Assembly (NCBI RefSeq): GCF_028198145.1
Contig: NZ_CP116338.1
Coordinates: 2,604,001-2,668,000, forward strand
Direction of reading: 5' to 3'
DNA from: Microbacterium sp. nov. GSS16
GTDB lineage: Bacteria > Actinomycetota > Actinomycetes > Actinomycetales > Microbacteriaceae
DNA: 64,000 nt
Below the pieces are notes generated by a model. It was not told where the DNA came from and did not search any database. It saw only the letters and a list, made by a program, of their open reading frames with translations. Below, in pieces: positions 1-64,000 of this stretch (its first letter is position 1; every line of letters begins with the position of its first letter). Position numbers and translations under genes: made by a program.

Positions 1-1015
<1,015 letters not shown>

Positions 1016-1128
1016 CAGCGCGGGCTCCAGCTTCGGGTCACCGGCGAGAACCGGGGCGACGAGGGACGTTGTGCGTCAGCGCAAGCGCTCGCGAGACGAG
1101 CGGCGGGCACGGGACAACACTACCAGAT

Positions 1129-1638
1129 TCAGCGGTCGCCCTCGGTCCTGCCATGCGCGTTTCGGCCGCCGGTGTCGGGTTCGTCCTCGGGGTTGACCGT
1201 CGGGAGTTCGATGTCGCTCACGTGCGGCAGACGCATGCGGACGAGCACGACCGCGTCGACGACCAGGGAGAGGATCACCCCGGCGACGATGGAGAGGAAG
1301 AAGACGAGCGGCGAGATCCACGGCTGTCCGCTGATCACGATCATGATCACGAGGAACAGACCCAGTTTGACCAGCCAGCCGCCCAGCACGATCGCGAAGA
1401 AGAGCTGCACGTAGAGGGGTTCTCCGAACCAGCGGTTCGCGAACAGGATGCTTCCGGCCGTGATCCCGAGGAACACGAAGGCGAGCAGCACGCCGACCAG
1501 TCCGCTCCACAGCCCGCTCGTCCCGTCGACGGCGTATCCGATGCCGCCCGCGGCGAGGGCGAGCACGACGGCCGCACCCGCCGACCACGTCAGCGTGCGC
1601 CGCAGGATGGGTGTGCTGGAGACGGGGCTCGGGGTCAT
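1129..1638 (-). CDS. AtpI-like small membrane protein
   Basis: A 169-residue protein with four predicted membrane helices and a charged C-terminal tail rich in Asp, Glu and Pro. It occupies the position of Rv1303 in mycobacteria, between the lipid-carrier transferase gene and atpB, and resembles the poorly conserved AtpI/subunit-I group thought to help c-ring assembly or Mg2+ handling. The ATG start overlaps the stop of wecA in a tcat (ATGA) junction, so the two are translationally coupled. Position supports the call more than sequence; exact function is uncertain. Confidence 0.7.
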   Translation of the reverse strand: MTPSPVSSTPILRRTLTWSAGAAVVLALAAGGIGYAVDGTSGLWSGLVGVLLAFVFLGITAGSILFANRWFGEPLYVQLFFAIVLGGWLVKLGLFLVIMIVISGQPWISPLVFFLSIVAGVILSLVVDAVVLVRMRLPHVSDIELPTVNPEDEPDTGGRNAHGRTEGDR

Positions 1639-2834
1639 CGGGGCTCCATGTGCTCGGTGTCGGGAGGGGTCGGATCGGATGGGCTGGCGGCTCTGCGCTC
1701 TGCGGCTCTTCGCCGCACCCGCAGCGGGGTGCGCGTGACGATCAGGCAGGCGACGACGCCCACGATGCCGAACGCGACGGCGGCGAGGTACCCGCCGGGC
1801 CAGTCCTGCCGCCCGGCGATGTACATCAGCAGCACGGTCAGCGAGATGATCGCACTCCACGCATAGAAGATCAGCACGGCGTCGCGGTGGCGGTGACCGA
1901 GATCGAGCATCCGGTGATGCAGGTGCTTGCGATCCGGAGAGAACGGCGACCTGCCCGCGCGCATGCGGCGTGAGACGGCGAGGCCGAAGTCGAGCAGCGG
2001 CAGCATGACGATCACGAGCGGCAGGACGATGGGGATGAACGCACCGAGCAGCTGCGAGCGGCCGAAGCGCTCGGGATCGAAGGCGTTGACATCGCCCTGC
2101 GTCGTCAGCGCGATAGTGGAGGTCGCCATCAGCAGACCCAGCACCAGGGCACCGGAGTCGCCCATGAAGAGCTTCGCCGGGCTCCAGTTCAGCGGCAGGA
2201 ATCCGAGGCACGCCCCGATGAGCACCGCCGCGAGGAAGGTCGCGAGGTTGAAGTAGCTGGTCGCGCCGGAGTCGCGCGTGAGGATGTAGGCGTAGACGAA
2301 GAACACGCCGTTGGCGATGAGACAGGCGCCCGCGACCAGCCCGTCCAGCCCGTCGATGAAGTTGACGGCGTTCATCACCACGACGATCGCGAACATCGTG
2401 ATCGAGATGCTCACCCAGCTGGAGACGAGGATCATGTCGCCGACCGGCAGCGACAGGATCTGCAGTCCGCCGCCGACAGAGATGATCCCAGCGGCGAGGA
2501 ACTGCGCGGCGAGCTTGATCATCCAGTCCAGATCGATCAGGTCGTCGATCACGCCCACCACCGCGATAAGAAACGCGGCGGCGAGGATGGCCCACAGGGT
2601 GTTCGGCGGCGACCACATGTTCTCGAAGAACGGATTCGCGGCGGAGATGAGGACGGCGCTGGCGATGCCTATGAACATGGCGACGCCGCCCAGGCGCGGG
2701 GTCGGCGTCTTGTGCACATCGCGTTCACGGATGCCGGGGTACAGCTTGAACCGCAGGCTCAGCCGCCACACCGCCCACGACAGCGCGAAGGTGATCGCCG
2801 CCGTGAGGATGATCGTGAACAGATACTGCTTCAC
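1635..2834 (-). CDS. wecA: Undecaprenyl-phosphate N-acetylglucosaminyl 1-phosphate transferase (WecA/TagO family)
   Basis: A 399-residue polytopic enzyme of the MraY/WecA superfamily that moves a sugar-1-phosphate from a UDP-sugar to undecaprenyl phosphate, starting cell-wall glycopolymer synthesis at the inner face of the membrane. Visible family motifs are the DDLIDLDW segment near residue 95, NFIDGLDGL near 157, MGDSGAL near 225 and the HLHHRMLDLGH cytoplasmic loop near 300. The C-terminus is an arginine-rich tail. The GTG start overlaps the sua5 stop by 4 bp. Location next to atp genes matches rfe (Rv1302) of mycobacteria. UDP-GlcNAc is the likely substrate, inferred from the family. Confidence 0.9.
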   Translation of the reverse strand: MKQYLFTIILTAAITFALSWAVWRLSLRFKLYPGIRERDVHKTPTPRLGGVAMFIGIASAVLISAANPFFENMWSPPNTLWAILAAAFLIAVVGVIDDLIDLDWMIKLAAQFLAAGIISVGGGLQILSLPVGDMILVSSWVSISITMFAIVVVMNAVNFIDGLDGLVAGACLIANGVFFVYAYILTRDSGATSYFNLATFLAAVLIGACLGFLPLNWSPAKLFMGDSGALVLGLLMATSTIALTTQGDVNAFDPERFGRSQLLGAFIPIVLPLVIVMLPLLDFGLAVSRRMRAGRSPFSPDRKHLHHRMLDLGHRHRDAVLIFYAWSAIISLTVLLMYIAGRQDWPGGYLAAVAFGIVGVVACLIVTRTPLRVRRRAAERRAASPSDPTPPDTEHMEPR

Positions 2835-3622
2835 TCTTCGTCGACCGGGCTCTCGTCGACCGGGCTCTCGTCGACCGGGCTCTCGTCGACCGGGCTCTCA
2901 CCGACCGGGCTCTCACCGGCCGGGCTCCTCCCGTCCTCGCCCGGCTGCTCCTCGGGCTCGAGCAGGTCGCCGAGCACCTCGGACAGCTGCTCCCTGGTCA
3001 CTGCGCCGTCACGGAGGATCCGCACCATCGGGGTCTCGCCGTCGGGCGCGGCGACGAGCGAGGTGGCGTCGACGATGGTCGAGGGCACGCCGGTCTCGCT
3101 GTAGCCCTCCTCCAGGTAGACCGCGACGCTGTCGCCCAGCATCGCCTGCGCGTCCGACGCGATGATCGCCGCGTCGCGGCCGCTGAGGTTGGCACTGGAG
3201 ACGGCGAGCGGGCCGGTCTCGGCCAGCAGCTCGAGTGCGATGCGACGATCCGGCATCCGCACGGCGACGGTGCCCTTCGTCTCGCCAAGGTCCCAGGTCA
3301 GCGACGGCTGGGCGGGCAGCACGATGGTGAGCCCCCCTGGCCAGAACGCGTCGACGAGCTTCTGCACCGGCGCGGGAACCGACTCGACGAGGGCGGCGAG
3401 CACGTCCGGTCCCGCGACGAGGACGGGCGGCGGCATGTCGCGTCCGCGACCCTTGGCGTCGAGCAGGCGCTGCACGGCGGCGGGCGAGAACGCGTCCGCG
3501 GCGACGCCGTACACGGTGTCGGTGGGCAGCACGACGAGCTCGCCACGGGCGATCGCCTGACGGGCATGGCGCATGCCGGCGAGGATCTGGGAGTCGTCGC
3601 GGCAATCGAAGACAGTTGACAT
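2831..3622 (-). CDS. L-threonylcarbamoyladenylate synthase (Sua5/YwlC/TsaC family)
   Basis: This enzyme makes threonylcarbamoyl-AMP from threonine, bicarbonate and ATP for the t6A modification of ANN-decoding tRNAs. The YrdC fold is clear: a KxR-like loop with GRGRDMPP near residue 60, VRMPD near 120 and SSANLSG near 142. Residues 1-205 cover the YrdC domain. Past residue 230 the protein ends in an acidic tail of six five-residue repeats (SPAGE, SPVGE, then SPVDE four times) that is not part of the catalytic fold. ATG follows AGGAG, and a TAGACT box sits just upstream. Downstream of prmC, as in mycobacteria. Confidence 0.92.
   Translation of the reverse strand: MSTVFDCRDDSQILAGMRHARQAIARGELVVLPTDTVYGVAADAFSPAAVQRLLDAKGRGRDMPPPVLVAGPDVLAALVESVPAPVQKLVDAFWPGGLTIVLPAQPSLTWDLGETKGTVAVRMPDRRIALELLAETGPLAVSSANLSGRDAAIIASDAQAMLGDSVAVYLEEGYSETGVPSTIVDATSLVAAPDGETPMVRILRDGAVTREQLSEVLGDLLEPEEQPGEDGRSPAGESPVGESPVDESPVDESPVDESPVDEE
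2836..2925 (-). repeat. 15-bp in-frame tandem repeat in the sua5 3' end
   Basis: Six consecutive 15-bp units (plus-strand form CTCGTCGACCGGGCT) encode SPVDE/SPVGE/SPAGE. Four units are identical and two carry substitutions. The period is a multiple of three, so gain or loss of units keeps the frame and the stop codon that overlaps the wecA start. Confidence 0.95.
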
Positions 3623-3631
3623 GGCACTCCT

Positions 3632-3637
3632 AGTCTA
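3632..3637 (-). promoter_or_regulatory. Candidate -10 box of sua5
   Basis: TAGACT on the minus strand ends 9 nt before the sua5 ATG, so the transcript would have a leader of only a few nucleotides. AGGAG between the box and the ATG may still serve as ribosome site on longer transcripts. Confidence 0.5.
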
Positions 3638-3691
3638 CGTCGGTGATCTCCGTGCCCCCTGGCGTGCGAGCCCGCCCGGGGGCGGCCCCGA

Positions 3692-4549
3692 TCAGGCCCG
3701 CAGCGCCGTCGTCGCGCGGTCGCGACGGGTGAGGTCCTGATGCGTCGCTGCTGCGCGCCAGCCGTCGACGGTGAGGATGTCGCGGATGGCGGCACCCTGC
3801 AGCTCGCCGTGCTCGAGCACGAGCAGCCCGCCGGGGTGCAGCAGCTGCCGCGCACGCGAGCTGATCACGCGCACCACATCCAGGCCGTCCGCGCCACCGT
3901 AGAGCGCCTGCGCCGGGTCGTGCAGCCGCACCTCGGGGTCTCGCGGGATCGCGTCGTCTGGCACGTACGGCGGGTTCGAGATGACCACGTCGACAGCGCC
4001 GCGCAGCTCATCGAACGCCGTGGCGAGATCGCCGAGCACCAGCGTGAGATTGCCGACACCGCTCACATTGCGCTCGGCCCAGGCATGCGCGTCGGCGGAG
4101 CGCTCGACCGCGTGCACCCTCGCGTGCGGCACCTCCGTGGCCATCGCCAGTGCGATCGCGCCGCTGCCGGTGCCGAGGTCGACGGCGATCGGCTGCGCGG
4201 ACGCGCTCTCCAGCAGCGCGTCGATCGCGAACTGCACGACGGTCTCGGTCTCCGGCCGCGGCACGAAGACGCCCGGGCCGACGGCCAGCTCGAGGTGACG
4301 GAAGGCTGCTCGGCCGGTGAGGTGCTGCAGGGGCTCGCGCGCTGCGCGCCGGTCGACCAGGAGGGCCAGCCGCTCGGCATCCGGTTCGGCGATCCGCTCT
4401 CCCCGAACGACCGCCGCCTGCAGTTCGCCGCGACCGAGCCCGAGCACGTGTCCGATGAGCAGCTCGGCGTCGACGAGCGGGTCCGGGACGCCCGCATCGG
4501 CGAGTCGCTGCGCGATGACGCGCAGCTGCGCCGAGATGAGAATGGGCAT
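3692..4549 (-). CDS. prmC: Peptide chain release factor N5-glutamine methyltransferase
   Basis: PrmC (HemK) methylates the glutamine of the GGQ motif in release factors 1 and 2 with S-adenosylmethionine. The 285-residue protein has an N-terminal helical substrate domain, the SAM loop [11 protein letters not shown] near residue 144 and the catalytic NPPYVP motif near 190. It lies 69 bp upstream of sua5 on the same strand. In many actinobacteria it directly follows prfA; here cysK-cysE separates the two. The ATG start is supported by full family length. Confidence 0.95.
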
Positions 4550-4666
4550 CCTCTCAGCGTAGGCGGTGCGGGCGCCCGGTCACACTCTGTCATCATCCAG
4601 ACCACGCCCCGTAGGCTGATCTCGCTGAACTCCGTTCACCAGAACTCCGCTGACGAAAGGTCTGCC

Positions 4667-5605
4667 ATGACCGGCATCCACAACGACATCACGAGCACTT
4701 TCGGCAACACGCCCCTGGTGCGGCTGAACCACCTGACCGAGGGCCTCGACGCCACCGTTCTCGTCAAGCTCGAGTCGTTCAACCCGGCCTCGAGCGTGAA
4801 GGACCGCATCGGCATCGCGATCGTCGACGCCGCCGAGGCGTCGGGAGAGCTGGCGCCGGGCGGCACCATCGTCGAGGCGACCAGCGGCAACACCGGCATC
4901 GCCCTGGCGATGGTCGGCGCCGCACGCGGCTACAAGGTGATCCTCACCATGCCCGCCTCCATGTCGAAGGAGCGTCGCGTGCTGCTGAAGGCGTTCGGCG
5001 CCGAGCTCGTGCTCACCGACCCGACGCTGGGCATGAAGGGCGCGATCGAGAAGCTGCAGGAGATCATCGAGTCCACCCCCGGAGCGGTGTGGGCCCGTCA
5101 GTTCGAGAACTCCGCCAACCCGCAGATCCACCGTGAGACGACCGCACAGGAGATCCTGCGCGACACCGACGGACAGGTCGACATCTTCGTCGCCGGCGTC
5201 GGCACGGGCGGCACCATCACCGGCGTCGGGCAGGCCCTCAAGTCGGTCAAGCCCGAGGTCCACGTCGTCGCCGTCGAGCCGACCGATTCCCCCCTGCTCT
5301 CGGAGGGACGCACCGGCCCCGCGAAGATCCAGGGCATCGGACCCAACTTCGTGCCCGCGATCCTCGATCGCGACGTGATCGACGAGATCATCACCGCGGG
5401 CTTCGAGGAGTCCCTCGAGACCTCCCGTGCGCTCGCGGCCAAGGAAGGCATCCTCGTGGGCATCTCGGCCGGCGCCGCCGTCGCGCAGGCGCTGAAGATC
5501 GCGGCTCGACCCGAGAGCAAGGGCAAGCAGATCGTGGTCATCGGCTGCGACACCGGCGAGCGGTACCTCTCCACCGCGCTGTTCGAAGACCTGCGCGAGG
5601 ACTGA
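4667..5605 (+). CDS. cysK: Cysteine synthase A (O-acetylserine sulfhydrylase)
   Basis: This PLP enzyme makes cysteine from O-acetylserine and sulfide. The 312-residue protein shows the PLP-lysine context [11 protein letters not shown] (about K45), the substrate loop TSGNTGIAL, the phosphate-cradle loop GTGGTITG near residue 180 and a late SAGAAV segment. ATG is preceded by GAAAGG at 4655-4660. A TAGGCT box at 4612-4617 is a candidate -10, giving a leader of about 45 nt. It is divergent from prmC and precedes cysE by 8 bp, forming a cysteine-synthesis pair. Confidence 0.95.
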
Positions 5606-5613
5606 CCGTCCCC

Positions 5614-6183
5614 GTGAGCATGCTCTCCCGGGTCCGCGAAGACATCGCGGCCGCCCGCCGTCGCGACCCCGCTGCCCGCAGCGGGGTCGAGGTGGCTCTG
5701 CTCTACCCCGGCCTGCACGCGGTGTGGGGTCACCGGGTGTGGCACGCGCTGTGGCGGCGCGGGCTGCGCTTCATCGCGCGCATGGGGTCCCAGCTGACGC
5801 GCTGGCTCACGGGGATCGAGATCCATCCGGGCGCGCGCATCGGCCGGCGCTTCTTCATCGACCACGGCACGGGCGTCGTGATCGGCGAGACAGCCGAGAT
5901 CGGCGATGACGTCATGATCTACCACGGCGTCACGCTCGGCGGCCGCACGCGCGATCACGGCAAGCGGCACCCCACCCTCGAGGACGGCGTGTCGGTGGGC
6001 GCCGGCGCGAAGATCCTCGGTCCGGTGCGCGTCGGCGCGCGGTCGGTCGTCGGCGCGAACGCCGTCGTCACCAAGGATGCTCCGGCCGACAGCATCCTCG
6101 TCGGAGTTCCGGCGAAGCCGCGGCGGCGCACCGATTCGGACGACTCGCGGGCGCTGCTGACAGCGCCCGACTACGCGATCTGA
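5614..6183 (+). CDS. cysE: Serine O-acetyltransferase
   Basis: CysE acetylates serine with acetyl-CoA and feeds CysK. The 189-residue protein is the short actinobacterial form: a helical N-terminus followed by left-handed beta-helix hexapeptide repeats from about residue 70 ([24 protein letters not shown]). The catalytic His region is DHGTG and the active-site loop is HGVTLGGR. The GTG start lies 8 bp after cysK; an in-frame ATG two codons later is an alternative. The tail ends with I, which fits the family feature of a C-terminal isoleucine that docks into CysK. It converges on prfA with only 10 bp between stops. Confidence 0.95.
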
Positions 6184-6193
6184 GACCTGTCGC

Positions 6194-7270
6194 TCACTCG
6201 CCGCCGAGGGCGGACAGCCTGGCCTCCTCGTCGGCGTGGACGGCCGACTCGATGATGGGCTCGAGCGCGCCGTCCATCACCTGGTCGAGGTTGTACGCCT
6301 TGTACCCGGTGCGGTGATCAGCGATGCGGTTCTCCGGGAAGTTGTAGGTGCGGATCCGCTCGGAGCGGTCCATGCCGCGGATCTGCGAACGGCGGGCGTC
6401 GGATGCCGCGGCATCCCGCTCCTCCTGCTGTTTCGCGAGCAGCCGGGCACGCAGCACGCGCATGGCCGCCTCGCGGTTCTGCAGCTGCGACTTCTCGTTC
6501 TGCATCGACACCACGATGCCGGTGGGCACGTGCGTGATGCGCACCGCGGAGTCGGTGGTGTTCACCGACTGGCCGCCCGGGCCGGACGAGCGGTAGACGT
6601 CGATCTTCAGGTCGTTCTGATCGATCTGGATCTCCTCGGGCTCGTCGACCTCGGGGAAGACGAGCACGCCCGTGGTGGAGGTGTGGATGCGGCCCTGCGA
6701 CTCGGTGGCGGGCACGCGCTGCACACGGTGCACGCCGCCCTCGTACTTCAGGTGCGCCCACACGCCCTGCGACGGGTCGGACGACGAGCCCTTGATCGCG
6801 ACCTGGACGTCCTTGTAGCCGCCCAGATCGGATTCATTGCGCTCGAGCAGCTCGGTCTTCCAGCCCTTGGATGCCGCGTACTGCACGTACATGCGCAGCA
6901 GGTCGGCGGCGAACAGGGCGGATTCGGCGCCGCCCTCTCCGGCCTTGATCTCCATGATCACGTCGCGAGCGTCGTCGGGGTCGCGCGGGATGAGCAGGCG
7001 CCGCAGCTTCTCCTGCGCCACCCGCAGCCCCTCCTCGAGCGCGGGCACCTCGTCGGCGAAGGCGTCGTCCTCCCTGGCCAGCTCGCGAGCCGCCTCCAGG
7101 TCGTCTGATGCCGTCGTCCACGCCTCGTGTGCGGCGACGATGCGGTTCAGCTCGGCGTAGCGCCGGTTGACCCGCTTGGCGCGCGCCGCATCGGCGTGCA
7201 CCGCCGGGTCGGAGAGCTCCTCCTGCACCCGGCGATGCTCCTCGATGAGGGCCTGGACCGACTCGAACAC
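6194..7270 (-). CDS. prfA: Peptide chain release factor 1
   Basis: RF1 ends translation at UAA and UAG. The 358-residue length is standard. The tripeptide anticodon region [12 protein letters not shown] carries the PAT motif near residue 189, and the peptidyl-hydrolysis motif [10 protein letters not shown] is near 229. It lies 24 bp downstream of rho on the same strand, as in other actinobacteria, except that rpmE (between rho and prfA in mycobacteria) is absent. PrmC encoded nearby would methylate the GGQ glutamine. Confidence 0.97.
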
Positions 7271-7294
7271 GCCTCTGCTCCGCTCAGCGGTGGG

Positions 7295-9397
7295 TCAGCG
7301 GATGCTGTTCTCGTGGGCGTGCGCGCCGCCGTTGGTGTTCGGCGTCGGCACAGACTTCTGCATCTGGAAGAGGAACTCCACGTTCGAGCCGGTCTCCTTG
7401 AGCTTGCCCAGCACGACCTCGAGCGCCTGCTGCGGGTCGAGGCCGGCGAGGGCACGACGCAGCTTCCACGTGATCTTGACCTCGTCGGCCGACAACAGCA
7501 TCTCCTCGCGGCGCGTGCTCGACGCGTTCACGTCGACCGCAGGGAAGATGCGCTTGTCGGCGAGCTGACGCGACAGACGCAGCTCGCTGTTGCCGGTTCC
7601 CTTGAACTCCTCGAAGATGACCTCGTCCATCTTCGACCCGGTCTCGACGAGAGCGGTCGCGAGGATGGTGAGCGATCCGCCGTTCTCGATGTTGCGCGCG
7701 GCGCCGAAGAAGCGCTTCGGCGGGTACAGCGCCGCGGCGTCGACGCCGCCGGTGAGCACACGGCCCGACGCAGGCGTCGAGATGTTGTACGCGCGGCCGA
7801 GACGGGTGATCGAGTCGAGCAGCACGACGACGTCACGACCCAGCTCGACGAGGCGCTTGGCACGCTCGATCGCGAGCTCGGCGACCGTCGTGTGATCCTC
7901 TGCCGGACGGTCGAAGGTCGACGCGATGACCTCGCCCTTCACGGTGCGCTGCATGTCGGTGACCTCTTCGGGGCGCTCGTCGACGAGCACGACCATGAGG
8001 TGCACCTCGGGGTTGTTCTGCGCGATCGCGTTGGCGATCTGCTGCAGCACGATGGTCTTGCCCGCCTTGGGCGGTGCGACGATCAGGCCGCGCTGGCCCT
8101 TTCCGATCGGCGCGACCAGATCGATGATCCGCTGGGTGAGCTTCTCCGGAGCGGTCTCCAGACGCAGCCGCTCCTGCGGGTACAGCGGTGTCAGCTTGCC
8201 GAACTCCACACGGTTCGCGGCGTCGTCGGGCGAGAGGCCGTTGATCGAGTCGACCTTGACCAGGGCGTTGTACTTCTGGCGGCCCTGCTGCTCGCCCTCG
8301 CGGGGCTGCTTGATCGCACCGACGACCGCGTCGCCCTTGCGCAGGTTGTACTTCTTCACCTGGCCGAGCGAGACGTAGACGTCGCTGGAACCGGCGAGAT
8401 AGCCGGTGGTGCGCACGAAGGCGTAGTTGTCGAGCACATCGAGTATGCCGGCGACGGGGATGAGCACGTCGTCCTCGCCGATCTCGGTCTCGAACTCGTC
8501 GACTGTGGTGTTGCCGCCGCCGCGGCGCTTGCTGCCCCGCTGCCGGCCGCGGCCCGAGCCGGCGTCCTCGTCGGAGTCGCTCTGTCCGCCGGTCTGGGAG
8601 CCGCCGTTCTGGCCACTGCTGCTCTTGTCGCCGCCGTTCTTGTCGCCGCCGCGCCCGCGACTGCGGTTACGGCTGCGACTGCGGCTGCGGCCGGAGCCCT
8701 CGCCTTCGCCGTCGTTGTCGCCGCCGCTCTGCTCGTTCGCCGGCGAGGTCTGCTCGCTCGGGGCGGATTCGGCCGGTGCTTCGGCGCCGCTCTCGTCTTC
8801 GGCGGCCTTCGCGCCCCGGCGTCCGCGAGAGGGACGCTTGGCGGGCTCGGCAGGGGCGTCCGCCGTCTGCTCATCGATGGCACCGGCGGCCTCGCTCGCT
8901 GCGGCGGTCGCCTCGGTGGCGCCCTCGTCGCTCGTCGGCTCGGCGGGGGCTTCGCTCTTCTTCGCGCGGGAGGGGCGCTTGCGAGCCGGCTTCGCCGGCG
9001 CCTCCGCGACGTCGGTCTGCTCGGCCGGAGCCGCGGTCGTCGCCGAAGCATCCGTCGCGGACTCGCTGGGCGCAGCTGCCGCCGGTGCGGCTGCAGGCGC
9101 ATCCGCGGCCGGCAGGTCGAGCGTCTCGGCGTCGGCCTTCTTTGCGCGCGTGCGCCGTGGCGCCTTGGCCTTCGGCTGCTCCGCAGCAGGCGCCGCATCG
9201 GCTCCCGGCCCGGGCTGGGCTGCGGCGGAGTCGGCAGCAGGCGCCGTCGAGGTGTCAGCGGCGTCGGCCTCGGCTGCTGCGGCGGCGGAGGCCGTCGTCG
9301 CGCGGCGCGGAGCGCGCTTGCGCGCCGGCGCCGGAGTCTCGGTCGTCACCGACTCGGTGGTCGTGGTGTCGTTCTGGGTCTCGGAGAGGTTCTCCAC
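7295..9397 (-). CDS. rho: Transcription termination factor Rho
   Basis: A hexameric RNA helicase that ends transcription. The 700-residue protein has the actinobacterial layout. Residues 1 to about 290 are a low-complexity Ala/Glu/Lys/Arg-rich region that ends in an RGG/Arg-Ser stretch likely to bind RNA. The RNA-binding cold-shock-like domain follows ([15 protein letters not shown]), then the RecA ATPase with Walker A APPKAGKT and [12 protein letters not shown] chose GTG at 9397 because GGGAG lies 6 nt upstream; an ATG 16 codons further up lacks such a site. It is 168 bp downstream of thrB and is followed by prfA. Confidence 0.96.
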
Positions 9398-9564
9398 GAG
9401 TACTCCCTCATATGTCGTGGGAAGACGAGCAGTCCGAAGTTGCACGCAGCAGATGCTGCGGGCATCACACGCGCCGACGCAGAGCGCCTGCCAGCCAGTA
9501 CCTGGATGTTCCTGGGGATCGCGTGCGGACTTCGCAGAAGTGCGATAGGGCGAGATTCACGAAG

Positions 9565-10554
9565 TTACGTGGTGCCCTCCGCTCGTTCCCTCACTGTACC
9601 ACCCTGCACGTCCACTGCGAGCATGTGCGCCTGCCACGGAGTGTCCGTCACCCTATCGGCCAGCTCCACGGCGCGCTGGCGCGCGCCTGGCCCGTCCGCC
9701 AGCACGAGAACACTGGGGCCGGCGCCCGAGACGACCGCCGCGAACCCCTCGGCCCGCAGCGCCTGGACCAGACGCAGGGTCTCCGGCATCGCCGGACCGC
9801 GGTACTCCTGGTGCAGACGGTCGTCGGTCGCGTCGAGCAGCAGCTCGGGGCTCTGCGTGAGCGCGGCGATGAGCAGCGCCGAGCGCGACACGTTGAAGAC
9901 GGCGTCCTCGCGCGAGACGTGCGGCGGCTGCAGCGAACGGGCGAGCGACGTCGACATCGTGAAGCCCGGCACGAACACGAGCGGCGCGACGCCGCGGTGC
10001 ACGAGCAGCTTCTTGTGCTGCGGGCCGCGCTCCCCCGTCCAGGCGATGGTCAGACCGCCGAACAGGGCGGGCGCGACGTTGTCGGGATGGCCCTCGAGCT
10101 CCGTCGCCAGGCGCAGCAGCGCCTCGTCGTCGAGGTCGACATCCCCCGCCAGCAGCCCCTTTGCGATCAGGATGCCCGCGGCCACAGCCGCGCCTGACGA
10201 CCCGAGGCCGCGCCCATGCGGCACACCGTTCTCGGCGTGCAGGTGCAGACCCGGCATCCGGCGGCCGACATCGGCGTAGACGTGCGCGACGGATCGGACG
10301 ACGAGGTTGCTCTCGTCGGTCGGGATATCCGCCGCGCCCGACCCGGTCACCTCGATCACGAGACGGTCGTCGTCGAAGGACGAGGCGGTGAGCGTGTCGT
10401 ACACGCTCAGTGCCAGACCGAGGGTGTCGAATCCGGGGCCGAGGTTGGCGCTGGTCGCCGGGACGGTGACCATGACGGTGCGGATCGCGCCGTCGACGTG
10501 CGGTGCCTGGGAGGTGACCGGCTCGGCCGGCACGAGGGTGACCCCCACGCTCAT
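9565..10554 (-). CDS. thrB: Homoserine kinase
   Basis: This GHMP-family kinase phosphorylates homoserine with ATP for threonine synthesis. The 329-residue sequence has the N-terminal VPATSANLGPGFDTLG motif and the ATP loop PHGRGLGSSGAA near residue 120. A C-terminal SGAGPS motif near residue 290 completes the GHMP set. It overlaps hom by 4 bp (ATGA), so expression is coupled. Threonine synthase (thrC), which in mycobacteria lies between hom and thrB, is not in this window. Confidence 0.95.
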   Translation of the reverse strand: MSVGVTLVPAEPVTSQAPHVDGAIRTVMVTVPATSANLGPGFDTLGLALSVYDTLTASSFDDDRLVIEVTGSGAADIPTDESNLVVRSVAHVYADVGRRMPGLHLHAENGVPHGRGLGSSGAAVAAGILIAKGLLAGDVDLDDEALLRLATELEGHPDNVAPALFGGLTIAWTGERGPQHKKLLVHRGVAPLVFVPGFTMSTSLARSLQPPHVSREDAVFNVSRSALLIAALTQSPELLLDATDDRLHQEYRGPAMPETLRLVQALRAEGFAAVVSGAGPSVLVLADGPGARQRAVELADRVTDTPWQAHMLAVDVQGGTVRERAEGTT

Positions 10555-11867
10555 TCCCCCTCGACGCGCAGCACCGACACGACCCGCTCGACGACATCGC
10601 TCGCCGTCAGCCGGTCGACGGCGGCGCTCAGGGCGCTGTCGGTGGCACGGTGCGTCCCGATGATCAGCCGCGCGCTCTCCCGGTCGGTGCCGTCGGATGC
10701 CGGGATGACGGTCTGCACGAGCGTCGCGACGGACACGCCGCCGTCACTGAGCAGGCCGGCGATGGCCGCGAGCACACCCGCCTCGTCCGATACCTCGAGA
10801 GTGATCTGGTAGCGGGTGAGCACGTGGCCGATCGAGACGATCGGCAGGTTGGCGCGCGTGGATTCGCCGACGCCCGTGCCGCCGGCGATGTGCCGCCGTG
10901 CGGCCGAGACGACATCGCCGAGCACGGCGGATGCGGTCTGCACGCCGCCTGCACCGGCGCCGTAGAACATCAGCGATCCGGCGGCCTCGGCCTCGACGAA
11001 GACGGCGTTGTTCGCTCCGTGCACGGCGCCGAGCGGGTGATCGCGCGGGACGAGGGCCGGGTACACCCGCACCGAGATCGACTCGGGCCCACCCTCGCCG
11101 AGACGCTCGCACACGGCCAGCAGCTTGATGACGAAGCCGGCTTCCCTGGCCTCCTCGATCATGTCGGCGGTCACGCCCGTGATGCCCTCGCGATGCACGG
11201 CCTCGAGCGGAACCGCGGTGTGGAAGGCGAGCGATGCCAGGATCGCCGCCTTCTGCGCGGCGTCGTAGCCTTCCACATCGGCCGTCGGATCGGCCTCGGC
11301 GTAGCCGAGCCGCTGGGCGTCGGCGAGCACGTCGGCGAAGTCGGCGCCCTCGCCGTCCATGCGGTCGAGGATGTAGTTCGTCGTTCCGTTGACGATGCCC
11401 ATGATGCGCACCACCCTGTCGCCGGCCAGCGAGTCGCGGAGCGGGCGGATGATCGGGATCGCGCCGGCGGCCGCGGCCTCGTAGTAGACCGAGGCACCCA
11501 CCCGCTCGGCCGCTTCATAGATCTCCGGCCCGTGGGTGGCGAGCAGCGCCTTGTTCGCAGTGACGACGTCTGTGCCCGAGCCCAGGCCCAGCAGGATGTG
11601 GGAGCGAGCCGGCTCGATGCCGCCCATGAGCTCGATGACGATGTCGGATCCGGTGATCAGCGTCTCGGCGTCGGTGGTGAACAGCTCGCGAGGCAGGTCG
11701 ACGTCGCGTGGAGCGTCGACGTCGCGCACGGCGATGCCGGCGAGCTCCAGGCGGGCGCCGGCGCGGTCGGCGAGCTCGTCGCCGTGACGCAGTAGCAGGG
11801 AGGCCACCTGAGAGCCCACGGCTCCGGCTCCCAGCAGCGCCACACGAAGTCGTCGGTAGTCAGTCAT
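10551..11867 (-). CDS. hom: Homoserine dehydrogenase with C-terminal ACT domain
   Basis: This enzyme reduces aspartate semialdehyde to homoserine, the branch point to threonine and methionine. The 438-residue protein has a nucleotide-binding loop LLGAGAVGSQ at residues 10-19, NKALLATHG near 105 and the catalytic segment GIVNGTTNYI near 157. From about residue 355 it has an ACT domain, known in this family for threonine feedback inhibition. GAGGAG lies before the ATG. It follows lysA by 58 bp and overlaps thrB. Homoserine also feeds MetX (42964) further along the window. Confidence 0.96.
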   Translation of the reverse strand: MTDYRRLRVALLGAGAVGSQVASLLLRHGDELADRAGARLELAGIAVRDVDAPRDVDLPRELFTTDAETLITGSDIVIELMGGIEPARSHILLGLGSGTDVVTANKALLATHGPEIYEAAERVGASVYYEAAAAGAIPIIRPLRDSLAGDRVVRIMGIVNGTTNYILDRMDGEGADFADVLADAQRLGYAEADPTADVEGYDAAQKAAILASLAFHTAVPLEAVHREGITGVTADMIEEAREAGFVIKLLAVCERLGEGGPESISVRVYPALVPRDHPLGAVHGANNAVFVEAEAAGSLMFYGAGAGGVQTASAVLGDVVSAARRHIAGGTGVGESTRANLPIVSIGHVLTRYQITLEVSDEAGVLAAIAGLLSDGGVSVATLVQTVIPASDGTDRESARLIIGTHRATDSALSAAVDRLTASDVVERVVSVLRVEGE

Positions 11868-11925
11868 CTGCGCTCCTCAGCACGGTCGGGTCGGGGCTTT
11901 CGGTCTGGCCGCGGACGGCCCGGGC

Positions 11926-13317
11926 TCACTGCGGGATGCCCGCGTCGCGAGCGAGCAGGTCGGCGAGCGATTCGCCGCGCACGATCACGCGTGCCTCTCC
12001 GTCGGCCACGGCGACGATGGGCGGCCGGGGCACATGGTTGTAATTGCTCGACAGGGGCGCGCAGTAAGCTCCCGTGGCGGGGACGGCGAGAAGGTCGCCC
12101 GGGGTCAGATCGCCGGGCAGGTACTCGTGGTCGACGACGATGTCGCCCGACTCGCAGTGCTTGCCCACGACGCGCACCAGCACGGGATCGTCGGTGCCTA
12201 TCCGGGAGGCCAGGCGCGCCGAGTACTGCGCGCCGTACAGGGCCGGGCGGGCATTGTCGCTCATGCCTCCGTCGACGCTCACGTAGCGGCGAGTGGCCGT
12301 CTCGAGAGCGACGTCCTTGGTCGTCCCGATCTCGTAGAGGGTCACGCCGGCGTTGCCGACGATCGCCCGGCCCGGTTCGAACGAGAGTGCGGGCACGGGG
12401 ATGCCGCGGGCTGCGCACCCTTCGGCGACAGCCGCGACGATGCCGTCGGCGAGATCGGCGATGGGCGTCGGGTCGTCGACGCGCGTGTAAGCGATGCCGA
12501 ACCCTCCGCCGAGGTTGAGCTGGGGGATGGCGCCGCCCTCGAGCAGCTGCTGGTGCAGGTCGAGCAGGCGCGAGGCGGATTCACGGAACCCGGCGACCCC
12601 GAAGATCTGGGAGCCGATGTGGCAGTGGAGGCCGGCGAACACGAGTCCGTCGATCTCGCGGATCCGCGCGACGACGGCCGGCGCCTGCCCGAGCGGGAAG
12701 CCGAACTTCTGGTCCTCGTGGGCGGTCGCCAGGAAGTCGTGGGTCTCGGCGTGCACGCCGCTGTTCACGCGCAGCATGACCCGCTGCGACGCGCCGGTGC
12801 GGGAGACGATGGCGGCCAGACGCTCGACCTCGATGACGCTGTCGATGATGATGGTGCCCACGCCGGCATCCACGGCCCGCTCGAGCTCTGCCACCGACTT
12901 GTTGTTGCCGTGGAAACCCAGCCTCCCGGCATCCGCTCCCCCGGCCAGCGCCACCTCGAGCTCGCCGCCGGTGCAGACGTCGACGTTCAGCCCCTCGTCC
13001 AGCACCCAGCGCACGATCGACGTGTTCAGCAGAGCCTTGCCCGCGTAGTAGACGCGCGCCGTCGTTCCGTGAGCGACCGCCGCTCGCTCGAAGGCGGAGC
13101 GCAGCGCTGCAGCCCGGCGGCGCACCTCGGACTCGTCGATCACCTGCAGAGGCGTGCCGTGAACGCGGACCAGCTCGCCGACCGCCACGCCGGCGATGTG
13201 CAGCTCACCGTCGGCATCCCGCTGCGCCGACATCGGCCACACCCCCTCGACCAGGTCGTTGGCGTCGTCGGGGACGACCAGCCATCCGGGGGCGGGAGAG
13301 GAGTCGGGGGAATGCAC
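11926..13317 (-). CDS. lysA: Diaminopimelate decarboxylase
   Basis: The last step of lysine synthesis, converting meso-diaminopimelate to lysine with PLP. The 463-residue fold-III enzyme shows the PLP lysine in VYYAGKALLN near residue 93, LHCHIGSQI near 230, GGGFGIAY near 272, EPGR near 315 and the partner-subunit segment CESGD near 387. The GTG start gives an N-terminal extension of about 35 residues; an internal ATG (MSAQRD) at about residue 29 is possible. A minus-strand TAGAAT at 13377-13382 is a plausible -10. It heads the lysA-hom-thrB run. Confidence 0.95.
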   Translation of the reverse strand: MHSPDSSPAPGWLVVPDDANDLVEGVWPMSAQRDADGELHIAGVAVGELVRVHGTPLQVIDESEVRRRAAALRSAFERAAVAHGTTARVYYAGKALLNTSIVRWVLDEGLNVDVCTGGELEVALAGGADAGRLGFHGNNKSVAELERAVDAGVGTIIIDSVIEVERLAAIVSRTGASQRVMLRVNSGVHAETHDFLATAHEDQKFGFPLGQAPAVVARIREIDGLVFAGLHCHIGSQIFGVAGFRESASRLLDLHQQLLEGGAIPQLNLGGGFGIAYTRVDDPTPIADLADGIVAAVAEGCAARGIPVPALSFEPGRAIVGNAGVTLYEIGTTKDVALETATRRYVSVDGGMSDNARPALYGAQYSARLASRIGTDDPVLVRVVGKHCESGDIVVDHEYLPGDLTPGDLLAVPATGAYCAPLSSNYNHVPRPPIVAVADGEARVIVRGESLADLLARDAGIPQ

Positions 13318-13439
13318 GCAGCGCCAATCGGGTCACGGTTCTGACGGGGTTCGCCGTGGAGACGAGGTCGACCCTGATTCTAGGACACCCCCGAGTCAAC
13401 CCCCGTTCACATTCCGACGCACTCAATAGTGTGGTGAAG

Positions 13440-14492
13440 ATGGAGAGGCCGACGAGTTCCGACCCCGGTTCGACCCCTGAGCAGAAGGGATGGATGGCGC
13501 GGACATCTGCGAAGGTGATCCGCCGCCTGCTGCAGCTGCGCATCGTGCGCGCCGCGCTGCTCTACACCGGCAGGCGCGGGCCGATGCTCGCCGATGCGGT
13601 CACGTACCGCGCGCTGTTCAGCGTGTTCGCCGCCGTGCTGCTCGGGTTCTCGGCGGCGGCGCTCTGGCTCTCACAGGACGCCGCGGCCTGGACCGCCGTC
13701 GTCTCGGCCGTGGACTCGGCAGTGCCCGGTCTCATCGCGACCGGCGACGACAAGGGCATCGTCGACCTCGATGACATCAAGGCGCCGGGCGGGCTGTCGG
13801 TCGCAGGGGTGATCTCGCTGATCGGTCTCATCGGCTCGGCGCTCGGGGCGATCGGGTCGATGCGCAATGCGGTGCGCACGATCGCCGGGACGGAGTCCGC
13901 CGATGTGATGTGGTACCTCGTGCTGCTGCGCAGCGTGCTGCTCGCGCTGATCATCGGCGGCACCTTCGTCGCCGCCGCAGGCCTCACCTTCGCCGGGGAG
14001 CTGATCGTGGGCTGGTTCGCCGGGATCGTGGGAGTCGCCGGCGACTCGGCCGTGGTGTTCTGGACGGTGCGTCTGCTGTCGATGGTGATCGTGTTCGCGC
14101 TGGATGCCGTTCTCATCGCCGCGGTGTACCGGATGCTGTCCGGCGTGCGCGCCTCGGCCGGCGTGCTGTGGGGCGGCGCCGCGATCGGTGCGGTGGGCCT
14201 GCTCGTCCTTCAGGAGCTGTCGAGCCTGTTCGTCGGCGGCGCGAGATCGAATCCGCTGCTCGCCTCGTTCGCGTCGCTGCTGGCGCTGCTGCTGTGGCTG
14301 AACCTCTCGTCGCAGGTCATCCTGCTGGCGAGTGCCCTGATCACGATCTCGCACCGCGAGCGCAGCGACCGGGTCGCGGAGCGCTTCGGCGCCGAGACGC
14401 TGCCCGAGTTCGCGCTGCGTCGGGCAGAGGACGACGTGCGAGCCGCCACGGCGAATCTGCGCGCGGCGCAGAAGGCGGCAGCTCCCGAGTGA
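13440..14492 (+). CDS. YihY/virulence factor BrkB family membrane protein
   Basis: A 350-residue membrane protein with about six transmembrane helices between residues 45 and 305, in the pattern of the YihY/BrkB (formerly wrongly RNase BN) family. The family has no settled biochemical role; envelope or transport functions have been proposed. The ATG at 13440 is preceded by TAGTGT at 13427-13432 with a 7-nt gap, so a leaderless start is likely; in-frame GTG codons at 13431 and 13434 are alternatives. It stands alone between lysA (divergent) and the LmeA-like gene (convergent). Confidence 0.75.
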   Translation: MERPTSSDPGSTPEQKGWMARTSAKVIRRLLQLRIVRAALLYTGRRGPMLADAVTYRALFSVFAAVLLGFSAAALWLSQDAAAWTAVVSAVDSAVPGLIATGDDKGIVDLDDIKAPGGLSVAGVISLIGLIGSALGAIGSMRNAVRTIAGTESADVMWYLVLLRSVLLALIIGGTFVAAAGLTFAGELIVGWFAGIVGVAGDSAVVFWTVRLLSMVIVFALDAVLIAAVYRMLSGVRASAGVLWGGAAIGAVGLLVLQELSSLFVGGARSNPLLASFASLLALLLWLNLSSQVILLASALITISHRERSDRVAERFGAETLPEFALRRAEDDVRAATANLRAAQKAAAPE

Positions 14493-14574
14493 CCCGCACT
14501 GCGGCCGCCTGAGCCTGCCGAAGGGCCGCGCTCCCAGGGCGGGCGGGCTCTCGACGGGTCGAGGGTCCGGGGAG

Positions 14575-15342
14575 CTAGGAGCGGGGGCAGGTCCCGGGCT
14601 CGAGGAGCGCCGGGTCGACCGCTATGCGACCATCGGCGGCGATGTCGGCGACGGCGCGGCTGCCCTCGACGCGCAGACCGGTGAGGGTGATGCCGGCGGG
14701 AAGACGGTCGGCGATGCAGATGCGCTGCGGCTGTGTGATCGCCGCGCCCGCCGCACCGACCAGGCCCGAGACGGCATCCAGGTTCACCGCCGCTCCGTTG
14801 AACATCACCGCGACGGGTGTCAGCACCAGATCGCCGTCTTCGGCCCCGGGCGTCACGGTGAGCCCGACGGGGATCCGACTGCCGAAGAGCTCGAGGTCGG
14901 CCTCTATCGTCGCGTCAGGCTCTGTCAGCTCGATGCCCGAGATCGGCAGCGACGACGCCTCCAGCAGCGAGCCGAACTGGCTCTGATCGATCGAGACCGT
15001 GCCCTCCGCCGCGCCCAGTGCTCCTCCCGAGACCGGGACGTCGCGGGCGGTGACCCGCGCGGAGCCGGTGATGCCGCCGATGGTGACCTCTTCCGAGGCG
15101 AGCTTCACCTCGTCGAGGGTGCCTGTGATCAGCTGCGGCAGCATCACTCCCGCCACCTGCACGTCGAGCTGCTGCTCCTCGGGCAGATCGAGGTTCGAGA
15201 TCACGAGCGAGCGGATCGTGTTCGGCACGATGGCACGCGCGACGAGCTCTCCCGCGGCCACGAGAGCCGCCAGCACCAGCACGATGACGAGCACGACCCA
15301 AGGCCAGCGAGGTCGACGCGTGGTGGCGGCCGCGTTCGTCAT
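14575..15342 (-). CDS. LmeA-like DUF2993 envelope lipid-binding protein
   Basis: A 255-residue protein with one N-terminal membrane anchor or uncleaved signal (residues 15-37) and an exported domain of the DUF2993/LmeA type. In mycobacteria LmeA binds phospholipid and supports lipomannan maturation and envelope integrity; carrying that over to this protein is inference. The C-terminus holds two cysteines that could form a disulfide. ATG is 4 bp downstream of the argS stop, so it likely shares the argS transcript. Confidence 0.7.
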   Translation of the reverse strand: MTNAAATTRRPRWPWVVLVIVLVLAALVAAGELVARAIVPNTIRSLVISNLDLPEEQQLDVQVAGVMLPQLITGTLDEVKLASEEVTIGGITGSARVTARDVPVSGGALGAAEGTVSIDQSQFGSLLEASSLPISGIELTEPDATIEADLELFGSRIPVGLTVTPGAEDGDLVLTPVAVMFNGAAVNLDAVSGLVGAAGAAITQPQRICIADRLPAGITLTGLRVEGSRAVADIAADGRIAVDPALLEPGTCPRS

Positions 15343-15346
15343 CGGG

Positions 15347-17011
15347 TCACATCCGCTCGGGGGCCGAGACGCCGAGCAGGTCGAGCCCGTTGCGCAGCAC
15401 CTGTCCGGTGGCGTCGTTCAGCCACAGCCGCGTGCGATGCACCGTCTCGATCGGATCGTCGCCCTTCGGGATCACGCGGCAGCTGTCGTACCAGCGGTGG
15501 TACAGGCCCGCGAGCTCCTCGAGGTAGCGCGCGATGCGATGCGGTTCACGCACCTCGGCGGCGAACGCCACCAGGCGGGGGAACTCCTGCAGCGCGCCGA
15601 GCAGAGCGCTCTCGGTCTCGTGCGTGAGCAGCTCAGGAGCGAACTCCGAACGGTCGACGCCGGAGTCGCCGGCATTGCGCGCCACATTGTGCGTGCGAGC
15701 GTGCGCGTACTGCACGTAGAACACCGGGTTGTCGTTGGTGCGCTTCTGCAGCAGCTCGGGATCGAGATCGAGCGGCGAATCGGCAGGCGAGCGCTCCAGC
15801 GCGTAGCGCAGCGCATCGGTGCCGATCCATGCCCGCAGATCGTCCATCTCGATGATGTTCCCGGCACGCTTGGACAGACGAGCGCCACGCACCGAGACGA
15901 GCTGACCGATCAGCACCTCGATGTTCTTCTCGGGGTCTTCACCCGCCGCGCCCGCGACCGCCTTGAGGCGGTGCACGTAACCGTGGTGGTCCGCACCGAG
16001 CAGATAGATCTTGTTCTGGAAGCCGCGGTCGCTCTTGTTCAGGTAGTAGGCGGCATCGGCGGCGAAGTACGTGTACTCGCCGTTCGAGCGCCGGATGACG
16101 CGGTCCTTGTCATCGCCGAAGTCGGTGGTGCGCACCCAGACGGCGCCCTCCTCGTCGAACACATGCCCCTGAGCGCGCAGCCGGTCGACCGCCTGATCGA
16201 CGAGGCTCGCGCCGTCAGGTCCCGCGGCATGCAGAGTCCGCTCCGAGAACCACACGTCGAAGGGCACGTTGAACGCGGCGAGGGATGCCCGGATCTCGGC
16301 CAGCTGATACTCGTATGCCTGATCACGCGCGATCACGAGCTGCTCGACCTCGGGAAGATCGAGAAGACCCGGGTGCGCGGCGAGCACGCGTGCGGCGAGT
16401 TCGGCGATGTACTCCCCCGGATAGCCGCCCTCCGGCGTCGGCTCGCCCTTGGCGGCCGCGACGATCGACTGCGCGAACCGCTCCATCTGCGCCCCGGCGT
16501 CGTTGATGTAGTACTCGCGCACGGCATCCGCCCCGCTGGCCAGCAGCAGGCGCACGATCGAGTCACCCAGAGCAGCCCACCGGGTGTGGCCGATGTGCAG
16601 CGGTCCGACCGGGTTCGCCGAGACGAACTCGACGTTCACCGAGACTCCGGCCTGGGATTCGTTGGTGCCGTACGACGCGCCCGCATCGACGATGGTCTTC
16701 GCGAGGGCGCCGGCCGCGCCGGCCTCGAGACGGATGTTGATGAATCCAGGACCGGCGATCTCGACACCCTGGATGCCGTCGATTCCGGCCAGGTCGTCGG
16801 CGATCCGCTGCGCGAGATCACGGGGACTCGAGCCCAGCCGCTTGGCCAGACGCATCGCGATGTTCGTCGACCAGTCACCGTGATCCCGATTGCGGGGACG
16901 CTCGAGCACGATGTCCGCAGCGTCGACGCCGAGTGCCTCATCCGGTCGCAGCGACGCCGCGATCGGGTCGAGGACGGCGAGGACGGCGGCGGAGAGGGCT
17001 TCAGGGTTCAT
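15347..17011 (-). CDS. argS: Arginyl-tRNA synthetase
   Basis: A class I aminoacyl-tRNA synthetase of 554 residues. The HIGH motif is HIGHTR near residue 139 and the KMSKS-equivalent is RLSKRAG near 375. The N-terminal Add-1 tRNA-binding domain and the C-terminal helical anticodon-binding (DALR) domain are both present. TAGACT at 17021-17026 ends 9 nt before the ATG, so the transcript would be almost leaderless. In mycobacteria argS directly precedes lysA; here the LmeA-like and YihY genes lie between. Confidence 0.96.
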   Translation of the reverse strand: MNPEALSAAVLAVLDPIAASLRPDEALGVDAADIVLERPRNRDHGDWSTNIAMRLAKRLGSSPRDLAQRIADDLAGIDGIQGVEIAGPGFINIRLEAGAAGALAKTIVDAGASYGTNESQAGVSVNVEFVSANPVGPLHIGHTRWAALGDSIVRLLLASGADAVREYYINDAGAQMERFAQSIVAAAKGEPTPEGGYPGEYIAELAARVLAAHPGLLDLPEVEQLVIARDQAYEYQLAEIRASLAAFNVPFDVWFSERTLHAAGPDGASLVDQAVDRLRAQGHVFDEEGAVWVRTTDFGDDKDRVIRRSNGEYTYFAADAAYYLNKSDRGFQNKIYLLGADHHGYVHRLKAVAGAAGEDPEKNIEVLIGQLVSVRGARLSKRAGNIIEMDDLRAWIGTDALRYALERSPADSPLDLDPELLQKRTNDNPVFYVQYAHARTHNVARNAGDSGVDRSEFAPELLTHETESALLGALQEFPRLVAFAAEVREPHRIARYLEELAGLYHRWYDSCRVIPKGDDPIETVHRTRLWLNDATGQVLRNGLDLLGVSAPERM

Positions 17012-17020
17012 AGGAGACCA

Positions 17021-17026
17021 AGTCTA
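17021..17026 (-). promoter_or_regulatory. Candidate -10 box of argS
   Basis: TAGACT on the minus strand, separated from the argS ATG by 9 nt. This predicts a leader of about 2-3 nt. Confidence 0.5.
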
Positions 17027-17107
17027 CGGCTCGCCGCATCTCCGACTCGAAACAGGCGGGGCGGTGGCGCCGCCGGCCTTCGTGATTCATTCGTGACGAG
17101 GCGATGT

Positions 17108-17139
17108 TTGACGTTTTCGTCGCATGAGAATAGTTTTCA
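17108..17139 (+). promoter_or_regulatory. Promoter and candidate RpiR operator before the ngc-like operon
   Basis: TTGACG at 17108-17113 and TAGTTT at 17131-17136 are spaced by 17 bp, a good sigma-70-type promoter. A near-palindrome TGAGAATAGTTTTCA (17125-17139, one arm mismatch) overlaps the -10 and would suit a repressor. The following gene encodes an RpiR regulator, so autoregulation is likely. The operator assignment is inference. Confidence 0.55.
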
Positions 17140-17198
17140 GTGCAACGGGGATCCCGGACGAGGGCTCGCGCTCTCGCCCCGCAAAGAACCTGGAGGCA

Positions 17199-18125
17199 AT
17201 GGTGCCACGGACCCGCGACAACGGAAACGGCCTGACGATCGCACGACGCATCGCAGACCGTCGTCGCGCCATGCCGGCGGCGATGAGCAGGATCGCCGAC
17301 GTCATCGCCGAGCATCCTGCCGCTCCGGTCGAGATGACGATCACCGAACTGGCCGGCCACGCCGGAACGTCGGCGGCCACCGTCACCCGGTTCTGCCGCG
17401 CGCTCGGCTTCGACGGGTACACGCAGTTCCGGGTGGGCGTCGCCTCCGAGATCGGTCGGGGCGATGCCGAAGAGAGCTGGCACGCCGACATGGGGCGCGA
17501 ATTGAGCGCATCCGACGAGCCCGGCAAGATCCTGCAGACGCTGCTGAGCCTGCACATCGAGAGCCTGCAGAGCACCGCCTCCGGCCTCGACCTCGACTCC
17601 GTCCTGCGCGCGGCGGACGCGATCACGGCGGCGCGCCACGTCGACATCTACGGTGTCGGCGGGAGCGGGGTCATGGCTCGGGAGTTCCAGGGGCGGCTGT
17701 ACCGCATCGGCGTGAACGCGCACAGCTGGTCCGACGTGCACGACGGTCTCACCAGCGCTGTCCTGCAGGATCAGTCGTCGGTCGCGATCGGCATCTCGAG
17801 CACCGGTCGCACCGAGGAGACGGTGCAGATGCTCTCCCAGGCGCGCTCGGCCGGGGCGTTCACCGTCGCCATAACCCACGACAGCGACTCGCCGCTCGCC
17901 GCGCTCGCCGACATCTCGCTCGCCACCGCTGAGCCCACCGCCTACCTGCGTCCGGACGACCTGTCGGTCAAGCACTCCCAGCTGCTCGTGCTGGACCTGC
18001 TCTACGTGCTCGCCGCGCAGCAGACCTTCGGCGTGGCCTCCACCCGCCTGGCGGCCAGCGCGATGGCCGTGGCTCCGCACCGCCGGGCGCCGCGCACCCA
18101 CCGGCCCGATGCCGCCGTGCCCTGA
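17199..18125 (+). CDS. RpiR-family sugar-phosphate responsive transcriptional regulator
   Basis: A 308-residue regulator with an N-terminal RpiR helix-turn-helix domain (residues about 15-90, with GTSAATVTRFCRALGF as recognition region) and a C-terminal SIS sugar-isomerase domain from about 120 to 260, which senses phosphosugars. The ATG at 17199 is set by TGGAGG just upstream. It is followed after 58 bp by a GlcNAc/chitobiose-type importer, so it probably controls that operon. In Streptomyces the equivalent importer is under the GntR regulator DasR, so the regulator type differs here. Confidence 0.85.
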   Translation: MVPRTRDNGNGLTIARRIADRRRAMPAAMSRIADVIAEHPAAPVEMTITELAGHAGTSAATVTRFCRALGFDGYTQFRVGVASEIGRGDAEESWHADMGRELSASDEPGKILQTLLSLHIESLQSTASGLDLDSVLRAADAITAARHVDIYGVGGSGVMAREFQGRLYRIGVNAHSWSDVHDGLTSAVLQDQSSVAIGISSTGRTEETVQMLSQARSAGAFTVAITHDSDSPLAALADISLATAEPTAYLRPDDLSVKHSQLLVLDLLYVLAAQQTFGVASTRLAASAMAVAPHRRAPRTHRPDAAVP

Positions 18126-18183
18126 ACCCACGGAAGACCCCGAACCCGAATACCGATTCACACCCACAACGGAAGGTAAAGAG

Positions 18184-19602
18184 ATGGACATCAAGGACGC
18201 ATCCATCAGCCGTCGCAACCTGCTGCGCGGTGCAGCGGCCGCAGCGCTGCTGCTGCCGTTCAGCGCCACCCTCGCCTCGTGCGCTGCTCCCGGCGGCGGC
18301 GGAGGCGACAAGGCACCGGCCGGTGAAGTCACCGCGGACAACCCGTTCGGCGTGGCAGCCAACTCGAAGGTCGACGCGGTCATCTTCAACGGCGGCTACG
18401 GCATCGACTACGTCGAGAACTCCGCGAAGCTGATGGAGAAGAGCAAGGGCCTGGACGGCGTGACGGTGAAGGTCTCGCCGTCGACCAAGATCGCCACCGA
18501 GCTGCAGCCGCGGTTCGTCGGCGGCAACCCGCCCGACCTCATCGACAATTCCGGTGCGAACTCGATCGGCTGGAACACGATCCTCGAGCAGCTCGAAGAG
18601 CTCGACGACGTGCTCGACGCCAAGAACAGCGACGGTGAGACGATCAGCGACACCGTCTTCGCCGGTGTCAAGGACCCCGGCACGTTCGATGGCAAGTTCG
18701 TCGCGCTCAACTACGTGCTGACGGTCTACGGCATCTGGTACTCGTCGAGCCTCTTCGAGCAGAACGGCTGGACGGTTCCCACGAGCTGGCAGGACCTCAA
18801 GGACCTCGGCGCCAAGGCCAAGGAGCAGGGCAAGTACCTGTTCCTCTGGGGCAAGGAGGCGGCGACCTACTACCAGACGATGGTCATCGACTCGGCGGTC
18901 GTCCAGGCCGGCGACGACGTGCGACTCCCCCTGGAGAACCTCGCCGAAGACGCCTGGTCGCACCCTGTGCTGCAGGACATCCTGAACATCTTCTACGAGC
19001 TGATCCAGGCCGGCTACGTCAAGCCGGGCGGCTCGGGCACGCAGTTCACCGAGGCGCAGGCGCAGTGGAGCAACGGCCAGGAGGCCCTGCTCTACCCGTC
19101 GGGCTCGTGGATCGAGAACGAGATGAAGGATCAGACGGCCGACGGATTCAAGATGAAGGGCATCTCCGAGCTGCCGCTGGACGGCAACCAGACGACGCCC
19201 GCCGGCACGGCACGCGTCGAGGCGGGCGAGCCGTTCATCGTCCCGTCGAAGGCGAAGAACCCCGAGGGCGGCAAGGAGCTGCTTCGCACCATGCTGTCGA
19301 AGGAGGCTGCCACCGACTTCGCCAAGAGCAAGCTCGCGCCCACGGTCGTCAAGGACACCGTCCCGGCCGACGGATTCGGTTCGACCGCGCTGGTCTCGCA
19401 GTCCGAGATCATCGATGCGGCGGGCAGCAACGTCTTCACGATCAAGTCGACGAACCTGTACGGCATGAACGGCGACCAGCTGCCGATCTGGAACTCGTTC
19501 CTCGACGGCAAGATGGACGTCGCCACGCTCACCAAGCAGCTGCAGGCGCTGGTCGACAAGGTGCGGGAGGACGACTCCATCAACAAGATCGAGATCAAGT
19601 GA
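18184..19602 (+). CDS. Sugar ABC transporter substrate-binding lipoprotein, NgcE-like
   Basis: A 472-residue solute-binding protein. The start has a twin-arginine pattern (SRRNLLRG) followed by a hydrophobic stretch and the lipobox LASC, so it is probably a Tat-exported lipoprotein. The mature part begins with GEVTADNPFGV and contains QPRFVGGNPPDL, features I associate with the NgcE N-acetylglucosamine/diacetylchitobiose binding protein of Streptomyces. GGAAGG precedes the ATG. The stop overlaps the next permease start. Substrate is inferred from resemblance and from the neighbouring RpiR regulator; other oligosaccharides are possible. Confidence 0.8.
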   Translation: MDIKDASISRRNLLRGAAAAALLLPFSATLASCAAPGGGGGDKAPAGEVTADNPFGVAANSKVDAVIFNGGYGIDYVENSAKLMEKSKGLDGVTVKVSPSTKIATELQPRFVGGNPPDLIDNSGANSIGWNTILEQLEELDDVLDAKNSDGETISDTVFAGVKDPGTFDGKFVALNYVLTVYGIWYSSSLFEQNGWTVPTSWQDLKDLGAKAKEQGKYLFLWGKEAATYYQTMVIDSAVVQAGDDVRLPLENLAEDAWSHPVLQDILNIFYELIQAGYVKPGGSGTQFTEAQAQWSNGQEALLYPSGSWIENEMKDQTADGFKMKGISELPLDGNQTTPAGTARVEAGEPFIVPSKAKNPEGGKELLRTMLSKEAATDFAKSKLAPTVVKDTVPADGFGSTALVSQSEIIDAAGSNVFTIKSTNLYGMNGDQLPIWNSFLDGKMDVATLTKQLQALVDKVREDDSINKIEIK

Positions 19603-20618
19603 CCACTGCTCCCGGAGTCGACGCGGCGCTGGACACCGTCGCCGTGACGGCGGCCCGGGCGGGGCGGCGCAAGCCGCCCCGCCTCGGGCGGCGCGCGCTG
19701 ACCTTCGACTACGTCTCCTTCCTGCTGGTGTTCCTCGGCCTGCCGGTCGCGGTGTTCCTGATCTTCGTGATCTCGCCGTTCGTGCAGGCCGTGTACTACG
19801 CGATGACGAACTGGACCGGCTTCACCCCCGAGATGGACTTCATCGGGGTGAAGAACTTCGTCAAGCTCTTCAACGACTCGACTTTCATGCAGGCGATGGG
19901 CAACAACATCCTGCTCGCCATCGTGCTGCCGCTGATCACCCTCACGATCGCTCTCATCTTCGCGAGCATGATCACCATCGGCGGCCCCAGCAGCGGCCAG
20001 GTGCGCGGGCTGCGTGCGTCGAGCTTCTATCGCGTGGTGTCGTTCTTCCCGTACGTCATCCCCGCCATCGTCATCGGCATCCTGTGGAGCATGATCTACA
20101 CGCCCAGCGGCCTGCTGAACGGGCTGCTCGGCGCGGTCGGCATCGATATGAACGACTTCGCCTGGCTCGGCGACGAGCGCACCGCGATGGGCGCCTCCAT
20201 CTTCGTCATGGCCTGGGGCATGATCGGCTTCTACATGGTGCTGTTCATCGCCGCGATCAAGGGGGTGCCGGCCGAGATCTACGAGGCGGCGCGCATCGAC
20301 GGCGCAGGCCGGTTCCGCACCACGGTGTCCATCACGCTGCCACTCATCCGCGACAACGTGCAGACCGCCTACATCTACCTCGGCATCATGGCCCTGGACG
20401 CCTACGTGTACATGGTCGCGCTGAACGCGACCGGTGGCCCAGGCAACAGCACGCTCGTGATGAGCCAGTACCTGTTCCGCACGGCCTTCGAGAAGGGCCA
20501 GTTCGGCCTCGCCAGCGCCATGGGCGTGGTGCTCGCCGTGATCACACTCATCTTCGCCGCGGCCGTGTTCCTCGTGAACCGCCTCACCGGCGGCAAGGAC
20601 GACGGAGGTCGAGCATGA
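19599..20618 (+). CDS. Sugar ABC transporter permease, NgcF-like (MalF type)
   Basis: A 339-residue inner-membrane permease with six main helices and the EAA-type cytoplasmic loop EIYEAARIDGAGRFRTTVSI near residue 230 that docks the ATPase. The GTG start overlaps the SBP stop (GTGA), so it is translationally coupled. It pairs with the next permease. An N-terminal arginine-rich cytoplasmic segment of about 35 residues precedes helix 1. Confidence 0.88.
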   Translation: MTTAPGVDAALDTVAVTAARAGRRKPPRLGRRALTFDYVSFLLVFLGLPVAVFLIFVISPFVQAVYYAMTNWTGFTPEMDFIGVKNFVKLFNDSTFMQAMGNNILLAIVLPLITLTIALIFASMITIGGPSSGQVRGLRASSFYRVVSFFPYVIPAIVIGILWSMIYTPSGLLNGLLGAVGIDMNDFAWLGDERTAMGASIFVMAWGMIGFYMVLFIAAIKGVPAEIYEAARIDGAGRFRTTVSITLPLIRDNVQTAYIYLGIMALDAYVYMVALNATGGPGNSTLVMSQYLFRTAFEKGQFGLASAMGVVLAVITLIFAAAVFLVNRLTGGKDDGGRA

Positions 20619-21529
20619 GCCAGCAGACCCGCACCCTGGTCGCGGTCGATCCCGCACGCGCGCGCCGCGAGGCCGGCGCCGATCGCAAGGCCACCATGAC
20701 CGCAGGAGACCGCGTCGTCGGCGCCGTCTCGCACGTGGTGCTGACCATCTGGGCGATCATTGTGATCCTGCCCATGCTCTGGACGCTGCTGAGCTCGTTC
20801 AAGTCCACGAAGGAGATCTTCGCGTCTCCGTTCGGCCTGCCGGCGCAGTGGAACTTCGACAACTACGTCTCGGCCTGGGGCAAGTACAACTTCGGCCAGA
20901 TGTTCCTGAACACGGTCGTCGTCGTCGGATCGGCGCTGCTGCTCGTGATGCTGCTCGGCGCCATGTGCGCGTACGTGCTGGCCCGCTTCTCGGTGCCAGG
21001 CAGCCGGGTGATCTACTACCTGATGCTGGCCGGGCTCACTTTCCCCGTGTTCCTCGCGATCGTGCCGCTGTTCTTCATCCTCCAGGGGATGGGCCTGCTG
21101 AACACGCTGCCCGGACTGATCATCACCTACGTGGCCTTCGCCCTGCCCTTCACGGTGTTCTTCCTGTTCTCCTTCTTCAAGTCGCTCCCCTACGAGATCC
21201 AGGAGGCCGCCTACGTCGACGGCGCAAGCGAGTGGCGCACATTCTTCCAGGTGATGCTTCCGATGGCGAAGCCGGGACTCGCCGCGGTGGCGATCCTGAA
21301 CTTCCTGGGACTCTGGAACCAGTTCCTGCTGCCGGTGGCGCTGAACACCGAGCAGGCGAAGTATGTGCTCTCGCAGGGCATGGCGGCGTTCGCGTCCGCC
21401 GCCGGGTACGCGGTGGACTTCGGCGCGCTGTTCGCCGCCGTGATCATCACGATCGCCCCGGTGCTGCTGGTGTACGTCTTCTTCCAGCGTCAGCTGCAGG
21501 GGTCGGTCACGCAGGGCACGTCGAAGTAG
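20615..21529 (+). CDS. Sugar ABC transporter permease, NgcG-like (MalG type)
   Basis: A 304-residue permease with six helices and the EAA loop EIQEAAYVDGASEWRTFFQV near residue 210. ATG overlaps the stop of the previous permease (ATGA). No ATP-binding subunit is encoded in this operon. As in Streptomyces ngc and das systems, a shared ATPase such as MsiK encoded elsewhere would be needed; that is inference. The gene ends the operon, and the SGNH hydrolase 23 bp downstream seems to have its own promoter. Confidence 0.88.
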   Translation: MSQQTRTLVAVDPARARREAGADRKATMTAGDRVVGAVSHVVLTIWAIIVILPMLWTLLSSFKSTKEIFASPFGLPAQWNFDNYVSAWGKYNFGQMFLNTVVVVGSALLLVMLLGAMCAYVLARFSVPGSRVIYYLMLAGLTFPVFLAIVPLFFILQGMGLLNTLPGLIITYVAFALPFTVFFLFSFFKSLPYEIQEAAYVDGASEWRTFFQVMLPMAKPGLAAVAILNFLGLWNQFLLPVALNTEQAKYVLSQGMAAFASAAGYAVDFGALFAAVIITIAPVLLVYVFFQRQLQGSVTQGTSK

Positions 21530-21540
21530 CATCCTTCGCT

Positions 21541-21546
21541 TACGCT
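21541..21546 (+). promoter_or_regulatory. Candidate leaderless -10 box of the SGNH hydrolase gene
   Basis: TACGCT followed by 6 nt and the ATG at 21553. No ribosome site lies in the 23-bp gap after the permease, which favours a leaderless transcript. Confidence 0.5.
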
Positions 21547-21552
21547 CTTCTC

Positions 21553-22347
21553 ATGATCCTGCACCCGCCGACCCGACGGCGCCGCACGGCCCTTGCGATC
21601 GGAGGCGCCCTCGCGGTGGCGCTCGCCGTCACCCTGGGCGTCACCCGCCCCTGGCTGCCGCCGGCGGAGACCGCTCCGGTGGCTGCCGCCGAAGACGGCG
21701 TCTCACCGGTGGCGCTCGCCCTGCCTGACGATCCCGAGGTACTCGTCTTCGGCGATTCGTGGACCTACGGCTCGGCCGCGACTGTGCCGACCGACGGGTA
21801 CGCGTACCGCCTTGCCCGACTGCTCCCCGGCGACACGGTCGTGCGCGGGGTGCGCGGCAGCGGGTACCAGCGAGCAGGACTCGACGGACCGGACTTCCTC
21901 ACCCGCGTCGGCGAACTGGAGTCGTGGATCGATCCGGATCTGATCATCCTGCAGGGATCGATCAACGATCGGCTGTCTGACGCTGCGGCCTATCCCGCCG
22001 CGGTGAACGCGGTGTGGGATGCCATGGTCGCGAAGTACCCCGGCGTGCCGATCGTCATCCTGGGACCGGCGCCGCACGAGCTGCCGGTCGGCGCGTCGAC
22101 GGCGCGCATCGATCGCGATCTCGCCCGTCTCGCCGAGGCGCGGGGCTGGTGGTACATCTCCCCCGTGCAGGACGACTGGATCACCGACGCGAACTACCTG
22201 CAGCTGATCGACGTCGGCGCCGGTCGCAGGCATCCGTCGGATGCCGGTCACGCCTACCTCGCAGAGAAGGTCGCCGCCGCGCTCGAGCGCTTCAGGACAG
22301 CCCCGGTGACCGCCGCCGACGAGGCGAAGCCGAAGCCGGCCGAGTAG
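21553..22347 (+). CDS. Exported SGNH/GDSL-family hydrolase
   Basis: A 264-residue protein with an N-terminal membrane or signal segment (residues 12-32) and the SGNH blocks: VFGDSW (nucleophile Ser) near residue 60, a glycine in RGSGYQ, GSIND near 136 and RHPSDAGH with the catalytic Asp-His near 225. The family contains esterases, lipases and acetyl-sugar deacylases. The neighbouring sugar importer might hint at a carbohydrate esterase role, but this is speculation. It meets the DUF488 gene tail to tail with no intervening base. Confidence 0.8.
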   Translation: MILHPPTRRRRTALAIGGALAVALAVTLGVTRPWLPPAETAPVAAAEDGVSPVALALPDDPEVLVFGDSWTYGSAATVPTDGYAYRLARLLPGDTVVRGVRGSGYQRAGLDGPDFLTRVGELESWIDPDLIILQGSINDRLSDAAAYPAAVNAVWDAMVAKYPGVPIVILGPAPHELPVGASTARIDRDLARLAEARGWWYISPVQDDWITDANYLQLIDVGAGRRHPSDAGHAYLAEKVAAALERFRTAPVTAADEAKPKPAE

Positions 22348-22878
22348 TCACTCGGTCGACGGGTACTCCACCACTCCACCGCTGATCACGGCTCCGCGCG
22401 TCAGCGTCGCCTCTGCCACGCGGCCGTCGGGCATCAGATGGCCGACCGCGATGTCGCGCGCCAGCAGATGATCGGCGATGATCCGCCGGTGGCAGCGCCA
22501 CCAGACCGCCTCCGAGCACATCACGGCCGCTCGTCCGTCGGCGGCGTCCGCGACGGACTGCAGCTCCGCGATCCCCTCGGCGAAGTCTGCGCCCAAGGCA
22601 TAATCCGCGTAGTTGTGGAAACTGCGGTTGCGCCACATCCCGTTGATCTCGTCGGGTATCTCGCGCTGGATTCTCCGGCGACCGCCGAGCTGCTCGATCC
22701 GCAGATATCGGATGTCGTGGTCGGGCAGCGCCTCGGCGAGAGCGTCGGCGTTGAACCACGGATACCGGTTGGATCCGGGCAGACGTCGCACGTCGACCAG
22801 CGCGCGCACCTCTGCGGCGGCCAGCAGCTCGGTGAACTCGTCCAGAGGGTGGGTGGAATGGCCGACGGTGAGGATCAT
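22348..22878 (-). CDS. DUF488 family protein
   Basis: A 176-residue protein. It begins with TVGHST and contains the family signature CSEAVWWRCHRRIIADHL near residue 120 (two Cys, Glu, His, Arg), typical of DUF488. Biochemical function is not established; the conserved Cys and His residues suggest metal or redox chemistry. It is 3 bp downstream of the DUF2945 gene and likely cotranscribed with it. Confidence 0.85.
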   Translation of the reverse strand: MILTVGHSTHPLDEFTELLAAAEVRALVDVRRLPGSNRYPWFNADALAEALPDHDIRYLRIEQLGGRRRIQREIPDEINGMWRNRSFHNYADYALGADFAEGIAELQSVADAADGRAAVMCSEAVWWRCHRRIIADHLLARDIAVGHLMPDGRVAEATLTRGAVISGGVVEYPSTE

Positions 22879-22881
22879 CGG

Positions 22882-23097
22882 TCAGTCGTCGAGCAGCGTC
22901 AGTGCGCTTCCCTGGTGCGCCGCGACGTGGTCGGTCTTGTCGCTCTTGATCTCGTACTGCGGGTCGTCGTCACTGGCGCGTCGCGTGCGGCCCATGAACT
23001 CGAAATCGGACGTGTGCACCTTCGTGATGCGCCCGCGCACGCGCCCCGCCTCGGAGTTCCAGCTGACGTGCTCTCCGACCTTGTACCTTCTCGTCAT
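22882..23097 (-). CDS. DUF2945/HVA1-type small TUDOR-like protein
   Basis: A 71-residue basic protein. The GEHVSWNSEAGRVRGRITKVHT core matches the hypervirulence-associated (HVA1, DUF2945) TUDOR-like domain, with YEIKSDKTDHVAAHQGSAL following. Family function is unknown, perhaps nucleic-acid or peptide binding. It precedes the DUF488 gene on the same strand. Confidence 0.85.
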   Translation of the reverse strand: MTRRYKVGEHVSWNSEAGRVRGRITKVHTSDFEFMGRTRRASDDDPQYEIKSDKTDHVAAHQGSALTLLDD

Positions 23098-23132
23098 CGC
23101 CGCGCTCCTCTCGAAGATCCGCCGCCGGAGAC

Positions 23133-23162
23133 GGAGAAGACCGCCCGTGGGCGGTCTTCTCC
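23133..23162 (-). terminator. Hairpin terminator after tRNA-Arg
   Basis: A perfect 14-bp inverted repeat (GGAGAAGACCGCCC and its complement) with a 2-nt centre, starting 6 nt past the tRNA 3' end. There is no U-run, which is common for actinobacterial terminators. It also separates the tRNA from the DUF2945 gene. Confidence 0.8.
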
Positions 23163-23168
23163 GATACG

Positions 23169-23241
23169 TGCCCCCGACAGGAATCGAACCTGCGACCTAC
23201 GGTACCGGAAACCGGCGCTCTATCCGCTGAGCTACGGAGGC
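23169..23241 (-). tRNA. tRNA-Arg (anticodon CCG, reads CGG)
   Basis: A 73-nt cloverleaf: acceptor GCCTCCG/CGGGGGC with a U4-G69 wobble pair, D-arm GCTC/GAGC, T-arm GCAGG/CCTGT with loop TTCGAAT, and anticodon loop TTCCGGT. The discriminator base is A and CCA is not encoded. The top anticodon-stem position 27-43 reads C opposite U, a mismatch in an otherwise regular stem. Confidence 0.93.
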
Positions 23242-23309
23242 GTACCGGTCGAGCCTACCAGCTGCGCACCCCGCGGATTGCACGCGCGCGACGGCTGCGC
23301 GCCAGCGGC

Positions 23310-23636
23310 TCAGAGCATCCAGACCGTCAGTGCGATCACGGCGAGCAGCGGCGCCGTGCCCTGAGTGGCGGCGGCACAGAGCTTGGTGCGGTCGGAGAAG
23401 ACCAGCACGAGGGCCGCGGCGAGCATCATCCCCGTGCCGGCGAGGGCGAGGGTGACACCCGCCGTCTGTGCCCCTACCGCGACCAGGACGACCCCGAGGA
23501 ACGCGGCTAGGGCGAGGAAGAGGTTGTAGAAGCCCTGGTTGAAGGCGAGGGGCCGCGTCGTCTCGGCATCGGCAGGCTCCCCCACCCGCGCCGGACCCTG
23601 CCGCACCAGCCTGACCGGGAGCCGAATGCCGGTCAC
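23310..23636 (-). pseudogene. DUF1304 family membrane protein, 5'-truncated
   Basis: The 108-codon frame keeps three hydrophobic helices and the family segment RPLAFNQGFYNLFLA near residue 30. Known DUF1304 proteins start with an additional membrane helix and a short loop that is missing here. Residues 1-6 are instead encoded by one end of a 49-bp palindromic repeat (23617-23665), and about 15 unrelated residues follow. The frame could still be translated, but it looks like a gene whose front was removed or replaced when the repeat arrived. The CPBP-like gene lies upstream. Confidence 0.65.
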
Positions 23637-23665
23637 CGGGCCCGCGCACCCGACATCTGGCTCCC
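23617..23665. repeat. 49-bp REP-like palindrome, copy 1
   Basis: Starts GGGAGCCGAATGCCGGT and ends CGACATCTGGCTCCC. The two ends are imperfect inverted arms around a GC-rich centre. Length (49 bp) and arm sequences match five copies near 41366-42874. It overlaps the first codons of the truncated DUF1304 frame. Confidence 0.85.
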
Positions 23666-23700
23666 CGACGCGGGCGCGGAGACCGCCCGGCGAGGACCGG

Positions 23701-24567
23701 TCAGACGAGGAAGAACGGCAGCAGCCCGGGATTGTGGGCGTGCACGAGCACGGCGAACACGACGGCGTCGAAGAGCAGGTGCACTGTCACCACGTACGCG
23801 AGCGAGTGGGTGCGCAGGAAGATCCAGCCCTGCAGCAGCGCGAACGGGATGGTCAGCACCGGTCCCCAGGCCCGGTAGCCGAGCTCCCACAGGAAAGACA
23901 CGAACACGATCATCTGCAGCACATTGGCGCTGAGAGCCGGCATGTGCCGGCGCAGCAGCGCGAAGACTGTGCAGATGAAGAACAGCTCGTCCCAGATGCC
24001 CACCGCGCCGACGCCGACGAACAGCCGGGCGATGAGATCGGCCGTGTCCACGACCGGCCAGTTGTGGTAGACGCCGCTGGTGATGAAGTAGAACGGCAGG
24101 ATCAGCCACCCGAGCACAAGCACCCCGATCAGCCACACCCACTGCCATGGCGCCCAGCGCCTGCCGGTGCGCCAGGGGAACGAGATCGCCCGGTCGCGGA
24201 ACGCGAAGCGCGACAGCAGGTACGGCGCGAGCACCGCTCCCCCGAGCGCGAGCGTGAAGCGCAGCATCGAGAGGTCGTCGAGCTGCGCCTCGAGTGAGAT
24301 AGCGTGCACGATCAGCATCCCGATCGCGATCAGCGCCAGATCGCGAGTCAGCGACGGGACGCGTCGCTCGCGGATCACCCGGTCGGGTCGGTGTCCGACC
24401 GACACGGCGATCGAGCGCGGAGACCTGCGTTCGATCAGCGCGGCGGTCCCGAGGCCGAAGATGATGAGAAGCCACCCGGCCCAGGTCCAGCCGAGCACGA
24501 AGAAGGCGGGCGCGGCAGCGCACACCAGCGCCGCCGGAGGGATGCTGCGCCAGGCGGTCTTCGTCAC
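23701..24567 (-). CDS. CPBP-like intramembrane protein (degenerate active site)
   Basis: A 288-residue protein with about eight membrane helices. The region GIWDELFFICTVFALL near residue 195 and a later HLLFD resemble CPBP (CAAX protease and bacteriocin-processing) motifs, but the usual EExxxR glutamate pair reads DE and the arginine is not in place. It may be a non-catalytic relative. The GTG start overlaps the trmB stop (GTGA), so it is coupled to trmB. Confidence 0.55.
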   Translation of the reverse strand: MTKTAWRSIPPAALVCAAAPAFFVLGWTWAGWLLIIFGLGTAALIERRSPRSIAVSVGHRPDRVIRERRVPSLTRDLALIAIGMLIVHAISLEAQLDDLSMLRFTLALGGAVLAPYLLSRFAFRDRAISFPWRTGRRWAPWQWVWLIGVLVLGWLILPFYFITSGVYHNWPVVDTADLIARLFVGVGAVGIWDELFFICTVFALLRRHMPALSANVLQMIVFVSFLWELGYRAWGPVLTIPFALLQGWIFLRTHSLAYVVTVHLLFDAVVFAVLVHAHNPGLLPFFLV

Positions 24568-25289
24568 ACCCGCGGCACCCGGCGGTAGGTGAGGTCGCGG
24601 ATCTCGCGTCCTTTGGCGATGCCCTTGCGCTCGAAGGCGGTCATCACGCGGCCGTCGAAGCGCGCGGCCCACTCGCCGTCGAAGGCGCGCTCGAACTCGG
24701 GCGCCTCGTCGAGCACCTCGCGCATCTGCAGCGCGTAGTCCTCCCAGTCGGTCGCGAGGCGAAGCAGGCCCCCCGCGGCGATCGCGCGCGCTGCGGCCGC
24801 TGGGAAGCCGGGACGGATGAGGCGCCGCTTGGTGTGGCGCTTCTTATGCCACGGGTCGGAGAAGAAGATCCACACCTCCGACGCCGATCCCTCGGGCAGA
24901 TACGTCGAGAGCACCTCGGGAGCATTCGCCTCGACCAGACGCAGGTTGCGAACGTCGGCGGCCGCGGCGTCGAGCATGGTGCGCGCCAGCCCCGCCCGGA
25001 ACACCTCGACCGCCAGGAAGTCGGCGTCGGGCGCGGCGGATGCGGCGGCGACGATCGCGTGGCCCTGGCCGGAGCCGATCTCGACGATCAGCGGCGCCTC
25101 GCGCCCGTACTCGGCCGCGACATCGAGCCGCGCATCCGGATGCACCGAGGTGAAGGCGACGTCGCGGGGGACGTCCAGCAGATAGAACGTCGCGTGCTGC
25201 TCGAATGCCCGTTCCTGCGCCTCCGACATGCGGCCGCTGCGGCGCACGAACGAGACCGGCTCATCGCGGAAGGTGCGTGGTTCAGGCAT
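24564..25289 (-). CDS. trmB: tRNA (guanine-N7-)-methyltransferase
   Basis: Makes m7G46 in the tRNA variable loop with S-adenosylmethionine. The 241-residue protein has the SAM loop EIGSGQGH near residue 70 and the family signature FFSDPWHKKRHTKRRL near 142. TATCCT at 25296-25301 lies 6 nt before the ATG, with GGAGGG in the gap, so start selection is well supported. It shares a transcript with the CPBP-like gene. Confidence 0.93.
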   Translation of the reverse strand: MPEPRTFRDEPVSFVRRSGRMSEAQERAFEQHATFYLLDVPRDVAFTSVHPDARLDVAAEYGREAPLIVEIGSGQGHAIVAAASAAPDADFLAVEVFRAGLARTMLDAAAADVRNLRLVEANAPEVLSTYLPEGSASEVWIFFSDPWHKKRHTKRRLIRPGFPAAAARAIAAGGLLRLATDWEDYALQMREVLDEAPEFERAFDGEWAARFDGRVMTAFERKGIAKGREIRDLTYRRVPRV

Positions 25290-25295
25290 CCCTCC

Positions 25296-25301
25296 AGGAT
25301 A
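25296..25301 (-). promoter_or_regulatory. Candidate leaderless -10 box of trmB
   Basis: TATCCT on the minus strand, 6 nt before the trmB ATG. The GGAGGG in the gap could act as ribosome site only on longer transcripts. Confidence 0.4.
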
Positions 25302-25351
25302 CCGGCGCGCGTCAGCGGCCGTCGTGGACGGAATGCCCCGCGAACGGCCGG

Positions 25352-26191
25352 TCACCGCGCGGGCTCCGTGACGAAGTCGATCAGCTCCTCGACCCGGCCC
25401 AGCAGGGCGGGTTCGAGGTCGCGGTAGGTCGTGACGCGAGAGAGGATCCGCTTCCAGGCGTGGGCGATGTCGGTCTGGTCGTCGGCCGGCCAGCCGAAGG
25501 CGCGGCAGATGCCCGTCTTCCAATCCGTGCCGCGCGGGATCTCCGGCCATGCTCGAATGCCCATCGCCGCAGGGGTCACGCACTGCCACACATCGATGTA
25601 GGGGTGCCCGACGATCTTCAGGTGCCGGCCGTGCGGACCGCGCATGATCTGATCCACGATGCGGGTCTCCTTCGAGCCGGCCACCAGGTGATCGACCAGC
25701 ACACCGTAGCGGCGGGTGGCCGATGGCGGCGACTCCGCGAGCAGCTCATCGAGCAGATCGAGACCCTTCAGGTACTCGACGACGACGCCCTCCACGCGCA
25801 GGTCCGCTCCCCAGACCTTCTCCACGAGCTCGGCATCGTGCCGCCCCTCGACGAGAATGCGGCTCGGCAGCGCCACTCGCGCCCGGTCGTCGGCTACGGC
25901 GAACGACCCGGATGCCGTGCGGCGGGGTCCTGTCCGCTTCGCGACGGGCACGACGAGCTTCACCGGCTTGCCGTCGATCATGAATCCGCCGCCGAGCGGG
26001 AAGCTGCGCCGACGGCCCTTCCAGTCCTCGAGCTCGACCATGCCCGCCTCGATCCGGGTGACCGCACCGCAGTACCCGTCCTGCGCGACCTCGACGACGA
26101 GATCCCTCTCTGCCGCGACCTCGGTCGTCTTGGCGAAACCGCGCTGCCGCCAGCCGTCGGCGAGCACGTCGGAGCCGTACATGTCGTCCAT
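25352..26191 (-). CDS. DUF3097 family protein
   Basis: A 279-residue soluble protein conserved in actinobacteria under DUF3097. Visible landmarks are MYGSDVLADGWR at the start, VEGRHDAELVEKVWG near residue 117, LVDHLVAGSKE near 165 and GHPYIDVWQ near 192. The middle part (EGRHDAE and DHL) resembles a TOPRIM-like fold, but this is tentative. Function is unknown. ATG follows GGGAGGC, with TACGCT (26199-26204) directly upstream. It is divergent from the TPM gene. Confidence 0.75.
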   Translation of the reverse strand: MDDMYGSDVLADGWRQRGFAKTTEVAAERDLVVEVAQDGYCGAVTRIEAGMVELEDWKGRRRSFPLGGGFMIDGKPVKLVVPVAKRTGPRRTASGSFAVADDRARVALPSRILVEGRHDAELVEKVWGADLRVEGVVVEYLKGLDLLDELLAESPPSATRRYGVLVDHLVAGSKETRIVDQIMRGPHGRHLKIVGHPYIDVWQCVTPAAMGIRAWPEIPRGTDWKTGICRAFGWPADDQTDIAHAWKRILSRVTTYRDLEPALLGRVEELIDFVTEPAR

Positions 26192-26198
26192 GCCTCCC

Positions 26199-26204
26199 AG
26201 CGTA
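26199..26204 (-). promoter_or_regulatory. Candidate -10 box of the DUF3097 gene
   Basis: TACGCT on the minus strand followed by GGGAGGC (7 nt) and ATG. This spacing predicts a leaderless or near-leaderless message. Confidence 0.4.
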
Positions 26205-26269
26205 TGCGTCTGCGCTGAGGGCGAACGGCGAACCCGCCGTGGGTGCTGTCGCCGGTCGGGCCCAGTGCA

Positions 26270-26275
26270 TAGACT
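26270..26275 (+). promoter_or_regulatory. Candidate leaderless -10 box before the mini-ORF and TPM gene
   Basis: TAGACT, then 6 nt, then the ATG of an 11-codon mini-ORF at 26282. Confidence 0.5.
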
Positions 26276-26281
26276 CGTGCC

Positions 26282-26317
26282 ATGGTGCACGCCTGCCGGC
26301 CGGAGGGAACACGATGA
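26282..26317 (+). CDS. Leaderless 11-codon upstream ORF (leader peptide candidate)
   Basis: Encodes MVHACRPEGTR and a TGA stop. The TGA overlaps the ATG of the TPM gene (ATGA at 26314-26317), so ribosomes finishing the peptide could re-initiate on the main gene. The GGAGGG ribosome site for the TPM gene lies inside the mini-ORF, so its translation could control access to that site. One Cys codon is present. No homologue is known to me; the peptide may be only a coupling device. Confidence 0.5.
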   Translation: MVHACRPEGTR

Positions 26318-28338
26318 GGAATCGGTGGCGGACTGCGACCGCGGTCCTGCTCGGTGTTCTGATGGGCGCGCTCTCGCTGAGCATGGCGTCCGCGACCGAT
26401 CCCGGTGAGCTCGACGGGCAGATCACCGACCGCAGCGGTGTGATCTCCGCCTCCGATCGGGCGGATGCCGAGGCGACCCTCGACAGGCTGCGCGAAGAGG
26501 CGGGCATCGACCTCTTCTTCGTCATGGTGCCGCAGTACACGTCGCCGGCCGATCCTGCCGCGTGGACGACGCAGACGGCGCAGGGCAACGGGTTCAGCGA
26601 CACCCAGTACCTCATCTCGGTCTCGACCGAGGGTCGCAATTACACGATGTACCGCCCGGACCGGGGCGAGATGAGCGTCGAGCAGCGCGACGAGATCCTC
26701 GCCGCCATGCGACCGGATCTGTCGGAGAGCGACTTCAGCCGCGCCGTGGTCGCGGGCGCGGACCGGGCGTACGACATCTACGTGCTCGAGCCGCAGCGAG
26801 CGGCAGAGCAGCAGCAGCGCGCTGCGGAGATCGCCGCACGCACAGCGATCATCGTCGGCATCGTCGTCGTGGTCGTCGTCGTGATCGTCGTGATCGTGCT
26901 GCTCGTGCGCCGTGCCCGCAGGCGGGCGGCGCAGCAGGCCGTGCGGCAGGCGCAGCTGGCCGAGCTCGGCAGGCAGGCGAACATCGCGCTGGTGCGCACC
27001 GACGACCTCGTGCGCACCAGCGAACAGGAGATGGAGTACGCGCGTGCGCAGTTCGGCGACGAGGTGATCGGCCCGTTCGTGACGGCCCTGCAGACCTCGC
27101 GCACCAACCTCGACCAGGCGTTCTCGCTGCAGCAGAAGCTCGACGACGAGGTTCCCGACACCGACGAGCAGCGCATCGAGTGGAACCAGCGCATCCTGCA
27201 GCTGTGCTCGGACTCGACGCAGGTGCTCGAAGAGCGCAAGGCCGAGTTCGACGAGCTGCGCGAGCTCGAGCAGAACGCCCCCGCCGCGCTCGAGAACGTG
27301 CGCCGTCTGCGCGCCGCCGCCGGCGCCGAGATCGAGCGGGCCGATCGCATCCTCGACGACCTCGCCGCCGTCTATGCGCCCTCAGCGATCTCCCCTGTGG
27401 TCGGCAACACCGCCGAAGCCCGCTCTCGCATGACATTCACCGACGAGCGCATTCGGGAGGCCGATGCGCTGATCGCCGAGGGCGAGACCGGCGACGCCGC
27501 CGTCGCCGTCCGCGCGGCGGAGGGCGCCGTGCAGCAGGCCACTCAGCTCGAGGACGCGGTCGAGAAGCTGCAGAGCGATCTGCAGGCCGCCGACGAACGA
27601 GCCGCCGCGCTCATCTCCGAGCTGAACGCCGATGTGCAGACGGCCCGTTCCCTCCCCGACTCGCAGGGCGGCATCGCTCAGGCGGTGGCGGCCACGCTGC
27701 AGGGCATCCAGCGCGCTCAGGCGATGCTCGGACCCTCCGGGCGGGAGCCTCTCGACGCCCTTCGGCTTCTGGAAGCCGCCAACACGTCGATCGACGCCGT
27801 CATCCAGCACGGCCGCGACGAGCAAGCCAGGATCGCACGCGCACTCAGCATGCTCGCCGATGCGGTGCGCCGCGCCGAGATGCAGATCTCCACTGCGGAG
27901 AGCTACATCCTCAACCGCCGTGGTTCGATCGCATCGACCGCGCGCACCCGTCTCGCCGAAGCACGGGCGACGCTCGAGCAGGCTCAATCACTCGCTCAGA
28001 CCGACCCGGTCGCGGCGCTCTCGCTCGCCCAGCGGGCGGACGCCCTGGCGTCGGAGGCCATCCGGATCGCACAGAGCGACTACTCCGGGTTCAGCGGCGG
28101 CGGCGGTCGCGGCGGTGACACCCTCGGCGCTCTGCTCGGCGGCATCCTCATCGGCCAGGCCACCGGCGGTCATCACGGCGGCGGCTGGGGCGGCGGCTGG
28201 GGCTCCGGCGGAGGCGGCTGGAGCGGCGGCGGCAGCAGCGGCGGCGGAGGCTTCTTCGGCGGCGGAGGCGGCGGAGGCTTCTCGGTCGGCGGCTTCGGCG
28301 GCAGCTCCGGCAGCAGCGGAGGCGGAGGCGCGTTCTGA
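26314..28338 (+). CDS. TPM-domain envelope protein with coiled coil and Gly-rich tail
   Basis: A 674-residue protein: signal peptide (1-28), exported TPM (TLP18.3/Psb32/MOLO-1) domain at about 30-155, one valine-rich membrane helix (about 168-190), a long cytoplasmic Ala/Glu/Arg coiled-coil region (200-590) and a C-terminal tail of Gly/Ser runs with Phe and Trp. TPM proteins act in membrane repair or protein quality control. It lies directly before pspA, a pairing that fits an envelope-stress role. GGAGGG precedes the ATG. Exact role is unknown. Confidence 0.8.
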   Translation: MRNRWRTATAVLLGVLMGALSLSMASATDPGELDGQITDRSGVISASDRADAEATLDRLREEAGIDLFFVMVPQYTSPADPAAWTTQTAQGNGFSDTQYLISVSTEGRNYTMYRPDRGEMSVEQRDEILAAMRPDLSESDFSRAVVAGADRAYDIYVLEPQRAAEQQQRAAEIAARTAIIVGIVVVVVVVIVVIVLLVRRARRRAAQQAVRQAQLAELGRQANIALVRTDDLVRTSEQEMEYARAQFGDEVIGPFVTALQTSRTNLDQAFSLQQKLDDEVPDTDEQRIEWNQRILQLCSDSTQVLEERKAEFDELRELEQNAPAALENVRRLRAAAGAEIERADRILDDLAAVYAPSAISPVVGNTAEARSRMTFTDERIREADALIAEGETGDAAVAVRAAEGAVQQATQLEDAVEKLQSDLQAADERAAALISELNADVQTARSLPDSQGGIAQAVAATLQGIQRAQAMLGPSGREPLDALRLLEAANTSIDAVIQHGRDEQARIARALSMLADAVRRAEMQISTAESYILNRRGSIASTARTRLAEARATLEQAQSLAQTDPVAALSLAQRADALASEAIRIAQSDYSGFSGGGGRGGDTLGALLGGILIGQATGGHHGGGWGGGWGSGGGGWSGGGSSGGGGFFGGGGGGGFSVGGFGGSSGSSGGGGAF

Positions 28339-28411
28339 CGTCGACGCCGGGCCTATCACGATCTGACACGACCATCGACCACGACAACCTGAGAACAGCA
28401 AAGGAATGAAC

Positions 28412-29152
28412 ATGGCCAAGGAATCCATCTTCGGGCGCATCTCGACCCTCGTCCGCGCGAACATCAACTCGCTCCTCGACCAGGCCGAGGATCCGCAGAA
28501 GATGATCGACCAGCTCGTCCGCGATTACACCAACAACATCGCCGACGCGGAGTCGGCGATCGCCGAGACCATCGGCAATCTGCGCCTGCTCGAGCGCGAC
28601 CACGAAGAGGACGTCCGCGCCGCACGCGAGTGGGGCAACAAGGCACTCGCCGCCAGCCGCAAGGCAGACGAGCTGCGCTCGGCCGGCAACACGACCGACG
28701 CCGACAAGTTCGACAGCCTCGCCAAGATCGCCCTGCAGCGTCAGATCGGCGAAGAGCGCGAGGCACAGGCGGCCGAGCCGCAGATCGCGGCGCAGACCGA
28801 GATCGTCGAGAAGCTCAAGGGCGGGCTGAACGGCATGAAGGAGAAGCTCGGCCAGCTCAAGACGAAGCGCAGCGAGCTGCTCGCCCGGGCGAAGGTCGCC
28901 GAGGCGCAGACCAAGGTGCAGGATGCCATCGGCTCGATCAACGTGCTCGACCCGACCAGCGAGCTCGGTCGTTTCGAAGACAAGATCCGCCGTCAGGAGG
29001 CCCTCGCCCAGGGCAAGGCCGAGATCGCGGCCTCCTCGCTCGACGCGCAGTTCGAGAGCCTCGAGGACCTCGGCGAGCTGACCGAGGTCGAGGCCCGCCT
29101 CGCCGAGCTCAAGTCCGGCGGCACCTCGCGTGCCGCCCTCGAAGCAGAGTGA
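28412..29152 (+). CDS. pspA: PspA/IM30 (ESCRT-III-like) membrane-protecting protein
   Basis: A 246-residue helical protein that polymerises on damaged membranes. The N-terminus AKESIFGRISTLVRANINSLLDQAEDP and the segment QKMIDQLVRDY match the PspA/IM30 family, and almost the whole protein is predicted coiled coil. I prefer ATG 28412 because AAAGGA at 28400-28405 is 6 nt away; an ATG two codons upstream directly abuts that site. It is 73 bp downstream of the TPM gene and is followed by a strong hairpin. Confidence 0.92.
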   Translation: MAKESIFGRISTLVRANINSLLDQAEDPQKMIDQLVRDYTNNIADAESAIAETIGNLRLLERDHEEDVRAAREWGNKALAASRKADELRSAGNTTDADKFDSLAKIALQRQIGEEREAQAAEPQIAAQTEIVEKLKGGLNGMKEKLGQLKTKRSELLARAKVAEAQTKVQDAIGSINVLDPTSELGRFEDKIRRQEALAQGKAEIAASSLDAQFESLEDLGELTEVEARLAELKSGGTSRAALEAE

Positions 29153-29156
29153 TTCC

Positions 29157-29190
29157 GAGGGGTGGATGCCGTGCGCGGCATCCACCCCTC
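29157..29190 (+). terminator. Hairpin terminator after pspA
   Basis: A perfect 15-bp stem (GAGGGGTGGATGCCG and its complement) with a TGCG tetraloop, 4 bp past the pspA stop and 20 bp before the next ATG. It is followed by a C/T-rich stretch rather than a pure U-run. Confidence 0.85.
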
Positions 29191-29210
29191 CTTCTCCCCC
29201 CGGAGAGACC

Positions 29211-30017
29211 ATGACCCGTTTCCTGATCGTGCCTCAGTGGCAGGGCTCGCCGTCGGCCCGCGCCATGCTGCTCACCGACGGCGCCGCCGCGATCGCCGGC
29301 GATCTGCCGCGCCGTGATACGACGATGCTCGACGTGCCGCTGGAGGCCGGCGACTCTCTCGGCACCGGCATCCGGCGGCTGAGCGCTCTGCTGCGCACTC
29401 GTGAACTCGTCACCGAGCGCATCGCCGGCACGAGCGAGCCGACCGTGGTGGTCGGCGGCGACTGCAGCGTGAGCGTCTTCGCCCTCTCGGCGATCGACAC
29501 CTCGGAGCTCGCCGTGCTCTGGTGCGACGCGCACCCCGACCTGAACGACGCGTCCACCTCGCCGTCCGGAGCGTTCGCCGGGATGGCGCTGCGCGCGGTG
29601 ATGGGCGAGGGCGAGCCGCAGCTCGCCCTGTCACCCGGGGTGCCCGCCGAGCGGATCGTTCTGCTGGGCTCGCGCTCCATAGACGACACCGAACGGGATG
29701 CCCTGGAGCGGGTCAGCGTGCTCTCCTCCGACAGCCTGGCAGATGCCAGCGCCGTGGCCGCAGCGGTGCGTGCGACGGGTGCGAGTCGGGTGTGGGTGCA
29801 CATCGACGTCGACGTGCTCGATCCTGCGGAGTTCGAGGGCGTCTCCGAAGCCGCGCCCTTCGGGGTGAGCGCGACTGATCTCGCCGCCGCGCTGAGGCGC
29901 CTTCGCGAGGAGGTGCCGCTGGCCGGCGCGACCATCGCCGGTTTCGCGCCCCGCAGCCCGGCGGATGCCGTGCTCGACCTCGGCGCGATTCTTCGTCTGA
30001 TCGGCGCCGTGGCATGA
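29211..30017 (+). CDS. Divergent arginase/agmatinase (ureohydrolase) family protein
   Basis: A 268-residue protein of the ureohydrolase fold. Family motifs are recognisable but altered. GGDCS replaces GGDHS (first metal-binding His is Cys), WCDAHPDLND keeps the DAHxD metal set, SGAFAGMAL lacks the usual His of the SGNLHG-type loop, and HIDVDVLDP keeps the second Asp pair. The Mn2+ site is thus partly changed, so activity on arginine or agmatine is doubtful. It overlaps the next gene by 4 bp and follows the pspA terminator, so it begins a separate unit. Confidence 0.75.
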   Translation: MTRFLIVPQWQGSPSARAMLLTDGAAAIAGDLPRRDTTMLDVPLEAGDSLGTGIRRLSALLRTRELVTERIAGTSEPTVVVGGDCSVSVFALSAIDTSELAVLWCDAHPDLNDASTSPSGAFAGMALRAVMGEGEPQLALSPGVPAERIVLLGSRSIDDTERDALERVSVLSSDSLADASAVAAAVRATGASRVWVHIDVDVLDPAEFEGVSEAAPFGVSATDLAAALRRLREEVPLAGATIAGFAPRSPADAVLDLGAILRLIGAVA

Positions 30018-30478
30018 CGGCCGAGTGGCGGGCCCACGCAGCGCGCGCGCTCGCGCGCGGACGCCGCGTCGACAGGATCCTGCCTTCGGTGCTGCTCGAC
30101 TCGCCGATCAGCAGCCTGGGCTATGCCTGGGGCACCGCCGTCGGCTGGGTATGGGGTTCGCTGTGGAGCACGGGGAGAGTGCAGCATCGAGAAGGACTCT
30201 GGGTCTTCCAGGGGCTGCCCGCGTGGGCATTCGCGCGCGGTGGAGTCTGCGTGGGCGGATGCTTCCTCACCGGCGACCGTGGTCCGTCAGACGCCGTGCT
30301 CAGGCACGAAGCCGTCCACAAGCGCCAGTGGCGCCGATACGGGTTCCTGATGCCCGTGCTGTATCTGCTCGCGGGACGGGATCCGCTTCGCAACTGGTTC
30401 GAGGTCGAAGCGGGCTTGGAGGACGGCGGTTACGTGCCGCGGTCGCGGCGAGTCGGTCAGTCGGACGTGAGACCGTAA
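30014..30478 (+). CDS. Small HEXXH-motif protein (putative minigluzincin)
   Basis: A 154-residue protein whose ATG overlaps the ureohydrolase stop (ATGA). It has one or two weak hydrophobic stretches, a Cys pair (GGVCVGGCF) and the motif HEAVHKRQW near residue 97, an HEXXHxxQ zinc-binding pattern followed by Glu residues (FEVEAGLEDGGY) that could be the third ligand. Similar proteins are often annotated only as hypothetical. The metalloprotease idea is inference. Its 3' end overlaps the convergent SIP gene by 22 bp. Confidence 0.6.
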   Translation: MTAEWRAHAARALARGRRVDRILPSVLLDSPISSLGYAWGTAVGWVWGSLWSTGRVQHREGLWVFQGLPAWAFARGGVCVGGCFLTGDRGPSDAVLRHEAVHKRQWRRYGFLMPVLYLLAGRDPLRNWFEVEAGLEDGGYVPRSRRVGQSDVRP

Positions 30479-30918
30479 CGGGACGGAGCGTGGATCGCCT
30501 CCGCCGGCACGGTTCCCGCATTCGTCAGGTGGTCGACGATGTCGGCGGTGCTCAGCCAGCCGCCGAGCAGAATGACCTCGGTGCCCAGGCCGGCGCCGGA
30601 TTCGTCGCAGAGCATCTCGTCCGCCCAGGCGATCGCGGCCCGGCTGAGCGCCGCCCCCGTCGCGCGCGGCTGCAGGCCCCGACGCGAGCGGGGCAGCCAG
30701 GTCACGGTCATCCGCGGCGGCGCCGAGATGATGCCGATGTCGCCGGCATCGGGCACCTCGATGAAGACGCGGCCGACGGCGCACATGGGCAGCGTGGCGA
30801 GGGCGAGCTCGAGATCGGCGAGCGAGTGCTCGTCAGCCGTGATCAGGTGCTGCACCTGCGGTCGGCGGGACGCTCGGCGTGCGGCGCGGCCGGCTGCGTA
30901 CGTCTGAGTGGTGCCCAT
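30457..30918 (-). CDS. Stand-alone SIP (siderophore-interacting protein) C-terminal domain
   Basis: A 153-residue protein matching only the C-terminal NAD(P)-binding-like SIP domain (HLITADEHSLADLELALATLP, PMCAVGRVFIEVPDAGDI, then WLPR). Normal siderophore-interacting reductases are about 280 residues with an N-terminal FAD domain, which is absent. It may act with a separate flavin partner or have a regulatory role. A DtxR/IdeR-type iron box lies 24 bp before the ATG, so expression under iron limitation is likely. Confidence 0.75.
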   Translation of the reverse strand: MGTTQTYAAGRAARRASRRPQVQHLITADEHSLADLELALATLPMCAVGRVFIEVPDAGDIGIISAPPRMTVTWLPRSRRGLQPRATGAALSRAAIAWADEMLCDESGAGLGTEVILLGGWLSTADIVDHLTNAGTVPAEAIHAPSRYGLTSD

Positions 30919-30941
30919 GATGACTTCACTCTACCACCTAT

Positions 30942-30960
30942 GTAGGGTTGCCTAACCTCA
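30942..30960 (-). promoter_or_regulatory. DtxR/IdeR iron box upstream of the SIP-domain gene
   Basis: TGAGGTTAGGCAACCCTAC on the minus strand agrees at 15 of 19 positions with the recalled consensus TTAGGTTAGGCTAACCTAA. It is 24 nt upstream of the SIP ATG, where a bound repressor would block the promoter. Confidence 0.8.
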
Positions 30961-30985
30961 TTCGACCGCGCACCGACGGGCGCGA

Positions 30986-31690
30986 TCAGACGAGCAGTGC
31001 CTCCGCCAGCGCATGGAGCTCGGCGTCGGCCATCCCGGCGTCGCGCAGGAACGCGGCCACCGATCCATAGCGGTCGTCGATGTCGGCCAGAAGCGACGCC
31101 ATCACGGGAGCGGGTGACTCGGTCGCAAGCTGCACGGCGTTCGTGGCGTCGGGCAGGTGCGCGCGCAGGTACTGCACGATCGCGCGGTTCCGCTCCGGCG
31201 GCAGCTGCGACGCGGTGAGCGCGTAGTCGGCGACCACGGCATCCCGATCTGCCCCGACCGCACTGAGCGCGAGAGCAACCGTGACACCGGTGCGGTCCTT
31301 CCCCACCGTGCAGTGCACGAGTGTCGGCTCGCCTGCCGCGATGATGCGAACCGCGTCCACCAGCCTCGGTGCGGACTCGTCCACGAGATGACGATACATC
31401 GCGGTCAGATCCATATTGAGCGTGAAGAACGAGCCGACCGATCCGAGGAACAGCGGGATCCGCGTGATCGGGACGCCGCTGAGAGCGGACGGCTCCCGCT
31501 CCACCTCGGCGTCGTCTCGGAGATCGACCACGTGCCGCACGCGGTCGGCGAGCAGCGCACCACCCTCGGGCGTGAGGTCTGCGAGGTGACCGGAGCGCAG
31601 CAGCACTCCGGAGCGCACCCGCGCGGAGCCGGCGCGGATGCCTCCGACGTCACGGAGATTCGCGACACCGCCGACGCTGAGCACACTCAT
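30986..31690 (-). CDS. Tyrosine-protein phosphatase (MptpB/LipA-like family)
   Basis: A 234-residue protein with the N-terminal NLRDVGG motif and the active-site loop HCTVGKDRTG near residue 123 (Cys and Arg of the CX5R signature, with the KD replacement typical of the MptpB/Y_phosphatase3 group). Such enzymes can act on phosphotyrosine and phosphoinositides. No signal peptide is seen. It stands alone between the iron-box promoter region and an A/T-rich gap. Confidence 0.85.
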   Translation of the reverse strand: MSVLSVGGVANLRDVGGIRAGSARVRSGVLLRSGHLADLTPEGGALLADRVRHVVDLRDDAEVEREPSALSGVPITRIPLFLGSVGSFFTLNMDLTAMYRHLVDESAPRLVDAVRIIAAGEPTLVHCTVGKDRTGVTVALALSAVGADRDAVVADYALTASQLPPERNRAIVQYLRAHLPDATNAVQLATESPAPVMASLLADIDDRYGSVAAFLRDAGMADAELHALAEALLV

Positions 31691-31878
31691 GCTCGCACTC
31701 GGATCAGACGCGGGGACATGCCTCCACCCTACGCGCCATAGGGCGCGTCAAACGAAACACCTGAAATGCAGATAGACAAGCCTCGAGGAGAATATCTGAG
31801 CAATATACGAAGTATGGCACGCAAAAGTCGTGCAGACTGATCCCGCATTTCTCGCTGCACCCGCCGCAAGAGCAGAAT
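31691..31878. other. A/T-richer intergenic region, probable divergent promoters
   Basis: This 188-bp gap separates the divergent phosphatase and hydrolase genes. Bases 31740-31870 are visibly richer in A and T than the surroundings (AATATCTGAGCAATATACG among others), fitting a promoter region or a small piece of foreign DNA. No convincing ORF, hairpin or known operator was found. Confidence 0.4.
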
Positions 31879-32790
31879 ATGGCCGTGGTTGAAGACATCA
31901 GCGAGTTCGGCTACCTGCCCCAGCAGGCGCAGGCCCTGGGCACCGACCTGCCCCGCGCCGAGCGTATCGCCATAACCCTCCCCGACAGTCGCGCGCTCAG
32001 CGCGCTGCGCTTCGGCGACGGCGACCCCGAGGTGACGCTGCTGCACGGTGCCGGTCTCAACGCCCACACGTGGGACGTTGTCGCGCTGCTGCTCGGCCGT
32101 CCGGCCATCGCGATCGATCTCGCCGGTCACGGTGATTCCTCTTGGCGCGACGACCTGGACTACTCCCCCGCCGTGCTCGCCGCCGACGTCGCGCGCGCTC
32201 TCGCGACCTGGGCGCCGCGCCCGCAGATCCTCGTCGGCCACTCCCTCGGCGGGCTCACGGCACAGATCGTCGCGTCCGAGCATCCGGAACTGGTTCGCGA
32301 GCTGATTCTGGTCGACATCGTGCCCGGCCTCGACACCGACGCGGCTCCGTCGGTGCTGCGCGAGTTCTACGCGGTCACCGACTTCGCCTCGCCCGATGAG
32401 GCGGTCGACCGCGCACAGGCGTTCGGCTTCGGCGGGAGTCGAGCCGACACCGAGCGCGGCGTCTTCTTCAACACGCGCGTGCGCGACGACGGCCGCGTCG
32501 AATGGAAGCACCACTTCGCGCACATCATCGCGTCGGCCTTCGACTCGCTGAAGACGGAGCGCACCGCGCCAGGGGCCGCACCGTGGGCGCAGCTCAGCGC
32601 CATGGACGCCCCGGTCACGCTGGTGCGCGGTGAGCGCGGCTTCCTGCAGGATGCCGACGTCGCCGCGTTCACCGAGCACCTTCCCACCGCCGCTGTCATC
32701 ACCGTCGACGCCGGACACAACGTCCAGGAGACGGCCCCCGACTCCCTCGCCGCCATCGTGACCGGCGCGCTGACCCGCGGGACGCGCTGA
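31879..32790 (+). CDS. Alpha/beta-fold hydrolase
   Basis: A 303-residue alpha/beta hydrolase. LLHGAGLNAHTWD near residue 53 is the oxyanion region, GHSLGG near 117 carries the nucleophile Ser, and GHNVQE near 285 carries the catalytic His. It lies 32 bp before the oligopeptide importer genes on the same strand and is probably cotranscribed, so it might process the imported compound. Substrate cannot be told from sequence. Confidence 0.85.
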   Translation: MAVVEDISEFGYLPQQAQALGTDLPRAERIAITLPDSRALSALRFGDGDPEVTLLHGAGLNAHTWDVVALLLGRPAIAIDLAGHGDSSWRDDLDYSPAVLAADVARALATWAPRPQILVGHSLGGLTAQIVASEHPELVRELILVDIVPGLDTDAAPSVLREFYAVTDFASPDEAVDRAQAFGFGGSRADTERGVFFNTRVRDDGRVEWKHHFAHIIASAFDSLKTERTAPGAAPWAQLSAMDAPVTLVRGERGFLQDADVAAFTEHLPTAAVITVDAGHNVQETAPDSLAAIVTGALTRGTR

Positions 32791-32822
32791 TCGCGCGCCG
32801 CACCCCTTCGAGAGGACGACCC

Positions 32823-34349
32823 TTGTCTGCTTCCCCCGCCCGGCGCTCCGCCGGATTCGCCGCCCTCGGCCTGCTCGCCGCCGGCGCGATCGCGCTCAGC
32901 GCCTGCGCCCCGGCCGCCGAGCCCACGCCGACGGCGTCCGCTGCGGTCGACCCCGATGCGACCCTCACCGTCGGACTCGTCCTCGAGCCCACCAATCTCG
33001 ACATCCGGCACACCAGCGGCGCCGCTCTCGAACAGGTGCTGGTCGACAACATCTACGAGGGGCTCGTCACCCGCACGCAGGACAACGGGATCGAAGAGCG
33101 TCTGGCGAGTGCGTACGAGGTGTCGGCGGACGGACTGACCTACGAGTTCACGCTCAATGAGGGCGTCACCTTCCACGACGGCACTCCGCTCACGTCGGCC
33201 GATGTCGTCGCCTCGTACGAGACCGTCAGGACGGATGCCAGTGTGCAGGGCAACGCGGAGTTCGCCGGCGTCACCTCGATCGCAGCTCCCGACCCCCAGA
33301 CGGTGACGATCACCCTCACTCAGCCCGACCAGAACTTCCTCTTCACCCTCACCGGGCCCGCCGGACTGGTGTTCAAGAACGGTGACACCACCGACCTGAA
33401 GACCGATGAGAACGGCACGGGCCCGTTCGTGCTCGATCGCTGGGCGAAGGGCAGCGCCATCACCTTCGACAGGTACGACGAGTACTGGGGAGAGAAGGCC
33501 ACGATCGGAGAGGTGGTGTTCGAGTACATCCCCGACTTCACCGCCGGAGTGAACGCGGCGCTCGACGGCACGCTCGACGTGCTCACCGCCGTCGACCCGA
33601 ACCTCGTCTCCCAGCTCGAGGACACCGGCGACTTCACCATCACGAGCGGCCGCACCACCGACAAGGCGACCCTCGCCTTCAACAACCGAAAGGCCCCCCT
33701 CGACGACGTCCGGGTGCGCGAGGCACTGCGTCTCGCCGTCGACCACGAGGCGCTCGTCGAGGCGATCGGCGCCGGCCAGACGCTGTACGGTCCGATTCCC
33801 GAGCTCGACCCCGGTCACGAGGATCTCAGCGACGTCGCGCCCTACGACCCGGCGAAGGCGAAGAAGCTGCTGAAGGAGGCCGGTCACGAAGAGCTGGATC
33901 TCACCCTCACCATCCCGTCGTTCTACGGCACGACCGCGGCTCAGGTGCTGGTGTCGGACTACGCCAAGGTGGGCGTCTCACTCGAGGTCAAGCGCGTGGA
34001 GTTCCCCACCTGGCTCGACGACGTCTACACGAACCACGACTACGAGCTCAGCTTCGTGCTGCACGTCGAACCGCGCGATTTCGTGAACTTCGCCAATCCC
34101 GACTACTACTTCGGCTACGACAACGCCGAGGTGCAGAAGCTGTACGCCCAGTCGCAGACCGAGATCGACCCGAAGAAGTCGGCCGACCTGCTGAAGAAGG
34201 CCGCACGCATCGTCTCCGAGGATCACGCGGCGGACTGGCTGTACAACGGCGCCACGCTCACCGCGCACACCGCGGCGGTCGCCGGCTTCCCGACCGACTC
34301 GATCAACTCGCGCATCGATCTCGCCGGCGTGACGAAGTCCGCGGAGTGA
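32823..34349 (+). CDS. ABC transporter substrate-binding lipoprotein (SBP family 5, peptide/nickel type)
   Basis: A 508-residue extracytoplasmic binding protein with a lipoprotein signal (residues 1-27, lipobox LSAC) and the family-5 pattern: LEPTNLD, LVDNIYEGLVT, VTFHDGTPLTSADVVASYE near residue 120 and NNRKAPLDDVRVREALRLAVD near 283. GAGAGG about 7 nt upstream supports the TTG start. Family-5 proteins carry oligopeptides, sugars, metals or drugs, so the ligand is open. It heads a full dpp/opp-type operon with coupled downstream genes. Confidence 0.88.
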   Translation: MSASPARRSAGFAALGLLAAGAIALSACAPAAEPTPTASAAVDPDATLTVGLVLEPTNLDIRHTSGAALEQVLVDNIYEGLVTRTQDNGIEERLASAYEVSADGLTYEFTLNEGVTFHDGTPLTSADVVASYETVRTDASVQGNAEFAGVTSIAAPDPQTVTITLTQPDQNFLFTLTGPAGLVFKNGDTTDLKTDENGTGPFVLDRWAKGSAITFDRYDEYWGEKATIGEVVFEYIPDFTAGVNAALDGTLDVLTAVDPNLVSQLEDTGDFTITSGRTTDKATLAFNNRKAPLDDVRVREALRLAVDHEALVEAIGAGQTLYGPIPELDPGHEDLSDVAPYDPAKAKKLLKEAGHEELDLTLTIPSFYGTTAAQVLVSDYAKVGVSLEVKRVEFPTWLDDVYTNHDYELSFVLHVEPRDFVNFANPDYYFGYDNAEVQKLYAQSQTEIDPKKSADLLKKAARIVSEDHAADWLYNGATLTAHTAAVAGFPTDSINSRIDLAGVTKSAE

Positions 34350-35299
34350 TCCGCTACGCGCTCACACGGGGAGCCCTGCTGGTCGCAGGGCTCCTCGTGT
34401 CGAGCGCGATCATCTTCCTGACGCTGCGGGTGTTCCCCGGGGACGTCGCGCAGCTCATCGCCGGCACTCAGGCCGACCCGCAGACGGTCGCGGCGCTGCG
34501 CGAATCGCTGGGCCTGAACAAGCCGCTGCTCGCGCAGTACACCGACTGGATCGGCGGCATCCTGCGCGGCGATCTGGGCACCTCCCAGCTCAGCGGCGCC
34601 TCGGTGGGCTCCGAGCTGGTCGAGAAGTCGCGAGTCACGGTTCCCCTCGGGCTGATGGCGCTCGTCATCGCCCTGCTCATCGCGGTGCCGTTCGGGGTGG
34701 CATCCGCCCTGCTGCGCGGCCGCGCCGGTGGCACCGCCCTGAGCCTCGGCGCACAGGCCCTGGCCGCGGTCCCCGTGATCTGGGCCGGGATGATGCTGGT
34801 CGTCGTCTTCGCCCACTGGCTGGGCTGGCTGCCGGCGCAGGGCTTCCCCCGCGCGGGGTGGACCACTCCTGCCAAGGCGCTCGAGTCGCTGCTGCTTCCC
34901 GCGCTGACCATCGGCATCGTCGAGGGCGCCATGCTGATGCGCTTCGTCCGCAGCGCCACGCTGCAGGCCGCCGGCCAGGACTTCGTGCGCACCGCGGCCG
35001 CGAAGGGCCTCACACGGCGCCAGGCGCTCATTCGTCACGGCATCCCTGCCGTGGGGCTCTCGATCGTCACGGTGCTCGGCGTGCAGGTCGCCGGCATCGT
35101 GGTGGGCTCGGTCGTCATCGAGCAGCTGTTCACCCTTCCCGGCATCGGGCGGATGCTGGTCGCCGACGTCGGCACGCGCGATCTGATCAAGGTGCAGAGC
35201 GAGCTTCTCGTGCTCACCGGATTCGTGCTGATCATCGGCTTCATCGTCGACCTCGTGCACCACGCCGTCGACCCCAGGCAGAGAGCGGAGGAGAGCTGA
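34346..35299 (+). CDS. Peptide-type ABC transporter permease (DppB-like)
   Basis: A 317-residue membrane protein with six helices and the cytoplasmic coupling loop FVRTAAAKGLTRRQALIRHGI near residue 215. The C-terminus IIGFIVDLVHHAVDPR is typical of DppB/OppB. The GTG start overlaps the SBP stop by 4 bp. It partners the following DppC-like permease. Confidence 0.9.
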   Translation: MIRYALTRGALLVAGLLVSSAIIFLTLRVFPGDVAQLIAGTQADPQTVAALRESLGLNKPLLAQYTDWIGGILRGDLGTSQLSGASVGSELVEKSRVTVPLGLMALVIALLIAVPFGVASALLRGRAGGTALSLGAQALAAVPVIWAGMMLVVVFAHWLGWLPAQGFPRAGWTTPAKALESLLLPALTIGIVEGAMLMRFVRSATLQAAGQDFVRTAAAKGLTRRQALIRHGIPAVGLSIVTVLGVQVAGIVVGSVVIEQLFTLPGIGRMLVADVGTRDLIKVQSELLVLTGFVLIIGFIVDLVHHAVDPRQRAEES

Positions 35300-36165
35300 T
35301 GCCCCGCTGGCTGCGCACGCTGCTGTCATCGTGGACGGGCCGGTTCGCCGCGCTCGTCGTGGTCGTGATCGCGCTGACCGCCCTCGTGTCCGTGTTCTGG
35401 ACCCCGTTCGATCCGATGCTCTCCGACGTGCGCGGGCGCTGGGCGGCGCCAGGCTGGCCGCATCTGCTCGGCACCGACGGCACCGGACGCGACATCCTCA
35501 GCCTGATCATGGCCGGTGCCCGCACCACGGCCTTCGTCGCCGTCGGGGCGGGCATCGTGGCGACGCTCGTCGGCGTCTCTCTGGCCGCCCTCGGCGCCTT
35601 GACCGCGAGATGGGTGCGCGAGAGCGTCGCCGTGCTGGTCGACATCCTCATCGCGTTCCCCGTGCTGATGATCGCCATGATGATCTCCGCCGTCTGGGGC
35701 GGATCGCTGTGGGTCGTCGTCTTCGCCGTGGGCATCGGCTTCGGGGTGAGCATCGCCCGGGTCACGCGCCCCGAGCTGCGCCGTGTGCAGCAGAGCGACT
35801 TCGTGCTGGCGGGACGGGCATCCGGGCTCACCGCCGGCCAGAACCTCGCGCGCCATCTGCTGCCGAACATCGCCCCGGTGTTCATCGTGCAGCTGTCGTG
35901 GTCTATGGCCGTCGCGGTGCTCGCCGAGGCCGGGCTCTCGTACCTCGGCTTCGGCGCATCGCTCACCGAGGCGTCGTGGGGCACGCTGCTGGCCGATCTG
36001 CAGCGCTACATCGGCGTGCATCCGCTCACCGTCGTCTGGCCGGGCATCGCCATTACGCTCACCGTGCTCGGGCTCAACCTGCTCGGCGACGCGCTGCGCG
36101 AGGCCACCGACCCCACGCTGTCGCGCCGCTCCGCGCAGGTGCACGTCCCGGAGGTGGTCGCATGA
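35299..36165 (+). CDS. Peptide-type ABC transporter permease (DppC-like)
   Basis: A 288-residue permease with the DppC landmarks HLLGTDGTGRDILS near residue 52 and the coupling loop FVLAGRASGLTAGQNLARHLLPN near 170. The ATG overlaps the previous stop by one base (TGATG). Six helices are visible. Confidence 0.9.
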   Translation: MPRWLRTLLSSWTGRFAALVVVVIALTALVSVFWTPFDPMLSDVRGRWAAPGWPHLLGTDGTGRDILSLIMAGARTTAFVAVGAGIVATLVGVSLAALGALTARWVRESVAVLVDILIAFPVLMIAMMISAVWGGSLWVVVFAVGIGFGVSIARVTRPELRRVQQSDFVLAGRASGLTAGQNLARHLLPNIAPVFIVQLSWSMAVAVLAEAGLSYLGFGASLTEASWGTLLADLQRYIGVHPLTVVWPGIAITLTVLGLNLLGDALREATDPTLSRRSAQVHVPEVVA

Positions 36166-36965
36166 CCCTCGAGGTCGAATCGCTGATCGTCGAGATCGAC
36201 GGCGCACGCGTGGTCGACGGCGTGACGTTCACGGTGCAGGACGGTCAGCGAGTGGGCCTGATCGGCGAATCCGGATCCGGCAAGTCGATGACCGCGCTGG
36301 CGATCCTCGGGCTGCTGCCCGAGGGGGCAGAGGTCGGCGGCAGCATCCGCTGGGACGGCACCGAACTGGTCGGCATGCCAGACCGCGACCTCGCCCGCCT
36401 GCGCGGCGATCAGATCGGCATGGTCTTCCAGGAGCCGCGCACCGCCCTCAATCCCATCCGCACCGTGGGCAGGCAGATCGCCGAATCCGTCCGCATCCAC
36501 GAGCGGATCGGCAGGCGCGAGGCGCGCGAGCGCGCCATCGTCGAGGCGGCCCGCGTGCAGCTGCCCGATCCGGCATCCGTCGTCGACCGGTACCCGCACC
36601 AGCTGTCCGGCGGTCAGCGCCAGCGCGTCGCCATCGCGATGGCGCTCGCGTGCCGGCCGCGGCTGCTCATCGCCGACGAGCCCACCACCGCTCTGGACGT
36701 GACCATCCAGGCGGAGGTGCTCAAGCTGCTGCTCGGACTCGTGACCGACGAGGGGATGTCGCTGGTGTTCATCACGCACGATCTCGCCGTGCTCTCCCAG
36801 GTCGCGACCCATGCGGTCGTCCTCGAGCACGGCCGGGTCGTCGAGCAGGCGCCCATCTCGACGCTGCTCGGCTCGCCGGCTTCACCGGTGACGCGCGCGC
36901 TGCTGCGCGACGCGACGGCGACGCTGTGGCGGGCGGATGCCCGCAGCGAGGAGACGGGATCATGA
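36162..36965 (+). CDS. Peptide-type ABC transporter ATP-binding protein (DppD-like)
   Basis: A 267-residue nucleotide-binding subunit: Walker A GESGSGKS near residue 35, Q-loop FQEP near 90, ABC signature LSGGQRQR near 147, Walker B LLIADEPT near 167 and the H-loop THD near 200. The C-terminus keeps a shortened oligopeptide-transporter extension. The ATG overlaps the permease stop (ATGA). Confidence 0.92.
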   Translation: MTLEVESLIVEIDGARVVDGVTFTVQDGQRVGLIGESGSGKSMTALAILGLLPEGAEVGGSIRWDGTELVGMPDRDLARLRGDQIGMVFQEPRTALNPIRTVGRQIAESVRIHERIGRREARERAIVEAARVQLPDPASVVDRYPHQLSGGQRQRVAIAMALACRPRLLIADEPTTALDVTIQAEVLKLLLGLVTDEGMSLVFITHDLAVLSQVATHAVVLEHGRVVEQAPISTLLGSPASPVTRALLRDATATLWRADARSEETGS

Positions 36966-37777
36966 GCGCGCCCGCCGGGCCCGCCGAGCGCGGACTCATC
37001 GTCGCCGAGGCCCTGAGCCGCAGCTTCGCCGTGAGACGTCGCACGATGTTCGACCGACCGCGCACGAGCGTCGCGCTGCACCCGACCGACCTCGAGGTCG
37101 CCGAAGGCGAGTCGCTCGGTCTGATCGGCGAATCCGGATCGGGCAAGTCGACGCTGGTGCGGCTGCTGCTCGGACTCGACCGGCCCACCGGCGGCCGGGT
37201 GCGCGTCGCCGGCCGCGAGGTGGACGCCTCGGCGAGCGCCAGGTCGCTGCACTGGCTGCGCCGGGAGACCGGGCTGGTCTTCCAGGATCCGTACGCATCG
37301 CTCGACCCGCGCATGAGCGTCGGCCGGATCGTCGCCGAGCCGCTGTGGGCCCTCGACGTTCCCGGTGACCATCGTGCACGGGTGCGGGAGGTGCTCGCGC
37401 AGGTGGGTCTCGACGCCGAGATGGCCGACCGGCATCCGCACGAATTCTCGGGTGGACAGCGGCAGCGCATCGCGCTGGCTCGCGCGATCGTGCACCGCCC
37501 GCGCATCCTCGTCGGCGACGAGCCGATGTCGGCGCTCGACGTCACGGTGCGCGCGCAGATCCTCGCCCTGCTGGCCCGGCTGCGCGATGAGGAGGGGCTG
37601 ACGATGATCACCGTGTCGCACGACATCGGCCTCGTGCAGCACCTCAGCGACACCGTCGCGGTGATGAAGGACGGCCGCATCGTGGAACGCGGGACCGTGG
37701 CGACGGTGCTGCAGCATCCCGCCGAGGAGTACACGAAGCGCCTGCTCGCCGCGGTGCCGGTCATCCCCTCGCCCTGA
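36962..37777 (+). CDS. Peptide-type ABC transporter ATP-binding protein (DppF-like)
   Basis: A 271-residue ATPase: Walker A GESGSGKST near residue 55, Q-loop FQDPYASLDPRMSV near 108, signature FSGGQRQR near 162, Walker B ILVGDEPMSALD near 182. The C-terminal HPAEEYTKRLLAAVP motif is typical of the oligopeptide group. The ATG overlaps the previous stop. It is the last gene of the operon and converges on a GNAT gene 28 bp away with no clear terminator. Confidence 0.92.
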   Translation: MSAPAGPAERGLIVAEALSRSFAVRRRTMFDRPRTSVALHPTDLEVAEGESLGLIGESGSGKSTLVRLLLGLDRPTGGRVRVAGREVDASASARSLHWLRRETGLVFQDPYASLDPRMSVGRIVAEPLWALDVPGDHRARVREVLAQVGLDAEMADRHPHEFSGGQRQRIALARAIVHRPRILVGDEPMSALDVTVRAQILALLARLRDEEGLTMITVSHDIGLVQHLSDTVAVMKDGRIVERGTVATVLQHPAEEYTKRLLAAVPVIPSP

Positions 37778-37805
37778 CGGACGGCGATGCGGGCGGTGGC
37801 GAGAG

Positions 37806-38309
37806 CTACAGCGCCTTCTGCAGGAAGTGCACGCCCAGGATGCGGCCGAACTTCTCCCCCACCTCGGTGAGCCGGCCGGCGTCGACGAAGCCCGCCTTGC
37901 GGTGCAGCGCGATCGATGCGTCGGCGCCGTGATCGGCGATCACGGCGATGACCTGGCGAAGACCGGCATCCCGGCATCGGTCGACGAAGACGGCCAGCAG
38001 CGCCCAGCCCACGCCCCGGCCGGCCGCCGAGGGGGCGAGGTAGATCGAGTTCTCGATCGTGAACCGGTACGCCGACTTCGCCGACCAGGGCACGCCGAGC
38101 GCATACCCCAGCAGCTCGCCGGACTGCGTCTCGGCGACCAGGAACGGGATGCCCGCCTCGGCGATCCGAGTCACCTTGCCCGCCCAGTCGTCGAGAGTCG
38201 ATTCGACCTCGTCGAAGGTCACGGTCGAGGTTCGCACATAGTGGTTGTAGATGTCGCGGATCGCCGGCAGATCGGCATCCGTCACCGGACGCACCCGCAG
38301 CTCGCTCAC
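37806..38309 (-). CDS. GNAT N-acetyltransferase (phosphinothricin/methionine-sulfone type)
   Basis: A 167-residue acetyltransferase. [18 protein letters not shown] near residue 18 and the acetyl-CoA loop [14 protein letters not shown] near 95 match the Pat/Bar/MddA group that acetylates phosphinothricin or related amino-acid analogues. True substrate unknown. The GTG start overlaps the ung stop (GTGA), so it is translated from the SDR-ung transcript. Confidence 0.85.
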
Positions 38310-39004
38310 GCCTCCCCCGCCACGCGCCAGTCGACCGGATCGGCGCCCATCGATTCGAGCAGGGCGTTCGCGCGCGAGAACGGCCGGGAGCCGAAGAAGC
38401 CGCGGCTCGCCGAGAGCGGCGAGGGATGCGCGGACTCGATCGTGGGGGTATGCCCGAGCAGGGGCTTCAGCGCTGCGGCGTCCTTCCCCCACAGCACCGC
38501 GACCAGCGGCAGCTCACGCGCGACGAGCGTGCTGATCGCCAGCTCGGTCACCTTCTCCCATCCCCACCCGCGGTGCGATGCCGGGGCGCCGGGGCGAACC
38601 GTGAGCACCCGATTCAGCAGCAGCACTCCCTGCTCGCTCCACGCGGTCAGGTCGCCGTGCGGCGCCGGAGCGATGCCCAGATCGCTGTGGCGCTCCCGGT
38701 AGATGTTCCCGAGACTGCGCGGCAGCGGGCGAACGTCACGATCGACGGCGAAAGACAGACCGATCGGGTGACCCGGCGTGGGATACGGGTCCTGCCCGGT
38801 GATCAGAACCCGAACATCGGCCAGCGGACGCTGGAAGGCCCGCAGCACGTTCGCACCCGCAGGAAGATAGCCGTGACCGGCGGCCTGCTCGGCTCGCAGC
38901 CGGTCGCCCAGCTCGGTGATCAGCGGCTGCACGGGCGCGAGCGCCTGCGCCCAGCCTGGGTCGATCTCGCCGTCCTCGGCGAGATCGACGAGCGTGCGTC
39001 GCAT
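38306..39004 (-). CDS. ung: Uracil-DNA glycosylase
   Basis: Removes uracil from DNA at the start of base-excision repair. The 232-residue protein has the catalytic water-activating loop [12 protein letters not shown] near residue 70 and the minor-groove loop [17 protein letters not shown] near 195. The ATG overlaps the SDR stop by one base. In a minus-strand operon SDR-ung-GNAT. Confidence 0.96.
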
Positions 39005-39786
39005 CAGTCGTCCGTGCGCACGTGCAGCGCGCCGCGTGCCAGCAGGTGCTGTGCGGCCTGGGCCAGCGGGCGCATGGTGACCAGATCGAGGTTCACGCGA
39101 CGAGGTGCGTTCAGCGCATAGGCGATGAGCTCTGCCACATCGTCCGCGAGCAGCGGCTCGGCGACGCCGTCGTACACCGACTCGGCTGCGACCGCATCGC
39201 CGCCGAGACGGTTGAGCGCGAACTCCTCGGTGTGCACCATGCCCGGCGCCACCTCGACGACACGGATCGGCTCGCCGTGCAGCTCCTGGCGAAGCACCTT
39301 CACGAGCATCGCCTCGGCGGCCTTGGCTGCGTTGTATCCGCCGCCACCCGGGTACCCGGCCTGCGCCGCGGTCGAGGTGACGAACACCGTGTCCGCATGG
39401 CCGTCCGCGGCAGCGGCGCGGCGCAGCAGCGGGAGCAGGCCCGCGACGAGCCGCTGCGTGGCGAGGACGTTCGCGTCGTACATCCACTGCCAGTCGTCGA
39501 TCGACCCCTGCTCGATGCTGTCGGTGCCGCGCGCGCCGCCGGCCACCTGCACCAGCGCGTGCACGGGCCCGGTGCGCTCGAGCTCGGCGACGAGCGCGGC
39601 GACGGCGTCCGAGTCGGTGAGATCGCATGCGACGGTCGACGCCCCGGTCTCGGATGTCAGCTGCGCGAGCCTGTTCTGCCGCCGCGCGACGCCCACCACC
39701 TCCCAGCCCTGAGCGCGCAGCACGCGCACGGTCGCCTCTCCGATACCCGAGCTCGCTCCGGTCACCACGGCACGTCTGATCACCAT
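39004..39786 (-). CDS. Short-chain dehydrogenase/reductase (SDR)
   Basis: A 260-residue classical SDR with the cofactor loop TGASSGIG near residue 10, the conserved Asp in CDLTD, and the active-site YxxxK in [11 protein letters not shown] near 150. The loop and following basic residues suggest NADP(H) preference. ATG 39786 is preferred because GGTGGAG lies 6 nt upstream; GTG three codons earlier is possible. First gene of the ung operon and divergent from metY. Substrate unknown. Confidence 0.88.
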
Positions 39787-39833
39787 GGTCTCCACCGTAT
39801 GCGGAACTCGGCCCTTATCCGATCATCGCGCTG

Positions 39834-39885
39834 TGTTACGTAACATTTCCCGGCGGTTGTCGCCCGCCGCGCGGGTTCGTAGTGT
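39834..39885 (+). promoter_or_regulatory. metY promoter region with 12-bp perfect palindrome
   Basis: TGTTACGTAACA (39834-39845) is a perfect palindrome upstream of a likely promoter, TTGTCG (39857-39862) and TAGTGT (39880-39885) with a 17-bp spacer. It does not match the McbR site known from corynebacteria. It may serve metY, the divergent SDR operon or both; the protein that binds it is unknown. Confidence 0.5.
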
Positions 39886-39938
39886 CGCTTGCAGGCATCC
39901 AGCCGACCGACCCCACGACCCGAACCTGGGAGCACGTC

Positions 39939-41261
39939 ATGACCGCAGCCGAGAACTGGCGCTTCGAGACCAAGCAGATCCACTCGGGCGCCGCGCCCGA
40001 CCCGGTCACCAAGGCCCGCGCCACGCCGATCTACCAGACCACCTCGTACGTGTTCGACAACGCCGACCATGCCGCGAACCTGTTCGCGCTGGCCGAGTTC
40101 GGCAACATCTACACCCGCATCCAGAACCCCACGCAGGACGTGCTCGAACAGCGCCTCGCCGCTCTCGAGGGCGGCACCGGAGCCCTCGTGCTTTCCAGCG
40201 GCCAGGCGGCCTCCACCTTCGCGATCCTGAACATCGCCCAGGCGGGCGACCACTTCGTGGCATCCAGCGCGATCTACGGCGGCACCTACAACCTCTTCAA
40301 GTACACCCTCGCCAAGCTCGGCGTCGAGGTGACCTTCGTCGAGAATCAGGACGACCTCGACGAGTGGCGCGCAGCCGTGCGCCCGAACACGAAGCTGTTC
40401 TTCGCCGAGACGATCGGCAACCCGAAGATCAACGTGCTCGACATTCGGGGCGTCGTCGACGTGGCCCACGAGAACGACGTGCCGCTGATCGTCGACAACA
40501 CCATCGCGACGCCGTACCTCATCCGCCCCTTCGAGCACGGCGCCGACATCGTCACGCACTCGGTCACGAAATTCCTCGGCGGTCACGGCACCACCATCGG
40601 CGGCGCGATCATCGACGGCGGCACTTTCGCGTGGTCGCAGCACGTCGACAAGTTCCCCGGACTCACCGAGCCCGACCCCTCGTACCACGGCGCGTCGTAC
40701 ACGACCGCAGTCGGCGACGGACTCGCGTACATCATCAAGGCCCGCGTGCAGCTGCTGCGCGACCTCGGCTCTGCCATCTCGCCGCAGAGCGCGTGGAACC
40801 TCATCCAGGGCATCGAGACGCTGTCGCTGCGCATCGAGCGCCACGTGCAGAACGCGCAGGAGATCGCCGAGTGGCTCGAGAACCACGACGACGTCGCTTC
40901 GGTGAACTACTCGGGTCTGCCGTCGTCGCCCTGGTACGCCAAGGCCAACGAGTACGCCCCGAAGGGCGTCGGCGCGGTGCTGTCGTTCGAGCTGAAGGGC
41001 GGCGTGGAAGCCGGCCGTGAGTTCGTGAACAGCCTGAGCCTGTTCAGCCACCTCGCCAACATCGGCGACGTGCGCTCGCTCGTCATCCACCCCGCGTCGA
41101 CCACGCACTCACAGCTCTCGCCCGAGCAGCAGCTCTCGGCGGGCGTCACGCCCGGCCTCGTGCGCCTCTCGGTCGGCATCGAGAACATCGACGACCTCAA
41201 GGCCGACCTCGACAGCGCGCTGGCTGCCGCCCGCCGCGTCGCCGAGGCCGCCCGCGCCTGA
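39939..41261 (+). CDS. metY: O-acetylhomoserine sulfhydrylase
   Basis: A 440-residue PLP enzyme of the Cys/Met-metabolism family that makes homocysteine directly from O-acetylhomoserine and sulfide. The PLP lysine lies in [13 protein letters not shown] near residue 211; [11 protein letters not shown] and [12 protein letters not shown] are family landmarks, and the length fits MetY rather than MetB/MetC. GGGAG precedes the ATG. Its substrate comes from MetX, encoded 1.7 kb downstream. The pair is usually adjacent in actinobacteria; here a DUF559 gene and five palindromic repeats lie between. Confidence 0.95.
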
Positions 41262-41276
41262 CCTCCTCCACTCCCG

Positions 41277-41310
41277 CGGATGCCCCGGACCGGACGGTCC
41301 GGGGCATCCG
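41277..41310 (+). terminator. Hairpin terminator after metY
   Basis: A perfect 15-bp stem (CGGATGCCCCGGACC and its complement) with a GGAC loop, 16 bp after the metY stop. It should end the metY transcript, so metX needs its own promoter. Confidence 0.85.
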
Positions 41311-41365
41311 TGCGTTCCAGGCCGGCGGCCCTCCGTCGGCGCCCCGCCCCGCGGGAGAGCTGCGC

Positions 41366-41414
41366 GGGAGCCACATGCCTGTTCCCGCGGCCCCACAACC
41401 GACATCCGGCTCCC
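41366..41414. repeat. 49-bp REP-like palindrome, copy 2
   Basis: Starts GGGAGCCACATGCCTGTT and ends AACCGACATCCGGCTCCC, with a GC-rich centre. Identical to copy 3. Lies in the gap between metY and the DUF559 gene; the surrounding gap (41311-41563) otherwise holds only a weak GGGGC/GCCCC hairpin at 41548-41562. Confidence 0.9.
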
Positions 41415-41459
41415 CCACACGCCCGGCGGCAGCCATCCGCCGAGCCGCCGATCCTGCGC

Positions 41460-41508
41460 GGGAGCCACATGCCTGTTCCCGCGGCCCCACAACCGACATC
41501 CGGCTCCC
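41460..41508. repeat. 49-bp REP-like palindrome, copy 3
   Basis: An exact duplicate of copy 2, starting 94 bp after it, with extra identity on both flanks (GCGC before, CCCACAC after). The 45-bp spacer between copies 2 and 3 carries its own CGGCGG/CCGCCG inverted repeat. Confidence 0.9.
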
Positions 41509-41563
41509 CCACACACACCCGACGGCAGCACCGGCCAACTGCCGGTCGGGGCCACTTGCCCCG

Positions 41564-42499
41564 TCAGGCCGTGGCGATCTCCAGTCGCGCCGCTCGGGCA
41601 CGCGTCAACCGCCCGAGGAACGCGGATGGGTCGGTCAGATCGGACTCGGTCAGCCGGATCACGATCCACCCGAGATCCTCGAGCCGACGTTGGCGACGGA
41701 TATCGGCACGCCATTGCTCTTTCTCCGTGCGGTGCCCGTCGCCCTCGTACTCGATCGCGATCTTGAGCTCGGGGTAGGCCAGGTCGACGCGCGCGACGAA
41801 ATCACCGCCGTCGCGCACGATCCACTGCATCACCGGCTCCGGCAGCCCGTGATCCATGATCAGCACGCGCGTCTCGGACTCCTTCGGAGACTCGGCGCCC
41901 TCACGCGCCATGTCCAGCGCACGACGCGCCCTGACACACCCGGAGAATCTCCCCCACTCCTCCAGCCGGCACCGGATCTCCTCACGGGTCGCCAAGGGTC
42001 TCGGTGCCTTGATCCCGGGGTAGTTCGCGGCGGTGGTGAGGAGCGCGTCGAAGGCCGCCACCAGCTGAGCGAAACCGAGGGCGGACCGCGTAGTGAGCAC
42101 TGCCGCGACCGGGTCGACCACTGCCGCCCCCGTGAAGATCATCTGCCGGGCACGGTGCGGCACCAGCCGACGTCCCTTCACTCCCGCACCGCGGGGCGGC
42201 GCCGCGTCCGGCCCGACGCACACATGCAGCGGCTCTGCAGCGCTCCAGGCATCCGGAAGCGGCAGTCCCCACAGACGCATCGCGGTGGGACCGACGAACA
42301 CCTGTCCGGGCAGCATGATGGCGCGATAGCAGTCGACCAGATCGCGAAAGCTCCCCGGGGCGCTTCTCGCACGAGCACCGTGGAACGGACGAGCGAGATC
42401 AACGGCGTCTCTTCGTGATCGCCCCACTCCGGCAGCGGCAGCAGCACGGGTTGTGAATCGGTCACCGAGGCGACTGGGCAGGGGCTTCGGTCGGCGCAT
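41564..42499 (-). CDS. DUF559 nuclease-like protein (Vsr-type fold)
   Basis: A 311-residue protein. The N-terminal half resembles the winged-helix/AbiEi-like domain often joined to DUF559 in Microbacteriaceae (RRDAVDLARPFHGAR near residue 30). The C-terminal part is a DUF559 PD-(D/E)XK-like nuclease domain: RVDLAYPELKIAIEYEGDGHR near residue 245 supplies Asp and Glu ligands, and RRQRRLEDLGWIVIRLT follows. It is antisense to metY and metX, with two palindromes downstream and three upstream. Start is uncertain; ATG at 42499 was chosen over an upstream GTG because the family begins near there. Cellular role unknown. Confidence 0.75.
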   Translation of the reverse strand: MRRPKPLPSRLGDRFTTRAAAAAGVGRSRRDAVDLARPFHGARARSAPGSFRDLVDCYRAIMLPGQVFVGPTAMRLWGLPLPDAWSAAEPLHVCVGPDAAPPRGAGVKGRRLVPHRARQMIFTGAAVVDPVAAVLTTRSALGFAQLVAAFDALLTTAANYPGIKAPRPLATREEIRCRLEEWGRFSGCVRARRALDMAREGAESPKESETRVLIMDHGLPEPVMQWIVRDGGDFVARVDLAYPELKIAIEYEGDGHRTEKEQWRADIRRQRRLEDLGWIVIRLTESDLTDPSAFLGRLTRARAARLEIATA

Positions 42500-42642
42500 C
42501 CCGACATCGTCGCCGCATCGCGACAGGTGCGGATGCCCAGATCCCGGCATCCGTGCACAACTTCCCGGATGCGGCAGGCTGTGGACGAATCCTCCGCGAG
42601 CCGTCCAGTGCACCGTGGTCCGGCGCTACCGATCCCGCGTCC

Positions 42643-42691
42643 GGGAGCCAGACGCCGGTTACAGACCGCCGAGAACCCGCATTCGGCTCCC
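42643..42691. repeat. 49-bp REP-like palindrome, copy 4
   Basis: Starts GGGAGCCAGACGCCGGTT and ends AACCCGCATTCGGCTCCC. Differs from copy 5 at one base. GCGTCC precedes and GCCCA follows it, as for copy 5. Confidence 0.9.
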
Positions 42692-42741
42692 GCCCACCAC
42701 GCAAGCGGCTGACAGCCGACGGACCTTGCGGATCCGCGTCC

Positions 42742-42790
42742 GGGAGCCAGACGCCGGTTACAGACGGCCGAGAACCCGCATTCGGCTCCC
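42742..42790. repeat. 49-bp REP-like palindrome, copy 5
   Basis: Starts 99 bp after copy 4 and is nearly identical to it. Located upstream of the DUF559 gene, in the 464-bp region without genes between that gene and metX. Confidence 0.9.
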
Positions 42791-42825
42791 GCCCATGACG
42801 CGGGCGCAGTCACGCCGAGTCCACC

Positions 42826-42874
42826 GGGAGCTAGACGTCGGTTGCAGACGCCCGAGAACCGACATCCGGCTCCC
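42826..42874. repeat. 49-bp REP-like palindrome, copy 6
   Basis: Starts GGGAGCTAGACGTCGGTT and ends AACCGACATCCGGCTCCC. Its arms are the best-paired of the family. It shares its right arm with copies 2 and 3 and its centre with copies 4 and 5. Confidence 0.9.
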
Positions 42875-42951
42875 GCCCAGCACATCCGCAGCAACCGGGC
42901 CGACGTGGCACGTCAACCCGTAACCTGCGGCGGGCTCAGTCACCCACAGGC

Positions 42952-42957
42952 GAGAAT
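42952..42957 (+). promoter_or_regulatory. Candidate leaderless -10 box of metX
   Basis: GAGAAT followed by 6 nt and the metX ATG; a TANNNT-like box in a position that fits a leaderless mRNA and explains how metX is expressed behind the metY terminator. Confidence 0.45.
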
Positions 42958-42963
42958 GGACGC

Positions 42964-44169
42964 ATGGACTGGCAGACGACGTCTGAGGACACGGTGCCAT
43001 CGGCCCCGGTGACCGAGGCCGACGTGCGTCTGCTGCGCGCACGCCCCCCGGCCACGGGCGCCTGGCGGGACGGCGATCCGGCGGGTGAGCGGCACTTCAC
43101 GTTCCTCGGCGACTTCCGCACCGAGAACGGTCAGCTGCTGCCGGCCACCCGCCTGGCGTGGGAGAGCTGGGGCGAGCTGAACGAGGCGCGCGACAACGCC
43201 GTGCTGATCCTGCATGCCCTCACCGGCGACAGCCACGTCCGCGGCCCTGCGGGGGCCGGGCACCCCACCGCCGGATGGTGGGAAGACATCGTCGGACCTG
43301 GATCGGCGATCGACACCGACCGGTGGTTCGTCATCGCGCCGAACATGCTGGGCGGATGCCAGGGATCGACAGGACCTGCGAGCATCGCGCCGGACGGGCG
43401 GGAATGGGCATCCCGCTTCCCCTACCTGACCATCCGCGACCAGGTCGCGGCGCAGATCGGCCTCGCCGACACGCTCGGCATCGAGTGCTGGGCTGCGGTG
43501 ATCGGCGGTTCGATGGGCGGCATGCACGCCCTGGAGTGGGCCGTGATGCAGCCCGAGCGCGTGGAGCGCCTGGCCGTGCTCTCGTCTCCCCCGGTGACGA
43601 CCGCCGACCAGCTGGCGCTGAACTTCGTGCAGCTCGAGACGGTGCGCATGGACCCGCGTTTCGCCGGCGGGGAGTACTACGACGCGGCGCTCGGCGAGGG
43701 CCCGCACCGCGGCCTCGCGCTGGCGCGCCGGATGGCGCTGCTGAACTACCGCAGCCCGATCGAGCTCAACCAGCGCTTCCAGCGCTCGTGGCAGTCGGAT
43801 GTGTCGCCACTCGGGCGCGGCGGACGGTTCGCGGTCGAGTCGTACCTCGACTTCCACGGCAACAAGTTCACCCGCCGGTTCGACGCCAACAGCTATCTCA
43901 CCGTCGTCGAGGCGATGAACTCGCACGACATCGGCCGCGATCGCGGCGGCGTCGAGCAGGCGCTGCACACCGTGACGGCGAGAACCCTCGTGCTCGGGAT
44001 CGACACCGACCGGCTGTTCCCCGTCGACGGCCAGCAGCGCATCGCCCGCAGCATCCCGAATCTCATCGACGATGAAGCCGTGGTCCTCACCAGCGACTTC
44101 GGTCACGACGGCTTCCTCATCGAGACGGACCCCGTCGGAGCGCATCTGGAGCGTCTGCTCGCCTCGTGA
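42964..44169 (+). CDS. metX: Homoserine O-acetyltransferase
   Basis: A 401-residue alpha/beta-hydrolase-fold enzyme that acetylates homoserine with acetyl-CoA, the first step towards methionine. The nucleophile loop is VIGGSMGGMHALEW near residue 180, the catalytic Asp lies in LVLGIDTDRLFP near 343 and the His in FGHDGFL near 380. Length matches MetX. Its product is used by MetY. The start at the ATG is supported by the -10 box 6 nt upstream. Confidence 0.94.
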   Translation: MDWQTTSEDTVPSAPVTEADVRLLRARPPATGAWRDGDPAGERHFTFLGDFRTENGQLLPATRLAWESWGELNEARDNAVLILHALTGDSHVRGPAGAGHPTAGWWEDIVGPGSAIDTDRWFVIAPNMLGGCQGSTGPASIAPDGREWASRFPYLTIRDQVAAQIGLADTLGIECWAAVIGGSMGGMHALEWAVMQPERVERLAVLSSPPVTTADQLALNFVQLETVRMDPRFAGGEYYDAALGEGPHRGLALARRMALLNYRSPIELNQRFQRSWQSDVSPLGRGGRFAVESYLDFHGNKFTRRFDANSYLTVVEAMNSHDIGRDRGGVEQALHTVTARTLVLGIDTDRLFPVDGQQRIARSIPNLIDDEAVVLTSDFGHDGFLIETDPVGAHLERLLAS

Positions 44170-44226
44170 CGCGGATGCCGATCCCGGTCGGGCAGGCGCA
44201 GGCGCGGGCGTGCGCCGGATGCCCGT

Positions 44227-44871
44227 TCAGCCCCGCTCGTACTGCCACGGCAGCGCAGCCATCGTGAGCCGGTGCCGCGCACCCGGCGCGCCCGGCTGGT
44301 CCGGATGCTCCTCGTCGCCGGCCCACAGCGCGCGCATCCCGCGCTCGAGCTGCTGCATCCGCGTCTCGTAACGGGCGAAGGCGCTGGTCGCCGCGAACGC
44401 GTCATCGACGGTGCGATGCTCACGCAGCGCATGCAGCGTGACCCACGTCGGCGGGAAGAGCGTGAGCTCCCCCGCCGCGTGCCGTTCCAGCGCCCCTCCG
44501 GGCGTCATCCAGAGCGCTTCCTCGATCTCGCCGGGGTTCGGCCGCAGCGCCTCCCCGTCCTCGCGGGCGAGGAAGAACCAGGTGCGGAACCGCACCGGTG
44601 TCTCGGCCGGCGGCACCCAGCGTGAGAGGGTCGCCAGGTCCCGGATGCCGATGCCGGCCTCCTCCCGGGTCTCCCGCACGGCCGCACGAGACGCGGCCTG
44701 CTCCTCGTCGTCACCGTCACGCTCGTCGCCAGGGTCGACGCGCCCGCCCGGGAAGACCCAGGCGCCCGGGAACGATCCGGTCGCGGGGCGCCGCAGCATC
44801 AGCACCTCGACGCCGTCCGCAGCGTCTCGCAGCACCACGGCGGTGCCGGCGACACGCATCGGGGCATCCAT
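44227..44871 (-). CDS. Nudix hydrolase (NUDT19/RNU8-like CoA or nucleotide pyrophosphatase)
   Basis: A 214-residue protein. The Nudix box is interrupted by an acidic insert: FPGGRVDPGDERDGDDEEQ, then RAAVRETREEAGI, with REtrEE intact. The long C-terminal part and the FPPTWVTL segment point to the NUDT7/NUDT19 group rather than MutT. Substrate uncertain. TAGAGT lies 6 nt before the ATG and its TAG is also the stop codon of the upstream MFS gene. Confidence 0.82.
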   Translation of the reverse strand: MDAPMRVAGTAVVLRDAADGVEVLMLRRPATGSFPGAWVFPGGRVDPGDERDGDDEEQAASRAAVRETREEAGIGIRDLATLSRWVPPAETPVRFRTWFFLAREDGEALRPNPGEIEEALWMTPGGALERHAAGELTLFPPTWVTLHALREHRTVDDAFAATSAFARYETRMQQLERGMRALWAGDEEHPDQPGAPGARHRLTMAALPWQYERG

Positions 44872-44877
44872 GCCGAC

Positions 44878-44883
44878 ACTCTA
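44878..44883 (-). promoter_or_regulatory. Leaderless -10 box of the Nudix gene overlapping an upstream stop codon
   Basis: TAGAGT on the minus strand, 6 nt before the Nudix ATG. Its first three bases are the TAG stop codon of the MFS transporter gene. Confidence 0.5.
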
Positions 44884-46092
44884 ACGGCCGCGTGCCGCCG
44901 TCTCCGGCGCCGGCGTCTGCTCCGGTGCCGACGACTGCGCACGGTAGGCGATCAGCACGATCGCGAGTCCGAGCACGGCCAGCACCGCCCCGACCCATTC
45001 GGGGGCCGTGTAGCCGAAGCCCAGCGAGATCGCCGCTCCGCCGAGGAAGGCCCCCAGGCTGTTGCCGATGTTCAGCGCCGAGTGGTTCAGCGCCGCCGCG
45101 ATCGACTGGTTGTCACCTGCGACGTCCATCAGACGGGTCTGGATCGCGGGGCTCAGCACCGAGGCGATCGCGCCGACGAGCATGGCGGTGATGATCAGCG
45201 GCACGACCCAGAACGACAGCACCGCGAGCAGCACGAGCACCGCCGCGAGCGCCGCGAGACCCCAGACCAGGGTGGCTCGCAGATCGCGGTCGGCCAGACG
45301 TCCGCCGGCGAGATTGCCCGCGGTCATGCCCACCCCGACCAGCACCAGGGTCACCGGCACGACCCACTGCGGAGCGCCGGCGACCTCGGTCACCAGCGGG
45401 GCGATGTAGCTGTACACGGCGAAGAACCCGCCGAAGCCGATCGCGCCCATGCCGAGCGTGAGCCACACCTGCGGCACCCGGAACACGCCCAGCTCCGACC
45501 GCAGCGTGCGTCCGGGATCGCCCGGGTGCGCCGGCACGAACAGCGCGATGCAGACCGCCGCGAGCGCGAACACGGCGGTGACCACGAGGAATGCCGTGCG
45601 CCAGCCCCACTGCTGCCCCAGGAAGGTTCCCAGCGGCACCCCGACGACGTTGGCGACGGTCAGCCCGGTCAGGATGAACGCGACACCCTGCGCGCGCTTG
45701 CCCGGACCGAGCATGTCGGCCGCCACGAGCGCGCCGATGCCGAAGTACGCGCCGTGCGGCAGGCCGGCGAGCAGCCGCGACGCGCCGACCAGCCCGAAGC
45801 CGGGCAGCACCACGGTGAGCGCATTGCCGAGGGTCAGCGCGATCGCGAGCGCCAGCATCACGCGGTGCCGTGGGAAGCGCGCGACAGCTCCGGCGATCGT
45901 CGGCGCGCCGATCACGACGCCGAGCGCATAGAGCGAGATGAGCAGACCGCTCTGGCCGATCGCCTGCTCGCTGCTCGCCGCCCAGACGTCGGGAAGCAGG
46001 TCCTGGGCGATCTCGGGCAGCAGGCCCATGATGACGAATTCGGTCATGCCGATGCCGAAGCTGCCGACGGCGAGGGAGAGGAGCGCCCTCAT
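44881..46092 (-). CDS. MFS transporter, AraJ/DHA1-like
   Basis: A 403-residue protein with 12 membrane helices. The N-terminus GSFGIGMTEFVIMGLLPEIA is the signature of the AraJ/Bcr-type DHA1 efflux group, and the loop after helix 2 carries RFPRHRVM. Members export sugars or drugs. Substrate not predictable. Ends 9 bp before the Nudix ATG. Confidence 0.87.
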   Translation of the reverse strand: MRALLSLAVGSFGIGMTEFVIMGLLPEIAQDLLPDVWAASSEQAIGQSGLLISLYALGVVIGAPTIAGAVARFPRHRVMLALAIALTLGNALTVVLPGFGLVGASRLLAGLPHGAYFGIGALVAADMLGPGKRAQGVAFILTGLTVANVVGVPLGTFLGQQWGWRTAFLVVTAVFALAAVCIALFVPAHPGDPGRTLRSELGVFRVPQVWLTLGMGAIGFGGFFAVYSYIAPLVTEVAGAPQWVVPVTLVLVGVGMTAGNLAGGRLADRDLRATLVWGLAALAAVLVLLAVLSFWVVPLIITAMLVGAIASVLSPAIQTRLMDVAGDNQSIAAALNHSALNIGNSLGAFLGGAAISLGFGYTAPEWVGAVLAVLGLAIVLIAYRAQSSAPEQTPAPETAARGR

Positions 46093-46133
46093 CGCCGCCC
46101 CCTCGAGGGATTCGAGGGAGTCACCCGCCCATG

Positions 46134-46466
46134 CTACCGGCCGATCGCATCACCGTCGGCGGATGCGTCGATCGCCTTCTCGAGGCGCTCGATCTTGGCA
46201 TCCAGCTCGCCGCTGTATCCGGGGCGGATGTCGGCCTTCAGCACCAGCGAGACACGCGAGCCGAACGGCATCACGGCCTCGGTGGCCCGCTTGACGACGT
46301 CCATGACCGAGTCCCAATCCGGGCCTTCGATCTCGGTGAACATGCTGGTGGTGCGGTGCGCGAGACCCGACTCCCGCACCACCTTCACGGCGGCTGCGAC
46401 GGCGTCGTGCACCGAATCGCCGGAGCGGCCATCGCCCGAGGGGGCGACGGAGAATGCGACGAGCAT
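46134..46466 (-). CDS. MTH1187/YkoF-type thiamine-binding protein
   Basis: A 110-residue protein of the MTH1187 (DUF77) fold. SVAPSGDG near residue 6, SVHDAVAAAVKVVRESGLAHRT and TSMFTEIEG are family landmarks; structures of this family bind thiamine pyrimidine. It has a strong ribosome site (AGGAGG). Probably soluble and oligomeric. Role in vivo unclear. Confidence 0.85.
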   Translation of the reverse strand: MLVAFSVAPSGDGRSGDSVHDAVAAAVKVVRESGLAHRTTSMFTEIEGPDWDSVMDVVKRATEAVMPFGSRVSLVLKADIRPGYSGELDAKIERLEKAIDASADGDAIGR

Positions 46467-46512
46467 GATTCCTCCTGTTTTCGCGGTGATCGCGTTTTCG
46501 TGGTCGATCGCG

Positions 46513-47718
46513 TCAGCGACGCGTCGTGGCAGTGCGCAGCACAGCGTGCACGGCGACGACGAGCGTCACCACGAGCATGGCATTGCGCACGGTCAGCAGC
46601 AGCACCGGCACCGGATGCGCGGCGAGCAGTCCGTCGTAGGTGAGCGGGTAGATGCAGAACGTCAGCGCGCACACCAGCAGCACGAGGGCCGTCGTCGTGT
46701 GCGCACGGGTGTGGTCGAAGACGATCCACAGCATCGCCGGCACGATGAGCCAGGTGGTGAACTGCGGCGAGCCCACCCTGTTCGTGACGATCAGCGCGGC
46801 GACGAGGGCGAGCGCGAGCGGCGGCAGCAGATGCGTCCACGCGGCGCCGCGGCGCGCGCGAAGCGCTCCGAGGATCAGGATGCCCGCGACCGCGATCACC
46901 ATGGCCGGTGTCGTGACCGCGGCGACGGCGGCCGCTCCGTCCGCGTCGATCTGGAAGGTGAGGATGTCGAAGCTGTACTCGATCTTCGCGTCGCCGGCGA
47001 CCGCCGCCCACAGGAACGGCGTTGCGGCGACCGCCTCGATCTGCAGACCTCGGTCGGTCTGGGCGGTGACGAACCCGAAGAGCCGCTCGCCCGCGCCGAG
47101 CGCCAGCAGTGTCGCGGCGATCGCGGCGGTGACCGCAGCTGCGGTCACCGCGAGCTCCCGTCCGCGTCGGCCGGCGGCGATCGCAGCGACCAGCAGTGCG
47201 CCGGGCCAGATCTTGACCCACGCGCCGACGGCGAGCGCGGCCGCGCCCAGGCGCGGATGCGAGGCCAGCCACAGTCCTCCGGCGAGCGCGAGTGGCACGG
47301 TGATCGCGTCGATCCGGTACATCGCGATCGGGCCGAGCAGCAGCAGCGCGGCGACCCAGAACCAGGCGGCCGCGAGGCGACGCGGTCCGCGACCTCGCAG
47401 CAGCAGGGTGAGCCCGAGCGCGTCGCACGCGGTCACCAGCAGCGCCCAGCCCACCAGGTACGCGCCGGGACCACCGAGAAGGGGCACGAACGGCACGGCG
47501 ATGGCGTGCGCGGCCAGCATGGGCGGCAGCGCGAGCTGCGGGTACACCCAGCTCTCGGTGATCCCCACGATAGCGTCGCCGCCGAGCGCCGCCTGCGCCC
47601 ACGGCTGATACACGAGCACGACGTCGCCCATCGGCTGGCTCGGCAGCAGCCACCCGGCGGCCGCGACGATCGCATGCACGATGAGGAACGCTGCCCATAC
47701 CGGCCAGGGGCGCGACAT
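46513..47718 (-). CDS. GT87-like polytopic membrane protein (putative polyprenol-phosphate mannosyltransferase type)
   Basis: A 401-residue protein with about ten helices. An early periplasmic loop carries DVVLVYQPWAQAAL (acidic Asp in the GT-C position), and WVKIWPGALLVAAIAAGRRGRE is typical of the GT87/PimE-like family that uses polyprenyl-phosphate-mannose outside the membrane. The match is moderate. ATG 47718 is preceded by GGAGG only 2-3 nt away; a GTG one codon upstream is possible. It lies 19 bp after nnrD. Confidence 0.6.
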   Translation of the reverse strand: MSRPWPVWAAFLIVHAIVAAAGWLLPSQPMGDVVLVYQPWAQAALGGDAIVGITESWVYPQLALPPMLAAHAIAVPFVPLLGGPGAYLVGWALLVTACDALGLTLLLRGRGPRRLAAAWFWVAALLLLGPIAMYRIDAITVPLALAGGLWLASHPRLGAAALAVGAWVKIWPGALLVAAIAAGRRGRELAVTAAAVTAAIAATLLALGAGERLFGFVTAQTDRGLQIEAVAATPFLWAAVAGDAKIEYSFDILTFQIDADGAAAVAAVTTPAMVIAVAGILILGALRARRGAAWTHLLPPLALALVAALIVTNRVGSPQFTTWLIVPAMLWIVFDHTRAHTTTALVLLVCALTFCIYPLTYDGLLAAHPVPVLLLTVRNAMLVVTLVVAVHAVLRTATTRR

Positions 47719-47737
47719 CACCTCCGGCGCCCCGGCG

Positions 47738-48589
47738 TCATGACAGCAGCTCGCCGATGGCGCCGGGCAGCGCTTCGGCGACGTCGAGCGCGACGATCGG
47801 ATGCCCGGCCCGCCCTCCTTCGGCCGTCGATGCGCCCGCGACTCCGGATGCCCGTGCCGCCGCCCGCCCGTGCAGCCAGACGGCTGCTGCGGCCGATTCC
47901 GCGAGAGAACGACTCGGATCGGCTGCGATGAGCGCGCCGATCACCCCGCCCAGCACGTCGCCCGTGCCGGCGGTCGACAGCCAGGCCGTGGTGTCCCCCA
48001 CGACGATCGGCTCGTGATCGGGCCCGGCGATCATCGTGCGGGAGCCCTTGAGCAGCACGGTGGCCCCGAGGCGCGACGCGGTCTCGGACGCCGCCTCGAC
48101 CCGTGCATCCTCGCCTGCGAGGTCGACCTCCGCGAGTCCCAGCCCAGCGCGCAGCCGCGCGAACTCGCCGGCGTGGGGTGTGAGCACCATCGGAGCGGTG
48201 CCGTCGGCGGCGAGATCCAGCGCGCCCGCGTCGACGACGACGGCGGCGTCGCCGTGCAGGATCTCCTCGAGCACCTCGCGTTCGCGTGCGTCGCGGTGCT
48301 CGGCATCCGTCCCCGATCCGATCACCCATGCACCGACCCGCGTCCGGCCGGCCTCGTCTCTGGCGACGGTCTCGGGCCGGCGGGCCAGCACGGCATCGCG
48401 CGCACCGCCGGTGTAGAGCACGTACCCGGCCCCGGCCCGCCAGGCCGCCTCGACCCCGAGCACCGCGGCGCCCGGATACGCGGCGGAGCCGGTGCGCAGT
48501 CCCACGACACCGCGCGAGTACTTGTCGTCGTCGGCGGTCGGCACCCGCAGCAGCGCACCGGTGTCGGCCCTCGTCCACTCCCGCACCAT
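47738..48589 (-). CDS. nnrD: ADP-dependent (S)-NAD(P)H-hydrate dehydratase
   Basis: Repairs hydrated NAD(P)H. The 283-residue ribokinase-like protein has KYSRGVVGLRTGSAAYPGAAVLG near residue 25, TPHAGEFARL near 150, the ADP-binding STAGTGDVLGGVIGAL near 220 and LLKGSRT. The N-terminal epimerase domain of the fused NnrDE form is absent. The ATG is chosen because TAGCGT at 48597-48602 lies 7 nt upstream (leaderless); GTG three codons earlier lies inside that box. Confidence 0.9.
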   Translation of the reverse strand: MVREWTRADTGALLRVPTADDDKYSRGVVGLRTGSAAYPGAAVLGVEAAWRAGAGYVLYTGGARDAVLARRPETVARDEAGRTRVGAWVIGSGTDAEHRDAREREVLEEILHGDAAVVVDAGALDLAADGTAPMVLTPHAGEFARLRAGLGLAEVDLAGEDARVEAASETASRLGATVLLKGSRTMIAGPDHEPIVVGDTTAWLSTAGTGDVLGGVIGALIAADPSRSLAESAAAAVWLHGRAAARASGVAGASTAEGGRAGHPIVALDVAEALPGAIGELLS

Positions 48590-48596
48590 GAAGAAC

Positions 48597-48602
48597 ACGC
48601 TA
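48597..48602 (-). promoter_or_regulatory. Leaderless -10 box of nnrD
   Basis: TAGCGT on the minus strand, 7 nt before the nnrD ATG. A plus-strand TAGCGT serves the divergent gene 27 bp away. Confidence 0.5.
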
Positions 48603-48629
48603 GCGCGCCCTGCTCCCCCGCTCGGGCGA

Positions 48630-48635
48630 TAGCGT
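48630..48635 (+). promoter_or_regulatory. Leaderless -10 box of the old yellow enzyme gene
   Basis: TAGCGT, then 6 nt, then the GTG start at 48642. Confidence 0.5.
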
Positions 48636-48641
48636 CGATCT

Positions 48642-49724
48642 GTGACCATACTCTCGACACCACGACTCTTCGCCCCGCTCGACATCCGCTCGCTCACCGT
48701 CCGGAACCGGCTGTGGGTGTCGCCGATGTGCATGTACAGCGCCGTCGACGGCGTGCCGCAGGACTGGCACCGCACGCACCTGGCGCAGTTCGCGTCCGGC
48801 GGTGCCGGGCTGATCCTCGCCGAGGCGACCGGCGTGGTGCCCGAGGGGCGCATCTCGCCGCGCGACACCGGGATCTGGAACGACGAGCAGCGCGATGCCT
48901 GGGCGCGCATCGTCGACGACGTGCACGAGCGCGGCGGACTGATCGGCATCCAGCTCGCCCATGCCGGGCGAATGGCCTCGACGTGGTGGCCCTGGGCCGA
49001 TCAGCGCGGCACCGTGCCCGCGGCCGAGGGCGGCTGGCCCACGGTCGCCCCCTCCGCGATCGCGTTCGAGGGGTACGCGGCTCCCGCCGCGCTCGACACG
49101 GCGGGCATCGAGCGGATCGTCGATGCGTTCGCCGCTGCGGCCCGGCGCGCCCTGGATGCCGGATTCGACGTGCTCGAGGTGCACGGAGCGCACGGCTATC
49201 TGCTGCACGAGTTCCTCTCCCCGCTGGCGAACGTGCGCGACGACGAGTACGGCGGTCCGCTGGCGAACCGCGCCCGGCTGCTGCTGCGCATCGTCGAGCG
49301 CGTGCGCGAGGTCGCGGGCGACGCGACCCCGGTCTTCGTGCGGCTCTCGGCCACGGACTACGCGGACGGCGGCTTCACTCCCGAAGAGGCCGCCGAGGTG
49401 GCCGCCTGGGCGATGGATGCCGGAGCCGACCTCGTCGACGTCTCGAGCGGCGGCATCGTCGCCCACCCTCGGATCGAGTACCGCCCCGGCTTCCAGGTGC
49501 CGTTCGCGCAGACCGTCCGCGCGGGCGGGCGCGTGCCCACCGCCGCCGTCGGACTGATCACCACCGGAGCGCAGGCCGAGGAGGTTCTCGCCTCGGGCGC
49601 CGCCGACGCCATCTTCGCGGGACGCGAGTGGCTGCGGGATCCGCACTTCGGCCTGCGCGCGGCCCACGAGCTGGGCGCCGAGGTGCCCTGGCCGCCGCAG
49701 TACCAGCGAGCCCACTGGCGCTGA
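48642..49724 (+). CDS. namA: Old yellow enzyme family NADPH:flavin oxidoreductase (YqjM/NamA-like)
   Basis: A 360-residue FMN TIM-barrel ene-reductase. VSPMCMYSAVDG near residue 25 has the Cys that tunes FMN in the YqjM class, IQLAHAGR near 103 and EVHGAHGYLLHEFLSP near 180 are core motifs, and the C-terminal SGAADAIFAGREWLRDP binds phosphate. YqjM-like enzymes reduce electrophilic enones in oxidative stress. Monocistronic, ending in a strong terminator. Confidence 0.9.
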   Translation: MTILSTPRLFAPLDIRSLTVRNRLWVSPMCMYSAVDGVPQDWHRTHLAQFASGGAGLILAEATGVVPEGRISPRDTGIWNDEQRDAWARIVDDVHERGGLIGIQLAHAGRMASTWWPWADQRGTVPAAEGGWPTVAPSAIAFEGYAAPAALDTAGIERIVDAFAAAARRALDAGFDVLEVHGAHGYLLHEFLSPLANVRDDEYGGPLANRARLLLRIVERVREVAGDATPVFVRLSATDYADGGFTPEEAAEVAAWAMDAGADLVDVSSGGIVAHPRIEYRPGFQVPFAQTVRAGGRVPTAAVGLITTGAQAEEVLASGAADAIFAGREWLRDPHFGLRAAHELGAEVPWPPQYQRAHWR

Positions 49725-49734
49725 CTGCGCGAAA

Positions 49735-49767
49735 GCCGGCCCGGCAGGCGATCCCTGCCGGGCCGGC
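49735..49767. terminator. Bidirectional hairpin terminator
   Basis: A perfect 14-bp stem (GCCGGCCCGGCAGG and its complement) with a 5-nt loop, between the convergent old yellow enzyme and CBS-protein genes. Confidence 0.85.
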
Positions 49768-49783
49768 GTGCGTCAGCGGCGGG

Positions 49784-50845
49784 TCAGCGGCCGTGGCCGC
49801 GACGAGTCGCGTCCTGCACCTCGCCCACGAGCTCCTCCAGGATGTCCTCGAGGAAGAGCACGGCGGTGGTCTCGCCCGAGCGGTCGCGCACCTTGGCGAG
49901 GTGCCGCCCCGCGCGGCGCATCGAGGCCAGGGCATCCTCGAGATCGGTCTCCTCCTGAACGGGCAGCATGTGGTGGATGCGCTTGGCCGGCAGGGGCTGG
50001 GAGATCTTCTCATCGGGCTCGGGCCCCTCGGCCGCGCGCAGCACGTCCTTCAGGTGCACGTAGCCGATCGGCGAGTGCTCGTCGTCGACGATCACGTATC
50101 GCGAGAAGCCGTAGCGCGCGACCGCACGCTCGACGTCGTCCGGCGTGGCGGTCTCGGGCAGCGTGATCAGGTCGGCGAGCGGCACGGCGATGTCGCGCGC
50201 CTTCTTGTCGGTGAACTCCACGGCCGCGGCGACCGCACCGGAAGAATCGGTCAGCACGCCCTCGCGCCGCGATCGGTCGACGATCGTCGCGACCTCCTCG
50301 AGCGTGAACGTCGAGGCCGCCTCGTTCTTCGGCTGCACGCCGAACAGACGCAGCACGCCGTTGGCGATGCCGTTCAGAGCCCAGATGATGTGTCGGAACA
50401 CCCGCGACACCCAGACCAGCGGCGGCGCGAGCACGAGCACGGCGCGGTCGGGTATCGAGAACGCGAGGTTCTTCGGCACCATCTCGCCGAACACGACGTG
50501 CAGGAATGACACGAGCGCGAGGGTGATCACGAACGCGCTGACCGAGATCACCGCGGGATCCCAGCCCAGCGCGTGCATCGGCACCTCGAGGAGGTGATGG
50601 ATCGCGGGCTCCGAGACGTTCAGGATCAGCAGCGAGCAGATCGTGATGCCCAGCTGCGAGGTCGCGAGCATGAGGGTGGCGTGCTCCATCGCGTACAGGG
50701 CTGTCCTGGCCGCGCGGGAGCCGCGTTCGGCGAGCGGCTCGATCTGCGAGCGACGCGCCGAGATGACGGCGAACTCGCCGCCGACGAAGAAGGCGTTCGC
50801 GGCGAGCAGCACGACGAGCCAGACGAGTCCTGCCCAGTCGCTCAT
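49784..50845 (-). CDS. CNNM/CBS-domain membrane protein (HlyC/CorC family), shorter paralogue
   Basis: A 353-residue protein: an N-terminal CNNM (DUF21) membrane domain with three to four helices (FFVGGEFAVISARRSQIE, FGEMVPKNLAFS near residue 120), then a pair of CBS domains (about 205-340). The C-terminal CorC_HlyC transporter-associated domain is missing. Family members handle Mg2+ or Co2+. The ATG overlaps the longer paralogue's stop by 4 bp, so the two are coupled and may form a heteromer. Confidence 0.88.
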   Translation of the reverse strand: MSDWAGLVWLVVLLAANAFFVGGEFAVISARRSQIEPLAERGSRAARTALYAMEHATLMLATSQLGITICSLLILNVSEPAIHHLLEVPMHALGWDPAVISVSAFVITLALVSFLHVVFGEMVPKNLAFSIPDRAVLVLAPPLVWVSRVFRHIIWALNGIANGVLRLFGVQPKNEAASTFTLEEVATIVDRSRREGVLTDSSGAVAAAVEFTDKKARDIAVPLADLITLPETATPDDVERAVARYGFSRYVIVDDEHSPIGYVHLKDVLRAAEGPEPDEKISQPLPAKRIHHMLPVQEETDLEDALASMRRAGRHLAKVRDRSGETTAVLFLEDILEELVGEVQDATRRGHGR

Positions 50846-52158
50846 CGCTCGTCCTCCGTCGCGTCCTGTGCCGGGTCGGCGGTGTACCGGATGCGGTCGA
50901 TCCGGCGGCCGTCCATGCGCACCACGCGCAGCACGCCGGTGCCGATCCTCACCTCGTCGTCGAGCACGGGGAGCCGCTCGAGCACGCTCATCATGTAGCC
51001 GGCGACGGTGTCGTACACCTCACCCTCGGGCACCTCGATCCCCGTGCGGGAGCGGAGCTCGTCCGGACGCAGCTCGCCGGGGAACGTGATCGAGTCGAGC
51101 CGGCGCACGATGCCGGCCCGGGAGCGGTCGTGCTCGTCGGACACCTCGCCGACGATCTCCTCGATGAGGTCCTCGAGGGTCACGATCCCGGCGGTGCCGC
51201 CGTACTCGTCGACCACGACGGCCATCTGATAGCCCTTCGTGCGAAGCTCGGCGACCAGCACGTCCAGGTGCACGGTCTCGGGCACGCGCAGCGGCTCGGT
51301 GCTCAGCGCGCCGACGGGCACCTCGGCCCGCTTCTCACGAGGCACCGACACGGCGGCCTTGACATGCACGACGCCGGTGATGTCGTCGAGGTCGTCGTCG
51401 TACACCGGGAATCGGCTGTGGCCGGTGCGCCTGGCGAGCCGGATCACGTCGTCCGCCGAGTCGCCCACCGAGATGGCGTGCATGCTCGGCCGCGGCGTCA
51501 TGATGTCGTCTGCGGTGAGGCGGGCGAAGTTCAGGCTGCGATCCAGCAGCGTCGCGGTGTCCTTCTCGAGCACGCCCTGGCTCGCCGAGCGGCGCACCAG
51601 CGACGAGAGCTCCTCCGCGCTTCGCGAACCCGAGAGCTCCTCCTTCGGCTCGATGCCGATGCTGCGCAGCACGCCGTTGGCGCTGCCGTTGAGCACCACG
51701 ATCGCGGGCTTGAATACGGCGGTGAACACGGTCTGGAACGGGATGACCAGCTTCGCCGTGGCGAGGGGCAGCGCGAGGGCGAAGTTCTTCGGCACCAGCT
51801 CGCCCAGGATCATCGAGAGGAAGGTCGCGACGAGCATCGCCACCGTCACGGAGATGGGCGTGGCCGCGGCATCCGGAATGCCCCACGCCTCGAGAAGCGG
51901 CGCGAGCAGCTTCGAGATGGCGGGCTCCATCGTGTAGCCGGTCAGCAGGGTCGTCAGCGTGATGCCCAGCTGCGCCGACGACAGATGCGTGGAGGTGATC
52001 TTCAGCGCGCGGATCGTCAGGCTGAGCCGGGATTCGCCCCGCGCCTGACGGGCTTCGAGCTCTGCACGGTCGAGATTGACCAGCGCGAACTCGCTGGCGA
52101 CGAAGAGTCCCGTCCCCACGATGAGCAGCAGCCCCACGCCCAGCAGCAGGAATTCCAT
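50842..52158 (-). CDS. CNNM/CBS/CorC_HlyC-domain membrane protein, full-length paralogue
   Basis: A 438-residue protein with the CNNM membrane domain ([28 protein letters not shown] near residue 118), two CBS domains (about 205-330, with [10 protein letters not shown] and [30 protein letters not shown]) and the C-terminal CorC_HlyC domain. Likely a divalent-cation (Mg2+) exporter or sensor. First gene of the pair; the upstream 249-bp region is shared with the divergent kgd. Confidence 0.92.
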
Positions 52159-52314
52159 CAGCTGCGTCCCTCGACATCCTCGAGGAGCGGGCAGTGGGGC
52201 GATGTACTACAAGAAGGAGGGTCGTCCATAGTGCGCACGATCTTACAGAATGCGGCTGTGCTCGCATCGGGCGAAACGGCCAGCGCGCCAGACGATTCGG
52301 AATCCGTTTGGCAT

Positions 52315-52320
52315 TAGGCT
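52315..52320 (+). promoter_or_regulatory. Candidate -10 box of kgd
   Basis: TAGGCT about 88 bp upstream of the kgd GTG, predicting a leader of roughly 80 nt. The -35 region is weak. The rest of the 249-bp gap (52159-52407) shows no ORF or strong hairpin. Confidence 0.35.
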
Positions 52321-52407
52321 TGATGACTGTTACGCAAGTGCGACCCGGGCGCTGCAGCCAGCGCCAGGTGGCACGTGAGCTTCAGCGACGAAAGAGGGCG
52401 ATAGAGC

Positions 52408-55400
52408 GTGTCGAACCAGGTGACCGGCGTCGGTGGCGACGGGGGGTTCGGAGCCAACTCCTGGCTCGTGGATGAGCTCTACGAGCAGTTCAAGAAGGAC
52501 CGCAACTCGGTCGACAAGGAGTGGTGGCCGATCCTCGAGCAGTACACGCCGGATGCCGCGGCTCAGCCCGCCGGCGGCGCCCCGGCAGCGTCTGCCGAAC
52601 CCGCGCACCCCGTCACCGCGCCGATCCCCGTGATCGGCGCGCAGCCCGTCGCCCGCACGACGGCGAAGCCCGCCAAGCAGGCGCCGATCCCGGCGCAGGC
52701 ACCCAAGCGCGAGGCGAAGGACGAGGCGCCGGCCGAGGAGGAGCGCGTCACGCCGCTGCGCGGCATGCCGAAGACCCTCGCGGCCAACATGGATCAGTCG
52801 CTGTCGGTGCCGACCGCCACCAGCGTGCGCACGATCCCCGCGAAGCTGATGATCGACAACCGCATCGTCATCAACAACCACATGTCGCGCACCCGTGGCG
52901 GCAAGGTGAGCTTCACCCACTTGATCGGCTGGGCGCTGATCCGCACGCTCAAGGACTTCCCGAGCCAGAACGTGTTCTACGCCGAGGTCGACGGCAAGCC
53001 GTCGGTCGTCGCGCCGGCGCACGTGAACCTCGGCATCGCCGTGGACGTCCCCAAGCCCGACGGCACCAGGGCCCTGCTCGTGCCGAGCATCAAGCGCGCC
53101 GACACCATGACGTTCGGCGAGTACCTCGCCGCCTATGAGGACCTCATCGCGCGCGCGCGGGCCAACAAGCTCACCGCGGCGGACTTCGCCGGCACGACGG
53201 TCTCGCTGACCAACCCGGGTGGCATCGGCACCGTCCACTCCGTGCCCCGCCTCATGAAGGGCCAGGGCTGCATCATCGGTGCCGGCGCCCTCGACTACCC
53301 TGCCGAGTTCCAGGGATCGAGCCAGCGCACGCTCACCGAGCTGGGCATCGGCAAGACGATCACGCTGACCAGCACCTACGACCACCGCGTCATCCAGGGT
53401 GCGGGGTCGGGCGAGTTCCTGAAGAAGGTGCACGAGCTGCTGATCGGCGAGCGCAGCTTCTACGAGGACATCTTCGCGTCGCTGCGCATCCCCTACCAGC
53501 CGATCCGCTGGAACGCCGACATCGCCGTCGACCTCGCCGAGCGAGTCGACAAGCAGTCGCGCGTGCAGGAGCTCATCAACTCCTACCGCGTGCGCGGTCA
53601 CCTGATGGCCGACATCGACCCGCTCGAGTATGTGCAGCGCTCCCACCCCGACCTCGAGATCGAGAGCCACGGACTCACCTTCTGGGACCTCGACCGCGAG
53701 TTCGTGACCGGCGGCTTCGGCGGCCGTCGCGTCATGAAGCTGCGCGACATCCTCGGTGTGCTGCGCGACTCCTACTGCCGCACTCTCGGCATCGAGTACA
53801 TGCACATCCAGGATCCCGAGCAGCGCCGGTGGTTCCAGGAGAAGCTCGAGGTCAAGTACGTCAAGCCCAACCACGACGAGCAGCTGCGCGTGCTGCGCAA
53901 GCTCAACGAGGCCGAGGCGTTCGAGACGTTCCTGCAGACGAAGTTCGTCGGACAGAAGCGCTTCTCGCTCGAGGGCGGCGAGTCGCTCATCCCGCTGCTC
54001 GACGAGGTGCTGCAGGGCGCGGCGAACGCCGGCCTGGACGGCGCGGCGATCGGCATGGCGCACCGCGGCCGGCTCAATGTGCTCACGAACATCGCGGGCA
54101 AGACGTACGGCCAGGTGTTCCGCGAGTTCGAGGGATCGCTGACCCCAGGCAACCAGCGCGGTTCGGGCGATGTGAAGTACCACCTCGGCACCGAGGGCAC
54201 GTTCATCGCCGAGGACGGCGCCGAGCTGCCCGTGTACCTGGCCGCCAACCCCTCACACCTCGAGACCGTCGACGGCGTGCTCGAGGGCATCGTGCGCGCC
54301 AAGCAGGACCGCAAGCCCATCGGCACCTTCGCCTGGCTGCCGATCCTGGTGCACGGCGACGCGGCGTTCGCCGGTCAGGGCGTGGTGGTCGAGACGCTGC
54401 AGATGTCGCAGCTGCGCGGCTACCGCACCGGTGGCACGGTGCACATCGTCGTGAACAACCAGGTGGGCTTCACCACGCTGCCGACCGATTCGCGCACCTC
54501 GGTGTACGCCACCGACGTCGCGAAGACGATCCAGGCGCCGGTGTTCCACGTGAACGGCGACGACCCCGAGTCGGTCATCCATGTCGCACGTCTCGCCTTC
54601 GAGTACCGCGAGCGCTTCCACCGCGACGTCGTCATCGACCTGATCTGCTACCGCCGGCGCGGTCACAACGAGGGCGACGACCCCTCGATGACCCAGCCGC
54701 TGATGACCGACCTCATCCAGGCGAAGCGGTCGGTGCGCAAGCTGTACACCGACGGCCTCGTCGGCCGCGGCGACATCACCGAGGAGGAGTACGACCAGGC
54801 TAAGGCGGACTTCCAGAACCGCCTCGAGATCGCCTTCGCCGAGACCCACGCCGCCGAGACGGGTGCGACGCCGATCGCCCCCGACCTGGCGCCGGTCGAT
54901 GCGCAGGTGGGCGCCCCCGACGTCACCGGCGTGCCGCTCGAGGTCGTCCACCTCATCGGCGACGCGCACGCGAACAAGCCGGACGGCTTCACGGTGCACT
55001 CGAAGCTGCAGCAGCAGCTCGACAAGCGCGTGGCGATGAGCCGCGAGGGCGGCATCGACTGGGGGTTCGGCGAGCTGCTCGCCTTCGGGTCGCTGCTCGT
55101 CGAGGGCACTCCCGTGCGCCTCGCCGGACAGGACTCCCGTCGCGGCACGTTCGTGCAGCGTCATGCTGTGCTGCACGACCGCCGCAACGGCCAGGAGTGG
55201 CTGCCCCTCGCCAACCTGTCCGACAGTCAGGGCCGCTTCTTCGTCTACGACTCGCTGCTCAGCGAGTACGCCGCGCTCGGGTTCGAGTACGGCTACTCGG
55301 TCGAGAACCCGGATGCCCTCGTGCTCTGGGAAGCGCAGTTCGGCGACTTCGCCAACGGCGCCCAGTCGGTGATCGACGAGTACATCTCGGCCGCCGAGCA

Positions 55401-56079
55401 GAAATGGGGCCAGCAGTCCAGCGTGGTCATGCTGCTGCCGCACGGCTACGAGGGGCAGGGCCCCGATCACTCCTCCGCGCGCATGGAGCGCTTCCTGCAG
55501 CTGTGCGCGCAGGAGAACATGTACGTGGCCCGCCCCTCCACGCCGGCGTCGTACTTCCACCTGCTGCGTCGCCAGGCCTACGCCCGTCCGCGCAAGCCGC
55601 TGATCGTCTTCACGCCGAAGGCGATGCTGCGTCTGCGCGGTGCGACCAGCGAGGTCGAGGACTTCACCGCGGGCCGCTTCGAGCCGGTGATCGACGACGA
55701 CCGCGGTCTCGACCGCGACGCCGTCACCCGGGTGCTCGTGCACTCGGGCAAGATCCACTGGGATCTGCGCAGCGAGCTCGAGAAGAACCCGAATCGCCAG
55801 ATCGCGCTGGTGCGCCTCGAGCAGCTCTACCCGACGCCGATCGACGAGCTGAAGGCGATCACCGACTCGTACCCGAACGCCGAGCTCGTGTGGGTGCAGG
55901 ACGAGCCCGAGAACCAGGGCGCCTGGCCGTTCCTGGCGCTGCAGTTCGCCGAGGTCCCCGGACCTCGCCAGTTCCACGCGGTGACCCGTCCGGCAGCCGC
56001 GTCGCCGGCGACCGGGTCGTCGAAGGTGCACGCGGCCGAGCAGGTCGCTCTGCTGAAGACCGCGCTGAGCATCGGCTGA
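52408..56079 (+). CDS. kgd: Multifunctional 2-oxoglutarate decarboxylase/dehydrogenase E1 with fused E2 succinyltransferase domain
   Basis: A 1223-residue fusion enzyme as in mycobacteria (Kgd/SucA). Residues 1-40 are the E1 N-terminal helix (WLVDELYEQFKKDRNSVDKEWWP), 41-110 a Pro/Ala/Lys linker, about 115-345 the E2 acyltransferase domain with active-site DHRVIQGAGSGEFL, and about 370-1223 the thiamine-diphosphate E1 domain (HGDAAFAGQGVVVETLQ to VNNQVGF). It runs the 2-oxoglutarate step of the TCA cycle with a separate E3 and can release succinic semialdehyde. Regulation by a GarA-type FHA protein is known for mycobacteria, not seen here. Confidence 0.95.
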   Translation: MSNQVTGVGGDGGFGANSWLVDELYEQFKKDRNSVDKEWWPILEQYTPDAAAQPAGGAPAASAEPAHPVTAPIPVIGAQPVARTTAKPAKQAPIPAQAPKREAKDEAPAEEERVTPLRGMPKTLAANMDQSLSVPTATSVRTIPAKLMIDNRIVINNHMSRTRGGKVSFTHLIGWALIRTLKDFPSQNVFYAEVDGKPSVVAPAHVNLGIAVDVPKPDGTRALLVPSIKRADTMTFGEYLAAYEDLIARARANKLTAADFAGTTVSLTNPGGIGTVHSVPRLMKGQGCIIGAGALDYPAEFQGSSQRTLTELGIGKTITLTSTYDHRVIQGAGSGEFLKKVHELLIGERSFYEDIFASLRIPYQPIRWNADIAVDLAERVDKQSRVQELINSYRVRGHLMADIDPLEYVQRSHPDLEIESHGLTFWDLDREFVTGGFGGRRVMKLRDILGVLRDSYCRTLGIEYMHIQDPEQRRWFQEKLEVKYVKPNHDEQLRVLRKLNEAEAFETFLQTKFVGQKRFSLEGGESLIPLLDEVLQGAANAGLDGAAIGMAHRGRLNVLTNIAGKTYGQVFREFEGSLTPGNQRGSGDVKYHLGTEGTFIAEDGAELPVYLAANPSHLETVDGVLEGIVRAKQDRKPIGTFAWLPILVHGDAAFAGQGVVVETLQMSQLRGYRTGGTVHIVVNNQVGFTTLPTDSRTSVYATDVAKTIQAPVFHVNGDDPESVIHVARLAFEYRERFHRDVVIDLICYRRRGHNEGDDPSMTQPLMTDLIQAKRSVRKLYTDGLVGRGDITEEEYDQAKADFQNRLEIAFAETHAAETGATPIAPDLAPVDAQVGAPDVTGVPLEVVHLIGDAHANKPDGFTVHSKLQQQLDKRVAMSREGGIDWGFGELLAFGSLLVEGTPVRLAGQDSRRGTFVQRHAVLHDRRNGQEWLPLANLSDSQGRFFVYDSLLSEYAALGFEYGYSVENPDALVLWEAQFGDFANGAQSVIDEYISAAEQKWGQQSSVVMLLPHGYEGQGPDHSSARMERFLQLCAQENMYVARPSTPASYFHLLRRQAYARPRKPLIVFTPKAMLRLRGATSEVEDFTAGRFEPVIDDDRGLDRDAVTRVLVHSGKIHWDLRSELEKNPNRQIALVRLEQLYPTPIDELKAITDSYPNAELVWVQDEPENQGAWPFLALQFAEVPGPRQFHAVTRPAAASPATGSSKVHAAEQVALLKTALSIG

Positions 56080-56100
56080 CGCTCGAGCGGATGCGAGAGG

Positions 56101-56117
56101 CCGCCATCGGATGGCGG
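56101..56117. terminator. Short hairpin between kgd and the Eis-like gene
   Basis: CCGCCATCGGATGGCGG forms a compact stem between two convergent genes, directly abutting the downstream stop codon. Probably a weak bidirectional terminator. Confidence 0.5.
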
Positions 56118-57412
56118 TCAGTACCAGATGCCGAGCAGCGGCGAAGGCGTCGTCAGGAACGCCAGGGAGAGGGCTTCGACCGCGGCGTCGGCGCCGTGGA
56201 TGCGACCGGCTGCGGCGAGCTGCGCGGCAGGCACTCCCCCGGCGTAGATCGTCGACAGCTCGACCACGCCGAGCGTGACGTCCGGCGAATCCGACGTCGC
56301 GCCCAGCCGGCACCGGCCGCTGTCGTCGATGGTGATCCGCCAGTCGCCTGCCGCGAATCCGAGCGGGTCCTCGACGCGGATCACGAGATCGAGCGGCGCA
56401 CGGTACGTGCGCGCGGCGAGCGCCGCCTCGACGTCGAGCACCCGCAGCCAGCCGTGGTCGTGCACCTCGGCCGTCACCGCGCGCTGATCGGCGACCAGCC
56501 AGGGCAGCGGATCGTCGATCGGACGCAGGTCGACGCGCGCCTTGTTCACCAGGTCGTGCTGCACGACGAACCGCCAGATCGCGCGCAGCGCGTCGTCGGA
56601 GGTCGTGATGATCGAGCGGATGCGCATCTCGGAGCGGAAGCCGCCCGGGACCTCGGCGAGCGTGTACGCCATGGCGCCCTGCAGCGCGCCGTCCGCGTCG
56701 GTGAACCGCACCCCGCGGACGGCCGCCGCCTCCTTGTCGCCCTCGGCGAGGCCCGCCATGCGCTGCCAGCGACCGCGCCACCCGGGGATCTGGCCGGAAC
56801 GCACGCCTCGGGATGCCTCGTGCAGGCGCTCGAGGTCGTCGGCGAGAGTCTGCTTGTCTGCGTAGATCAGTCGCCGGCCGACGTCTCGACCCCGCCCCAG
56901 CCCGCGCGGGCCGTGTCGACGGTGAATCGCATGACGGGCACGGCGGGGCCGAAACCGTAGCGGCCGTAGATCGTCGCCTCGGATGCCGTGAGCCCGGCGA
57001 CCGGGACGCCGGCGTTCGCCGCGGCTCGCAGCTCGCCCTCGAGAAGGCTGCGCGCGATGCCGCGTCGACGGTGGGTGCCGGCGACGGTGACCGAGCTGAT
57101 CGCCCACATGTCGATCTCGCCACCGGGGACGCTCAACGGCGTCACCCAGCTGTTCACCGTGGCGATCGGCCAGGTGCCGGCCGACGGGTCGTAGACGCCG
57201 ATGTTGCGCCGCATGCGCATGGTCTCGCGGGTCTGCGCCAGTTCGGCGTCAGTGGGGTCCTCATCGAGGAAGCCGCGCGAGTCAGCGCGGAGGAAGCCCT
57301 CCGCGTCGGCATCCACCGCCATGTCGGCGATGCGGTAGTCCAGGCCCTTCTCGCGCAGGCGTCGCTGCGACTCGAGGTCGACGGAGATGATGGTCTCTTC
57401 CGATGCGGTCAT
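56118..57412 (-). pseudogene. Eis-family GNAT acetyltransferase, frameshifted
   Basis: Two frames together make one Eis-like protein of about 431 residues. The first (57412 to 56867, 181 codons) holds the GNAT core with ISSVTVAGTHRRRGIARSLL and TASEATIYGRYGFGPA, then ends early. The second, offset by one base, runs from about 56880 to 56118 with YADKQTLADDLERLHEASRG and the C-terminal SCP2-like domain ending LLGIWY. Adding one G to the GGGG run at 56890-56893 (plus strand CCCC) restores GWGGGRDVGRRLIYADK. It may be a recent mutation, a slippery phase-variable tract or a sequence error. TAGGCT lies 6 nt before the ATG. Confidence 0.8.
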
Positions 57413-57418
57413 CCGTCC

Positions 57419-57424
57419 AGCCTA
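57419..57424 (-). promoter_or_regulatory. Leaderless -10 box of the Eis-like gene
   Basis: TAGGCT on the minus strand, 6 nt before the ATG at 57412. Confidence 0.5.
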
Positions 57425-57449
57425 GGGGGACGTGCTCCCGCCACCGCCG

Positions 57450-57692
57450 TCAGTGAGTCGCCTGTGCCGCTCGCAGGCGCGCGAGCACCTGGTCGCGCAG
57501 CTCTTCGGGTGCGGTCTCCTTGCAGGCGCGCGCCACGACCTCGGTGAGGGTCTTGGCGACGAGCGCCTCGTCCTTGCATGCCTCGCAGTTCTCGAGATGC
57601 TCGCGGATCTCGAGGTGCCCGGTGCGGCACACCTCGTTGCGGAGGTACTCCTCCAGATCCCGGCGCGCCTTCTCGCAGCCGCAGTCACTCAT
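57450..57692 (-). CDS. rsrA: Redox-sensing zinc anti-sigma factor (RsrA/RshA)
   Basis: An 80-residue ZAS-type anti-sigma factor. Cys6, His32, Cys36 and Cys39 (HLENCEACK) correspond to the zinc and disulfide residues of Streptomyces RsrA. Under disulfide stress zinc is lost and SigR is released. The ATG overlaps the sigR stop by 4 bp, so sigma and anti-sigma are made together. Confidence 0.93.
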
Positions 57693-58357
57693 TTCCTGCT
57701 CCTCGGTTCTGCCGCGCGGATTCCCCGTTCAGCGGCGTAGTCGGCCAGCAGCTCGCGAAGCATGCGCCTGCCACGGTGCAGACGGCTCATCACGGTGCCG
57801 ATGGGGGTCTTCATGATGTCGGCGATCTCCTGGTAGGAGAACCCCTCGACGTCGGCGAGGTAGACCGCGAGGCGGAAGTCCTCCGGCACCTCCTGCAGCG
57901 CGTCCTTCACCACCGACGCCGGCATGCGGTCGATCGCCTCCGCTTCGGCGGAGCGGCCGTGCGACGCGGTCGTCGACTCGGCGCCGCCGAGCTGCCAGTC
58001 CTCGAGTTCGTCGATCGTGCCCTGGAACGGCTCTCGCTGACGCTTGCGGTAGATGTTGATGTACGTGTTCGTGAGGATGCGATACAGCCACGCCTTGAGG
58101 TTCGTGCCCTGCGTGAAGCTCGACCACGCGCCGTAGGCCTTCACAAAGGTCTCCTGCACGAGGTCGGCGGCGTCGGCCGGATTGCGCGTCATGCGCATGG
58201 CCGCGCCATAGAGCTGATCCATGAAGGGGATCGCCTGCTCCTCGAAGTCGCGTCGAGGATCGCTGGAAGCTGTCTCGTCCATCACGGGCCAGTCTAGGCG
58301 GGAGCGCACCGCGTCCGAGGGGGCGTCGACGCGGTCGAGGAGCACGTTCGCCGTCAT
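57689..58357 (-). CDS. sigR: ECF sigma factor for thiol-oxidative stress (SigR/SigH)
   Basis: A 222-residue ECF12-type sigma factor: region 2 with [31 protein letters not shown] near residue 45 and region 4 with [31 protein letters not shown] near 170. The ATG at 58357 follows GGAGAAG. A second in-frame start, GTG 58285 (or ATG 58282), sits 5-8 nt behind a TAGACT box and would give a protein about 24 residues shorter. A GGAAT-N18-GTT promoter lies upstream. This recalls the two SigR forms of Streptomyces coelicolor. Confidence 0.93.
58291..58296 (-). promoter_or_regulatory. Internal leaderless -10 box in sigR (short isoform)
   Basis: TAGACT on the minus strand, 5 nt before an in-frame GTG and 8 nt before an in-frame ATG inside sigR. 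Probably the housekeeping promoter for a 198-residue form. Confidence 0.5.
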
Positions 58358-58392
58358 CCGTCTTCTCCTCTCCCTCTGTCGCAGGCCTTCAC

Positions 58393-58398
58393 TAGGCT
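58393..58398 (+). promoter_or_regulatory. Leaderless -10 box of aroA
   Basis: TAGGCT, then 8 nt, then the aroA ATG. It lies within the divergent sigR promoter region. Confidence 0.55.
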
Positions 58399-58401
58399 AA
58401 G

Positions 58402-58427
58402 AACCGATGAGCACTGAACGGTATTCC
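58402..58427 (-). promoter_or_regulatory. SigR-type autoregulatory promoter of sigR
   Basis: On the minus strand GGAAT (58427-58423), 18 bp, then GTT (58404-58402): an exact match to the recalled SigR/SigH consensus GGAAT-N18-GTT. It is 45 bp from the long-form sigR ATG and overlaps the first codons of aroA. Confidence 0.75.
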
Positions 58428-59732
58428 CCCGCATCCTCGCGAGGCCGGTACGTCGCGCCGGCCGCCGAGCACGCCGTGCGCGCGTCCGTCACGATCCCCG
58501 GCTCGAAGTCGCTCACGAACCGCGAGCTGGTGATCGCCGCGATCGCCGACGGTCCCGGCCGGCTGATCCGCCCGCTGCACTCGGACGACTCGCGTCGCAT
58601 GATCGAGGCGCTGCGCCAGCTGGGCGTCGGCATCGAGGAGGAGCCGTCGGACGGCGAGTTCGGCCCGGATCTCGTCATCACGCCCGCGCGCCTCCGCGGA
58701 GGGGTGAGCATCGACTGCGGTCAGGCCGGCACCGTGATGCGCTTCATCGCGCCACTCGCGGGCCTCGCCGACGACGAGGTGCACCTGACCGCGCACGAGA
58801 GCGCGCTGCACCGCCCGATGGGCGCGCTGATCACCGGGCTGCGGGATCTCGGTGTCGACGTCGACGATGAGGGCACCTGGTCACTGCCGTTCACCGTGCG
58901 CGGGCACGGACGCATCCGCGGCGGACGGGTCGAGATCGACGCCTCGGGATCCAGCCAGTTCGTCTCCGGGCTGCTCCTCGCCGCACCGAAGTTCGACGTC
59001 GGCCTGCATCTCGTGCACACCGGCGAGCGCCTGCCGAGCCTGCCGCACATCGACATGACGATCGAATCCCTCAGCCGACGGGGCATCCGCATCGAGCGCC
59101 CCGCCGCGGGCGAGTGGCTCGTCGAGGCGGGCGTGCCGCGGGCCAAGGACGTGGCGATCGAACCCGACCTCTCCAACGCCGCGCCGTTCCTGGCGGCCGC
59201 GCTGGTGACCGGTGGGGAGGTCACGGTTCCGGGGTGGCCGCTGCACTCCACGCAGCCGGGCGCCCTGCTGCCCGACATCCTGCACGCGCTCGGCGCCCAC
59301 ACGAGCCGGCACGGCGGTGCTCTCACGGTGCGCGCGGGCGACGGCATCCGCGGCCTCGACATCGACCTGTCGGCGGCCAGCGAGCTGACGCCGACCATCG
59401 CGGGTCTGGCAGCGTTCGCCGACGGTCCCACCACCATCCGCGGGGTCGGGCACATCCGCACGCACGAGACCGACCGCATCGCGGCGCTCGTGAACAACCT
59501 GCGCGCCCTCGGCGGCGAGGCCGAGGAGCTCTCGGACGGTCTTCGGATCATCCCGCGCCCGCTGCGCGGCGGCGTGTGGCCTGCGCATCACGATCACCGG
59601 ATGGCGACCACCGGCGCGCTCATCGGCCTGCGAGTCCCCGGCGTCGAGATCGACGACATCGGCACGACGGCCAAGACCCTGCCGGAGTTCACCCGGCTTT
59701 GGGAGCGCATGCTGACGGGCGCCATCGCGTGA
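58407..59732 (+). CDS. aroA: 3-phosphoshikimate 1-carboxyvinyltransferase (EPSP synthase)
   Basis: Shikimate-pathway enzyme that joins PEP to shikimate-3-phosphate. The 441-residue protein shows PGSKSLTNRELVIAA near residue 31, DCGQAGTVMRF near 103, SSQFVSGLLLA near 183, RTHETDRIAALVNNL near 353 and DHRMATTGALIGL near 395. The GSKSLTNR and QAGT motifs fit the glyphosate-sensitive class I-like actinobacterial form, but resistance cannot be judged. It overlaps rsgA by 4 bp. Confidence 0.96.
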   Translation: MSTERYSPASSRGRYVAPAAEHAVRASVTIPGSKSLTNRELVIAAIADGPGRLIRPLHSDDSRRMIEALRQLGVGIEEEPSDGEFGPDLVITPARLRGGVSIDCGQAGTVMRFIAPLAGLADDEVHLTAHESALHRPMGALITGLRDLGVDVDDEGTWSLPFTVRGHGRIRGGRVEIDASGSSQFVSGLLLAAPKFDVGLHLVHTGERLPSLPHIDMTIESLSRRGIRIERPAAGEWLVEAGVPRAKDVAIEPDLSNAAPFLAAALVTGGEVTVPGWPLHSTQPGALLPDILHALGAHTSRHGGALTVRAGDGIRGLDIDLSAASELTPTIAGLAAFADGPTTIRGVGHIRTHETDRIAALVNNLRALGGEAEELSDGLRIIPRPLRGGVWPAHHDHRMATTGALIGLRVPGVEIDDIGTTAKTLPEFTRLWERMLTGAIA

Positions 59733-60772
59733 GCTGGCTCGGCGACGACGACGACCTCGACGATGTCGAGGAGTTCGACGAGAGCCGCATCCGCACCCGC
59801 CCCAACCCGAAGGCGAACCGCCCGCGCACGAAGCGCCGCCCGGCGCACGACGACGCGGAGATCGGGCGCATCCTGGGGGTCGACCGCGGCCGGTACAGCG
59901 TGCTGCTCGGCGAGGACACCGCCGACGAGCGCATGATCACCGCCGCCCGAGCCCGCGAACTGCGTCGCACGCCGATCGTGACCGGCGACCAAGCCCGTGT
60001 CGTCGGCGACCTGTCGGGCGACGACGGCACCCTGGGCCGCATCGTCGGCATCGTCGAGCGCACCTCGCTGCTGCGCCGCAGCGCCGACGACACCGACCAG
60101 GTCGAGCGCGTCATCGTCGCGAACGCCGACCAGATGCTCGTCGTCGTGGCAGCGGCGGATCCCGAGCCGCGCGCCCGGCTCGTCGACCGCTACCTCGTGG
60201 CAGCGCTGGATGCCGGCATCCGCCCTCTGCTCGTCGTGACGAAGACAGATCTCGCCGATCCCGCCGACTTCCTCGCGCACTTCGATGGTCTCGACCTGAC
60301 GGTGTTCACGAGCGCGCGCGGGCACATGCCGGTCGACGAGATCGGTGCGGCCCTGGTGGGCCATTCCACCGTGTTCGTCGGGCACTCCGGCGTGGGCAAG
60401 TCCACCCTGGTGAACGCGCTGGTACCCGAGGCGCACCGCGCGACCGGACATGTCAACGAGGTCACCGGCCGCGGCCGGCACACCTCGTCGTCGACCGTGT
60501 CGCTGCGCTACGTCGGCGCGACGGGCAGCGGCTGGGTGATCGACACCCCTGGTGTCCGCTCGTTCGGGCTCGGGCACGTCGATCCCGCCAACATCCTCAC
60601 CGCCTACACCGAGCTGGCGGAGATCGCCGAGAACTGCCCGCGCGGCTGCACGCACCTGGCCGACGCCGAGGACTGCGCGCTGAACGAAGCGGCGGCAGAC
60701 GGTGAGCTGAGCGAGACCGGACAGGCCAGGCTGGAGTCGCTGCAGCGGCTGCTGGCCACCTTCGCCGGATAG
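59729..60772 (+). CDS. rsgA: Ribosome small subunit-dependent GTPase A
   Basis: A circularly permuted GTPase that checks late 30S ribosome maturation. The 347-residue protein has an acidic N-terminal tail, an OB fold (about 45-115), G4 TKTD near residue 170, G1 GHSGVGKST near 215, G3 DTPGVRSFGL near 272 and the C-terminal zinc knuckle CPRGCTHLADAEDC. The GTG start overlaps the aroA stop. Its TAG stop codon is part of the bcp -10 box. Confidence 0.95.
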   Translation: MSWLGDDDDLDDVEEFDESRIRTRPNPKANRPRTKRRPAHDDAEIGRILGVDRGRYSVLLGEDTADERMITAARARELRRTPIVTGDQARVVGDLSGDDGTLGRIVGIVERTSLLRRSADDTDQVERVIVANADQMLVVVAAADPEPRARLVDRYLVAALDAGIRPLLVVTKTDLADPADFLAHFDGLDLTVFTSARGHMPVDEIGAALVGHSTVFVGHSGVGKSTLVNALVPEAHRATGHVNEVTGRGRHTSSSTVSLRYVGATGSGWVIDTPGVRSFGLGHVDPANILTAYTELAEIAENCPRGCTHLADAEDCALNEAAADGELSETGQARLESLQRLLATFAG

Positions 60773-60775
60773 GCT
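60770..60775 (+). promoter_or_regulatory. Leaderless -10 box of bcp overlapping the rsgA stop codon
   Basis: TAGGCT whose TAG is the rsgA stop codon, 6 nt before the bcp GTG. Confidence 0.5.
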
Positions 60776-60781
60776 GGACCG

Positions 60782-61255
60782 GTGACGACACGCCTGGAAC
60801 CCGGTACGCCCGCCCCCGACTTCTCGCTGCTCGACCAGGACGGCAACACCGTCTCGCTAGCCGATCTGCGCGGCCGCAGAGTCATCCTGTACTTCTACCC
60901 CGCGGCCATGACGCCCGGCTGCACGACCCAGGCGTGCGACTTCCGCGACAGCATCTCGTCGCTGCAGGGGGCCGGGTACACTGTGGTCGGCGTCTCCCGC
61001 GACGAGCCTGAGAAGCTGAGCACCTTCCGCGAGCGCGACGGGCTCACCTTCACGCTGCTCAGCGATCCCGACCACGCGGTGCACACCGCGTACGGCGTGT
61101 GGGGCGAGAAGATGAACTACGGCAAGGTCGTCGAGGGCGTCATCCGCTCGACGTTCGTCATCGACGAGCAGGGCACGATCAGCGCGGCGCAGTACAACGT
61201 GAAGGCGACCGGTCACGTCGCCCGGCTGCGCAAGATGCTCGGCATCGACGCCTGA
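60782..61255 (+). CDS. bcp: Thioredoxin-dependent thiol peroxidase (Bcp/PrxQ)
   Basis: A 157-residue peroxiredoxin that reduces peroxides with thioredoxin. The peroxidatic and resolving cysteines are five residues apart in TPGCTTQACDFRD near residue 43, the alpha-type PrxQ pattern. The GTG start has no ribosome site but lies 6 nt after a -10 box. Confidence 0.94.
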   Translation: MTTRLEPGTPAPDFSLLDQDGNTVSLADLRGRRVILYFYPAAMTPGCTTQACDFRDSISSLQGAGYTVVGVSRDEPEKLSTFRERDGLTFTLLSDPDHAVHTAYGVWGEKMNYGKVVEGVIRSTFVIDEQGTISAAQYNVKATGHVARLRKMLGIDA

Positions 61256-61261
61256 GCTCCG

Positions 61262-61420
61262 AGCGGGGCGCCCCTCTCAGCCGCGGGCGCCCCTCTCAGC
61301 CCCTCCCGCCCTGCTCAGCCCCGGTCGCCCGGCTCAGCCTGCCTCAGCCGCGGGCGCCCCTCTCAGCCCCGGTCGCCCGGCTCAGCCCCGGTCGCCCGGC
61401 TCAGCCCCGCTGGCCCGGCT
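61262..61420 (-). repeat. 19-bp degenerate tandem repeat downstream of a membrane protein gene
   Basis: About eight units of GCCGGGCGACCGGGGCTGA (minus strand), with variants and one short unit. The first unit holds the last codons and TGA stop of the 61401-61817 gene; each later unit again ends in CTGA. The array fills the whole gap to the bcp stop. Confidence 0.85.
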
Positions 61421-61817
61421 CGTCGCCGCGCCGCAGCCGCGGATCGGATGCGCCGTCGCGGCGCGTGGCGCTGATCAGCAGCACCAGGCCGATCAGCGCG
61501 GGCCCGCCGACTCCGAGGGTGAACAGCCACACCCTGGGCTCGAGGCTGAGCGAAGCCAGCCCGAGGGCGACCCCGAGCACCTGGAACACCACTCCTCCCG
61601 ATCGCGCCCAGGACGCACGACGCAGCGTGCCCCACGAGAACGCGCCGAGCGCGACGGCGGCGATGAGGGTGAGCACGATGAGCGCGATGCCGCCGATGGT
61701 CGACGACGTCCCACCGCCGCCCAGCGCCAGCAGCTCGATGATGCTGACGATGCCCAGCGCGATGCCCTCCAGGGCGAGAACGATGGCGGCGGCTATGGTC
61801 GGGCCGGAAGGGCGCAC
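61401..61817 (-). CDS. Hypothetical four-helix membrane protein
   Basis: A 138-residue protein with four hydrophobic helices (about 8-30, 35-60, 75-95, 100-120) and a short charged C-terminus (RRDGASDPRLRRGDEPGQRG). I recognise no family. The GTG start is set by AGAGGAG 5 nt upstream; an upstream ATG at 61841 lacks a comparable site. Its stop lies in the first unit of a 19-bp tandem repeat. Confidence 0.6.
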   Translation of the reverse strand: MRPSGPTIAAAIVLALEGIALGIVSIIELLALGGGGTSSTIGGIALIVLTLIAAVALGAFSWGTLRRASWARSGGVVFQVLGVALGLASLSLEPRVWLFTLGVGGPALIGLVLLISATRRDGASDPRLRRGDEPGQRG

Positions 61818-62020
61818 GGGTGCTCCTCTCAAGAGCTGCATAAAACCCTTGATTTCAAACTGCGTCTGTAACACAATGGAACAAGCCATGTGCTCCCACA
61901 TCGGAGTGGGGCGGGCGATCGCCCGCATCACCAGGGTAGCCGACCCCGATCCGCTCACCCGATCTGAGCGCCGCGCGAACGGCGCCCGCACCGAAACACT
62001 ATCTCTGAGGAGCCCCCCGT
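61818..62020. other. Divergent intergenic region upstream of whiB1
   Basis: A 203-bp gap with an A/T-richer core (61840-61890) that contains the short palindrome TTGATTTCAA and, further on, the palindrome GCGGGCGATCGCCCGC (about 61912-61927). Both are possible regulator sites for whiB1 or the divergent membrane protein. No ORF is supported. Confidence 0.4.
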
Positions 62021-62269
62021 ATGGATTGGCGCGATAAAGCAGCCTGCCTGACCGTCGACCCCGAGCTGTTCTTCCCCGTCGGGAACACCGGACCGGCCGT
62101 CGACCAGATCGAGAAGGCGAAGGCCGTGTGCGCCACCTGCACCGTCACCGAGATCTGCCTGCAGTACGCCCTCGAGTCCGGCCAGGACTCGGGCGTCTGG
62201 GGCGGCCTGTCCGAAGACGAGCGTCGCGCTCTCAAGCGCCGCGCCGCCCGCGCACGCCGCGCCGGCTGA
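62021..62269 (+). CDS. whiB1: WhiB1-type Fe-S transcriptional regulator
   Basis: An 82-residue WhiB protein with the four cluster cysteines at 9, 37, 40 and 46, the GVWGG turn at about 58-62 and a basic C-terminus (KRRAARARR). MDWRDKAACL and DPELFFPVGN are almost those of mycobacterial WhiB1, an essential NO-responsive partner of the primary sigma factor. GAGGAG precedes the ATG. Next to pdtaS, as in mycobacteria. Confidence 0.95.
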   Translation: MDWRDKAACLTVDPELFFPVGNTGPAVDQIEKAKAVCATCTVTEICLQYALESGQDSGVWGGLSEDERRALKRRAARARRAG

Positions 62270-62312
62270 CCCCGGCCGCCAGCCTCCCGATCCGATCCCA
62301 AGCACCCACGAT

Positions 62313-62356
62313 CGCAGAAGCGCCGGTCATCCTGAGCGATGACCGGCGCTTCTGCG
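62313..62356. terminator. Strong bidirectional hairpin terminator
   Basis: A perfect 19-bp stem (CGCAGAAGCGCCGGTCATC and its complement) with a 6-nt loop between the convergent whiB1 and pdtaS genes. Confidence 0.9.
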
Positions 62357-62380
62357 CGGTGCGGGACGGCGTCGTCCGGG

Positions 62381-63859
62381 TCAGACCGAGATCCAGCGCA
62401 TCGGGATCTCGATGACCACCTCGGTGCCCTCGCCTTCGGCGCCCTTCCACTCGATGCTGCCGCTGAGCTCGCCCTGGATGAGCGTGCGCACGATCTGCGT
62501 GCCCAGGCCCTGGCCCACCCGCCCCTCGGGCAGGCCGTGCCCGCTGTCCGCCACCGTCACGCGCAGCAGCTCCGAAGTGCGGGTCGCCTCGATGTGCACA
62601 GTGCCCTCCTGACCCGCGAGACCGTGCTCGACGGCGTTCGTCACCACCTCGGTGAGAGCCAGGGCGAGCGGGGTCGCGTACTCGCTCGGCAGCACGCCGA
62701 AGCGACCCTCGAGCTGCGTGCGCGCGCGGGTGTTGGGCGCGGCGGCCACCTCGGCGACGAGCTTGAGCACCCGGTCGAACACCTCGTCGAAGTCGACCGT
62801 CTGCGCGAGACCGCTGGCCAGGGTGTCATGCACGACCGCGATCGACTCGACGCGCCGCATCGCCTGAGTGAGCGCCTCGCGCGCCTCATCGGAGTGCGTG
62901 CGACGGGCCTGGATGCGCAGCAGCGACGCGACGGTCTGCAGGTTGTTCTTCACACGGTGGTGGATCTCGCGGATCGTGGCGTCCTTGGTGATCAGCTCCT
63001 GCTCCTGGTGGCGAAGCTCCGAAACATCGCGGCACAGCACGATCGCACCGATCCGGGTGCCGTGATCCTTCAGCGGGATCGCTCGCAGCGACACCGTCAC
63101 ACCGCGCGCCTCCATGTCGGTGCGCCAGGGTGCGCGACCGGTGACGACGACGGGCAGCGACTCGTCGACCTGGCGCGACGGCGGCACGAGGCGCGTGGTG
63201 ACCTCGGCGAGCGACTCCCCCTCGAGCTCGTCATCGAAACCCATCCGGTTGAACGCGGACAGCGCGTTGGGGCTCGCGAAGGTCGTGATGCCGTCCACAT
63301 CGAGACGGATCAGTCCGTCCGACGCACGCGGCGCTCCGCGGCGCGGTGCCGTGGGTGCGGCCAGGTCGGGGAACTCGCCCGAGGCGATCATGTGGAACAG
63401 GTCGTTCGCGCACTCGTCGAAGCTGATCTGCTGGCGCGACGGCATCCGCACCTCACCGAGGTTGGTGTGCCGCGTGAGGACGCCGATGATCTCCCCCTCA
63501 TCCTTCCCCTCCCGGCGGCGCACCGGCACGGCCCGCACCCGGGTCGGAGTCTCCTCGAACCAGTCCGGCGATGACGAGTCGACGATCGCACCGGACTCGA
63601 ATGCGGACTGCACCTGTGTGCGCCACTGCGGACGCACCTTCTCACCGACGAGGTCGCGGTAGAACAGGGTGGCTGCGCCGCTCGGGCGGGAGTGGGTGAC
63701 GGCGACGAACGAGCCGTCGGCGGTCTTTATCCAGATCACCATGTCGGCCGAGGCGAGATCGGCCAGCAGCTGGCCGTCGCCTGCCAGACGATGGAGCCAC
63801 TCGACATCCGCATCGGTGAGAAGACCCTGGGCGTGGACGAGGTCGCTGAGTGTTGACAC
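62381..63859 (-). CDS. pdtaS: Sensor histidine kinase, PdtaS-like
   Basis: A 492-residue soluble kinase: N-terminal GAF-like domain (about 20-160), PAS domain (about 180-295), HisKA_2 dimerisation with phospho-acceptor REIHHRVKNNLQTVASLL near residue 305 and an HATPase domain (NAVEHGL, DSGHGLPEG, GLGTQIV). In mycobacteria PdtaS pairs with the RNA-binding antiterminator PdtaR encoded elsewhere. TAGGCT at 63866-63871 lies 6 nt before the GTG, indicating a leaderless message. Confidence 0.93.
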   Translation of the reverse strand: MSTLSDLVHAQGLLTDADVEWLHRLAGDGQLLADLASADMVIWIKTADGSFVAVTHSRPSGAATLFYRDLVGEKVRPQWRTQVQSAFESGAIVDSSSPDWFEETPTRVRAVPVRRREGKDEGEIIGVLTRHTNLGEVRMPSRQQISFDECANDLFHMIASGEFPDLAAPTAPRRGAPRASDGLIRLDVDGITTFASPNALSAFNRMGFDDELEGESLAEVTTRLVPPSRQVDESLPVVVTGRAPWRTDMEARGVTVSLRAIPLKDHGTRIGAIVLCRDVSELRHQEQELITKDATIREIHHRVKNNLQTVASLLRIQARRTHSDEAREALTQAMRRVESIAVVHDTLASGLAQTVDFDEVFDRVLKLVAEVAAAPNTRARTQLEGRFGVLPSEYATPLALALTEVVTNAVEHGLAGQEGTVHIEATRTSELLRVTVADSGHGLPEGRVGQGLGTQIVRTLIQGELSGSIEWKGAEGEGTEVVIEIPMRWISV

Positions 63860-63865
63860 GCTTTC

Positions 63866-63871
63866 AGCCTA
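63866..63871 (-). promoter_or_regulatory. Leaderless -10 box of pdtaS
   Basis: TAGGCT on the minus strand, 6 nt before the GTG start. Confidence 0.55.
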
Positions 63872-63902
63872 CTGGCGCCTCGCCCGCCGTTCAGAGAAGC
63901 GA

Positions 63903-64000
63903 TCAGAGGATGGCGAGTGAGCTCGCCCGCCATCTGGCGTCGAAGCCCTCCAGCCGGATCGCGACGGCGCGCGTGCGCCCGGGCCCCGCCACCACCACGA
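63903..64000 (-). CDS. C-terminal fragment of a protein resembling the Rv3235 family (5' part outside window)
   Basis: The last 31 codons read VVVAGPGRTRAVAIRLEGF and end with DARWRASSLAIL. The RAVAIRLEG-DARWR pattern is what I recall at the end of Rv3235-family (DUF6459) proteins, which lie near secA in many actinobacteria. The assignment rests on this short stretch and on position, so it is tentative. Confidence 0.45.
   Translation of the reverse strand, partial: VVVAGPGRTRAVAIRLEGFDARWRASSLAIL

Follow-up and report, generated by a model that had tools for sequence, protein, structure and literature searches.

The window analysed here, a 64,000-nucleotide stretch of the genome of Microbacterium sp. 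nov. GSS16 (one contig of 2,906,279 bp), contains a minus-strand gene (41564..42499) for a predicted 311-residue fusion protein, the start of which was inferred from its relatives within a longest open reading frame of 41564-42613. This gene is located between two plus-strand genes that adjoin the module in the five relatives compared, i.e., one for a Cys/Met metabolism PLP enzyme (PF01053; 39882..41261), which we take to be metY, and one for an alpha/beta hydrolase (PF00561; 42964..44169), presumably metX. Two 49-bp palindromes, to which, as to the others, no strand was assigned, are found on the 3' side of the nuclease gene (41366..41414 and 41460..41508) and three on its 5' side (42643..42691, 42742..42790 and 42826..42874), with spacings of 94, 1183, 99 and 84 bp. 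A sixth, solitary copy (23617..23665) was recovered by both pattern and covariance model, no related nuclease gene having been found in the window other than the one at 41564-42499; a tRNA gene (23169-23241) lies ~0.4 kb from this copy. A separate perfect 16-bp inverted repeat (41277..41310), just 3' of the metY-like gene, lacks a T run and is therefore absent from the terminator-scan list.

An earlier note on this DNA had described six copies of exactly 49 bp, each starting with GGGAGC(C/T), ending with GGCTCCC and carrying arms of ~18 nt, and grouped in twos and threes 84-99 bp apart, all of which was confirmed. Its description of conserved arms and variable centres holds for the arms, while the centres are not always variable: the copies at 41366 and 41460 are identical, and those at 42643 and 42742 match at 93% across 73 nt. 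The note knew of no described family with this sequence in Microbacteriaceae. In the window and seven loci, the sole Rfam match at the gathering score was to tRNA.

The palindrome family is best explained by the endonuclease-like gene that separates the two clusters and was not mentioned in that note. Structure prediction gives the N-terminal ~200 residues of its product (residues 2-199) an AbiEi-like two-part fold, in which it resembles AbiEi and Rv2827c (PMC7319586, in the part available), and the single Foldseek match at E <= 0.001 is to Rv2827c. Residues 204-307 are predicted to form a Vsr/EDxHD-like (Vsr/I-Bth0305I-like) nuclease domain, the alignment of which retains the E, D, H and D residues of this fold, with E207, H256 and D266 being invariant and D239 nearly so; shared folds alone, however, do not show nuclease activity. 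A sequence search of the PDB returned no match at E <= 0.01 and, when loosened, 3hrl (0.02) and 3r3p (0.15). Three of four proteins had no NCBIfam match and the fourth matched DUF559 far below the cut-off, while PHROGs returned one weak match of unknown function.

PADLOC returned a weak match to a methyl-directed restriction enzyme (E 0.0014), which, together with the occurrence of Vsr-like and wHTH parts in giant proteins with a proposed role in defence (PMC3710099, available part) and the fast divergence of the nuclease gene described below, would suit an anti-phage or anti-plasmid nuclease restrained by palindromes that serve as control or decoy sites. Such a role in defence or self-recognition appears quite improbable to us, since the gene is bordered by two metabolic genes and the scanned neighbours include neither a methylase nor a toxin gene, the dispersed species-specific copies would be left unexplained, and the few protein matches beyond chromosomes, to one phage record and six plasmid records, are distant (27-40% identity). 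No DUF1814/nucleotidyltransferase toxin gene, as in type IV AbiE systems, adjoins the gene, its neighbours being the PLP enzyme and the hydrolase. A phage origin of the palindromes was rejected, given that viral contigs lack the pattern and that the protein matches are limited to the records just mentioned.

Palindrome copies and their placement

A degenerate 49-bp pattern was found seven times in the host genome and in none of 97 other genomes, while the reversed pattern, used as a control, was absent from the host genome and occurred once in each of two of the 97. A loose search with a single arm yielded no excess (88 and 87 matches on the two strands versus 111 and 82 in the control), its best matches leading to variant copies of the palindrome. 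Covariance model R1, trained on 14 of the copies it reports, identified 17 copies, all of 49 bp, in eight places of the host contig, i.e., C1:101171; 738776/738890/738983/739075; 1086861/1086964; 2487523/2487607; 2627617; 2645366/2645460; 2646643/2646742/2646826; and 2879122/2879204. Weak model matches at C1:269731-269948 were dropped, as an apparently coding 84-nt tandem repeat (C1:269648-269948; L044:4561-4976) mimics the palindrome arms there. R1 also detected relatives of 48-49 nt in other Microbacterium genomes, for example G034, G135, G138, G153 and G172. A stringent pattern applied to a public collection of 84,980 species returned nine stretches, six of them in two Microbacterium genomes and the remaining three single, outside Microbacterium and taken as chance. 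One of these three, a strong 48-nt hairpin in Mobilicoccus caccae (L121:2946-2993) that does not score as coding, may nevertheless be real. Tandem repeats were also observed near palindromes, with a 37-bp repeat, CGAGTCGGCCCCCGAAACGTAACGAGTCCGCACGGCA, close to a palindrome cluster (L045:5671-5855) and 36-bp repeats with a CCCTTCGACAGGCTCAGGG core adjoining two palindromes (L047:5456-5671).

Alignment A3, which comprises 32 copies from six genomes and from which the R1/R2 matches L083, L092, L094, L096 and L097 were left out, is nearly gap-free. Its consensus, from which single copies deviate, reads RGRAG, four variable positions and RYGYCGG followed by the mirror image, such that the ends are RGRAG...CTYCY, with one exception, GGATG...CATCC (L093). 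Two-sided changes of the arms occupy 78 cells compared to 37.5 in shuffled and at most 32 in slid versions, although only 12 of the 32 copies have a Watson-Crick pair at 13-37. Arm mismatches amount to 19 G.T and 15 A.C among relatives, and to 16 and 37, respectively, among the host's own copies. The four aligned G034 copies have 16-18 of 18 positions paired.

A protein search of 366 Microbacterium genomes defined a clade (clade A) of at least 72 loci in at least 61 genomes, scoring at least 267 bits and standing above a score gap; the best five candidates per genome were scored, so that these counts are lower bounds, and one partial match (L200) was excluded. DUF559-type relatives, annotated as 'endonuclease domain-containing protein', occur in at least 326 of the 366 genomes. 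The host genome itself carries a second clade-A gene (G000:C1:1239284-1240225; L163), which is flanked by distinct palindromes of the GGGATG/GGAGATGG type.

Twelve of the 17 host-genome copies lie away from the nuclease gene. Model R2, built from A3, matched at least 84 of the 366 genomes at E <= 0.01 and at least 18, here termed rich, at E <= 1e-6, which are lower bounds from the best 16 candidates scored per genome; the cut was chosen afterwards, and matches weaker than 1e-6 (66 of the 84 genomes) are unproved. Related genes were absent from 24 of 26 R2-type loci (7-19 kb), the other two (L087 and L125) being module loci, and from 20 of 28 R3-type loci (~3 kb), R3 being a second model, also of 48 nt, built from the AGATGGAAAACG type. 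With R3, for which the best 150 candidates per genome were scored (again giving lower bounds), at least 8-82 matches (both strands counted, E <= 0.01) were obtained in 11 genomes with a gene of that type, nine of which had supplied training copies, compared to 0-29 among the candidates listed in 12 genomes with other clade-A genes and 0-3 among those listed in 15 genomes that lack the clade, one of which, G033, holds a strong R3-type site. Dispersed solitary copies reach about 40 sites in two genomes. In addition, R3 gave at least 21 matches (two strands) in the host genome, and the window holds a weak R2 match (62316-62353; 27 bits, 38 nt) distant from the other copies.

A clade gene is present in 13 of the 18 R2-rich genomes and in 48 of the 348 others, a difference (Fisher p 1e-7) that is indicative only because the genomes are related. 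Five rich genomes (G034, G056, G146, G213 and G214) have no clade-A gene among the candidates scored, indicating that some palindrome families occur without such a gene; gene loss is one possibility.

The palindromes occupy non-coding positions: a coding score above 5 was obtained at 0/17 (the host's own), 0/24 and 0/28 sites, versus 77.5% of 2,940 random positions, and a score above 0 at 2/17, 0/24 and 2/28. The genes beside 58 sites or clusters were arranged in tandem in 30 cases, convergently in 22 and divergently in six, based on rough strand calls. Non-coding sites with mostly tandem or convergent neighbours (52/58), the double-sided arm changes and folding better than shuffled sequences in five of seven strands (z -2.6 to -4.2) would all be expected of bidirectional terminators or mRNA-stabilising hairpins that were amplified as repeats. 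This explanation is nevertheless very improbable, as a scan that demands a T run found no terminator-like site in 41200-43000, the other two strands fold no better than shuffles, pair 13-37 is poorly kept, and the matching palindrome pairs around one gene family, described in the next section, would have no explanation. We tentatively read the palindrome as the dyad symmetry of a putative duplex binding site rather than as a selected single-stranded hairpin.

The earlier note had regarded the palindromes as a structured mobile element and had proposed that a covariance model be used to look for further copies, intergenic preference and compensatory arm changes. The search results above bear out all three expectations, the last with the weakness at pair 13-37, and the element is indeed dispersed, clustered, non-coding, arm-conserved and changed on both arms; we infer its mobility from distribution only, because none of the insertions could be paired with a clean empty site. 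No target-site duplication, as would be expected of a MITE or IS remnant, was obvious by eye in the flanks shown. The clade of the window gene falls into 11 location clusters when clustered by one flank, which is suggestive only. Two candidate cases of whole-gene transposition were rejected: L125 and L133, the nearest pair called as different locations, represent the same locus with an inserted IS, and L142 and L159 were taken as one locus because they align along the whole 2.7 kb compared.

The insertion in G261 (L133:172-1491) is an IS30-like element (~1.26 kb; family assigned from its translation) in the loop of a flanking palindrome. Beside this single case, the locus matches that of M. 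murale (L125) at 99.6% identity along 2.5 kb to one side of the insertion and at 94% along 197 nt to its other side. REPs have elsewhere been described as insertion targets of ISPpu9 (PMC8450116, available part). In a related genus, a 1.35-kb stretch between two similar palindromes, holding a probable sigma/anti-sigma gene pair (named from translations), is present in one genome (L335:862-2209) and absent from another (L333:2088-2160), with flanks ~94% identical, which suggests that recombination may have occurred between the palindromes.

Clustered non-coding palindromes with REP-like behaviour might also be ordinary REPs moved in trans by a RAYT or another Y1 transposase, and the earlier note had likened the clusters to REPs and BIMEs. 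As membership of that family, this resemblance fails. The definition available to us requires a palindrome of 20-40 bp that is tagged at one end with GTAG/CGTC (PMC3733652, available part), while the 32 aligned copies are 48-49 nt long and show no such tag by eye; the two closest pairs in the window, 41366/41460 and 42643/42742, are direct repeats rather than alternating in orientation as in BIMEs. Furthermore, no Y1_Tnp (PF01797)/RAYT gene was found in 17 palindrome-rich genomes, the host included (G056, the eighteenth, lay outside the search), while the control search was positive in five of 14 named genomes. This explanation is accordingly disfavoured and scarcely credible.

Palindrome pairs around related nuclease genes

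At 55 of the 72 clade-A loci an inverted repeat of 40-75 nt lies within 500 nt of the gene on at least one side, its sequence differing among subclades. The best left and best right palindromes of each locus were compared, a likeness score of 18 or more being counted as a matching pair; score and threshold were fixed after an initial inspection of the data. Matching pairs were found at 33 of 72 clade loci and at 19 of 37 other Microbacterium DUF559 loci, which were taken down the protein-search ranking with partial matches and some rows skipped, compared to one of 30 GNAT control genes and to 61/1424 and 26/712 combinations of flanks from different loci. The non-clade DUF559 paralogues had been considered as negative controls and were rejected, since they are flanked by palindromes too, which is why GNAT genes and mismatched flanks were used instead. 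Outside the genus, 12 of 40 DUF559 loci had matching pairs versus 1/1165 mismatched flanks, two of the 12 being one locus in close relatives; these 12 were obtained with wider regions, and a narrower gene-boundary rule gave 7/40. Mismatched flanks scored as matching at an overall rate of 0.1-4%. No matching pair was detected by this test at 39/72 and 18/37 loci (approximately half within the genus) and at 28/40 (70%) outside it. In the other subfamilies, palindrome length ranges from 46 to 74 bp as bounded by the detector. Palindromes and nuclease genes of this family are thus associated.

The sequence of the palindromes appears to follow that of the protein. Palindromes of different loci are alike in 69-76% of 54 pairs at 80-90% protein identity, in 8-13% at 60-70%, in 1-2% at 50-60% and in almost none at 30-50%, and upstream-to-downstream likeness is about the same as same-side likeness in most identity bands. 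Exceptions are the 70-80% band, where only 18% of 68 pairs have similar downstream palindromes, and the 90-100% band, in which 44-67% are alike (nine pairs), i.e., fewer than at 80-90%. Within a locus, the left and right palindromes are alike in 48% of 109 loci, and since this persists while likeness between loci falls with protein identity, the two palindromes of a locus tend to change jointly and in step with the protein. Palindrome sequence tracks the protein more than the side of the gene, with an uneven trend. Several quite different palindrome types occur at a single genomic location (41 loci when grouped by two flanks, 45 by one). At the metY-metX location of the five relatives, the nuclease protein is 57-62% identical to that of the window while its neighbours are 91-93% and 83-85% identical; judged from these sequences, the nuclease gene diverges faster than its two neighbours.

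The main rival to a spreading module is pure regulation, in which an AbiEi-like autoregulator would use the palindromes as its operators and the dispersed ones would form its regulon, multiplied by duplication and drift with no movement involved. AbiEi antitoxins repress from inverted repeats (PMC7319586, available part), the N-terminal half of the protein is predicted to be AbiEi-like, and mismatches among relatives show no strand bias (19 G.T versus 15 A.C), as expected of duplex sites. Regulation alone is nonetheless the unlikelier account, in our estimate by a good deal, given that the 3' side of the gene carries palindromes as well, that only six of the 58 neighbour arrangements are divergent by rough strand calls, which is poor for operators, that copies number up to about 40 sites, and that the nuclease domain is kept, including its three invariant residues and nearly invariant D239.

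A candidate palindrome-nuclease module and known systems

The reading that we favour, and consider probable, is that the palindromes are cognate sites of the AbiEi-like/nuclease fusion, that gene and palindromes together form a selfish, REPtron-like module, and that solitary palindromes are its non-autonomous copies. It draws on what was observed here, namely matching pairs in excess of controls, co-variation, dispersed solitary copies, copy number linked to the gene, non-coding placement and fast divergence; binding, repression of the gene, and cutting with copying are what we infer, in descending order of likelihood. The likeliest step would be that two protein monomers bind the duplex palindrome, one per arm. 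AbiEi is described as binding a pair of 23-bp inverted repeats, separated by 3 bp, ahead of its own gene, and Rv2827c as binding repeats with a spacing of 13 bp (PMC7319586, available part). One monomer per arm would, we propose, fix the length near 49 bp, our own sum of the AbiEi spacing being 23+3+23 = 49. Next in likelihood, binding of the palindromes might also repress the nuclease gene. Least likely of the three, the nuclease may nick or cut at or near palindrome sites, whereupon repair from another copy, by homing or gene conversion, would spread and homogenise the palindromes and, rarely, the gene.

More tentatively, as a possibility that we rate somewhat below even, the DUF559/MTES_1575 proteins across Actinomycetota may constitute a large unrecognised selfish class, each AbiEi-nuclease subfamily recognising, cutting and copying its own palindrome, and together may be an independently evolved actinobacterial counterpart of RAYT/REP, assembled from parts of homing endonucleases and antitoxins. 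In the literature surveyed, as far as the available parts of it go, REP palindromes have no described partner other than the RAYT-type transposase, and CGTC-tagged REPs have none. Should a second, unrelated enzyme family carry the same genomic signature, palindrome-plus-enzyme modules would have arisen more than once, and a role would be suggested for a common, unexplained actinobacterial gene family of the DUF559 type. The 64 matching pairs scored, and probably many more, represent natural protein-palindrome pairs with which the co-evolution of specificity can be studied. Among the matches listed from the open-licence literature, titles and abstract openings contain neither a link between DUF559/MTES_1575 genes and palindromes nor a report of REPs in Microbacterium.

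Several known systems share parts of this organisation. The gene resembles AbiEi antitoxins in the fold discussed above and differs from those described in the available part of PMC7319586 in being fused to a nuclease, in having no adjoining toxin gene and in having sites on both sides of the gene and throughout the genome. Unlike the EDxHD genes I-Bth0305I and Vsr, as presented in the available part of PMC3943268, it is intergenic rather than located in an intron or target gene, and has palindromes on both sides. Like CGTC-tagged REPs (PMC3733652, available part), the palindromes form repeat families without a RAYT partner; unlike them, they bear no CGTC tag at their ends and have a candidate partner gene.

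The closest likeness is to the REPtron. For RAYT/REP, the available part of Nunvar et al. 2010 (PMC2817692) describes flanking palindromes, co-evolution, fast gene evolution and a copy number that follows the gene, and reports that RAYT homologues had by then not been found in other major lineages. The same traits were found here with a different gene family: a gene that has its own palindrome on either side, further copies scattered between genes, co-evolution of palindrome and protein, a gene evolving faster than its neighbours, and copies that follow the gene, with five exceptions among the 18 rich genomes and an uneven trend. Unlike in the REPtron, the enzyme is not a Y1/HUH transposase, and the palindromes are 48-49 bp long, lack a GT(A/G)G head and stand as direct rather than alternating close neighbours. 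As the features are the same while the enzyme is another and no RAYT was found in the 17 genomes searched, the system is a REPtron-like organisation with an unrelated enzyme and not a member of the RAYT/REP family.
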